Shown: positions 1-40,572 of the stretch, one piece after another
How the letters are laid out: every line of letters starts with the position of its first letter
Position numbering within the stretch: the stretch's first letter is position 1
Source: Candidatus Melainabacteria bacterium
GTDB taxonomy: Bacteria > Actinomycetota > Actinomycetes > Mycobacteriales > CAJCIY01
Direction: 5' to 3'
Assembly: GCA_903970495.1 (NCBI GenBank)
Contig: CAJCIY010000276.1
Span: 1 to 40,572 of the forward strand
DNA: 40,572 nt
Notes under the pieces: generated by a model
Databases searched by the model: none
What the model was told of the DNA's origin: nothing
Seen by the model: only the letters and a program-made list of their open reading frames with translations
Program-made: the position numbers and the translations under genes

Positions 1-598
1 CGTCGGCGGGCATCCCGGCCGAGGCGACGAGGTAGCGCAGCACGTCGCGGACCGCGATCGGCTGGATCCGGGTCTGCACCCATCTCGGCGTGATCATCGC
101 CGGCAGCCGTTCGGTCAGGTAGCGCAGCATCTCGAACGACGCGCTGCCCGAGCCGATGATCACCGCGGCCTGCAGCGCGACCGTGGGAACGCCCGAGTCG
201 AGCAGGATCTGACCGACCTCCTGCCGCGAGCGCAGGTGCGTCGAGAGCGTCTCGTCCTCGCGCGCCATGCCGCCGAGGTAGACGATCCGCCGCACGCCGG
301 CGTCCTCCGCGGCCCTCGCGAAGGCGGTCGCGGTCTCGCGGTCCTTGGTCTCGAAGTCGCCCGACCCGATCGCGTGGATCAGGTAGTACGCGACCTCCAC
401 GCCGGCCATGGCCGCCCGCAGGTCGCCTGAGTCCGACGCGTCGCCCTCGGCGATCTCGACGGCGTCGGCCCAGGGCACGTCGCGGAGCCGGCCGCGGTCG
501 CGGGTCAGGCAGCGCACCTCGTTGCCCGCCTCGAGCAGGCGCGGGACGAGCCGGCCGCCGATGTACCCGGTGGCCCCGGTCACCAGCACGCGCGTCAT
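1..598 (-). CDS. NAD(P)-binding atypical SDR / NmrA-like oxidoreductase (3' end outside window)
   Basis: Read on the minus strand from the ATG at 598, the protein opens MTRVLVTGATGYIGGRLVPR, a Rossmann first strand with the GATGYIG dinucleotide-binding loop. Further on come a YYLIHAIGSG segment, an RRIVYLGGM strand and a SGSASFEMLRYL segment, as in actinobacterial NAD(P)H-binding proteins that often carry a C-terminal DUF2867 domain. About 199 residues are visible and the C-terminus lies beyond base 1. The substrate is unknown. A CACCCT hexamer six bases ahead of the ATG could be a weak -10 of a leaderless transcript; I see no clear Shine-Dalgarno sequence. The next gene (HNH) is divergent. 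Confidence 0.85.
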   Translation of the reverse strand, partial: MTRVLVTGATGYIGGRLVPRLLEAGNEVRCLTRDRGRLRDVPWADAVEIAEGDASDSGDLRAAMAGVEVAYYLIHAIGSGDFETKDRETATAFARAAEDAGVRRIVYLGGMAREDETLSTHLRSRQEVGQILLDSGVPTVALQAAVIIGSGSASFEMLRYLTERLPAMITPRWVQTRIQPIAVRDVLRYLVASAGMPAD

Positions 599-764
599 GG
601 CGGGAGGGTGCCCGTCAGTCGGAGCTCGCATGCCTCCCGACCCGGGCCGGGGGATCCTGCTCGCCACCGGCGCCCGTCTGCCGCAGAATGTCTCTCGGTC
701 GCTCTCCGCCGTCCCGGTTGCCAGCCGGGCTCCCGGACGCCGAGGCCGGCCTCAGGAGGCCGCG

Positions 765-1286
765 TTGTCCGACGCCCTGGTGTTGAACGCGACGTACGAG
801 CCGCTGTGCGTCGTGTCGGGCCGCCGCGCCGTCGTGCTGGTGCTCTCGGCCCGCGCGGTGTCGCTGGAGGCCTCCACCACCGTGCTGCACGCCGAGCGGA
901 CCGCGGTCGCGGTGCCGGCCGTCGTCCGGCTCACCCGGTACGTGAAGGTGCCCCACCGCGCCGTCGTGCCGATCACCCGCAAGGGCGTGCTCGCCCGCGA
1001 CGGCCACCGCTGCGTCTACTGCGGCGCCGCCGCGACGAGCCTCGACCACGTCGTGCCGAAGTCGCGTGGTGGCGCGCACAGCTGGGAGAACGTCGTCGCG
1101 GCCTGCGGCCGCTGCAACCACACCAAGGCCGACCGGCCGCTGCACGAGATGGGCTGGCGCGTGCAGTGCCGCAGCTGGCCGCCCCGAGCGCCGACCGGCG
1201 CCGCCTGGCGGATCCTCGGCAGCCGCCGGCTCGACCCGACGTGGCTGCCGTTCCTGCAGCCGGCCGTACCCGCGCCGGCTGCCTAG
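765..1286 (+). CDS. HNH endonuclease family protein
   Basis: A 173-residue protein of the common actinobacterial HNH family that begins with a conserved DALVLNATYEPLCVV segment. The nuclease core lies at about residues 73-125: Cys83-X2-Cys86, Asp94-His95 (the LDHVVPKSRGG strand), then Cys114-X2-Cys117 followed by NH. The paired cysteines form the usual structural zinc site. I chose the TTG at 765 because AGGAGG at 754-759 sits five bases upstream and the family similarity begins there. The open frame extends back to 408, but that part is antisense to the previous gene and low in similarity. The cellular role is not established; these stand-alone genes are widespread and probably housekeeping rather than restriction. 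Confidence 0.88.
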   Translation: MSDALVLNATYEPLCVVSGRRAVVLVLSARAVSLEASTTVLHAERTAVAVPAVVRLTRYVKVPHRAVVPITRKGVLARDGHRCVYCGAAATSLDHVVPKSRGGAHSWENVVAACGRCNHTKADRPLHEMGWRVQCRSWPPRAPTGAAWRILGSRRLDPTWLPFLQPAVPAPAA

Positions 1287-1293
1287 CGGCTGC

Positions 1294-2457
1294 TCAGCGG
1301 CCGGCTGCCTTCGGACCGGCCGTGCGCAGCTCTAGCGCCACCGACAGCGCCACGCGGCGGGCGGGGTCGTCGACCGCGTCGCCGAACAGCTCGCGGAGCC
1401 GGCCGAGCCGGTAGCGCACCGTCTGCGGGTGGACGTGCAGCTCCTCGGCCGTCGCCGCCGGCGAGCCGCCGTGCGCCAGCCACGAGCGGAGCGTCTCGGC
1501 GAGCCGGTCGGCGGTCGCGGCCGGCTGGCCTTCGAGCGGTGCCAGCTCGGACCGTACGAGGGCAGCCGCCGCCGCGGGGTCCGCGTGGAGCACGAGCGGC
1601 AGCAGGTGGTCACCGGTCGCGAGCTCGCCGGCGAGGCCGAGAGCGGGGGCCAGCTCGAGCAGGGCGAGCGCCCGGGCCCGGCTGGTCGCCGCAGCCTCGA
1701 GCGCCACGACCGGGCCGACGACCGCGCCGGTGCCGGCCAGCGCGGTCAGCAGCTGCGCGGTGGGCGGCGGGTCGCCGACCACCGCGACCACCGGATCTCC
1801 GGGTCGGACCAGAGCCGCGTCGCCGAGGCGCAGGCTCAGGGGTGCGTCGGCCGGGGCGACGATGGCGACCAGCGAGGTCGGCAGGTGCCACGAGGCGAGC
1901 CGCGCCGCCGCGGTGACCGACTCGACGTCGACGGCCGGGGCGAGCAGCAGCCGCAGCAGCGACTGCCGGGAGCGGTCGCGCTCGCCGGCGAGCTGGCTCT
2001 GCTGCTCGGCGTACCCGCGGGCCGAGGCCGCCGAGAGCGAGTCGATGTGGCTGAAGACCAGCTCGGCGAGCGTGATCAGCTGCCCGGTGTCGAGCCCGTG
2101 CTCGGCGCCGAGCGTCCCGAACGCCCGCCACGCGACCCGGGCGCCGACCCGGTACGCCGTGAGCAGCGCCTCGAGCGGCCGGCCGTGCCGCAGCTCGCCG
2201 GCGCCGAGCGCCTCGTACACGGCCAGACCGCCGGTCTCGCCCCGGCCACCGGTCTCGACCATCACGCAGAACTGCCGCAGCGCCTCGGCCACGCCGAGCC
2301 GGAGGCCGGCGCCGAAGCTGCCCTCGAGCGGCCGGCGGTAGAGCGGAACCTCGGTCCGGAGCGTCTCGATCATCCCGCCCGCGACGTCGTCGAGCGCGGC
2401 CACGAGCACCGGCGAGAGCGAGGCCGGGAGCGTGGCCCAGCGCGGATCGAGCGCCAT
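1294..2457 (-). CDS. PucR-family helix-turn-helix transcriptional regulator
   Basis: A 387-residue regulator. The N-terminal part (about 1-170) is the helical sensor-like region typical of actinobacterial PucR proteins. A central degenerate GGDEF-like region follows. The C-terminus carries the PucR helix-turn-helix with the segment TAEELHVHPQTVRYRLGRL, the usual signature of this DNA-binding domain. The ATG at 2457 is preceded by AGGAGG on the minus strand. The gene is divergent from a fatty acid desaturase, and the 147-bp gap holds two inverted repeats. Related PucR-type proteins (for example FasR of Streptomyces) control fatty acid synthesis, so control of the neighbouring desaturase and of itself is a reasonable inference, not shown. 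Confidence 0.9.
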   Translation of the reverse strand: MALDPRWATLPASLSPVLVAALDDVAGGMIETLRTEVPLYRRPLEGSFGAGLRLGVAEALRQFCVMVETGGRGETGGLAVYEALGAGELRHGRPLEALLTAYRVGARVAWRAFGTLGAEHGLDTGQLITLAELVFSHIDSLSAASARGYAEQQSQLAGERDRSRQSLLRLLLAPAVDVESVTAAARLASWHLPTSLVAIVAPADAPLSLRLGDAALVRPGDPVVAVVGDPPPTAQLLTALAGTGAVVGPVVALEAAATSRARALALLELAPALGLAGELATGDHLLPLVLHADPAAAAALVRSELAPLEGQPAATADRLAETLRSWLAHGGSPAATAEELHVHPQTVRYRLGRLRELFGDAVDDPARRVALSVALELRTAGPKAAGR

Positions 2458-2473
2458 CGGACCTCCTGCGCGA

Positions 2474-2504
2474 CCGGATTTGTGTCGAGACTACAAACAT
2501 CCGG
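2474..2504. promoter_or_regulatory. Inverted repeat near the PucR gene start (possible operator 1)
   Basis: CCGGAT at 2474-2479 and ATCCGG at 2499-2504 form perfect 6-bp arms around a 19-nt spacer. The spacer also contains TTTGT and ACAAA half-sites (2479-2483 and 2493-2497). The dyad lies 16 bp from the PucR start codon. The AT-rich core stands out in this GC-rich DNA. A regulator binding site is inferred. Confidence 0.45.
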
Positions 2505-2518
2505 CGAACCCTCGTCAC

Positions 2519-2546
2519 ACGAACGACTGGTGAGGACATCGTTCGT
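2519..2546. promoter_or_regulatory. Perfect 8-bp inverted repeat upstream of the desaturase (possible operator 2)
   Basis: ACGAACGA (2519-2526) and TCGTTCGT (2539-2546) are perfect inverted repeats with a 12-nt spacer, so arm centres are 20 bp apart, about two helical turns. The site is 58 bp upstream of the desaturase ATG. The spacing suits a dimeric helix-turn-helix protein, with the divergent PucR regulator the first candidate. Confidence 0.5.
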
Positions 2547-2604
2547 CGCCCATGCTCAAGACTCAGCACCAGCAGCAGGACACCCGCACACCCAGGAGGC
2601 CGCC

Positions 2605-3600
2605 ATGACCGTCGTGACACCCGACGTGACCGAGCGCCCGGACGAGATCCCGGGGCGCAGCAGCGGGATCGCCGGGGACGCGCAGGATCCCTTCGCGCCG
2701 GACATCCGGCCGATGTGGGAGCAGGTCCTCCTCTACGTGTTCGTGATCGGCCCGTTCCTCGCTCTCGCCGCGGGCATCGCGCTCGCCGCCACCACCAGCT
2801 TCGGCCCGACCTGGCTCGACCTCGGCCTCGCCGTCGGCTTCTACTGCCTGACCGGGCTCGGCATCACCTGCGGCTTCCACCGCTTCTTCACCCACGGCAG
2901 CTTCAAGGCCAACCGCGGCCTGAAGATCGCGCTCGCGCTCAGCGGCTCGATGGCCGTCCAGGGGCCGGTCATCCGCTGGGTCGCCGACCACCGCAAGCAC
3001 CACGCGTTCTCCGACCGCGAGGGCGACCCGCACTCCCCGTGGCGCTTCGGCACCGGCCCGAGGGCGCTGACCAAGGGCCTGTGGTGGGCGCACTCCGGCT
3101 GGCTCTTCGACCGCGAGCAGACCAACAAGGACAAGTACGCGCCCGACCTGGTCGCCGACCCGGACATCGCGCTGATCCACAAGCTGTTCGGCGTGACCAC
3201 GCTGGCCACGCTCGTCGGCCCGATGCTGCTCGGCGGCGTGATCACGATGTCCTGGCACGGCGCCCTCTCGGCGCTGCTGTGGGCCGGCGCGGTCCGGATC
3301 TTCCTGCTCCACCACGTCACCTGGTCGGTCAACTCGGTCTGCCACGTGTTCGGCGAGCGCCCGTTCGCCACCCGCGACAAGGCCGCCAACGTGTGGCCGC
3401 TCGCGATCGTGAGCTTCGGCGAGAGCTGGCACAACCTGCACCACGCCGACCCGACGAGCGCGCGGCACGGTGTCGACAAGGGCCAGATCGACCTGACCGC
3501 CGAGCTGATCCGCGGCTTCGAGAAGGTCGGCTGGGCGCGCGACGTCCGCTGGCCCAAGGCGGAGCGGCTCGACAAGCGGCGCGTGCGCGCCGGCGTCTGA
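2605..3600 (+). CDS. Acyl-CoA / fatty acid delta-9-type desaturase (membrane di-iron)
   Basis: A 331-residue integral membrane desaturase that introduces a double bond in a fatty acyl chain. All three histidine boxes are present: His92-X4-His97 (HRFFTH), His129-X2-His132-His133 (HRKHH) and His276-X2-His279-His280 (HNLHH). An extra His236-His237 motif also occurs, as in the stearoyl-CoA desaturase class. Hydrophobic stretches at about 41-62, 71-90, 195-218 and 220-237 give the usual four-helix layout. The ATG at 2605 follows AGGAGG at 2594-2599; the frame is open much further upstream, but that part is antisense to the regulator gene. Control by the divergent PucR protein is likely from position alone. 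Confidence 0.93.
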   Translation: MTVVTPDVTERPDEIPGRSSGIAGDAQDPFAPDIRPMWEQVLLYVFVIGPFLALAAGIALAATTSFGPTWLDLGLAVGFYCLTGLGITCGFHRFFTHGSFKANRGLKIALALSGSMAVQGPVIRWVADHRKHHAFSDREGDPHSPWRFGTGPRALTKGLWWAHSGWLFDREQTNKDKYAPDLVADPDIALIHKLFGVTTLATLVGPMLLGGVITMSWHGALSALLWAGAVRIFLLHHVTWSVNSVCHVFGERPFATRDKAANVWPLAIVSFGESWHNLHHADPTSARHGVDKGQIDLTAELIRGFEKVGWARDVRWPKAERLDKRRVRAGV

Positions 3601-3604
3601 GCAG

Positions 3605-3610
3605 TACGGT
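3605..3610 (+). promoter_or_regulatory. -10 hexamer of a probable leaderless promoter (amidase)
   Basis: TACGGT, matching TANNNT, ends exactly six bases before the ATG at 3617. There is no Shine-Dalgarno sequence. This geometry places the transcription start at or next to the start codon. Confidence 0.5.
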
Positions 3611-3616
3611 CCGGCG

Positions 3617-5026
3617 ATGCCGGAGCTGCACGACCTGAGTGCCCTCGAGCAGGCCGCGGCCGTGCGGGACCGCACGGTCTCGGCCGTCGAGCTCGTCACG
3701 CACCACCTCGATCGCGTCGATCGGCTCTCGGAGCCGCTCGGCGCCTTCGTGACGGTGACCGCCGACGCGGCGCTCGCGCAGGCGCGCGAGGCCGACGCGC
3801 TGGTGGCCGCGGGCGGCGAGCTGCCGCCGCTGCTCGGCGTCCCCACCGCGATCAAGGACCTCAACAGCACCGCGGGCATCCGCACCACGGCCGGCTCGGC
3901 GCTGCTGGCCGACAACGTCCCGGACCACGACGACGCGGTCGTACGCCTGCTGCGCGCCGCCGGCACCATCAGCCTGGGCAAGACCAACACCCCGGAGTTC
4001 GGGCTGCCCTGCTACACCGAGCCCGACGTCGCCCCGCCGGCGCGCACGCCCTGGGACCTGGACCGCTCGGCCGGCGGGTCGTCGGGCGGGGCCGGGGCCG
4101 CCGTCGCCGCAGGGCTGGTGCCGTTCGCGCAGGGCAGCGACGGCGGCGGCTCGATCCGCATCCCCTCGAGCGTCTGCGGGCTGTTCGGGATCAAGACCAG
4201 CCGCGGCCGGGTCTCGAGCGGACCGCTCGGCAACGACACCGCCGGCCTGAGCGTGATCGGGCCGCTCGCCCGGACGGTGGCCGACGCGGCCGCGATGCTC
4301 GACGCCATCGCCGTCCCGCAGCCGGGCGACCCGCAGTGGGCGCCGCCGCCTGCGGAGCCGTACCTGGCGCAGGTCGGTCGCGACCCCGGCCGCCTCGTCG
4401 TCGGCCGGTACGTCGGCAACCTCCTCGGCGCCCCCGTGGCACCGGACTGCGTCGCCGCCTGGGAGCATGCGACCGCGCTGCTGACCGACCTCGGCCACGA
4501 GGTGGTCGACGTCCCGGTGCCCGACCTCGGCGAGCTCTACCTCTCGTTCGTGGTGCTGTGGTCGGTCGGCGCCGCGAGCATCCCCGTCCCCGAGGGCCGC
4601 GAGGAGGTGCTCCGGCCGCTGACCCGCTGGCTTCGCGAGACCGGCCGCGGCTTCTCCGGCGCCGACTTCCTGCAGGCCGCCGGCCGGCTGCAGACGGCGG
4701 CCCGGGCGCACGTCGCGGCCACCGCCCGCTACGACGCGGTCCTCACCCCGACCCTCGCGCAGCTTCCGGCCCCGGTCGGCGGGCTGCGCGACGACACCGA
4801 CCCGCAGGGCGACTTCCGCGCACAGGGCCAGTTCACCCCGTACACGTCGATCTACAACATGACGGGGCAGCCGGCGGTCAGCGTCCCGCTCCACCACACC
4901 GCCGCGAACCTGCCGGTCGGCGTGCAGCTCGTCGGGCGGCCGGCCGACGAGGCGACCCTGATCCGGCTCTCGGCCCAGCTCGAGGCCGCTGCTCCCTGGG
5001 CCGATCGGCGGCCGGACTGCTGGTGA
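3617..5026 (+). CDS. Amidase signature family hydrolase
   Basis: A 469-residue amidase that hydrolyses a carboxylic amide bond; the substrate cannot be told. The Ser-cisSer-Lys triad is complete: Lys80 in PTAIKDLN, the cis-Ser at Ser155 in GGSSGG, and the nucleophile Ser179 in SDGGGSIRIPSS. The glycine-rich amidase signature spans about residues 150-195. It is full length for a stand-alone amidase. GatA is unlikely because no gatB or gatC is nearby and the C-terminal half differs. It lies 16 bp after the desaturase but appears to have its own leaderless promoter (TACGGT six bases before the ATG). Confidence 0.92.
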   Translation: MPELHDLSALEQAAAVRDRTVSAVELVTHHLDRVDRLSEPLGAFVTVTADAALAQAREADALVAAGGELPPLLGVPTAIKDLNSTAGIRTTAGSALLADNVPDHDDAVVRLLRAAGTISLGKTNTPEFGLPCYTEPDVAPPARTPWDLDRSAGGSSGGAGAAVAAGLVPFAQGSDGGGSIRIPSSVCGLFGIKTSRGRVSSGPLGNDTAGLSVIGPLARTVADAAAMLDAIAVPQPGDPQWAPPPAEPYLAQVGRDPGRLVVGRYVGNLLGAPVAPDCVAAWEHATALLTDLGHEVVDVPVPDLGELYLSFVVLWSVGAASIPVPEGREEVLRPLTRWLRETGRGFSGADFLQAAGRLQTAARAHVAATARYDAVLTPTLAQLPAPVGGLRDDTDPQGDFRAQGQFTPYTSIYNMTGQPAVSVPLHHTAANLPVGVQLVGRPADEATLIRLSAQLEAAAPWADRRPDCW

Positions 5027-5049
5027 CCCGTGGTCCGAGCGGCGGGCGA

Positions 5050-5102
5050 CCGGCAGCTGCCGGCTGCCGAAGGACCGGGTGAGGGCGGAGACGCGCCGTC
5101 TC
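5050..5102. terminator. Palindrome and hairpin after the amidase gene
   Basis: A perfect 14-bp palindrome CCGGCAGCTGCCGG (5050-5063) is followed by a hairpin GAGACG-CGC-CGTCTC (5088-5102). Neither has a T tract. They lie in the 142-bp gap after the amidase stop and could end its transcript; the remainder of the gap shows only the next gene's -10 element. Confidence 0.3.
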
Positions 5103-5156
5103 GGGGGTCGGCGCGTCCCCGCTCTCCAGACCGGGCGCGGAGGTCGGGTGCTCCGA

Positions 5157-5162
5157 TACAGT
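5157..5162 (+). promoter_or_regulatory. -10 hexamer of a probable leaderless promoter
   Basis: TACAGT (TANNNT) ends six bases before the GTG at 5169. No ribosome binding site is visible, and the promoter supports that start over the upstream ATG at 5079. Confidence 0.5.
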
Positions 5163-5168
5163 CCGGCC

Positions 5169-5621
5169 GTGCCCCGTCGCCGCCTGTCCCGCCGCCTGGC
5201 GCAGTGCGCCACCCTCGCGCTGCCGACGCTGCTGGCCCTCGCGCTCCCGGCCGTCGCCTCCGCGGCGCCGCTGGACGACCTGCCCGGCCACGCCTCGAAG
5301 TTCACCGTCGTCGACGGCTTCCTGATCTTCGGGGTGGCCCCGGTCGGCGTCTACCTGCTGATCGCCCTGCTGGTGATGCGCCCGGGTACGTCCTCGAAGG
5401 CGCAGCGCTACCGGCCGGGACGCGACTGGACCGCCGCCCCGAGCTGGAGCGGGTTGCACCCCGAGGCGTCGCAGAACGCGCCGGCGCTCGAGGGCGGCCT
5501 CCCGGTCATGGACGGCGCCCCCGACGCCGAGCACGGCGACAGCAGAGAGGACGCGGCCGACGGCCGGTCACCCGAGCGCGGGGCGCAGCGCGACACCGGC
5601 GGTGCCCGTGGCAGCTGGTGA
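5169..5621 (+). CDS. Small secreted/membrane protein, function unknown
   Basis: A 150-residue protein. The N-terminus is a signal sequence or signal anchor (MPRRRLSRRLAQ, then a hydrophobic run ending AVASAAP at about residue 34). A second membrane segment lies at about residues 52-70 (FGVAPVGVYLLIALLVM). A polar cytoplasmic tail with YRPGRDW and a C-terminal GGARGSW follows. Proteins of this layout sit next to DUF5130 genes in other actinobacteria, but no function is known. The GTG at 5169 is preferred because the TACAGT -10 lies six bases away. The 3' end overlaps the next gene by 20 bp, so the two are probably co-transcribed. Confidence 0.7.
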   Translation: MPRRRLSRRLAQCATLALPTLLALALPAVASAAPLDDLPGHASKFTVVDGFLIFGVAPVGVYLLIALLVMRPGTSSKAQRYRPGRDWTAAPSWSGLHPEASQNAPALEGGLPVMDGAPDAEHGDSREDAADGRSPERGAQRDTGGARGSW

Positions 5622-6036
5622 GGCCTTCTCCTTCATCGCGCAGCAGCGCATCGACGACGCCCTGCGCGGCTTCACCGACCAGAGCGGCCTGGTCGCCTCG
5701 GTCTACGTCGGTTCAACCGCCGACAACGGGCTGAGCATCGACGCGTTCGCCCAGCGGGCGCTGGCTGCGCTGCCCGCGCACGAGGCCGGCACCGTCCTGG
5801 TCGTCGTCGACCCGGGCCGGCGGCAGAGCGTCGTGTGCACCGACCCGGCGGCGCGACACCGGGTGAGCGACGAGTCGTGCGCGCTGGCGACGCTCTCGAT
5901 GACCACCAGCTTCGGGGCCGGTGACCTCGTCGGCGGCATCGTGATCGGGCTGCGGATGCTGGGCGACGCCTGCACTCCGGTGACCACGACGCACGGCCGG
6001 CCCGAGCCGACCAGCTCGACGGTCACCCGCCGCTGA
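5602..6036 (+). CDS. DUF5130 family protein
   Basis: A 144-residue protein matching the actinobacterial DUF5130 (TPM-like) family: a GEAFSF start, a QSGLVASVYVG strand, a GTVLVVVDPGRRQSVVCTD strand, and a C-terminal CALATLSMTTSFGAGDLVGGIVIGLRMLGD helix pair. No catalytic residues are known. It starts at GTG 5602, or possibly GTG 5608 (giving MAAGEAF, the common family start), inside the end of the preceding gene, which indicates translational coupling. Its 3' end is convergent with pepN, leaving four bases between the stops. The biochemical role is unknown. Confidence 0.82.
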   Translation: MPVAAGEAFSFIAQQRIDDALRGFTDQSGLVASVYVGSTADNGLSIDAFAQRALAALPAHEAGTVLVVVDPGRRQSVVCTDPAARHRVSDESCALATLSMTTSFGAGDLVGGIVIGLRMLGDACTPVTTTHGRPEPTSSTVTRR

Positions 6037-6040
6037 CCGG

Positions 6041-8581
<2,541 letters not shown>

Positions 8582-8676
8582 GTGGAGCAGTCTCGCAGAG
8601 AGCACCGCGTCGGGAAGGGTCTGACCGCCCCCGGGCTTGCAGCCGCAGACGCGTCCGACCATCCCCGGAGGTACGA

Positions 8677-9333
8677 GTGACCGCGACGGCAAGCGCAACC
8701 GCGACAGCCCCGACCGACACCGCGCTCGGCGCGCGGGCGCAGGCCGACTTCTGGTTCGACCCGCTCTGCCCCTGGGCGTGGATGACCTCGCGCTGGATGC
8801 TCGAGGTCGAGATGGTCCGCGAGGTCGACGTCCGTTGGCACGTGATGAGCCTCGCCGTGCTCAACGAGGGCCGGGACCTGCCCGAGCAGTACCTCGAGAT
8901 GATGAAGAAGGCCTGGGGGCCCGTACGCGTCTGCATCGCCGCCGCCCAGCAGCACGGCGAGCAGGTGCTGCTGCCGCTCTACACCGCGATGGGCACCCGG
9001 CGTCACCCCGGCGGCCAGGACCTCGACCGCGACCTGATCGTGTCCTCGCTGGAGGAGGTCGGGCTGCCGGTCTCGCTCGCCGACGCGGCCGACTCGACCG
9101 AGTACGACGCCGCGCTGCGCGCCTCGCACCAGGACGGCATCGACCGGGTCGGCGAGGACGTCGGCACGCCGGTCGTCAGCGTCGAGGGCGTCGCGTTCTT
9201 CGGTCCCGTCGTGACGCCGGCCCCGAAGGGCGAGGCCGCCGGCCTGCTGTGGGACGGCTGCCGGCTGGTCGCGGCGACCCCCGGCTTCTACGAGCTCAAG
9301 CGCACCCGTACCGAGGGCCCGATCTTCGACTGA
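8677..9333 (+). CDS. Mycothiol-linked DsbA-family oxidoreductase (Rv2466c-like), monothiol variant
   Basis: A 218-residue thioredoxin-fold protein closely similar in pattern to M. tuberculosis Rv2466c, a mycothiol-dependent reductase. Shared blocks include ADFWFDPLCPW, HVMSLAVLNE, GPVRVCIAA, PLYTAMG, VGEDVGTP and the C-terminal ELKRTRTE. The active site reads CPWAW (residues 31-35), whereas Rv2466c has CPWCW, so the resolving cysteine is replaced by alanine. The cis-Pro loop GTPVV is intact. The GTG at 8677 follows GGAGG at 8667-8671. Divergent from pepN, followed by a strong hairpin. A role in thiol redox or nitro reduction is inferred from family. Confidence 0.9.
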   Translation: MTATASATATAPTDTALGARAQADFWFDPLCPWAWMTSRWMLEVEMVREVDVRWHVMSLAVLNEGRDLPEQYLEMMKKAWGPVRVCIAAAQQHGEQVLLPLYTAMGTRRHPGGQDLDRDLIVSSLEEVGLPVSLADAADSTEYDAALRASHQDGIDRVGEDVGTPVVSVEGVAFFGPVVTPAPKGEAAGLLWDGCRLVAATPGFYELKRTRTEGPIFD

Positions 9334-9355
9334 CCCCGACCCCTCACAATGTGCA

Positions 9356-9389
9356 GGTGCAGACGCGTCACATCTGACGCATCTGCACC
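9356..9389. terminator. Bidirectional hairpin terminator between convergent genes
   Basis: The arms 9356-9370 and 9375-9389 pair over 15 positions with one C-A mismatch around a CATC loop. The hairpin lies between the DsbA-like stop (9333) and the DUF429 stop (9402), so it can serve both. There is no T tract, as is common in high-GC actinobacteria. Confidence 0.7.
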
Positions 9390-9401
9390 ACCGGTTCCGC
9401 C

Positions 9402-10064
9402 CTAGGCCGCGATGGCCATGAGCAGGCCGCGGGGGTCGCGCTCGGGCCGGTCCGGCAGCAGCACCGCAGCCCCGGCCAGCCACCGCTGCGCCGTCCAGGC
9501 ACAGACCAGCGCGTCGAGGACGTCGTCGCGCTTGGCTCCGGCGAGCCGCGGCCCGACGTCCCAGACCCGCCGGATCACGGCCTCCCGCGCGTCGCGTCCG
9601 GCCGCGCGCCGCTTCGAGCCGAGGTCGCGGCCGGCGAGCTCGAGCCACGCCAGCTCCGGGTGGACCTCGACCAGCCGCGCCTGGTCGGCTGGCGTCACCG
9701 AGGCGTCCACCGCGGCGATCCGACCGAAGATGTTGTACGCCTGGATGCTCACGCCCCGCCCGGTCAGCGCGCGGGAGGCGGCGACGGTCTCGGCGTGCGA
9801 CGCCAGGCCGAGCAGCTCCCGTGGCGGCGCCGGGAACACCGACGACCGGCGTACGCCCAGCAGCGCGCGGGCGGCGGTCTCCGCCGTCCGGCGCTGGCCG
9901 GGCGCCGGCAGCCCGATCGGGATGTCGACCGCCACGACGTCGACGTCCTCGGCCAGCGGCGCCGCGAGGTCCCAACCGTCGTAGCGGCAGAGCTCCACCG
10001 AGCTCCCGTCGACGAGCGCTCCCGCCCAGCCGCCGGGGCAGCCGTCCAGTCCCAGCACGCGCAC
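9402..10064 (-). CDS. DUF429 family protein
   Basis: A 220-residue DUF429 protein, a family with an RNase H-like fold and no assigned biochemical role. The N-terminal MRVLGLDGCPGGW is the first acidic strand. DVVAVDIPIGLP is the second, followed by RRSSVFPAPPRELL, QAYNIFGRI and VEVHPELAW. A C-terminal KRDDVLDALVCAWTAQRW block completes the conserved core. Asp7, the Asp of VDIP, the Glu of EVHPE and the DD of DDVLDA could form a metal site; this is inference. I chose the GTG at 10064, where the family similarity begins. It is divergent from rpiB with only 19 bp between the start codons. Confidence 0.85.
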   Translation of the reverse strand: MRVLGLDGCPGGWAGALVDGSSVELCRYDGWDLAAPLAEDVDVVAVDIPIGLPAPGQRRTAETAARALLGVRRSSVFPAPPRELLGLASHAETVAASRALTGRGVSIQAYNIFGRIAAVDASVTPADQARLVEVHPELAWLELAGRDLGSKRRAAGRDAREAVIRRVWDVGPRLAGAKRDDVLDALVCAWTAQRWLAGAAVLLPDRPERDPRGLLMAIAA

Positions 10065-10070
10065 GGCTGC

Positions 10071-10077
10071 CAGGATG
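10071..10077. promoter_or_regulatory. Overlapping divergent -10 elements (DUF429 gene and rpiB)
   Basis: The 7-bp stretch CAGGATG holds CAGGAT on the plus strand (seven bases before the rpiB ATG at 10084) and CATCCT on the minus strand (seven bases before the DUF429 GTG at 10064). Both are one base from TANNNT. The spacing suggests two leaderless genes sharing one promoter core. Confidence 0.35.
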
Positions 10078-10083
10078 CACCCC

Positions 10084-10533
10084 ATGCGGGTGCACCTGGG
10101 ATCGGACCACGCCGGCCACGAGCTGCGGCTGCGGCTGATCGCCCGGCTCGAGGAGCTCGGCCACACCACGGTCGACCACGGTCCGACGGCGTACGACCCG
10201 GACGACGACTACCCGGGCTTCTGCATCGCGACGGGCGAGGCCACGGTCGCCGACCCCGGCAGCCTCGGCATCGTCGTCGGTGGCTCCGGCAACGGCGAGG
10301 CGATCGCGGCCAACAAGGTCGTCGGCGTCCGCTGCGCGCTGGCGTGGGATCTCGACTCCGCGACGCTCGGCCGTCAGCACAACGACGCCAACGTGCTGTC
10401 GCTGTCAGCCCGGCTCTACGACAACGACCTCGCGGTCACCCTGGCCGAGCGGTTCGTCGCGACACCGTTCTCCCGCGAGGCCCGCCACGCCCGCCGGATC
10501 GCCGAGCTCGCCGACTACGAGCAGGGTCGATGA
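10084..10533 (+). CDS. rpiB: Ribose-5-phosphate isomerase B
   Basis: A 149-residue RpiB/LacA/LacB-family sugar phosphate isomerase that interconverts ribose 5-phosphate and ribulose 5-phosphate in the pentose phosphate pathway. Motifs are GSDHAG (residues 6-11), GGSGNGEAIAANK (66-78) and the RQHNDANVL block. At the catalytic base position it has Glu72 (NGE), as in mycobacterial RpiB, rather than the cysteine of E. coli RpiB. The ATG at 10084 gives the canonical MRVHLGSDHAG; the ATG at 10075 would add three residues and overlap the putative -10. It is followed after 28 bp by the Nei-type glycosylase gene. Confidence 0.95.
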   Translation: MRVHLGSDHAGHELRLRLIARLEELGHTTVDHGPTAYDPDDDYPGFCIATGEATVADPGSLGIVVGGSGNGEAIAANKVVGVRCALAWDLDSATLGRQHNDANVLSLSARLYDNDLAVTLAERFVATPFSREARHARRIAELADYEQGR

Positions 10534-10561
10534 GCGCGGACACGCAGCGGGTGGAGGTCTA

Positions 10562-11377
10562 GTGCCGGAGGGGCACACGCTCCATCGGATCGCGCTCGCC
10601 CACACCGCGACGTACGCGGGCCACCGGGTGCGCGCCGACAGCCCGCAGGGCCGGTTCGAGGGGGGCGCCGCCGTGCTCGACGGCCGCACGCTCGAGCGGG
10701 TCGACGCCTACGGCAAGCACCTGCTCTACGGCTTCGACGGCCTCGACGACGCGCTCCACATCCACCTCGGCCTGTACGGGAAGTTCCGCGAGGGCACGCT
10801 GCCGGCGCCCGAGCCGCGGGGCGCGGTACGCCTGCGGCTGCAGGGCGACGGCCACTGGACCGAGCTGCGGGGGGCGACCGCCGTCGAGCTGCTGACGCCG
10901 CCGGAGCAGGACGCCCTGCTGGCACGGCTCGGCCCGGACCCGCTGCGCAGCGACGCCGACGGCGGCGGGTTCGTCGCCACCGCCGCGCGCAGCCGGCAGC
11001 CGGTGGGCGGCATCCTCATGGACCAGGCCAAGATCGCGGGCGTCGGCAACGTCTACCGGGCCGAGGTGCTCTTCCGGGCCGGGCTCGACCCGTACCTGCC
11101 GGGGCGTGACGTCGGCGAGGCGGCGCTCGGGGCGGTGTGGGACGACGTCCGGACCCTGATGCGGGCCGGCGTGCGGAGCGGGCGCATCGTCACGACCCGT
11201 CCCGCCGACCGCGGCCGCGGCGGGCGGGTGCGGCGCGAGGACGCGCACTACGTCTACCGGCGGGCCGGGCTGCCCTGCCGGGTCTGCGGGACCGAGGTCC
11301 GGCGGGCGGTCATGGCCGGCCGGAACCTGTTCTGGTGTCCGGTCTGCCAGCCTCGCCGGTTAGCGTCGGCCGGGTGA
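10562..11377 (+). CDS. Fpg/Nei family DNA glycosylase (endonuclease VIII-like)
   Basis: A 271-residue base-excision repair enzyme that removes oxidised bases and cleaves the abasic site. After Met removal it starts Pro-Glu-Gly (MPEGHTLHRIA), giving the N-terminal proline nucleophile and Glu3. The helix-two-turn-helix motif is in MDQAKIAGVGNVYRAEVLFRAG. The C-terminal zinc finger is C-X2-C then C-X2-C (CRVCG and CPVCQ). The PEGHTLHR start points to the Nei rather than Fpg branch. The GTG at 10562 follows GGAGG at 10551-10555. The stop overlaps the next gene by 4 bp (GTGA). The rpiB-nei pairing is the same as Rv2465c-Rv2464c. Confidence 0.93.
   Translation: MPEGHTLHRIALAHTATYAGHRVRADSPQGRFEGGAAVLDGRTLERVDAYGKHLLYGFDGLDDALHIHLGLYGKFREGTLPAPEPRGAVRLRLQGDGHWTELRGATAVELLTPPEQDALLARLGPDPLRSDADGGGFVATAARSRQPVGGILMDQAKIAGVGNVYRAEVLFRAGLDPYLPGRDVGEAALGAVWDDVRTLMRAGVRSGRIVTTRPADRGRGGRVRREDAHYVYRRAGLPCRVCGTEVRRAVMAGRNLFWCPVCQPRRLASAG
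11361..11366 (+). promoter_or_regulatory. -10 hexamer before the FKBP lipoprotein gene
   Basis: TAGCGT (TANNNT) lies inside the end of the glycosylase gene, seven bases before the GTG at 11374. It could give a leaderless transcript separate from the upstream operon. Confidence 0.4.
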
Positions 11378-11949
11378 GACGCCCCCCGGTCCTCGTGATC
11401 CCGCTGCTGGCCGCCGCCGCGCTGCTCGCCGCCTGCGGCTCCTCGTCCACCGCGACCGTCGCCCCGTCGACGACGGCATCGCAACCGGCCGCGGCCGGCC
11501 CGTCGGTCGCCGCACCGGCGCTCGTGCCGGCCGCGGCGGTCCCGGCGGTGACCGGTCCGCTCGGGTACGAGCCGAAGGTCGCCGCGACGACGGCGAAGGC
11601 GCCGACCTCGCTGCTCGTCCACGACGTCGTGGTCGGCGACGGCGACACCGCCGAGCCGGGTGACCAGCTGCAGGTCCAGTACACCGGCGTGCTCTTCCCG
11701 ACGGCCAAGAAGTTCGACGCGTCCTGGACCGACGGCCAGGGCAACTTCACCTTCACCCTCGACGCGTCGCCGGCCCAGGTCATCGCCGGCTGGGACCAGG
11801 GGCTGGTCGGCATGAAGGTCGGCGGTCGCCGCGAGCTGGTCATCCCGCCGTCGCTGGCGTACGGCGCCCAGGCCGACGGCGCGATCCCCGCGAACTCCAC
11901 CCTCGTCTTCGTGGTCGACCTGCGCTCGGCGGTGCCGCCGGAGCAGTAG
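11374..11949 (+). CDS. FKBP-type peptidyl-prolyl isomerase lipoprotein
   Basis: A 191-residue secreted lipoprotein. The signal peptide ends in a lipobox LLAAC with Cys21 as the lipidation site. A Ser/Thr/Ala/Pro-rich linker runs to about residue 75. The FKBP domain follows (about 80-188): QLQVQYTGVLF, KKFDASW, VIAGWDQGLVGMKVGGRRELVIPPSLAYG and a final LVFVVDL strand, with most active-site aromatic and Asp residues retained. It would catalyse prolyl isomerisation during folding of exported proteins. The GTG start overlaps the upstream TGA in GTGA. Confidence 0.92.
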   Translation: MRRPPVLVIPLLAAAALLAACGSSSTATVAPSTTASQPAAAGPSVAAPALVPAAAVPAVTGPLGYEPKVAATTAKAPTSLLVHDVVVGDGDTAEPGDQLQVQYTGVLFPTAKKFDASWTDGQGNFTFTLDASPAQVIAGWDQGLVGMKVGGRRELVIPPSLAYGAQADGAIPANSTLVFVVDLRSAVPPEQ

Positions 11950-11958
11950 CGGCCTCGC

Positions 11959-11964
11959 TACCTT
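11959..11964 (+). promoter_or_regulatory. -10 hexamer before the PP2C-type phosphatase gene
   Basis: TACCTT (TANNNT) ends seven bases before the GTG at 11972. No ribosome binding site is visible. Confidence 0.42.
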
Positions 11965-11971
11965 GGGCCGC

Positions 11972-13027
11972 GTGGACCGGGTGCGCGCGTGGCTGCGGAC
12001 CGGTCGCCTCGCGGGCGAGCGCGGCTGGCTGCTGCTGCTCGTCGCGATCGTCGCGGTGGTCGACGTGCTGGCCGCCGGGCTCCCCACGCATCCGCTCCCG
12101 ATCGCCGCGCAGACCGTCCCGATCGTGCTCGCCGGGCTGCTGCTCGAGCTCCGCGCGCTCCGCTGGCTGCTCGCCGCCGTCGCCGTCGCGGTGGCTGCCG
12201 CGCTCGTGGTCCTCGGCTACACCCAGACCCGGCTGGGGTCGGTGATCGTGGTCGCGGTCGTCGCGCTGGTGGTGGCGCGCACCGCGGCGATGCGGGAGCG
12301 CCTCGGTGTGGTGGGCGTACGCGGCGACACCGTGCTCGCCGACCTGCGCGACCGGCTGGCGGCCTCCGCCCGGGTGCCGGCGCTCCCGGCCGGCTGGCAC
12401 GCCGACGTCGCCACCGAGCTCGCCGGCGGTCTGATGTTCGGCGGCGATGTCGTCCTCACCCACGAGGCCGACGGCGTCCTGCAGATCCTGGTCGTCGACG
12501 TGTCCGGCAGCGGTGCCGCCGCTGCCACCCGGGCGCTGCAGCTGTCCGGTGCGTTCGGCGGCCTGGTCGGCGCGGTCTCGCCCGAGCGGCTGCTGCCGGC
12601 GGCGAACGACTACCTGCTGCGGCAGGGCTGGGACGACGGGTTCGCGACGGCGGCTCACCTCACCGTCGACACCGGCACGGGGGCGTACGCGCTCCGCTCG
12701 GCCGGCCACCCGCCGCCGGCCCGGTTCCGCGCCGCCGACGGCACCTGGAACCTCGCGACCGCGGGCGGCCCGGCGCTCGGCCTGATCGCCGGCGCGGAGT
12801 TCGCCCCGGAGCTCGGGCGGCTCGGCTACGGCGACGCGCTGCTGGCGTACACCGACGGGCTGGTCGAGTCCGCCGACGAGGAGATCGAGCACGGCATCGC
12901 CCGGCTGCTCGCCGCGGCCAGCACGCTGGTCGTCGACCGGTTCGCCGGCGGCTCGCGGCGGCTGCTCGCCGCGGCCGGCGGCACGAAGGGTGACGACCGG
13001 GCGGCCGTCCTCGTCTGGCGCGACTGA
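11972..13027 (+). CDS. Membrane PP2C/SpoIIE-type protein serine phosphatase (RsbU-like)
   Basis: A 351-residue protein. The N-terminal third has about three to four membrane segments (18-38, 46-60, 63-84, 88-105). The C-terminal domain (about 140-350) is a SpoIIE/RsbU-type PP2C phosphatase. Metal-binding motifs are visible: GGDVV, DVSGSG (the usual DVSGHG or DVSGKG loop), YTDGLVE and a terminal DDRAAVLV. Such enzymes dephosphorylate anti-sigma antagonist proteins in partner-switching stress cascades, but no anti-sigma gene is in the window, so the target is unknown. The start was set at GTG 11972; a TTG three codons upstream overlaps the -10. It is convergent with the kinase gene, with five bases between them. 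Confidence 0.86.
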   Translation: MDRVRAWLRTGRLAGERGWLLLLVAIVAVVDVLAAGLPTHPLPIAAQTVPIVLAGLLLELRALRWLLAAVAVAVAAALVVLGYTQTRLGSVIVVAVVALVVARTAAMRERLGVVGVRGDTVLADLRDRLAASARVPALPAGWHADVATELAGGLMFGGDVVLTHEADGVLQILVVDVSGSGAAAATRALQLSGAFGGLVGAVSPERLLPAANDYLLRQGWDDGFATAAHLTVDTGTGAYALRSAGHPPPARFRAADGTWNLATAGGPALGLIAGAEFAPELGRLGYGDALLAYTDGLVESADEEIEHGIARLLAAASTLVVDRFAGGSRRLLAAAGGTKGDDRAAVLVWRD

Positions 13028-13032
13028 CCGGC

Positions 13033-14448
13033 TTAGCGGACGGTCGCGGGCTCCGGCTCGTCGGCGGCGCTCAGCGGGACGGTCAGGCGCATCCGGGTCC
13101 CGCCGGCCGGCGTCCGCTCCGCGACGACCGAGCCGCCGTGCTCCTGCGCAGCCTGCGCGACGATCGCCAGCCCGAGCCCGCTGCCCGGCTGCTCCCGCGA
13201 GGTGGTGGCGCGGTAGAAGCGCTCGAAGATGTGCGGCAGGTCCTCGTCGGCGATGCCCGGCCCCTGGTCGGCGACGACCAGCTGGCCCTCGTGCAGGCCG
13301 ACGAAGACCTCCCCGCCCGGCGGCGACCACTTCACGGCGTTGTCCAGCAGGTTGGTGATGGCCCGCTCGAGCTGCGTCGGCCGGCCGTGCACGGGGGAGC
13401 TGCTCAGCTCGGTGACGATCCGGATGTCGGGGGCGCGCCGGCGTACGCGGGCCACCGCGCGGTCGGCGACCTCGGCGAGGTCGACGTCCTCGGGGTCGGC
13501 CTGGGCGGAGTCCTCACGCGCCAGGTCCGTGAGGTCGCCGATGAGGCTGGCCAGCTCCGTCGTCTGCGCTGTCAGGTCGGCGAGCAGCCGCTCGCGGTCT
13601 GCGGGTTCGAGCACCCGTCCCGCACCGGGGTCCTCGCGGGCGAGCAGCTCGATGTTGGTGCGGAGGCTCGTCAGCGGCGTGCGCAGCTCGTGGCCGGCGT
13701 CGGCGACCAGCGCCCGCTGCCGCTCGCGGCTCAGCGCCAGGGCGGCCAGCATCGCGTTGAACGACGAGGCGAGCCGCGCGACCTCGTCCTCGGTCGACTC
13801 GCGGTCCGAGAGCGTGATGGGCGCCTCGAGGTCGTCGGTCCGGGCCACCCGCTCGGCCGCCGCCGTCAGCGCCCGGACCGGCCGCAGGGCGGTGCGGGCG
13901 ACCAGGGCGCCGAGCGCCGCAGCCACCGCCGCGCCGAGCACCCCGACGAACAGCAGCAGCACCGCCAGCTTGTGCAGCGACTGCTCCTGCGCGGCGATGT
14001 CCTGCGCGACCTGCAGCGCGACCGAGCTGCCGGGGATCTGGACGGTCGCGAGCCGGTAGTCGACGCCGTCCTCGGTGAAGGTCCGCAGCGTGCTGCGGTG
14101 CGTGCCCGCCGCCACCGCCTTCTCCTCGTCGGTGGCCGGCGGGAACGTCGAGGTCCTGCTGTTGATCGTGACGACCTGGCCGGTGGCCTCGAGGAACTGC
14201 AGCGGGAGCGAGAGCTGGGTCAAGGCTGGTGCGTTGACCTCGACACCGTTGAAGCCGTTCTGGAGCAGGCCCTCGCTCTGGGCGGTCGTCGTCGTGACGG
14301 TGAGGAGGTTGGCGTCGGTCTGGTTCTGCAGGGTGTGCCGGGTGTAGAGCCAGGCGGCTGCGCCCACGGCGAGCACCGTCGCGAAGACGCTGATCGCCAC
14401 CAGGGCGGCGATCCGGCGGCGCAGTGAGAAGCCGCGGATCCAGCTCAC
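13033..14448 (-). CDS. MprB-like sensor histidine kinase
   Basis: A 471-residue membrane sensor kinase. The first membrane helix is at about 12-34, a sensor region outside the membrane spans about 35-160, and the second helix is at about 161-185. A HAMP linker runs 186-240. The phosphoacceptor is His253 in DAGHELRTPL. The ATPase domain shows an N box (NLLDNAVKWS), a G1 box (VADQGPGIADED), an F box (IFERFYR) and a G2 box (GSGLGLAIV). The response regulator gene ends 31 bp upstream, and an HtrA protease is divergent. This gene set matches mprA-mprB-pepD of mycobacteria, where the system senses envelope stress. The exact orthology is inferred. Confidence 0.92.
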   Translation of the reverse strand: MSWIRGFSLRRRIAALVAISVFATVLAVGAAAWLYTRHTLQNQTDANLLTVTTTTAQSEGLLQNGFNGVEVNAPALTQLSLPLQFLEATGQVVTINSRTSTFPPATDEEKAVAAGTHRSTLRTFTEDGVDYRLATVQIPGSSVALQVAQDIAAQEQSLHKLAVLLLFVGVLGAAVAAALGALVARTALRPVRALTAAAERVARTDDLEAPITLSDRESTEDEVARLASSFNAMLAALALSRERQRALVADAGHELRTPLTSLRTNIELLAREDPGAGRVLEPADRERLLADLTAQTTELASLIGDLTDLAREDSAQADPEDVDLAEVADRAVARVRRRAPDIRIVTELSSSPVHGRPTQLERAITNLLDNAVKWSPPGGEVFVGLHEGQLVVADQGPGIADEDLPHIFERFYRATTSREQPGSGLGLAIVAQAAQEHGGSVVAERTPAGGTRMRLTVPLSAADEPEPATVR

Positions 14449-14479
14449 GGGAGCCTCACCCCAAGCGTCACCCGGGATG

Positions 14480-15163
14480 TCACGCGGGCTGCTCCCGCAG
14501 CACGTAGCCGACGCCGCGGACCGTGTGCAGCAGCCGGCTCTCGCCCTCGGCCTCGAGCTTCCGGCGGAGGTAGCCGACGTACACCTCGAGGGAGTTGGAG
14601 GAGTACTCCAGCGCGAACCCCCAGACGCGCTCCACGATCTGGCCGCGGGTGAGCACCTGCTTGGGGTGCTCCAGGAACATCTCGAGCAGGTTGAACTCGG
14701 TCACGGTGAGCGTGATCGGACGGTCGCCCCGGCGTACGTCCCGGGTCAGCGGGTCGAGGCTGAGGTCGGCGAAGACCAGCGCACCGTCGCCGGCACCCTC
14801 CTCGGGACGGCGGCGGAGCAGCGCGCGGAGCCGGGCGAGCAGCTCCTCGAGGGCGAACGGCTTGACGAGGTAGTCGTCAGCGCCGGCGTCCAGGCCGACG
14901 ACGCGGTCGGCGACGCCGTCGCGCGCCGTGAGCATGAGGATCGGCACGGTCGCGCCGCGGGCGCGCAGCTGGCGGCAGGTCTGCAGTCCGTCGAGGCGCG
15001 GCATGAGCACGTCCAGCACGATGACGTCCGGCTCGCCGGCCGCCACCGCGACGAGCGCCTGCTCGCCGTCGACCGCCAGCGTGACGTCGTAGCCCTCGAA
15101 GCGCAGCGAGCGCTCCAGTGACTCGCGGACCGCGGGCTCGTCGTCCACCACCAGCACGTGCAC
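14480..15163 (-). CDS. MprA-like OmpR/PhoB-family response regulator
   Basis: A 227-residue DNA-binding response regulator. The receiver domain (1-115) has DDE at 7-9, the phosphorylation site Asp51 in VLDVLMP, a T in MLTAR and Lys100 in LVKPF. The C-terminal winged-helix domain (about 130-223) carries [15 protein letters not shown], the recognition region [16 protein letters not shown] and a terminal [11 protein letters not shown]. Regulators of this class bind direct repeats spaced 11 bp apart; exactly such an array (CTCA x4) lies between this gene and htrA. The GTG at 15163 has CATCCT six bases before it, possibly a leaderless -10. It forms an operon with the kinase. Confidence 0.94.
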
Positions 15164-15213
15164 CCACCCAGGATGACACCTCCTGTGATCTTCCCGGGAC
15201 GGGTCCCCGCTGC

Positions 15214-15250
15214 CTCAGGGCGTTCTCATCGCGCGCTCACGGGGCACTCA
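15214..15250. promoter_or_regulatory. Four CTCA direct repeats at exact 11-bp spacing (probable MprA-type box)
   Basis: CTCA occurs at 15214, 15225, 15236 and 15247, an exact 11-bp period over four repeats. All lie on one DNA face in the 174-bp gap between the divergent response regulator and HtrA genes. OmpR/PhoB-family dimers bind tandem direct repeats with this spacing, so this is the likely operator for self-regulation and htrA activation. Confidence 0.62.
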
Positions 15251-15337
15251 CCGGTGGGCCGCACGGTGATCAGCGAGCATGGGAGCGCTGTGCTGACCGA
15301 TCAGGCAGGGCAGCGCGCCGACCAGCGAGGGAGAACC

Positions 15338-16657
15338 GTGAGCGAGCAGCCGGGGCCGGACGAGTCCGGTACGCCGTGGTGGGGCCAGACCTGGAGCGAT
15401 CCCGACGGCGGGACAGCCCCGGCCCCGCAGGCCGAGCCGGGGGCGTCGCAGCCGACCACCGCCCTGCCGACGCTGCCGTACCCGCTGCCGCCGTCCGCCC
15501 AGCCGCCGACGGCGACGAAGCCGACCCGCCAGCTCCCGCTCCTGACCGGCGGCATCCTCGTCGTCGCCATCGTGGCGCTGATCGCGGCGAGCGCCGGCGC
15601 GGCCATCGGTGTCACCGTCGGCCGGGACCACGACAAGACCACGGTCGTGCAGACCACGGCGGCGACCACGGCCGGCAGCGGGTCGACGGCCGGCAGTGCG
15701 CAGAGCTCCCTGGAGGCGGTGGCGAAGGACGTCTCGCCCGCCGTCGTGCTGGTGACCGAGGAGAGCGGCGACCTGCTGGGCACCGGCTCCGGGGTCGTCC
15801 TCGACGCCGCGGCGGGCTACATCCTCACCAACAACCACGTCGTCTCCGCGTACGCGACCGGCGGCGGCTCGCTGACCGTCAGCACCATGGCCGGGAAGAC
15901 CGCCAAGGCGACCGTCGTCGGGCGCGACCCGACGGCCGACATCGCGGTCATCAAGGTGTCGCTCCCCGGGCTGACGCAGGCGCGGATCGGTGACAGCAGC
16001 ACGGTCGTCGTCGGGCAGACCGTCGTGGCCATCGGCGCCCCGCTGGGGCTGCAGGGCACCGTGACCTCGGGCATCGTCTCGGCGCTGCACCGGCCGGTCT
16101 CGACCGAGGACACGACGGACTCGACCGGCACCGACACCCTGGCGACCATCGACGCGATCCAGACCGACGCGGCGATCAACCCGGGCAACTCCGGCGGCCC
16201 GCTGGTCGACCTCAACGGCGACGTGATCGGGATCAACTCCGCGATCGCGAGCGTCGCCCAGAGCTCCGGGACCGACCAGGACCAGGAGTCCGGCAGCATC
16301 GGCGTCGGCTTCGCGATCCCGATCGACGAGGCGCTCTACACGGCCGACCAGCTCGAGAAGACCGGGCACGCGGTCCACGCCGTGCTCGGCGTGTCGCTGC
16401 GGGCCGACCAGACCGGTACGTCGACCTCGGGCGCCGTCGTCGCCAGCGTGATGGCGGGCAGCCCGGCCGCGAAGGCCGGGTTCAAGGCAGGCGACGTGAT
16501 CACCGCGATCGACGGCACCGCGATCCCGGACGCCGACTCGGCGATCACCGCGATCCGCGCCGACCACCGGCCGGGCGACGTCGTGAAGGTGACGCTCCGG
16601 CGGGGCAGCCAGACCGCGACGCTGTCGGTCACGCTCGCCGCGTCGCCGCCCTCCTGA
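15338..16657 (+). CDS. HtrA/DegP-like trypsin-type serine protease with PDZ domain (PepD-like)
   Basis: A 439-residue membrane-anchored protease. A Pro-rich cytoplasmic N-terminus (1-65) precedes one membrane helix (about 70-93). The trypsin-like domain (about 122-330) contains the triad His167 (TNNHVVS), Asp201 (ADIAVI) and Ser285 (GNSGGP). A C-terminal PDZ domain (about 345-435) includes [20 protein letters not shown]. It should degrade or refold damaged proteins outside the cytoplasmic membrane. The GTG at 15338 is chosen because a GAGGGAGA ribosome site precedes it. Divergence from mprAB and the phased CTCA array suggest control by that system. Its last 29 bp overlap the end of the racemase gene on the other strand. 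Confidence 0.94.
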
Positions 16658-17738
16658 CCTCCTGGTCGGGCAGGCCCCACCGCGCCCGGGTCGCCGCGTC
16701 CAGCGGCCCTGCGGCACGGCTGGGAGCGCCGGCCACCCCGGGCGTACGGCTGAGCCGCGGCGCCGCGGCGGGGACGACCGCGCCGGCCTGCTCCACCTGG
16801 CTGCCGCGGGCCGCCAGGTGCGGGTCGTGCGGCGCCTCGGCCAGCCCCAGCACCGGCGTCACGCACGCGTCGGTGCCGGCGAACACCTCGCCCCACGCGT
16901 CCCGGCTGCGGGTGAGCAGCGCCGCCGCGATCGCCTCGGTCATCTCCGGCCAGCGGTCCCGGTCGCCCTGCGGCGGCAGCTCGACGCCGAGGCCGGCCAC
17001 GAACGCGGCGAAGAACTGCGGCTCGAGGCAGCCCACGGCGACGTAGCGGCCGTCGCCGCAGGCGTACGTCCGGTAGAAGGGCGCGCCGCCGTCGAGCAGG
17101 TTGACGCCGCGCTCGTCGGCCCAGACGCCCATCGCGCGGAACGACTGCGCCATCGCCAGCAGCGACGACGCCCCGTCGACCATAGCGGCGTCGACGACCT
17201 GGCCCTGGCCGCTGGTCTGCCGCTCGAGCAGCGCGGCCAGCACGCCCATCACGAGGTAGAGCGAGCCGCCGCCGAAGTCGGCGACGAGGTTGAGCGGCGG
17301 CACCGGCCGGCGGCCGGGCTCACCGATGGCGTGCAGGCCGCCGGTGAGCGAGAGGTAGTTGATGTCGTGGCCGGCGCGCTGGGCGAGCGGCCCGTCCTGA
17401 CCCCAGCCCGTCATCCGGGCGTACACGAGCCGGGGGTTGCGGGCGAGGCAGTCGTCGGGTCCGAGGCCGAGCCGTTCTGTCACGCCGGGACGGAAGCCCT
17501 CGACCAGCACGTCCGCGCGGTCGGCGAGCTCCCGCACGGTGGCGCGGTCACCGTCGTCCTTGAGGTCGGCGGCCAGCTCGGTGCGTCCGCGCAGCAGCGT
17601 GTCGAGCGGCGCCGCCGGGGTGCCGGGGCGGGTGACCCGCACGACGTCGGCCCCGAGGTCGGCCAGCAGCATGCACGCGAACGGCCCGGGGCCGATGCCG
17701 GCGAGCTCGAGGACCTTGATGCCGTCCAGCGGGCCCAT
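16629..17738 (-). CDS. Alpha-methylacyl-CoA racemase-like CoA transferase family III (CaiB/BaiF)
   Basis: A 369-residue family III CoA-transferase protein. It resembles M. tuberculosis MCR, which epimerises 2-methylacyl-CoA thioesters during branched-chain and sterol side-chain oxidation. The N-terminus is [20 protein letters not shown]. The catalytic pair aligns: His124 in GHDINY and Asp154 in ADFGGGS (His126 and Asp156 in MCR). The start at 17738 follows GGAGG on the minus strand. It lies 31 bp after the tRNA-Gly gene on the same strand. Its 3' end overlaps htrA by 29 bp in convergent orientation. Confidence 0.9.
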
Positions 17739-17769
17739 GACCAACCTCCGTGCGGGTCTGCGGGGTGAG

Positions 17770-17840
17770 AGCGGGCGACGGGAATCGAACCCGCGTAGCC
17801 AGTTTGGAAGACTGGGACTCTGCCATTGAGCTACGCCCGC
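17770..17840 (-). tRNA. tRNA-Gly (anticodon TCC)
   Basis: Read on the minus strand, the cloverleaf is complete. The acceptor arm is GCGGGCG with CGCCCGC and the D arm GCTC/GAGT. The anticodon stem is CCAGT/ACTGG with loop CTTCCAA, giving anticodon TCC. The T arm is GCGGG-TTCGATT-CCCGT. The discriminator base is T, and CCA is not encoded. Length is 71 nt with the discriminator. Confidence 0.96.
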
Positions 17841-17879
17841 GTGCCGACGCTCGTCGACGTCGTGCGCCGGCCCGGGCCG

Positions 17880-17885
17880 TAGGAT
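17880..17885 (+). promoter_or_regulatory. -10 hexamer for tRNA-Pro
   Basis: TAGGAT matches TANNNT and lies 13 bp before the mature 5' end of tRNA-Pro, leaving room for a short 5' leader that RNase P would remove. Confidence 0.45.
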
Positions 17886-17898
17886 GGCCGACCACGCG

Positions 17899-17971
17899 CG
17901 GGGCGTAGCGTAGTGGCTAGCGCGCCTGCTTTGGGAGCAGGAGATCGGGAGTTCGAGTCTCCCCGCCCCGA
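17899..17971 (+). tRNA. tRNA-Pro (anticodon TGG)
   Basis: Full cloverleaf. The acceptor arm is CGGGGCG with CGCCCCG, the anticodon stem CCTGC/GCAGG with loop TTTGGGA (anticodon TGG), and the T arm GGGAG-TTCGAGT-CTCCC. The discriminator is A and CCA is not fully encoded. It is 73 nt long and lies 62 bp upstream of tig on the same strand. Confidence 0.96.
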
Positions 17972-18033
17972 CCGGCTCCCTGACCGCTCGCGCATTCGCC
18001 CTGTCCGACGCAACGAGGAGATCGCACGCCCCG

Positions 18034-19494
18034 ATGAAGGCCGTCAAGGAGGCGCTGGGCCCGACCCGCGTCAAGCTCACCGTCGAGGTCGAGTTCGGGG
18101 AGCTCGCGTCCTCGGTCACCGCCGCCTACCGGAAGGTCGGCAGCCAGATCCGGGTGCAGGGCTTCCGCCCGGGCAAGGTGCCGCCGCGGATCATCGACCA
18201 GCGCGTCGGTCGCGGCGTCGTCCTGGACGAGGCCGTGCAGGAGGCGCTGCCGCGGTTCTACTCGCAGGCCGCGACCGAGTCCGAGCTCGAGCCGGTCGGC
18301 AGCCCCGAGGTCGACGTCACCTCCTTCGCCGACGGCGAGCCCCTGGTCTTCACGGCCGAGGTCGACGTCCGCCCCGAGATCACGCTGCCCGACTACGACG
18401 GCCTGCCCGTGACCGTCGACGCGGTCGAGGTGTCCGACGACGACGTCGCGGCACAGCTGGACACCCTCCGCAAGCGGTTCGGCACGCTCGAGGGCGTCGA
18501 CCGGCCGATCGAGCTCGGCGACTACGCCTCGATCGACCTGCACGCCACCCGCGACGGCGAGCCGATCCCCGAGGCGGAGACGACCGGACTGTCGTACGAG
18601 ATCGGCTCGGCCTCGCTCGTCGACGGCCTCGACGACGCGCTCGTCGGCCTGGTCGACGGCGCGGACGCGACCTTCACCACCCCGCTGCTCGGCGAGCCCG
18701 CCGAGGTGACGGTCACCGTCCGCGGTGTGAAGCAGCAGATCCTGCCCGAGCTCGACGACGACTTCGCGACGACGGCGAGCGAGTTCGACACCCTCGCCGA
18801 GCTGCAGACCGACGTCCGGGACCGCATCGAGCGGGTGAAGCGGATGGAGCAGGGGGTCGCCGCCCGCGATGCCGTCCTCGAGGCGCTGCTCGAGAAGGTC
18901 GACGTCCCCGTGCCCACGTCCGCCGTCGACGGGGAGGTCGAGGGCCGGTTGCACAACCTCGGCCACGAGCTCGAGGGCATCGGTCAGACGCTCGAGTCCT
19001 ACCTCGCGATCCAGGGGCGCGAGCGCGAGGAGTTCGACACCGAGCTGCGTGACGGCGCCGAGAAATCGGTCCGCGCCACCTTCGTGCTCGACGCCGTCGC
19101 CAAGGCCGAGGAGCTGGGCGTCGACGACGTCGAGCTGTCCAACGAGGTCGTCCGCCGCGCGCAGCGCGGCGGCGTCGAGCCCCAGGTCTACGCCGACCAG
19201 CTCGTGCGCGCGGGCCAGCTGCCGCTGCTGATGGGCGAGATCGTGCGGGGCAAGGCGCTCGCGCTGGTGCTCGAGGCCGCGAAGGTCGTCGACAGCAACG
19301 GTGTTCCGGTCGACCTGGAGCAGATCGGCGCGATCGCGCCGCGCACCCCCGCCGACGACGGCGAGGCCGAGGCGGACGCCGAGCTCGACGCCATCGACGC
19401 GGCCGCGGCAGACGCCGACGGCAGCGACGGCAGTGACGGCAGCGGGGCTGCCGCCGCCGACCCCGGCGACGGGGAGCCGACCGCCTCCGCCTGA
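18034..19494 (+). CDS. tig: Trigger factor, ribosome-bound chaperone
   Basis: A 486-residue trigger factor that binds nascent chains at the ribosome exit and has prolyl isomerase activity. The N-terminal ribosome-binding domain (1-120) carries the signature GFRPGKVP at 43-50. The FKBP-like PPIase domain follows (about 160-245; [10 protein letters not shown] and the [11 protein letters not shown] region), then the helical C-terminal chaperone domain. An acidic tail rich in Asp, Gly, Ser and Ala (about 440-486), with DGS repeats, extends beyond the fold. The start is the ATG at 18034 with a GAGGAG about 13 bases upstream, a long spacing. It is the first gene of the tig-clpP1-clpP2-clpX block. 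Confidence 0.96.
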
Positions 19495-19498
19495 CCCC

Positions 19499-19515
19499 GT
19501 ACGCCGTCGGCGAAC
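19499..19515. promoter_or_regulatory. ClgR-like operator upstream of clpP1P2
   Basis: GTACGCCGTCGGCGAAC is a near-palindrome with the CGC-N5-GCG core of the ClgR box, and its GCGAAC arm is the exact consensus form. ClgR is the known activator of clp genes in actinobacteria. The site ends 28 bp before the -10 TAGGGT at 19544, a suitable place for an activator. Confidence 0.62.
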
Positions 19516-19543
19516 GCCGGCATCGCGGCGCAGGCCGCGCGGT

Positions 19544-19549
19544 TAGGGT
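19544..19549 (+). promoter_or_regulatory. -10 hexamer for clpP1
   Basis: TAGGGT (TANNNT) lies 57 bp upstream of the clpP1 ATG, leaving a leader of about 50 nt that includes a GAGGGAG ribosome site. Confidence 0.5.
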
Positions 19550-19606
19550 CGATCACGAGGCCCGGACCGGGCCCCGACGTGCTGCGCAGAACTGCGAGGG
19601 AGCGAC

Positions 19607-20245
19607 ATGGGCGAGCTGATCACGCCGAACCTGCGGGGTGCCGGAGGCGGCGGCATGAACCTCGACGACTCGGTCTACAACCGGCTGCTCCGCGAGCGGA
19701 TCCTGTTCCTCGGCTCGCAGGTCGACGACCCCATCGCCAACGCGCTGTGCGCGCAGCTGCTGCTGCTGTCGGCCGAGGACCCCGAGCGCGACATCTCGCT
19801 CTACATCAACTCCCCGGGCGGCTCGGTCAGCGCCGGCATGGCGATCTACGACACCATGCAGCTGATCCCCAACGACGTGTCGACGGTGGCCATGGGCCTC
19901 GCGGCGAGCATGGGGCAGTTCCTGCTCTGCGCCGGCGCGGCGGGCAAGCGCTACGCCACGCCGCACGCGCGGATCATGATGCACCAGCCCTCGGGCGGCA
20001 TCGGCGGCACCGCGAGCGACATCGCGATCCAGGCCGAGCAGATGCTCTACACCAAGCGGACCATGCAGGAGCGCATCGCGCACCACACCGGCCAGACGTA
20101 CGACCAGATCGAGAACGACTCCGACCGCGACCGCTGGTTCACCGCGGAGGAGGCCAAGGACTACGGGTTCGTCGACCACGTGGTCACGAACGTCGGCAGC
20201 ATCTCGGAATCGGTGTCCGAGGCCACGAGCACGAGCGGGAAGTGA
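19607..20245 (+). CDS. clpP1: ATP-dependent Clp protease proteolytic subunit 1
   Basis: A 212-residue serine protease subunit. The catalytic triad is Ser101 (GLAASMGQF), His126 (MMHQPSGG) and Asp175 (DRDRW). Asn68-Ser-Pro-Gly-Gly forms the oxyanion region. In actinobacteria ClpP1 and ClpP2 form mixed 14-mers that work with ClpX or ClpC. The ATG at 19607 follows GAGGGAG at 19597-19603; an internal ATG at 19655 (MNLDD) is also possible, and the first residues are probably processed. clpP2 begins five bases after the stop, so the two are co-translated. ClgR control is suggested by the upstream operator. Confidence 0.96.
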
Positions 20246-20250
20246 GCGAC

Positions 20251-20877
20251 ATGTCCGAGAAGTACGCAGCGTCCAACCACCTGGTGCCGTACGTCACGCA
20301 GACGACGGCACGGGGCGAGCAGGGCTACGACATCTTCAGCCGCTTGCTCAAGGACCGGATCATCTTCCTGGGCACCCCGATCGACGACGCCATCGCCAAC
20401 ATCGTCATGGCGCAGCTGCTGCACCTGGAGTCCGAGGACCCCGACCGTGACATCGCGATCTACGTCAACTCGCCCGGCGGCTCGTTCACCGCGCTGACCG
20501 CGATCTACGACACGATGCAGTTCGTCCGGCCCGACATCGCCACCTTCTGCATGGGCCAGGCGGCGTCGGCGGCGGCGGTCATCGTCGCGGCGGGCACGCA
20601 GGGCAAGCGCCATGCGCTGTCGCACTCCCGGATCCTCATCCACCAGCCGTACTCGGAGGGTGGCGGCCAGGGCTCGGACATCGAGATCCAGGCGCGCGAG
20701 ATCCTCCGGATGCGCTCGCAGCTCGAGCAGATGCTGAGCGTGCACTCGGGCCGCAGCGAGGAGGAGGTCCGCAAGGACATCGAGCGCGACAAGATCCTCA
20801 CCGCCGACGAGGCCAAGGAGTACGGCCTCATCGACGAGGTGCTCGGCAGCCGCAAGCTCATCGCCGCCCGCGGCTAG
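20251..20877 (+). CDS. clpP2: ATP-dependent Clp protease proteolytic subunit 2
   Basis: A 208-residue paralogue of ClpP1 with its own triad: Ser106 (GQAASAAAV), His131 (LIHQPYSE) and Asp180 (ERDKIL). The NSPGGS loop is at 74-79. The longer N-terminus before RLLKDR is typical of the actinobacterial ClpP2 class, and the Ser-flanking residues differ from ClpP1 in the usual way. The ATG at 20251 is five bases after the clpP1 stop. The pair would form the hetero-oligomeric proteolytic chamber. Confidence 0.96.
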   Translation: MSEKYAASNHLVPYVTQTTARGEQGYDIFSRLLKDRIIFLGTPIDDAIANIVMAQLLHLESEDPDRDIAIYVNSPGGSFTALTAIYDTMQFVRPDIATFCMGQAASAAAVIVAAGTQGKRHALSHSRILIHQPYSEGGGQGSDIEIQAREILRMRSQLEQMLSVHSGRSEEEVRKDIERDKILTADEAKEYGLIDEVLGSRKLIAARG

Positions 20878-21088
20878 CCCGGCGCGCAGGGGCTCTTCGC
20901 GGCCGGTCTCTCGCCGGAACCCGGTGACGGCGGGGCGCTCCTCGCGTACCGTTCTGGCCGGGCACCGGGGGCTCCCACCGCGGCGCGCCCAGGACCGGAG
21001 ATCGGGCCCTGCGGGGGGGTGCACCGCGTAGTGTCGCTGTTCGTCGGCGGACCGTCCGCCCGCCTGAGCACGAGAGGACCACTTGCCC
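20878..21088 (+). promoter_or_regulatory. clpP2-clpX intergenic region with a clpX -10 element
   Basis: The 211-bp gap shows no coding potential I trust. A TAGTGT hexamer at 21029-21034 (TANNNT) is a plausible clpX -10. GAGAGGA at 21071-21077 is the ribosome site. GC-rich inverted segments occur but no clear terminator with a T tract. clpX may therefore be transcribed separately from clpP1P2. Confidence 0.4.
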
Positions 21089-22417
<1,329 letters not shown>

Positions 22418-22443
22418 CCGAGCCGGTCGCAGGGTTGGTTCAT

Positions 22444-22463
22444 CCCCCGGCGCGGTACGGGGG
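22444..22463 (+). repeat. Hairpin in the leader of the small peptide gene
   Basis: CCCCCG (22444-22449) pairs with CGGGGG (22458-22463) around an 8-nt loop. The right arm contains the only purine-rich stretch ahead of the peptide ATG at 22468, so the hairpin could mask the ribosome site. It could instead be a clpX terminator. Confidence 0.4.
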
Positions 22464-22467
22464 CGGC

Positions 22468-22608
22468 ATGACCATCGCAGACGAAGACATCCAGACCATC
22501 ACGGCGACCGACCCGGGTCACGGCGACAGCGACTCGGGCGACAGCGACGAGGTGCAGGTCGACCCGGCCGGCTCCGACCCCGCGGGCGCCGACCCGGCCG
22601 CGAGCTGA
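22468..22608 (+). CDS. 46-residue acidic peptide, possible modified-peptide precursor
   Basis: A short open frame absent from standard gene-length cut-offs. The peptide starts MTIADEDIQTITATDPGHGD, continues through a Ser/Asp/Gly-rich middle, and ends in the pseudo-repeats DPAGS-DPAGA-DPAAS. It has no Cys, no Lys and no Arg, and about 12 Asp residues. It stands directly before a JmjC oxygenase frame whose first usable codon (CTG) overlaps this stop as CTGA. A perfect 14-bp inverted repeat begins 17 bp after the stop. A leader-plus-core layout (N-terminal 1-18, repetitive C-terminal core) is imaginable, and JmjC enzymes of the FIH type hydroxylate Asp, Asn or His. A substrate role is inference; I do not recognise the peptide. 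Confidence 0.5.
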   Translation: MTIADEDIQTITATDPGHGDSDSGDSDEVQVDPAGSDPAGADPAAS

Positions 22609-23846
22609 ACCAGCAGCAGCCCGCAGCGCCGTCTCCCCGGGGGGAGACGGCGCTCGGGCGCGTTCTGGCGGTCGACCCCGCAGCGTTCGCCCGCGACCAC
22701 TGGGACACCGCACCGCTCCTGACGCGCGCCGCCGAGCTCCCGCGGGACTTCGCCGACCTGTTCTCCGCCGCGGCGGTCGACACCCTCGTGGCAGGCAGAG
22801 CCCTGCGCGCGCCGTTCTTCAAGGTCGTGAAACAGGGCCGCACCGTCGACCGCGTCACCCGCAGCGCCGTCGCCGGCAGCCGGACGATCACCGACCTCGT
22901 CGACGGCGACGCCGTGGCCGCCGCCTATGCCGAGGGCTCCACGCTCGTGCTGCAGTCGCTGCACCGGATGTGGCCGCCCGTCGGGGCGCTGTGCCGCTCG
23001 CTGGCCGGCGAGCTCGGCCACCAGACCCAGTGCAACGCCTACGTCACGCCTGCCGGCAGCGCCCGCGGCTTCGACTTTCACCACGACACCCACGACGTCT
23101 TCGTGCTGCAGGTCGAGGGCAGCAAGCACTGGCAGGTCCACGCCCCGGTCATCGAGCTGCCGGTCAAGAGCCAGCCCCGCTCCGGCGCGGGCCTCGTGCC
23201 CGACGGCCAGGCGCCGGTCCTGGACGTCGTCCTGCACCCGGGCGACTGCCTCTACCTGCCGCGCGGCTTCGTGCACGCTGCCGAGACGACCGACAAGCCG
23301 TCGGTGCACCTGACGATCGGGATCGTCACCACGACCTGGCACGACGTGCTCGCCGACGCGCTGGGCACGTTCGGCCCGGACGACCTCACGCTGCGTCGCG
23401 CGCTCCCGGTCCGTGCCGCCGGCCCGGTCGACGCCGCGGCCGAGGCGGCCGACCTGCTCAAGCGGGCAACCGACTGGTTGGCCTCGCTCGACCCCGCCGC
23501 CGTCGCCGGTCTGCTCGAGCAGCGCCTCGCGCGCGCCGAGCCGATGGAGCCGCTCGGCGTCATGGCGCAGGCCGCTGCCGCAGCTGGCCTCGGCCCCCAC
23601 ACACCGCTCCGCCCGCGCCAGGGGATCGGCGCGGCGATCGCGGTACGCGGGGACCGCGTCGAGCTCACCAGCCGGGCGGCGACGCTGTCGCTGCCGGCCG
23701 TCGCGACCCGGCTGCTGGCGGCGGCGCTGGCCGGGCCGGGCACGCCCGAGACGTACGTGGCCGGCGACGCCGACTGCGACGTGGCGGACGCCCTGGTGGT
23801 CGTGCGCCGGCTGCTGCGTGAGGGCGTGCTCGTCGCCGGTGCCTGA
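22605..23846 (+). CDS. JmjC/cupin Fe(II)/2-oxoglutarate oxygenase-like protein; start codon uncertain
   Basis: A JmjC-domain protein of the cupin_4 (ROX/FIH-like) type. The iron triad is visible: His159-X-Asp161 (FHHDTHDVF) and His224 (LYLPRGFVHAA), numbered from the CTG. The strand VFVLQVEGSKHWQVH is typical, and a winged C-terminal domain follows (about 300-413). Coding clearly extends upstream of the first standard start (GTG 22788): codons from about 22653 read like the family N-terminus (GRVLAVDPAAFARDHWDTAP). No ATG, GTG or TTG occurs in frame there. The CTG at 22605 overlaps the peptide stop (CTGA) and is my choice; 413 residues result, or 352 from GTG 22788. It overlaps the next gene by 8 bp. 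Confidence 0.75.
   Translation: MNQQQPAAPSPRGETALGRVLAVDPAAFARDHWDTAPLLTRAAELPRDFADLFSAAAVDTLVAGRALRAPFFKVVKQGRTVDRVTRSAVAGSRTITDLVDGDAVAAAYAEGSTLVLQSLHRMWPPVGALCRSLAGELGHQTQCNAYVTPAGSARGFDFHHDTHDVFVLQVEGSKHWQVHAPVIELPVKSQPRSGAGLVPDGQAPVLDVVLHPGDCLYLPRGFVHAAETTDKPSVHLTIGIVTTTWHDVLADALGTFGPDDLTLRRALPVRAAGPVDAAAEAADLLKRATDWLASLDPAAVAGLLEQRLARAEPMEPLGVMAQAAAAAGLGPHTPLRPRQGIGAAIAVRGDRVELTSRAATLSLPAVATRLLAAALAGPGTPETYVAGDADCDVADALVVVRRLLREGVLVAGA
22625..22654. repeat. Perfect 14-bp inverted repeat (hairpin) after the peptide gene
   Basis: AGCGCCGTCTCCCC (22625-22638) and GGGGAGACGGCGCT (22641-22654) are exact inverted complements separated by two bases. There is no T tract. It lies inside the 5' part of the JmjC frame. 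It could attenuate transcription after the peptide gene, or protect the peptide mRNA. Confidence 0.7.
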
Positions 23847-24726
23847 CCCGTTCCGCTGCGCGTCCGCTGCCGAGGCCCGGCGCGAGGACGTCGCCGGCAC
23901 CGCCAGCCGCATCGACCGGTGGCTGCTCGTCGAGGCTCCCGGACCGTGGGGCGCGCGGGCGCTGCCGCAGAGCCGGGGCGTCGCGGACGCAGCCCTGCTG
24001 CCGCTGCAGCAGCGGGCCAAGGCGGCCCACGCCCGCACCCTCCTCGTCCGCCGTCCCGGCGACGGCGTGCCGTCCGGCGACCGTCGGCAGGTCTTCGTCG
24101 CCGACAGCCGGCCCGGTCACGAGCGGCTGCTCACGACGGTCGTCCGGCTCGGGGAGCTGGCATCGCTGGAGCTGCCGTACGAGGGGCCGGCCGTCGGCTG
24201 GGAGCCGGTGGCCGCGCTGGTCGGCGTGTGCACCCACGGCACCCACGACGTCTGCTGCGCCCTGCGCGGCCGGCCCGTCGCCGCGGCGCTCGCCCGGACG
24301 CACCCCGACCTCACCTGGGAGATCTCCCACGTCGGTGGCGACCGCTTCGCGGCGAACGCGCTGGTGCTGCCCGGTGGCCACTACCTCGGGCAGCTGACGG
24401 CCGAGGGCGCGCCGGACGTCGTGGACCGGCTGCTCGCCGGCGAACGGCCCGACCCCTGCTACCGCGGCCGCAGCTGCTGGCCGATGCCGGTGCAGGCGGC
24501 GCTGGCCCTCGCCGGCGTACGCCTCGGGCTGACCGCGCTGGACGCCCTGACGCCCGGCGGCGCGACGCGGCTCCCGGACGGCTCCTGGCAGGTCGAGCTG
24601 GCGTCGGCCGCCGGCGCGTACGCGGCCGTGCTGGCGCAGGAGCAGGGCCCCGACACCTCACGGCTCACCTGCCACGCACCGGACCCGCTGCCGGTGCCGC
24701 GCTGGCGCCTGATCGACCTGCGCTGA
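23839..24726 (+). CDS. Sucrase/ferredoxin-like family protein (Suc_Fer-like, thioredoxin-fold [2Fe-2S])
   Basis: A 295-residue Suc_Fer-like protein, related to yeast Apd1/Aim32, whose C-terminal thioredoxin-like fold binds a [2Fe-2S] cluster with two Cys and two His ligands. Candidate ligands are Cys131 and Cys139/Cys140 (CTHGTHDVCC) and His164 in SHVGGDRFAAN. The family HXGGH motif here reads HVGGD, so the second His is Asp168. The GTG at 23839 overlaps the JmjC stop by 8 bp, which shows co-translation. A redox role with the JmjC oxygenase is suggested only by this coupling. The 3' end is convergent with the thioesterase, six bases apart. Confidence 0.85.
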   Translation: MPDPFRCASAAEARREDVAGTASRIDRWLLVEAPGPWGARALPQSRGVADAALLPLQQRAKAAHARTLLVRRPGDGVPSGDRRQVFVADSRPGHERLLTTVVRLGELASLELPYEGPAVGWEPVAALVGVCTHGTHDVCCALRGRPVAAALARTHPDLTWEISHVGGDRFAANALVLPGGHYLGQLTAEGAPDVVDRLLAGERPDPCYRGRSCWPMPVQAALALAGVRLGLTALDALTPGGATRLPDGSWQVELASAAGAYAAVLAQEQGPDTSRLTCHAPDPLPVPRWRLIDLR

Positions 24727-24732
24727 GCGCCG

Positions 24733-25491
24733 TCAGTCGCGGACCGAGACGACCTGGCGAGCCTGGGCGACGAGCGCGCCGTCCGGCGACCACAGCGTGC
24801 AGTCCTCGTCGAGCAGACCGCCGGCGAGCAGCCGGCCGTGCTGGCGTGCGGCCAGCCAGCCCGCCGGGGGCAGCCGCCGCAGCAGCACCTGCAGCTGCAG
24901 CGTCGGCATCCATCCCATCCGCCCGAGGTCGAACGTCACGGGCGGCATCGCGTCGGCGAGCACCAGCGCGCCGAGCACGGCGTCGGGGTAGTCGCACGAG
25001 ACCCAGCCCCGCAGGTCGGCGCGCCCGCCCGGCCCGTACGGGGGCGGCGCCCACGCCGGGTCCAGCCGGGTGACGATGTGGGCGCCGAGCCCCGTGCGCC
25101 GGGCGCCGTGGGTGTCCCGCGACCCGCCGAGGCAGTCCTCCGGGTCGGCCAGCGCGGGCATCTCCTCGCCCGCGGCCCACGCGGCCTCGGCGGCGAGCTC
25201 GGGCAGCCGCGCCGTGGTGACCTGCACGTCGACCAGCGGCCGGTCCTGCAGTAGCACCGCGCGGAAGGTCGAGACCGTACGGCCCGAGCGCAGCGGCGTG
25301 ACCTCGACCGTCGCCGGGCCGGGCGCCGGCGGGACGGCGTACACGGCCTGCACGGCGATCGGGTGCGGGTGCTCCGGCGGCGTCAGGCCGAGGACCGCGC
25401 CGACCACCTGCGCGAGCAGGTAGCCGCCGTGCAGCTTGTCGCGGAACCCCCAGCCCTCGACCAGCTCGACGTCGACGGAGCGCGACGTCAC
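24733..25491 (-). CDS. Acyl-CoA thioesterase (TesB-like, double hot-dog)
   Basis: A 252-residue thioesterase-family protein. The N-terminal hot-dog unit carries GWGFRDKLHGGYLLAQVVGAV, and the C-terminal unit has DLGRMGWMPTLQLQVLLRRLPPAGWLAA and a final DEDCTLWSPDGALVAQARQV strand with the family Asp and Gln. It should hydrolyse acyl-CoA to free acid and CoA; chain-length preference is unknown. The GTG at 25491 overlaps the valS stop in a GTGA arrangement, so it is translated from the valS transcript. The link to tRNA charging is probably only transcriptional. Confidence 0.88.
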   Translation of the reverse strand: MTSRSVDVELVEGWGFRDKLHGGYLLAQVVGAVLGLTPPEHPHPIAVQAVYAVPPAPGPATVEVTPLRSGRTVSTFRAVLLQDRPLVDVQVTTARLPELAAEAAWAAGEEMPALADPEDCLGGSRDTHGARRTGLGAHIVTRLDPAWAPPPYGPGGRADLRGWVSCDYPDAVLGALVLADAMPPVTFDLGRMGWMPTLQLQVLLRRLPPAGWLAARQHGRLLAGGLLDEDCTLWSPDGALVAQARQVVSVRD

Positions 25492-28010
25492 GGGGCGGCG
25501 AGAGTGACGGCGACCGCCAGCGGCGCCGGGCCGTCGGCATACGCGACCGACGTGACCGAGCCGGCCGCCGCGACGTCGCCGGCCATCGCGCGGACGCGGT
25601 CGAGCTCGCTGCTCGGGCCGGTCAGGGTGAGGGTGTCGACGGCGGCGCGCTGGGAGAGCTTCGCCTCCGACTTGGCCTTGCGGACCGCGGAGACGACGGT
25701 GGCCACGGTGGCGAGCATCGCGGGATCACCGCCGGTCGGCAGCCCGGTGGCCGACGGCCAGGGCTGGCGGTGGACCGAGCCGGTCTGCCACCACGACCAG
25801 ACCTCCTCGGTCACGAACGGCAGGAACGGCGCGAACAGCCGCAGCAGGGTCGACAGCGCCGTCGTCAGTGCGGCCCGGGCCGACTCGGTGGCGGCGCCGG
25901 TGTCGTACGCGCGGACCTTCACGACCTCGACGTAGTCGTCGCAGAAGGCCCAGAAGAACTCCTCGGCGGCCTCGAGCGCGCGGGTGTAGTCGTAGCCCTC
26001 GAAGGCCTTCGTCGCCCGGTCGACGACGCCTGCGAGCGCGGTGGTGAGCGCGAGGTCGAGCGGCTCGGTGACAGCGGCGTCGGAGACGCCGATGCCGAGG
26101 ACGAACCGCGAGACGTTGAGCAGCTTCATCGCGAGGCGCCGGCCGACCTTCATCTGGCCGGTGTCGAAGGCGGTGTCCGTACCGGGCCGGCCGCTCGCCG
26201 CCCAGTAGCGGACCGCGTCGGAGCCGTGCTCGCGGAACAGATCGATGGGCGTCGTCACGTTGCCCTTGGACTTGCTCATCTTCTTGCGGTCCGGGTCGAG
26301 GATCCAGCCGTTGATCATCGTCTGGTGCCACGGCACCGACCCGAACTCGGCGTCGGCGCGGACCATCGTCGCGAACAGCCAGGTGCGGATGATGTCGTGG
26401 CCCTGCGGCCGGACGTCCATCGGGAAGACCCGGTCGAACAGGTCCGTCCCCCAGCGGCCGGCGATCTGCGGTGTGAGTGAGGACGTCGCCCAGGTGTCCA
26501 TGATGTCGGGGTCGCCGTCGAAGCCGCCCGGCACGCCGCGCTGCTCCGGCGCGTACCCGGGCGGGCAGTCGGTCGTCGGGTCGACCGGCAGCGCGGCCTC
26601 GTCGGGCACGAGCGGGCTGGCGTAGTCGCGCTCGCCCGCCTCGTCGAGCCGGTACCAGAGCGGGAACGGCACGCCGAAGAAGCGCTGCCGGCTGATCAGC
26701 CAGTCGCTGTTGAGGCCGCCGACCCAGTTGTCGTACCGGGCCTGCATGTAGGGCGGGCTCCAGGAGAGCTCGGCGCCGCGGCCCACCAGGCGGGCTCGGA
26801 CGTCGGTGTCGCGGCCGCCGTTGCGCAGGTACCACTGCCGGCTGGTGACGATCTCCAGCGGCCGGTCGCCCTTCTCGAAGAACTTCACCGGGTGCGTGAT
26901 CGGCCGCGGCTCGCCGACGAGGTCGCCGCTCTCGCGCAGCAGCCCGACGACGCCCTCCCGCGCGGCGAACACCGTCTTGCCCGCGAGGTCCGCGTACGCC
27001 TTCGCCCCGTCGTCGCTCAGGCCCGCCGGCGCGTCGGGCAGCAGCCGGCCGTCGCGGCCGAGGATCGGACGGGTGTCGAGTGCGAGCTCGCGCCACCAGA
27101 CGACGTCGGTCACGTCGCCGAAGGTGCAGATCATCGCGATGCCCGAGCCCTTCCCGGGGTCGGCGAGCGGGTGGGCGCGCACCGGCACCTGCGCGCCGAA
27201 GACCGGCGTCGTGACGGTCTGCCCGAACAGCGGCTGGTAGCGGGCGTCGTCGGGGTGGGCGACCAGCGCCACGCAGGCCGGCAGCAGCTCCGGCCGGGTC
27301 GTCTCGATGAAGACGTCGCCGTCCGGCCCGTGGAAGCCGATGCGGTGGTACGCGCCCGGCCGCTCCCGGTCCTCGAGCTCCGCCTGGGCGACCGCGGTCC
27401 GGAACGTGATGTCCCACATCGTCGGCGCCTCGGCCGTGTACGCGTCGCCGCGCGCCAGGTCGCGCAGGAACGCGCGCTGGCTCACCGCGCGGGCGTGCGC
27501 GCCGATCGTCGTGTAGCCCAGCGACCAGTCCACCGACAGCCCGAGCGTGCGGAACGTCTCCTCGAACGCCTGCTCGTCGGTCTGCGTCAGCTCCTCGCAG
27601 AGCGCGACGAAGTTCGGCCGGCTGATCGGCACCTGGTCCTTCGGGTCGGGCTTCGCCGGCGGCGCGAAGGCGGGGTCGTAGGCCAGCGACGGCTCGCACC
27701 GCACGCCGTAGAAGTTCTGCACCCGGCGCTCGGTCGGCAGGCCGTTGTCGTCCCAGCCCATCGGGTAGAAGACGTCGCGGCCGGTCATGCGCCGGTAGCG
27801 CGCGACGCAGTCGACCTGCGCGTACCCGAAGACGGTGCCCATGTGCAGCGACCCGCTCACCGTCGGCGGCGGGGTGTCGATCGAGAAGACGGTCTCGCGG
27901 GTCGCGGCCCGGTCGAAGGCGTAGGTGCCCTGCTCGGCCCAGACCGCCGCCCACCGCGCCTCGAGTCCGTCGAGGGTCGGCTTCTCGGGCATGCGGGAGG
28001 GATCGCTCAC
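25488..28010 (-). CDS. valS: Valyl-tRNA synthetase, archaeal-like type
   Basis: An 840-residue class I synthetase that charges tRNA-Val. The HIGH motif reads HMGT (56-59) in SGSLHMGT; the CP1 editing domain spans about 195-390; KMSKS is at 577-581; an anticodon-binding helical domain follows. The catalytic core contains PMGWDDNGLPTERRV, the form seen in archaeal-type ValRS, not the common bacterial form, and there is no C-terminal coiled-coil tRNA arm. The GTG at 28010 is preferred over GTG 28016 because the minus-strand -10 TAGGCT (28023-28018) lies seven bases away. It forms an operon with the thioesterase and is divergent from folC. Confidence 0.95.
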   Translation of the reverse strand: MSDPSRMPEKPTLDGLEARWAAVWAEQGTYAFDRAATRETVFSIDTPPPTVSGSLHMGTVFGYAQVDCVARYRRMTGRDVFYPMGWDDNGLPTERRVQNFYGVRCEPSLAYDPAFAPPAKPDPKDQVPISRPNFVALCEELTQTDEQAFEETFRTLGLSVDWSLGYTTIGAHARAVSQRAFLRDLARGDAYTAEAPTMWDITFRTAVAQAELEDRERPGAYHRIGFHGPDGDVFIETTRPELLPACVALVAHPDDARYQPLFGQTVTTPVFGAQVPVRAHPLADPGKGSGIAMICTFGDVTDVVWWRELALDTRPILGRDGRLLPDAPAGLSDDGAKAYADLAGKTVFAAREGVVGLLRESGDLVGEPRPITHPVKFFEKGDRPLEIVTSRQWYLRNGGRDTDVRARLVGRGAELSWSPPYMQARYDNWVGGLNSDWLISRQRFFGVPFPLWYRLDEAGERDYASPLVPDEAALPVDPTTDCPPGYAPEQRGVPGGFDGDPDIMDTWATSSLTPQIAGRWGTDLFDRVFPMDVRPQGHDIIRTWLFATMVRADAEFGSVPWHQTMINGWILDPDRKKMSKSKGNVTTPIDLFREHGSDAVRYWAASGRPGTDTAFDTGQMKVGRRLAMKLLNVSRFVLGIGVSDAAVTEPLDLALTTALAGVVDRATKAFEGYDYTRALEAAEEFFWAFCDDYVEVVKVRAYDTGAATESARAALTTALSTLLRLFAPFLPFVTEEVWSWWQTGSVHRQPWPSATGLPTGGDPAMLATVATVVSAVRKAKSEAKLSQRAAVDTLTLTGPSSELDRVRAMAGDVAAAGSVTSVAYADGPAPLAVAVTLAAP

Positions 28011-28017
28011 GCGCACA

Positions 28018-28044
28018 AGCCTAGTAAGGCGGGTTGACTAGGTT
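28018..28044. promoter_or_regulatory. Divergent leaderless promoters for valS and folC
   Basis: On the minus strand TAGGCT (28023-28018) lies seven bases before the valS GTG at 28010. On the plus strand TAGGTT (28039-28044) lies six bases before the folC GTG at 28051. Only 40 bp separate the two start codons, and no ribosome sites are visible. Confidence 0.5.
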
Positions 28045-28050
28045 TGCGGT

Positions 28051-29403
28051 GTGGATCACGACGACCCGGTGGCGCGACTGACCGCCGAGCTCGCGGCCCG
28101 CCGGCCGCACGTCATGGTCCCGGACCTGAGCCGGATGACCGACCTCGTCGACCTGCTCGGCAGCCCGCAGCGTGCGTACCCGTCGATCCACCTCACCGGG
28201 ACGAACGGCAAGACCTCGACGGCGCGGATGGTCGACGCGCTGCTGCGGGCGCACGACCTGCGGACCGGCCGCTACACCAGCCCGCACCTCGAGGCGTACG
28301 TCGAGCGGATCGCGATCGACGGCGAGCCGATCGATGCGACGAGGCTGGCCGAGGTGTGGGACGAGATCGCGCCGCTGGTCGGCCTGGTCGACGGGCGGCA
28401 CGAGGAGCGGCTGACGTTCTTCGAGGTCGGGACGGCGCTGGCGTTCGCCGCGTTCGCGGACGCGCCGGTCGACGTCGGCGTCATCGAGGTCGGTCTCGGC
28501 GGCACGTGGGACGCGACCAACGTGATCGGCGCGGGCGTCGCCGTGATCACCCCCGTCAGCCTCGACCACACCGAGCTGCTCGGCGAGTCGGTCGCGGAGA
28601 TCGCGAGCGAGAAGGCCGGCATCATCTGCGCCGGCGCGACCGCGGTGATCGGCGGCCAGCAGCCCGAGGCGCTGGAGGTCCTGCTCGCCCGCTGCGAGGA
28701 GGTCGGCGCCCGCGCGGTCGTCGAGGGCCGCGACCTCGCCGTGCTCGACCGGCGGCTCGCGGTCGGCGGCCAGCTGGTGACGCTGGCGACGCGGGCCGCG
28801 ACGTACTCCGACGTGCTGCTGCCGTTGTTCGGCGAGCACCAGGCGCACAACGCGCTGCTCGCCCTGGCCGCGGTCGAGGCCTTCCTGGGCGGCCGCGCGC
28901 TCGATGCGGAGGTGGTCCGCGACGGCTTCGCGGCGGCCACCTCGCCGGGTCGGCTCGAGATCGTGCGGACCTCGCCGACCGTGATCCTCGACGGCGCGCA
29001 CAACCCGGCCGGCGCCGCGGCCCTCGCCGCCGGGCTGCGCGAGTCGTTCGACCTGGGCCGGCTGGTGGTCGTCGTCGGGATGCTCGCCGACAAGGACGCG
29101 GCCGGCTTCCTGGAGCAGCTCGCGCCGGTCGTGGACCACCTGGTCGCGACCGAGCCGGCCTCGCCGCGCGCGCTGCCGGCCGAGGACCTCGCCGACATCG
29201 CGCGCGACGTCCTCGGCGAGGACGACGACGTGTCGCTCGCGCCGTCGCTGCCCGAGGCGATCGACCGCGCGGTCGCGCAGGCCGACGTCGCCTTCGCGGA
29301 GACCGGCGAGGCCGGCGGCGTCGGCGTGCTCATCACCGGCTCGCTCGTCACGGTCGGCGAGGCGCGGACGCTGCTCGTCCGGCGCCAGCATCCCGCCGTC
29401 TAA
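28051..29403 (+). CDS. folC: Folylpolyglutamate synthase / dihydrofolate synthase
   Basis: A 450-residue Mur-ligase-family enzyme that adds glutamate to folates (and probably to dihydropteroate). The ATP-binding P-loop is GTNGKTS at 50-56. Downstream are the family blocks [53 protein letters not shown] and [11 protein letters not shown]. The GTG at 28051 has TAGGTT six bases upstream and no Shine-Dalgarno sequence. Its stop TAA is the first part of the -10 of ndk. Many actinobacteria carry a DUF4233 gene between folC and ndk; it is absent here. Confidence 0.95.
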
Positions 29404-29406
29404 GGT
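29401..29406 (+). promoter_or_regulatory. -10 hexamer of ndk, containing the folC stop codon
   Basis: TAAGGT (TANNNT) starts with the folC stop TAA and ends eight bases before the ndk GTG at 29415. No ribosome site is visible, so a near-leaderless ndk transcript is likely. Confidence 0.42.
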
Positions 29407-29414
29407 TGCCCGCC

Positions 29415-29819
29415 GTGGAGAGAACCCTGGTCCTGGTCAAGCCCGACGGCGTACGCCGGGGGCTGGTCGGCGAGGTGCTCAGCCGCCTCGAGCGCAAGGG
29501 CTTCACGCTGGTCGCCGCAGAGCTGCGCACCCTCGACGCCGCCACGGCACGGACCCACTACGGCGAGCACGAGGGCAAGCCGTTCTTCGAGGGCCTCGTC
29601 GCGTTCATCACCGGCGGGCCGACCTTCTGTGCGGTCGTCGAGGGGCCGGACGTCATCGCGTCGTGGCGGACCATGATGGGCGCGACGAACCCGGCCGTCG
29701 CGGCGCCGGGCACCATCCGCGGTGACCTGGCGAGCGCGATGCCCGACAACCTCACGCACGGCTCGGACGCGCCGGAGTCGGCGGCCCGCGAGATCGCGCT
29801 GTTCTTCCCCGGCCTGTGA
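29415..29819 (+). CDS. ndk: Nucleoside diphosphate kinase
   Basis: A 134-residue kinase that transfers the gamma phosphate of ATP to other nucleoside diphosphates. The N-terminus is [17 protein letters not shown], and the phosphohistidine is His115 in NLTHGSD. Arg103 in TIRGD and the terminal region complete the usual active site. It is full length for the family. It starts at GTG 29415, 11 bp after the folC stop. Two tandem hairpins follow the stop. Confidence 0.97.
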
Positions 29820-29835
29820 GACCTGCCTGAGGATC

Positions 29836-29885
29836 GCTGGTCCGTACGGGCCAGCACGGCGTGGTCCGAGCGGGCCAGCGCCGGC
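29836..29885 (+). terminator. Two tandem 24-bp repeats, each a hairpin, after ndk
   Basis: The first hairpin is an 8-bp stem GCTGGTCC/GGGCCAGC with loop GTAC (29836-29855). The second has stem TGGTCC/GGGCCA with loop GAGC (29862-29877). Both keep a T-G wobble at the same place. The units 29838-29861 and 29862-29885 are contiguous repeats. They probably end the folC-ndk transcript. Confidence 0.6.
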
Positions 29886-29932
29886 GCGTACGCAGCGTGA
29901 CCTGGCCGTTTCCGCCTCCCTGCCGTAGCGGA

Positions 29933-29938
29933 TAGCAT
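29933..29938 (+). promoter_or_regulatory. Possible -10 hexamer upstream of mreB
   Basis: TAGCAT (TANNNT) lies 111 bp before the mreB ATG, in an unusually AT-containing stretch of the 230-bp gap. It would give a leader of about 100 nt. The -35 is not clear. Confidence 0.38.
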
Positions 29939-30049
29939 CGGGATGCGCCGGCTGGGCTGAGCCGGCGACCTCCCCGCACCTGCAGCCCTTCGATCCAGAC
30001 CTTGCGCCCGCACCTCGGCGCACCCCGTCAGGAAGGCATCAACCCACCC

Positions 30050-31087
30050 ATGGCCTCGTCGTCCACCCTGTCGTTCCTCGGCCGTGACATGGCCGTCGAC
30101 CTCGGCACCGCCAACACCCTCGTCTACGTCCGGGGCAAGGGCATCGTGCTCAACGAGCCGTCGGTGGTGGCGATCAACACCGGCACCGGGGGCATCCTCG
30201 CGGTCGGCTCCGAAGCCAAGCGGATGATCGGCCGCACCCCCGGCAACATCGTGGCGATCCGGCCGCTCAAGGACGGCGTCATCGCCGACTTCGAGACGAC
30301 CGAGCGGATGCTGCGCTACTTCATCCAGAAGGTGCACCGCCGTCGCCGCTACAACCGGCCGCGCCTGGTCGTGTGCGTGCCGAGCGGCATCACCGGCGTC
30401 GAGCAGCGCGCCGTCAAGGACGCCGGGTACGCCGCGGGCGCCCGCAAGGTCTACATCATCGAGGAGCCGATGGCCGCCGCGATCGGCGCCGGGCTCCCCG
30501 TCCACGAGCCGACCGGGAACATGGTCGTCGACATCGGCGGCGGCACGACCGAGGTCGCCGTGATCTCGCTCGGCGGCATCGTGACGAGCCAGTCGATCCG
30601 CACCGGCGGCGACGAGCTCGACGCGGCGATCATCTCGTACGTGAAGAAGGAGTACTCGCTGATGCTCGGCGAGCGCACCGCCGAAGAGATCAAGATGACG
30701 ATCGGGTCGGCCTTCCCGGCGCCCGACGAGCCGCACGCCGAGATCCGCGGCCGCGACCTGGTCAGCGGTCTGCCCAAGACGATCGTGGTCAGCGCCGAGG
30801 AGATCCGCAAGGCGATCGAGGAGCCGGTCAGCTCCATCGTCGACGCGGTCAAGACGACGCTCGACAAGTGCCCGCCGGAGCTGTCCGGCGACATCATGGA
30901 CCGCGGCATCGTCCTCACCGGCGGCGGCGCGCTGCTGACCGGGCTCGACGAGCGGCTGCGCCACGAGACCGGCATGCCGATCCACATCACCGACAACCCG
31001 CTGCACTCGGTCGCGATGGGCTCGGGCAAGTGCGTCGAGGAGTTCGAGGCGCTGCAGCAGGTCCTCATCGCCGAGCAGAAGCACTGA
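30050..31087 (+). CDS. mreB: Rod shape-determining protein MreB (actin homologue)
   Basis: A 345-residue bacterial actin that polymerises beneath the membrane and guides lateral wall synthesis. Phosphate 1 loop: [14 protein letters not shown] (residues 14-27). Phosphate 2: [18 protein letters not shown]. The adenosine motif is [36 protein letters not shown] is standard. The ATG at 30050 lies about 13 bases after AGGAAGG. It is the first gene of the mreB-mreC-mreD-mrdA-rodA cluster. Confidence 0.96.
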
Positions 31088-31109
31088 CGGTCGCGGTCTA
31101 AGAGGACGA

Positions 31110-31136
31110 CCCCCGCCGGCGTCAGGCCGCCGGGGG
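31110..31136 (+). repeat. GC-rich hairpin between mreB and mreC
   Basis: Arms 31110-31120 and 31126-31136 pair with one C-C mismatch around the loop GTCAG. The hairpin ends seven bases before the mreC ATG, where a ribosome site would lie. It may lower expression of mreC relative to mreB, by partial termination or by blocking initiation. Confidence 0.5.
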
Positions 31137-31143
31137 CCACCAC

Positions 31144-32154
31144 ATGAACCGCGAACCGCGGCGGCTGCGCATCGTGCTCGCCGTGCTGGTGCTCACCGCC
31201 TTCACCCTCATCACGCTCGACTACCGCGCCGGCAAGGGCGGGGTGCTCGGCGGTGTGCGCCGCGTGGTCTCCGACGTGCTCAGCCCGATCGAGTCGGGCT
31301 TCTCACGCGGGCTCCGGCCGGTCGGGCACCTCCTCGGCGACGTCTGGCACTCCGGCCGGGACGGCGACAAGGTCCGGACGCTGCAGCAGCGGGTGGCGAC
31401 GCTGCAGGCGCAGATCCGGCAGCAGGCCGACGTCGACGCGAAGGAGGCCTCGCTGCAGCAGCTGCTGACCTTCGCCGGCAGGCAGAGCTTCGGCATCGTG
31501 CCGGCCGAGGTGATCGGCACCGGCGACGCGTCCGGCTTCGACGACACCGTGACGATCGACGTCGGCACCTCCGACGGGGTCGTCCCCGACATGACCGTCA
31601 TCGCCGGGACGACGCGGGGCGGCGGCCTGGTCGGCCGGGTCCTCACCGCGAGCGCGCACGCGTCCATCGTCGCCGTCGTGATCGACCCCGGTTTCGGGGT
31701 CGGCTCCCGGCTGGTGACCAACAGCCAGACCGGCATCACCGCGGGCCACGGCCTCGCGCCGCTGACCTTCACCCCGCTCGCGTCGAACGTCCGGCCGCAG
31801 AAGGGCCAGGTCGTCGAGACCGTGGGCAGCGACACCTACGCGCCGGGCATCCCGATCGGCACCGTCGAGTCGATCGGCCCGACGCCGGGCGCCACCACCG
31901 TCACGGCCAGCGTGGTGCCGTTCTTCGACTACACCTCGCTCGACATCGTCGGCGTCGTCGTCGAGCCGAAGACCGGGACGGGCGTGAAGCCGGTGCTGCC
32001 CACGGTGACCGCGACGACGACCGTCACCGTCACCCTGACGCCGACACCCACGGTGACGCGGACGCCGGGGTCGACGCCGACCGGCACCTCGACGAGCACC
32101 GCGACGAGCACCGCCGGTCGCCCCACCGCGACCACCACCGCGGCCGGCCCCTGA
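31144..32154 (+). CDS. mreC: Rod shape-determining protein MreC
   Basis: A 336-residue bitopic protein that links MreB to the periplasmic wall synthesis machinery. One membrane helix lies at about 9-25. A coiled coil with TLQQRVATLQAQIRQQ follows at about 77-108, then two beta barrels (about 115-275). A Thr/Pro/Ser-rich tail (about 280-336, with TPTPTVT and STSTATST) extends beyond the fold, as in other actinobacterial MreC. No Shine-Dalgarno site is clear; a GC-rich hairpin precedes the ATG. Its stop overlaps the mreD ATG by one base. Confidence 0.93.
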   Translation: MNREPRRLRIVLAVLVLTAFTLITLDYRAGKGGVLGGVRRVVSDVLSPIESGFSRGLRPVGHLLGDVWHSGRDGDKVRTLQQRVATLQAQIRQQADVDAKEASLQQLLTFAGRQSFGIVPAEVIGTGDASGFDDTVTIDVGTSDGVVPDMTVIAGTTRGGGLVGRVLTASAHASIVAVVIDPGFGVGSRLVTNSQTGITAGHGLAPLTFTPLASNVRPQKGQVVETVGSDTYAPGIPIGTVESIGPTPGATTVTASVVPFFDYTSLDIVGVVVEPKTGTGVKPVLPTVTATTTVTVTLTPTPTVTRTPGSTPTGTSTSTATSTAGRPTATTTAAGP

Positions 32155-32663
32155 TGGCGCTCCGCCGGGTCGCCGCCGTGGTGATCATCGTGACCGTCCT
32201 GCTGGTGCAGCTCGCCGCCCTCAACCGCATCACGACGCCGGCCGCGGCGCCGAACCTGATCCTGGTCGTCGTGCTCGTCCTCGCCCTGCTCGAGGGCCCG
32301 GCCGCGGGCATGGCGTACGGCTTCGGCGGCGGTCTGCTGGGGGACGCGCTGTCCACCCACGCGTTCGGCCGGCTGGCGCTGGTCTGGACCGTGGCCGGCT
32401 ACCTCGCCGGGCTGATGCACGACCCCGGCGGCCGGGCGGGCGAACGCTCCGCCGCGCTCCCGCTGCTCGCGGTGGGCGGGCTCTGCGCGGCCTCGACCCT
32501 GGCGTACGCGGCCCTCGACGTCGTGGTGGGCGCGGCGCACGACTCGACGTACCACCTGATCCGGCAGGCGGTCGCCGTCGGCGTCTACGGCGTCGTGCTG
32601 GCGCCGTTCGTCTACCTGGTGCTCCGGCCCGCGCTGCGACGCCTGGAGCCGAACCGCGCATGA
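32154..32663 (+). CDS. mreD: Rod shape-determining protein MreD
   Basis: A 169-residue polytopic membrane protein with about five helices (8-24, 32-50, 66-85, 99-118, 135-156). It carries the family motif PNLILVVVLVLALLEGPAAGMAYGFGGGLLGD, where the G-rich loop is typical of MreD. It forms part of the elongasome with MreC, PBP2 and RodA. The ATG shares its A with the mreC TGA (TGATG), so it is translationally coupled. Confidence 0.9.
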   Translation: MALRRVAAVVIIVTVLLVQLAALNRITTPAAAPNLILVVVLVLALLEGPAAGMAYGFGGGLLGDALSTHAFGRLALVWTVAGYLAGLMHDPGGRAGERSAALPLLAVGGLCAASTLAYAALDVVVGAAHDSTYHLIRQAVAVGVYGVVLAPFVYLVLRPALRRLEPNRA

Positions 32664-32748
32664 CCGATTTCTCACCCTCCGCACAGCGCACCGGCGTCGC
32701 CTCCGCAGGTACCGTCGAGGCCGCCCACCTTCCGGAAGGACCCCGCTC

Positions 32749-34971
32749 GTGAACGACCGCGCCCGCCAGCGGGTGTTCGTGCTGCGGGTCCTCGTCGTCT
32801 CGCTCGTCGCGACGCTGCTCGGCCGGCTCTGGTACGTGCAGGTGCTGTCCGGTCCCACGTACCGCGCGCAGGCGGCCTCCAACGAGCAGCGGCAGCTGGT
32901 CACACCGGCGCCGCGCGGCGAGATCGTCGACGACGAGGGACGGGTCCTCGCCGACGACAGCTACGAGTACGTCGTCACCGTCAACGAGGACACCCTCGCC
33001 GCACAGAAGGACAAGGGCCTCGTCGTGCTGCGGCGGCTCGCGCCGATCGTGGGGGAGTCGGTCGCCGACCTGCAGGTCAAGACGCGGCTCTGCGGCGACA
33101 AGAACGCCCAGGGTCAGGTCTACCGGTCGCCCGACTGCTACACCGGCTCGCCCTACGAGCCCATCCCGGTCAAGGCGTTCGCGCCGACCGACTCCGCCGC
33201 GCTGACCAGGGCGCTCGTCGTGGTCGAGCGGTCCGAGCTCTTCCCCGGCGTCGCGATCTCCGAGCAGCAGGTCCGCCAGTACCCGTACGGGTCGGTGGCC
33301 GGGCAGGAGCTGGGCTACCTCGAGGCCATCAGCGCGCAGCAGCTCACCGAGAAGCAGTACGCGGGCTACCAGCCGACCGACCTCGTCGGGCAGACCGGCC
33401 TGGAGGACGAGTACGACAAGGAGCTGCGCGGCACCGACTCGGTCAAGACGGTCAGCGTCGACGCGACCGGCAAGGTGACCGGCACGATCAGCCAGACGCA
33501 GCCGGTGCCGGGCGACACGCTCGTGACCAACATCGACGCCGGGCTGCAGCAGGCGGTCGAGAAGGAGCTCGCGAACGGCATCAAGATCGCGCACTCGCAG
33601 AACGGGTTCGGCACCACCGCAGCCGCGGTCGTGATGAACGTCCGCACCGGCGCGGTCCTGGCGCTCGCGAGCCTGCCGGACTACGACCCGAACGAGTTCA
33701 CCGGCGGCATCTCGACGGCGAACTACGCAGCGCTGACCGACCCGGACGCGTCGAACCCGCTGATCCCCCGGGCGTACCAGGCCGACTTCCCACCGGGGTC
33801 GACGTTCAAGATCTCCTCGGCGTCGGCGATCCTGCAGAACCAGATCGACGGCGCGACGCCGACGTCGCTCTCGACGTGTGGGGCGTCGTACACGGCCGGC
33901 GACGAGGCCTTCCACAACTTCGAGGGCGAGGCGCTGGGCGACATCGACCTGCTCACCGCCATCCAGCACTCCTGCGACACGTTCTTCTACAAGTTCGCCT
34001 ACGACGCCTGGGTCCGCGACGGCGGCCCGCGGCTCACGACCGCGCAGCTCGCCAAGCCCGACCAGCAGCTGTTCGTGAAGATGGCCAAGGCCTACGGCTA
34101 CGGCCAGGCCACCGGCATCGACCTGCCGAACGAGTTCACCGGCGTGCTCGACGACCGGAAGCAGACCGCCGCCGCTGCCGCGTACGCGCACCAGCAGGCC
34201 TGCCTCGGCGCGCACCAACACCCGACCGACCCGGCGCGGGAGGCCGCCGACGCGAAGACCTGCGCGGTCCCGCTGAACCAGGCCGAGGCGCTGCAGGCCG
34301 GTGACGCACTCGACTTCGCGATCGGGCAGGGCGGCCAGGTCGACGTGACGGTGCTGCAGCAGGCGGTGGCCTACGCCGCCGTCGCCAACGGCGGCACCCG
34401 CGTCGTACCCGAGATCGCGAAGGCCTTCATCTCCTCGACGGGCAAGGTCACGACGGTCAAGCCGAAGACGGCCGGCAAGGTCCCGGTCAGCGCCGCGAAC
34501 CTCGCCGCGATCCGGACCGGCTTCACCGAGGTCGTGCAGGACCCCGGCGGCACCGGCACCGGCGCCGGCTTCCCGGCGCAGCTCGACGTCGCCGGCAAGA
34601 CCGGCACCGCCGACGTCGCCGCGACCGGACCGCTGGCGGACCAGCCCGAGTCGTGGTTCGTGTCGATGGAGCCGGTCAGCGACCCGCAGTACGTCGTGGC
34701 CGTGATGATCGAGCACGGTGGCCAGGGCGCGTTCGCCGCGGGCGAGACCAACGCCAACATCCTCAAGGACATGTACGGCCTCGGCGGCCACAAGGCCGTC
34801 TTCCCCGGCGGCAAGGTCCCGGCCACGCTGCCGAAGATCTCCGCGACCGGCGCCATCACGCCGCCGCAGAAGGGGATCATCGGCGTGACGAAGGAGCCCG
34901 GCCAGCCCGGCGGCACGCCGGTGATCGTCGCCGCCGACGGGACCGTCACCATCGGGCGGGAGAACGACTGA
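32749..34971 (+). CDS. mrdA: Penicillin-binding protein 2 (peptidoglycan transpeptidase of elongation)
   Basis: A 740-residue class B penicillin-binding protein that cross-links lateral wall peptidoglycan with RodA. The N-terminal membrane helix is at about 10-30; the dimerisation/pedestal domain follows (APRGEIVDDEGRVLA). The transpeptidase motifs are S351-T-F-K354, S408-C-D410 and K617-T-G619. A Gly/Pro-rich tail follows residue 690. The GTG at 32749 is preceded by GGAAGGA, which lies in the 12-bp palindrome CCTTCCGGAAGG (32728-32739). The stop shares a base with the rodA ATG. Confidence 0.95.
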   Translation: MNDRARQRVFVLRVLVVSLVATLLGRLWYVQVLSGPTYRAQAASNEQRQLVTPAPRGEIVDDEGRVLADDSYEYVVTVNEDTLAAQKDKGLVVLRRLAPIVGESVADLQVKTRLCGDKNAQGQVYRSPDCYTGSPYEPIPVKAFAPTDSAALTRALVVVERSELFPGVAISEQQVRQYPYGSVAGQELGYLEAISAQQLTEKQYAGYQPTDLVGQTGLEDEYDKELRGTDSVKTVSVDATGKVTGTISQTQPVPGDTLVTNIDAGLQQAVEKELANGIKIAHSQNGFGTTAAAVVMNVRTGAVLALASLPDYDPNEFTGGISTANYAALTDPDASNPLIPRAYQADFPPGSTFKISSASAILQNQIDGATPTSLSTCGASYTAGDEAFHNFEGEALGDIDLLTAIQHSCDTFFYKFAYDAWVRDGGPRLTTAQLAKPDQQLFVKMAKAYGYGQATGIDLPNEFTGVLDDRKQTAAAAAYAHQQACLGAHQHPTDPAREAADAKTCAVPLNQAEALQAGDALDFAIGQGGQVDVTVLQQAVAYAAVANGGTRVVPEIAKAFISSTGKVTTVKPKTAGKVPVSAANLAAIRTGFTEVVQDPGGTGTGAGFPAQLDVAGKTGTADVAATGPLADQPESWFVSMEPVSDPQYVVAVMIEHGGQGAFAAGETNANILKDMYGLGGHKAVFPGGKVPATLPKISATGAITPPQKGIIGVTKEPGQPGGTPVIVAADGTVTIGREND

Positions 34972-36161
34972 TGGCCGAGCTGTCCACCCCGCGCCAGGCG
35001 CCGCGGTTCGCGCCGCGGCGCAGCGCCACGCGCGACAGCATCGACGACCAGGTGCGCCGCCTCGACTGGGTGCTGCAGGTCGCCGTGCTCGGCATGGTGA
35101 TCATCGGTGCGCTGCTGGTGTGGGCGGCGACCAAGGACGCCGAGGCCCGCGCCGGCGGCGACCCCAACAGCTTCCTGAAGCACTCGATCCTCAACGCCGG
35201 CATCGGGCTCGTGCTCGGCGCGCTGACGGCGCGGATCGACTACCGGGCGCTCCGGGCGTACGCGCCGATCCTCTACGTCGCCTCCGTGCTCGGACTGCTC
35301 GTCGTCCTCTCGCCGCTGGGCGCGACGATCAACGGGGCGCACTCGTGGATCGTGCTGCCCGCCGGCTTCGAGCTGCAGCCCGCCGAGTTCGCGAAGGTCG
35401 CGCTCGTCGTCGGGATGGCGATGATCCTGGCCGAGCGGCGAGACGGCGAGAGCGGGCCGCGGGACAAGGACGTCCTGCTCGTGCTGGCGATCGCCGCCGT
35501 GCCGATGGCGCTGATCCTGCTGCAGCCCGACTTCGGCTCGATGATGGTCTTCACCTTCATCGTGCTCGGCATCATCGGGGTCTCCGGTGCGCCGGCGCGG
35601 TGGACGATCGGGCTGATCGTCGCCGGGGTCCTGTTCGGCGCGGCCATCCTCGGGTTCCACCTGCTCAAGCCGTACCAGGAGGCGCGGCTCACGAACTTCG
35701 CCCACTCGAGCTCGAACACCGGCACGACCGGCTACAACGTGGCGCAGGCCAAGACGGCGATCGGCGACGGCGGCATCCTCGGGCAGGGCCTGTTCGACGG
35801 CTCGCAGACCAACGGCGGGTACGTCCCGGAGCAGCAGACCGACTTCGTCTTCACCGTCTCCGGCGAGGAGCTCGGCTTCGCCGGGTCGGCGCTCCTGCTG
35901 CTGTTCCTGCTGACGGTGCTGTGGCGGGGGACGCGCATCGCCATGAGAGCCGACGATCCCTTCGGCCAGCTGGTCGCCGTGGGGATCGTGTCGTGGTTCG
36001 CGTTCCAGAGCTTCATCAACATCGGGATGACGCTCGGCATCATGCCGGTGACCGGGCTGCCGCTGATCTTCGTGTCGTACGGCGGGTCGTCGATGTTCGC
36101 GAACATGATCGGCATCGGGCTGCTGCAGAACGTCCACCTGCGCAGCTCTGAGCGCCTCTAG
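34971..36161 (+). CDS. rodA: Rod shape-determining protein RodA (SEDS glycosyltransferase)
   Basis: A 396-residue SEDS-family peptidoglycan polymerase with about ten membrane helices. Conserved blocks are ELQPAEFAK, LQPDFGSMMVF, the extracellular loop with TGYNVAQAKTAIGDGG, PEQQTDFVF and SYGGSSM. In RodA the active-site Asp lies in the extracellular loop between helices 7 and 8; PEQQTDF matches that region. The ATG overlaps the mrdA TGA by one base. This is the last gene of the mre cluster; a palindromic repeat begins 49 bp after the stop. Confidence 0.95.
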   Translation: MAELSTPRQAPRFAPRRSATRDSIDDQVRRLDWVLQVAVLGMVIIGALLVWAATKDAEARAGGDPNSFLKHSILNAGIGLVLGALTARIDYRALRAYAPILYVASVLGLLVVLSPLGATINGAHSWIVLPAGFELQPAEFAKVALVVGMAMILAERRDGESGPRDKDVLLVLAIAAVPMALILLQPDFGSMMVFTFIVLGIIGVSGAPARWTIGLIVAGVLFGAAILGFHLLKPYQEARLTNFAHSSSNTGTTGYNVAQAKTAIGDGGILGQGLFDGSQTNGGYVPEQQTDFVFTVSGEELGFAGSALLLLFLLTVLWRGTRIAMRADDPFGQLVAVGIVSWFAFQSFINIGMTLGIMPVTGLPLIFVSYGGSSMFANMIGIGLLQNVHLRSSERL

Positions 36162-36209
36162 CCCGCTCCGCCCGCTCGTCCGTCCGCCTGCTGCAACGCC
36201 GGCTGCGTT

Positions 36210-36253
36210 CGACGTTGTGCACACGTACTCGGCGGTATCCGTGCACAAGGTCG
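36210..36253. repeat. 44-bp palindromic repeat, copy 1 (left of the AbiEi-DUF559 gene)
   Basis: CGACGTTGTGCAC (36210-36222), 18-nt centre, GTGCACAAGGTCG (36241-36253). Arms pair with one mismatch. With flanks (36205-36253) it matches copy 2 at 44 of 49 positions, in the same orientation. A further half-site AGGTTGTGCACA lies at 36263-36274. It could act as a rodA terminator, a regulator site or a mobile-element end. Confidence 0.85.
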
Positions 36254-36324
36254 GACACCTCCAGGTTGTGCACAGATGTGACCGCGCAGCGCCGCGGCCG
36301 GTCGCCGCGAGCGAGCCTGGCGGC

Positions 36325-37212
36325 GTGGAGCGCATCATTGCCGCGGTCGAGGGCTTTGCCGCCGCTCAGCACGGAGTCGTCAGCGCAGAGCAGGCCCGAC
36401 GCCTCGGTCTCCCCCGACCATGGCCGGTGCGCCTGGCCGACGCTGGTCGGTGGCAACGGATGCACCGAGGCATCTATCGCCCGAACCCTGTCGGGCACCC
36501 CTCCCCGGCGACGGTCGGGCACGCTGCCCTGCTGTTCGCGGGTGGGGGTCTGCGGACGCGAGGTGCCCTGGCCGGCCCGTGTGCTGCCGCTCTCCTGGGG
36601 CTCGATGACCGCCAGGCGCGGGCCCGTCCCCAGGTGGTCCTCGGCCCCGACGTGCACCGGTTGCAGCCGCGCGGACTGACGTACCGCTTCGAGGTGCTCT
36701 CAGCGGCGGAGGTGGCCAGCGTCGGTGGTCTCGCGTGCACGTCTCCCGCCCGCACCCTGCAGGACGTGGCGACCACGTCGACCGCCGCGGACCTGCTCGT
36801 CCTCGTCGACGCCGGCTTGTGCCGCGGGCTGGGGTTCGTCGGGACATCGGGCTCTCCCGACCTGCGGTGGGCGCTGGAGAACGGCGACGCGGCGAGCGAG
36901 TCCGCCTTCGAGTCGCTGGTGCGCGCGGAGCTGCTCGCGGCGGGGCTGCCGCGCCCGCAGCTGCAGCACGTCGTACGTCTCGGGGGCGGGGCGACCTACC
37001 GGCTGGATCTCGCGTGGCCGGACCTCCGGCTCGCCGTGGAGGCCGACGGAGCAGCCGTGCACGCGAACGCGTCGGCGCTCCGCAACGACCTGCGACGGCA
37101 GAACGCGCTGGTCGCGGCGGGATGGACGCTGCTCCGCTTCACGTGGGCCGACCTGGGGCGAATCGCCGCCCCGGTCCGGGATGCACTGCGCCGAGCAGGA
37201 CGCGCCGCGTGA
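36325..37212 (+). CDS. AbiEi-type antitoxin-domain protein with C-terminal DUF559 (Vsr-like) putative nuclease
   Basis: A 295-residue two-domain protein. The N-terminal winged-helix AbiEi-like domain (about 1-55) reads AAAQHGVVSAEQARRLGL and RLADAGRWQRMHRGIYRP. A middle region carries CTSPARTLQDVA. The C-terminal DUF559 domain (about 190-280) has a PD-(D/E)XK pattern: Glu196, Asp228 (RLDLAWP), Glu239-X-Asp241 (VEADG), then RRQNALVAAGWTLLRFTWADL. No AbiEii toxin gene is adjacent, so this is a solitary gene. The start is GTG 36325; the ATG at 36217 lies inside the repeat. It is inserted between rodA and a radical SAM gene and bracketed by two 44-bp palindromes. DNA binding and cleavage are inferred. 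Confidence 0.85.
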   Translation: MERIIAAVEGFAAAQHGVVSAEQARRLGLPRPWPVRLADAGRWQRMHRGIYRPNPVGHPSPATVGHAALLFAGGGLRTRGALAGPCAAALLGLDDRQARARPQVVLGPDVHRLQPRGLTYRFEVLSAAEVASVGGLACTSPARTLQDVATTSTAADLLVLVDAGLCRGLGFVGTSGSPDLRWALENGDAASESAFESLVRAELLAAGLPRPQLQHVVRLGGGATYRLDLAWPDLRLAVEADGAAVHANASALRNDLRRQNALVAAGWTLLRFTWADLGRIAAPVRDALRRAGRAA

Positions 37213-37243
37213 GGGGTCGCAGCGCGCACAACGTCGAAGCGTT

Positions 37244-37287
37244 CGACCTTGTGCACACGTACCGACCGGTATCCGTGCACAAGGTCG
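37244..37287. repeat. 44-bp palindromic repeat, copy 2 (right of the AbiEi-DUF559 gene)
   Basis: CGACCTTGTGCAC (37244-37256) and GTGCACAAGGTCG (37275-37287) are perfect arms, 14 bp if 37243 and 37288 are included. The centre holds a second dyad TACCG-AC-CGGTA (37260-37271). Just upstream, GCACAACGTCGAA (37226-37238) is the exact reverse complement of the left arm of copy 1. It begins 31 bp after the AbiEi-DUF559 stop. Confidence 0.88.
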
Positions 37288-37336
37288 ATTCCGGCGCGGT
37301 TCGGCCCGAGGCGGCCGGGTCCGGCGCGGCGGCACG

Positions 37337-37342
37337 TACGCT
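37337..37342 (+). promoter_or_regulatory. -10 hexamer of a probable leaderless promoter (radical SAM gene)
   Basis: TACGCT (TANNNT) ends six bases before the ATG at 37349. It lies 50 bp after the right-hand palindrome. Confidence 0.48.
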
Positions 37343-37348
37343 GGGGGC

Positions 37349-39256
37349 ATGGCCGGACAGAGCGTGTACGCGGCCCTCGAGCCACTCCTGCCGCGTGTCA
37401 CCAAGCCGATCCAGTACGTCGGCGGCGAGCTCAACGCGCAGACCAAGCCGTGGGACTGCGGCGGCGACGACACCGTCCGATGGGCGCTGCTCTACCCCGA
37501 CGCGTACGAGGTCGGGCTGCCCAACCAGGGACTGCAGATCCTGTACGAGGTGCTCAACGAGGACCCCCGCACGCTCGCCGAGCGGACGTACAGCGTCTGG
37601 CCGGACCTCGAGGCGCTCATGCGCGAGGCGGGCGTCCCGCAGTTCACGGTCGACGGCCACCGCCCGGTGGGGGACTTCGACCTGCTCGGGGTGAGCTTCG
37701 CGACCGAGCTCGGCTACACCAACCTGCTGTCCGCCCTCGACCTCGCGGCGATCCCGCTGCACAGCGCCGACCGCACCGAGGCGCACCCGATCGTGGTGGC
37801 CGGCGGGCACGCGGCGTTCAACCCCGAGCCGGTGGCCGACTTCATCGACGCGGCCGCGCTCGGCGACGGCGAGCAGGCCGTCAAGACGATCACCGAGGTC
37901 GTCCGCGCCCACCGGCACCTGGGCCGCGAGGCGACCCTCACCGCGCTCGCCAAGACGCCCGGCGTCTACGTCCCGAGCCGCTACGACGTCGAGTACCTGC
38001 CGGACGGCCGCATCCGCCGCGTGGTCCCCAACCGCGAGGGCGTCCCGTGGCGGGTCGCCAAGAACACGGTTACCGACCTGGACGAGTGGCCGTACCCGAA
38101 GCAGCCGCTGGTGCCGCTGGCCGAGACCGTCCACGAGCGGATGAGCGTCGAGATCTTCCGCGGCTGCACTCGCGGCTGCCGCTTCTGCCAGGCCGGGATG
38201 ATCACGCGTCCGGTGCGCGAGCGCAGCCTGCAGACCGTCGGGAAGATGGTGGCCGACGGTCTGGCCAAGACCGGCTTCTCCGAGGTCGGCCTGCTGAGCC
38301 TGAGCAGCGCCGACCACTCCGAGATCGACCAGATCGCCACCCAGCTCGCCGACCGGTACGAGGAGTCCAAGACCTCGCTCAGCCTGCCGAGCACCCGGGT
38401 CGACGCCTTCAACGTCACCCTCGCCAACGAGCTCAGCCGCAGCGGCCGGCGAAGTGGTCTGACCTTCGCGCCCGAGGGCGGCAGCGAGCGGCTCCGCCGA
38501 GTGATCAACAAGCAGGTGTCCGAAGAGGACCTGATCCGGACGACCACGACCGCGTACGGCGCCGGCTGGCAGCAGGTGAAGCTCTACTTCATGTGCGGCC
38601 TGCCGACCGAGACCGACGAGGACGTGCTCGGCATCGCCGCGATGGCCAAGGAGGTCATCCGCCAGGGACGCGAGGCGGCCGGCCGCCCGGTCCGCGTCAC
38701 CGTGAGCATCGGCGGCTTCGTGCCCAAGCCGCACACCCCGTTCCAGTGGGCCGCGCAGGCCGACCCCGACGTGATCGACGCGCGGCTGGCGATGCTGCGG
38801 CAGAGCGTGGGCCGCGACAAGGCGATCGGCTTCCGCTACCACGACGGCAAGCCCGGTCAGGTCGAGGGGCTGCTCGCCCGCGGCGACCGCCGGGTCGGCG
38901 CCGTGATCGAGGCGGTGTGGCGCGACGGCGGCCGGTTCGACGGCTGGTCCGAGCACTTCTCGTACGACCGCTGGATGACCCAGGCAGCGGCCGTCGGCAT
39001 CGACGTCGCCTGGTACACCACACGCGAGCGGGGCGAGACCGAGGTGCTCCCGTGGGACCACCTCGACGCCGGCCTGGACAAGGACTGGCTGTGGGCCGAC
39101 TGGCAGGACGCCCTCGCGGCGGCCGAGGGCGGCGGCGACGGCGTCGAGGACTGCCGCTGGACGCCGTGCTTCGACTGCGGTGTCTGCCCCGGCCTCGACC
39201 TCGAGATCGAGCAGGGCCCGACCGGCCGGCAGCTGCTGCCCCTGTCCCCGGTCTGA
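37349..39256 (+). CDS. B12-binding-type radical SAM protein, TIGR03960 family
   Basis: A 635-residue radical SAM protein. The N-terminal part (about 35-200) resembles a cobalamin-binding-like fold (LLYPDAYEVGLPNQGLQIL, then VAGGHAAFNPEP). The radical SAM domain (about 262-520) has the [4Fe-4S] motif Cys273-X3-Cys277-X2-Cys280 in FRGCTRGCRFCQAG. The C-terminus carries CRWTPCFDCGVC, a possible second metal site. The substrate is unknown. The ATG at 37349 follows a TACGCT -10 by six bases. The stop overlaps the start of its partner by one base. This pair upstream of RNase E/G is common in actinobacteria. Confidence 0.92.
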   Translation: MAGQSVYAALEPLLPRVTKPIQYVGGELNAQTKPWDCGGDDTVRWALLYPDAYEVGLPNQGLQILYEVLNEDPRTLAERTYSVWPDLEALMREAGVPQFTVDGHRPVGDFDLLGVSFATELGYTNLLSALDLAAIPLHSADRTEAHPIVVAGGHAAFNPEPVADFIDAAALGDGEQAVKTITEVVRAHRHLGREATLTALAKTPGVYVPSRYDVEYLPDGRIRRVVPNREGVPWRVAKNTVTDLDEWPYPKQPLVPLAETVHERMSVEIFRGCTRGCRFCQAGMITRPVRERSLQTVGKMVADGLAKTGFSEVGLLSLSSADHSEIDQIATQLADRYEESKTSLSLPSTRVDAFNVTLANELSRSGRRSGLTFAPEGGSERLRRVINKQVSEEDLIRTTTTAYGAGWQQVKLYFMCGLPTETDEDVLGIAAMAKEVIRQGREAAGRPVRVTVSIGGFVPKPHTPFQWAAQADPDVIDARLAMLRQSVGRDKAIGFRYHDGKPGQVEGLLARGDRRVGAVIEAVWRDGGRFDGWSEHFSYDRWMTQAAAVGIDVAWYTTRERGETEVLPWDHLDAGLDKDWLWADWQDALAAAEGGGDGVEDCRWTPCFDCGVCPGLDLEIEQGPTGRQLLPLSPV

Positions 39257-40062
39257 TGGCGCGGCGCAGCCCCCAGCCCGACGGTCCGCCGCCACCGCCC
39301 ACGGTCCAGAAGATCCGGATCCGGTACGCCAAGCGCGGCCGGCTCCGTTTCACCAGCCACCGCGACGTCGCGCGCGTCTTCGAGCGGGCGGTCCGTCGGG
39401 CGAGCCTGCCGGTCGCGTTCAGCGCCGGCTTCAGCCCGCACCCGCGGATCAGCTGGATGGGCGCCGCCCCGACCGGCGTCGCCAGCGAGGCCGAGTACGT
39501 CGAGATCGGCCTGACCGAGGTCCTCGACGCCGGCGACGTCGGCCGCCGCCTCGACGGCGCGCTGCCCCCGGACCTTGACGTCCTCGAGGCCGTGGAGGCA
39601 GGCTCCGGCGCGCTCGCCGACCGGCTCGAGGCCAGCGTCTGGCGGCTCGCGCTCCCCGGCGTCGGCGACGTGACGGCGGCGGTGGGAGCGTTCCTCGCCG
39701 CCGACGAGCTCCCGGTGATCCGGCGTACGAAGGACGGCGAGCGCACCCTCGACGCGCGCGCCGCGGTCCTCGTCCTGCGACCCGCGGGGACGGAGGTCAC
39801 GGTCACCGGCAGCCCCTGTGCGATACTCGAAGCCGTTGTACGGCACACGACGCCGGTCGTACGACCTGATGACGTCCTCACCGCTCTCCGCGCGGTGGCC
39901 GCGCTCGAGCTCGACGCACCGATGGTCGCGACGAGGCTCGCGCAGGGCCCGCTGCTGTGGGGCGAGGACGACGCAGCCGGTGGGGTGGCCGACCCCCTCG
40001 AGGCCGATCGAACAGATCAGGTCGCGGGGCGCGGGGTCGGCGTCGCCACCGGGTCGGCGTGA
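39256..40062 (+). CDS. TIGR03936 / DUF2344 radical SAM-linked protein
   Basis: A 268-residue protein of the DUF2344 family, the constant partner of the TIGR03960 radical SAM protein. The conserved N-terminal block is IRIRYAKRGRLRFTSHRDV, then RRASLPVAFSAGFSPHPRISW and GVASEAEYVEIGL. The C-terminal 40 residues are poorly conserved. In some other bacteria the two proteins are fused, which argues for a complex. Function is unknown, possibly RNA modification (inference from neighbours). The ATG shares a base with the upstream TGA. Confidence 0.92.
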   Translation: MARRSPQPDGPPPPPTVQKIRIRYAKRGRLRFTSHRDVARVFERAVRRASLPVAFSAGFSPHPRISWMGAAPTGVASEAEYVEIGLTEVLDAGDVGRRLDGALPPDLDVLEAVEAGSGALADRLEASVWRLALPGVGDVTAAVGAFLAADELPVIRRTKDGERTLDARAAVLVLRPAGTEVTVTGSPCAILEAVVRHTTPVVRPDDVLTALRAVAALELDAPMVATRLAQGPLLWGEDDAAGGVADPLEADRTDQVAGRGVGVATGSA

Positions 40063-40081
40063 CGACTTCCCAGCCGGGAGG

Positions 40082-40180
40082 CGCGCGTCGTCTGGGCAGA
40101 CTGCTCGGACGACTCGCGTCCCAGGCCCGAGACAGTGGGTCCCCGAGAGGCCGCGCCGACGAAGGTCGCGCCCGGGGACC
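40082..40180 (+). promoter_or_regulatory. Two-hairpin leader upstream of RNase E/G
   Basis: Hairpin 1 pairs 40082-40092 with 40108-40118 (11 bp, one mismatch, 15-nt loop). Hairpin 2 pairs GGTCCCCG (40138-40145) with CGGGGACC (40173-40180). The ribosome site GGAGAG follows directly at 40181-40186. Leader structures are used for RNase E self-control in other bacteria; here this is inferred. Confidence 0.45.
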
Positions 40181-40196
40181 GGAGAGCAGTACGTCC

Positions 40197-40572
40197 ATGA
40201 GCGACGACCTTGACCCGAACGACGACCTGCACGACGACCTGCACGACGGCAGCGCCGACACCGACCCGACCGACCCCCACCCCGACGAGGCGCCCGAGCA
40301 GGGCACCGCGTCCGAAGACCTCGACGAGACCACGGCTCTCGGTACGCCGGAGCAGGGCACCGTCCCCGAGGCGCCGACCACGGCGGATCCGGCGGAGACC
40401 GCGGCCGTCACGGATCTCTCGGATCTCTCGGAGCCCGATGCGCCCGAGGCGCCGGCCAAGCCCACCCGCCGCCGTGCCCGCCGGCCGGTGACCGCTGCTA
40501 CCTTCTCCGCTCCGGAGGAGCCGGTCGTCGCCGAGCTCGCCGAACCGGCTGCCGAGGTCGACGTGGCGGACG
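40197..40572 (+). CDS. rne: Probable ribonuclease E/G, N-terminal extension only (3' end outside window)
   Basis: An open frame of 125 codons that runs off the window. The visible part is a disordered acidic extension: MSDDLDPNDDLHDDLHDGSA, then Asp/Glu/Pro/Ala-rich sequence, then a basic patch TRRRARRPVTAATFSAPEE. Actinobacterial RNase E/G proteins have such charged N-terminal extensions, and this gene regularly follows the TIGR03960-TIGR03936 pair. No catalytic domain is in view, so the call rests on context and composition. DNA repeats are visible: a 12-bp unit GACGACCTGCAC twice from 40223 and GATCTCTCG twice near 40412. GGAGAG at 40181-40186 is about ten bases before the ATG. Confidence 0.72.
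   Translation, partial: MSDDLDPNDDLHDDLHDGSADTDPTDPHPDEAPEQGTASEDLDETTALGTPEQGTVPEAPTTADPAETAAVTDLSDLSEPDAPEAPAKPTRRRARRPVTAATFSAPEEPVVAELAEPAAEVDVAD

Follow-up and report, generated by a model that had tools for sequence, protein, structure and literature searches.

The locus raises the question of why a solitary AbiEi-DUF559 gene should be enclosed by two copies of the same palindrome. We know of no function for AbiEi-DUF559 genes, which are numerous (up to 14 were detected in one genome). The gene lies in the window, i.e. the whole stretch of 40,572 nt that was analysed. We consider it probable (roughly 0.6) that the locus represents a unit that recurs, consisting of an AbiEi-DUF559 gene, its cognate palindromes and solo copies of these, which resembles the REP/RAYT system with another enzyme. 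The features of the locus are as follows.

34971-36161, plus strand: rodA, the left neighbour; its stop codon lies about 48 nt before repeat copy A (ORF list, gene-end analysis).
36208-36254, plus strand: repeat copy A, an imperfect palindrome with two inverted half-sites CGACGTTGTGCAC / GTGCACAAGGTCG.
36261-36273, plus strand: degenerate third half-site of copy A, CCAGGTTGTGCAC, on the gene side.
36325-37212, plus strand: AbiEi-DUF559 gene (Pfam/PADLOC; conservation in 99 homologues).
37224-37236, minus strand: degenerate third half-site of copy B, facing the gene and 11 nt past its stop codon.
37242-37288, plus strand: repeat copy B, a palindrome in the same orientation as copy A.
37349-39256, plus strand: radical SAM gene, the right neighbour.

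The sequence-only reading had placed an AbiEi-type and DUF559 protein between rodA and the radical SAM gene, and the Pfam and PADLOC matches bore this out, with the gene now set at 36325-37212. The open frame extends back to 36217, a start inside palindrome copy A; GTG 36325 is the probable start because it is the first one (295 aa) with a good match to the homologues. The protein carries a winged-helix/AbiEi module at about residues 1-170 (the AbiEi-type winged helix with the AbiEi C-terminal half), fused to a DUF559/MTES_1575 PD-(D/E)XK-like nuclease module at about residues 190-290. Pfam gave 31.9 bits for AbiEi_4 (cut-off 25) and 23.9 bits for DUF559 (cut-off 20.6), along with a match near threshold to MTES_1575 REase, and the PADLOC AbiEi models matched residues 10-170 (E 1.7e-20). 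E196, D228, E239, D241 and H246 were conserved in 91-100% of the 99 homologues, the first four being the acidic active-site residues of a PD-(D/E)XK/Vsr-like nuclease. The predicted structure (mean pLDDT 43) was poor outside a strand-rich core at the C-terminus, and the N-terminal part could not be used; the best matches of this low-confidence model were TnsA, Cap4 and MspJI (E ~0.04).

No gene for an AbiEii nucleotidyltransferase toxin adjoins the window gene, as had been claimed from the sequence. Toxin-antitoxin pairs that defend against phages are known to contain the AbiEi fold; this, the PADLOC AbiEi match and a GC3 lower than in the adjoining genes would suit a selfish nuclease or defence gene, with a nuclease acting elsewhere and palindromes that protect or insulate it, e.g. 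as barriers, or as ends for recombination in horizontal transfer. Such a gene does not predict solo palindromes far from itself, and we regard this explanation as very improbable.

Two matching palindromes in the same orientation had been noticed around the gene. A repeat search of the window recovered them as a pair of 49 nt each (36205-36253 and 37239-37287), 90% identical (44/49), and the gapped repeat pattern occurred twice in the window vs 0/100 shuffles. The hairpin of copy B had a z of -4.2, and 0/200 shuffles equalled its fold; copy A is a mismatched, weaker palindrome (z -0.2 with flanks). The half-sites CGACSTTGTGCAC alternate in orientation, with steps of 31 nt (sometimes 32) and then 20 nt, start to start. 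Each bracketing copy extends into a longer array, with the third half-site facing the gene.

The check suggested at the outset, a genome-wide search for the 44-bp repeat against the DUF559 genes, was run on the genome's own assembly, which is 87% complete and comprises 2.6 Mb in 350 contigs. A pattern search found exactly 14 members (control 0) and a covariance model gave the same number (E <= 6e-5; next match 0.36); 12 of the 14 lie away from any DUF559 gene. Copy A differs from the solo copy on contig C96 at three positions and from copy B at five. Across the family the arms are almost invariant and the centres are variable yet complementary: the observed energy was reached by 11/500 pairings dealt anew and by 0/300 letter shuffles. 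Two subtypes were seen. The CAC-type forms arrays with three or four half-sites and stands mostly between tandem genes; the CAG-type (C46, C75, C110, C151, C256) is a single hairpin and stands mostly where genes converge. At its fourth base the half-site always has C or G, and the arms are often mismatched there.

The strict repeat pattern was absent from 84,980 GTDB species and 398 other genomes of the order, a looser pattern was absent from 120 genomes of the order and from viral contigs, and the window's own repeat was found at none of the DUF559 loci of relatives. The repeat sequences are therefore private to the lineage. Plasmids gave no match to the cassette, and no viral protein relatives were found. 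A known RNA family was set aside as an identity for the repeat, as nothing came near the Rfam threshold.

All 14 copies are intergenic and 3' of a stop codon, within about 120 nt and mostly within 50 (the copy on C75 is poorly resolved). At least four stand between clearly convergent genes, and none was resolved as divergent. The genes beside the copies have housekeeping roles (rodA, ispF, priA, pckG, methylmalonyl-CoA mutase, Ppx/GppA, UDG and others). These positions would fit ordinary host terminators, i.e. lineage-specific hairpins at gene ends, with rodA and the DUF559 gene each ending in one. For mycobacteria and other bacteria, hairpins that lack a U-tract and lie within 50-80 nt of stop codons have been proposed as terminators (PMC12288462, PMC8355165). 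The copies do place a hairpin shortly after the stop codon, and solo copies may act as terminators where they stand. However, the 15 nt beyond each copy hold only 0-4 T, so there is no U-tract, and 14 copies are few for a 2.6-Mb assembly. The reading as terminators that merely happen to stand beside the gene came from the own-genome data and was dropped once the homologue loci were compared.

Gene-end repeats without a DUF559 gene had been named beforehand as speaking against a cassette. They did occur (12/14 copies), but the idea survives, as a REP/RAYT-like system predicts such scatter: there the enzyme gene is REP-flanked while most REPs lie elsewhere (PMC2817692). With this layout, what has to be asked is whether repeats of their own also surround the other AbiEi-DUF559 genes.

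We therefore scored 99 DUF559 loci from 36 genomes of the order by aligning the 300 nt upstream of the gene locally with the 300 nt downstream and taking the best match, with a threshold of >=20. Gene calls came from a GC3 heuristic, and the start codons are approximate. In most homologue loci of a first set, which was then enlarged by fetching 60 loci, the match was far above the cross-locus null, and the alignments of the matching flanks were mostly long palindromes. The gene was bracketed in 62/99 loci at a score of >=20 and in 53/99 at >=23; counted by genome, 29/36 had at least one bracketed gene. No bracket was found at the threshold of >=20 in 37/99 loci, two of them in the own genome (C123 and C22, of its three other DUF559 homologues).

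The controls were drawn from a single genome and from conserved loci, and most of them are not accessory genes. In 1.2 Mb of genome G033, with its DUF559 genes set aside, 3/805 other genes were bracketed. Among 553 genes in other loci five matched at score 20, and these comprised two other genes, one DUF559 gene found blind (in a Geodermatophilaceae MAG) and two overlapping frames of the DUF559 locus on C156 of the own genome. The Fisher value of 1e-65 for 62/99 vs 3/805 treats the loci as more independent than they are, some being orthologous. The only non-DUF559 controls with matching flanks were G033:C1 2452169-2453533, 2169313-2169882 and 2117027-2117818, L103:643-2571 and L084:6806-7315; the first, which encodes 454 aa and scored 83, is perhaps an insertion sequence.

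The brackets of the homologues have a fixed geometry: from the end of the upstream copy to the start codon the median distance is 52 nt (IQR 41-65), and the downstream copy starts at -10 nt (IQR -16 to -1) relative to the gene end, overlapping the stop codon. Their hairpins had a median z of -5.5 and 41/53 beat all shuffles, compared with -0.6 and 1/53 for control upstream segments.

Each bracketed paralogue has its own repeat, even within one genome. Genome G006 holds six bracketed paralogues with six unrelated repeats (scores of 32-77 for a gene's own pair, at most 10 across pairs), and paralogue-private repeats were also found in G042, G015, G044, G047 and the window's own genome. Protein similarity and repeat similarity were correlated (Mantel r 0.39, 0/2000), a value that reflects in part vertical inheritance, several pairs being orthologous sites. 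In a partial test the correlation was strongest for residues 71-185 (0/1000), and the nuclease half (67/1000) and residues 1-70 (97/1000) did not carry the signal. The winged helix as the best tracker of repeat similarity was unsupported.

Host terminators would predict brackets on other genes, which the control sets did not show; bracketing is specific to DUF559 genes, and another repeat goes with each paralogue within one genome. This explanation, already disfavoured, is now quite unlikely. The cassette proposed in the sequence-only reading is upheld as far as its layout goes, since cognate brackets are a trait of the family and each paralogue has a private repeat. For the order as a whole, it seems to us about an even chance that AbiEi-DUF559 genes with private palindromes form a widespread mobile or self-propagating class, parallel in mechanism to REP/RAYT yet based on a winged-helix protein with a Vsr-like PD-(D/E)XK nuclease, in which DNA-binding specificity and palindrome co-diverge per paralogue.

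Another explanation would keep the REP likeness and detach it from the gene: conventional REP-like elements would have been spread by an unlinked transposase, and the DUF559 gene would be a passenger between two copies. The palindromes do resemble BIMEs in being scattered outside genes and in forming alternating arrays with regular spacing (PMC2817692). Yet no match to a Y1 transposase (PF01797) was found in the own genome, which is 87% complete, so a RAYT could sit in the remaining 13%. Passenger capture also leaves the paralogue-specific bracketing in 29 genomes unexplained, and this alternative is the most improbable of those weighed here. Spread by a RAYT in the own genome, the one incomplete genome searched for it, was rejected, as none was found.

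Dispersal of the palindromes was seen in relatives as well. In G019, for which the homologue search gave one DUF559 gene, copies of the palindrome that brackets this gene lie at some 40 places at least; the two beside the gene match the query to 100 and 97%. The 26 aligned copies all have 61 nt between the arm ends and show compensatory arm changes, and nearly all of them bulge on the same side; 13/14 resolvable copies stand behind at least one gene. G033 and G046 had a few further palindrome copies each, and for two loci of G006 (L350, L322) only the bracketing pair was found within 400 kb.

These data bear on self-regulation without mobility, in which the upstream palindrome is an operator, the downstream one a terminator or second operator, and the solo copies a small regulon or shared 3'-end regulators. 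Both AbiEi and Rv2827c, a homologue from M. tuberculosis, autoregulate by binding inverted repeats in the promoters of their own genes; for Rv2827c these are four alternating repeats within 131 bp of the start codon (PMC7319586). The upstream copy here is at operator distance from the start, and the gene-end position of all 14 own-genome copies would also be compatible. An operator, however, has no need of a second copy past the stop codon. The solo copies stand behind unrelated housekeeping genes, mostly not at promoters, G019 has at least about 40 copies, and paralogue-specific families require some copying process. We consider self-regulation alone unlikely.

In favour of a recurrent unit, cases of a changed place and of an empty site were found. 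Loci L030 and L335 have the repeat and the gene in common (72% nucleotide identity) and unlike outer flanks; from this sequence comparison we infer that the unit has moved to another site. A search of close relatives for an empty rodA-radical SAM site with one repeat copy had been proposed. An empty site for the unit L363 of G042 was found in G033, with 127 nt vs 1176 nt between flanks that are 72% and 81% identical, and it lacks the gene as well as both repeats. It could stem from a deletion. Together with the near-invariant active-site residues, this site supports the cassette. The rodA-radical SAM junction itself was also compared: at 17/64 actinobacterial loci the two genes lie 60-326 nt apart with no DUF559 gene between them.

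Two side observations concern the sites. At L116:4815-5717 (minus strand), in a Geodermatophilaceae MAG, a repeat-flanked AbiEi-DUF559 gene on the other strand immediately precedes the radical SAM gene known from the window; the radical SAM neighbourhood seems to have been targeted twice, here and in the own genome. L349 (G006) and L361 (G051) are orthologous DUF559 sites, and G006 has about 800 extra nt directly 3' of the gene, so these sites may attract insertions.

How such a unit might work can be outlined. By analogy with AbiEi and with Rv2827c, whose four alternating repeats resemble the alternating half-site array of the window, the AbiEi module would bind the inverted half-sites of its own palindrome. 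The PD-(D/E)XK-like module might then nick or cut the palindrome, probably extruded as a hairpin; a Vsr-like domain acting on an imperfect, bulged duplex would, as a conjecture, fit this step. Repair or replication would copy the palindrome into new intergenic places, preferably 3' of genes, where a hairpin would be tolerated or useful as a terminator, and the whole unit would be moved occasionally. Since it lies about 50 nt in front of the start codon, the upstream copy could double as an autoregulatory operator.

Among known systems, REPs under a RAYT usually number more than 100 per genome. The copies here are fewer (14 in the own genome, at least about 40 in G019), their stems are longer, and on inspection they start with TTCGAC within the stem and have no unpaired GTAG or CGTC tag; the enzyme, AbiEi plus PD-(D/E)XK-like, is unrelated to the Y1/HUH transposase of RAYTs. 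What is shared with RAYT/REP (REPIN, BIME) is a lone gene flanked by palindromes of its own, with many further copies scattered outside genes, repeats that differ between species and co-vary with the gene, and arrays that alternate at regular spacing (PMC2817692, PMC3733652). REPs tagged with CGTC are likewise dispersed palindromes lacking a dedicated RAYT (PMC3733652), but they carry the unpaired tag on an 8-9-bp stem and occur in other taxa, and the unit here includes a bracketed gene. The AbiE type IV toxin-antitoxin (AbiEi/Rv2827c) has the same winged helix and AbiEi C-terminal half and inverted repeats upstream of the gene (PMC7319586); the unit here differs in the missing AbiEii gene, the added nuclease domain and the repeats 3' of the gene and elsewhere. 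Solitary Vsr-like/DUF559 nucleases, e.g. Caulobacter VsrA, share the DUF559 PD-(D/E)XK-like domain (PMC12907096), unlike the present case without the AbiEi fusion and the tie to flanking palindromes; no methyltransferase gene adjoins the window gene.

In the open-access literature, outside which most subscription journals lie, we found no paper linking DUF559 or AbiEi-like proteins to such repeats. The recurring layout of gene and palindromes suggests a self-linked genetic unit of a kind not yet described. The tie to private palindromes gives AbiEi-DUF559 genes a testable function, and the unit could account for how species-specific intergenic hairpins arose in GC-rich Actinobacteria. If the reading is true, an unrelated enzyme class joins the very short list of those apparently driving REP-like DNA.

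A second AbiEi-DUF559 gene of the own genome (C156, L044:2420-3285) is bracketed by an unrelated 71-nt palindrome with GCCGAGTGTGACGA arms, at L044:2351-2420 and 3335-3405, with a third copy at 1756-1819 and possible solo arms at L042:8595-8619 and L043:4761-4787. Two arm types, the GCCGAGTG-type and the TTGATCATG-type, recur in otherwise unrelated repeats of many genomes (L009, L019, L322, L332, L338, L343, L346, L359; L023, L030, L032, L310, L314, L335), several of them with CGACACGCC/GGCGTGTCG centres; this suggests repeat subfamilies.
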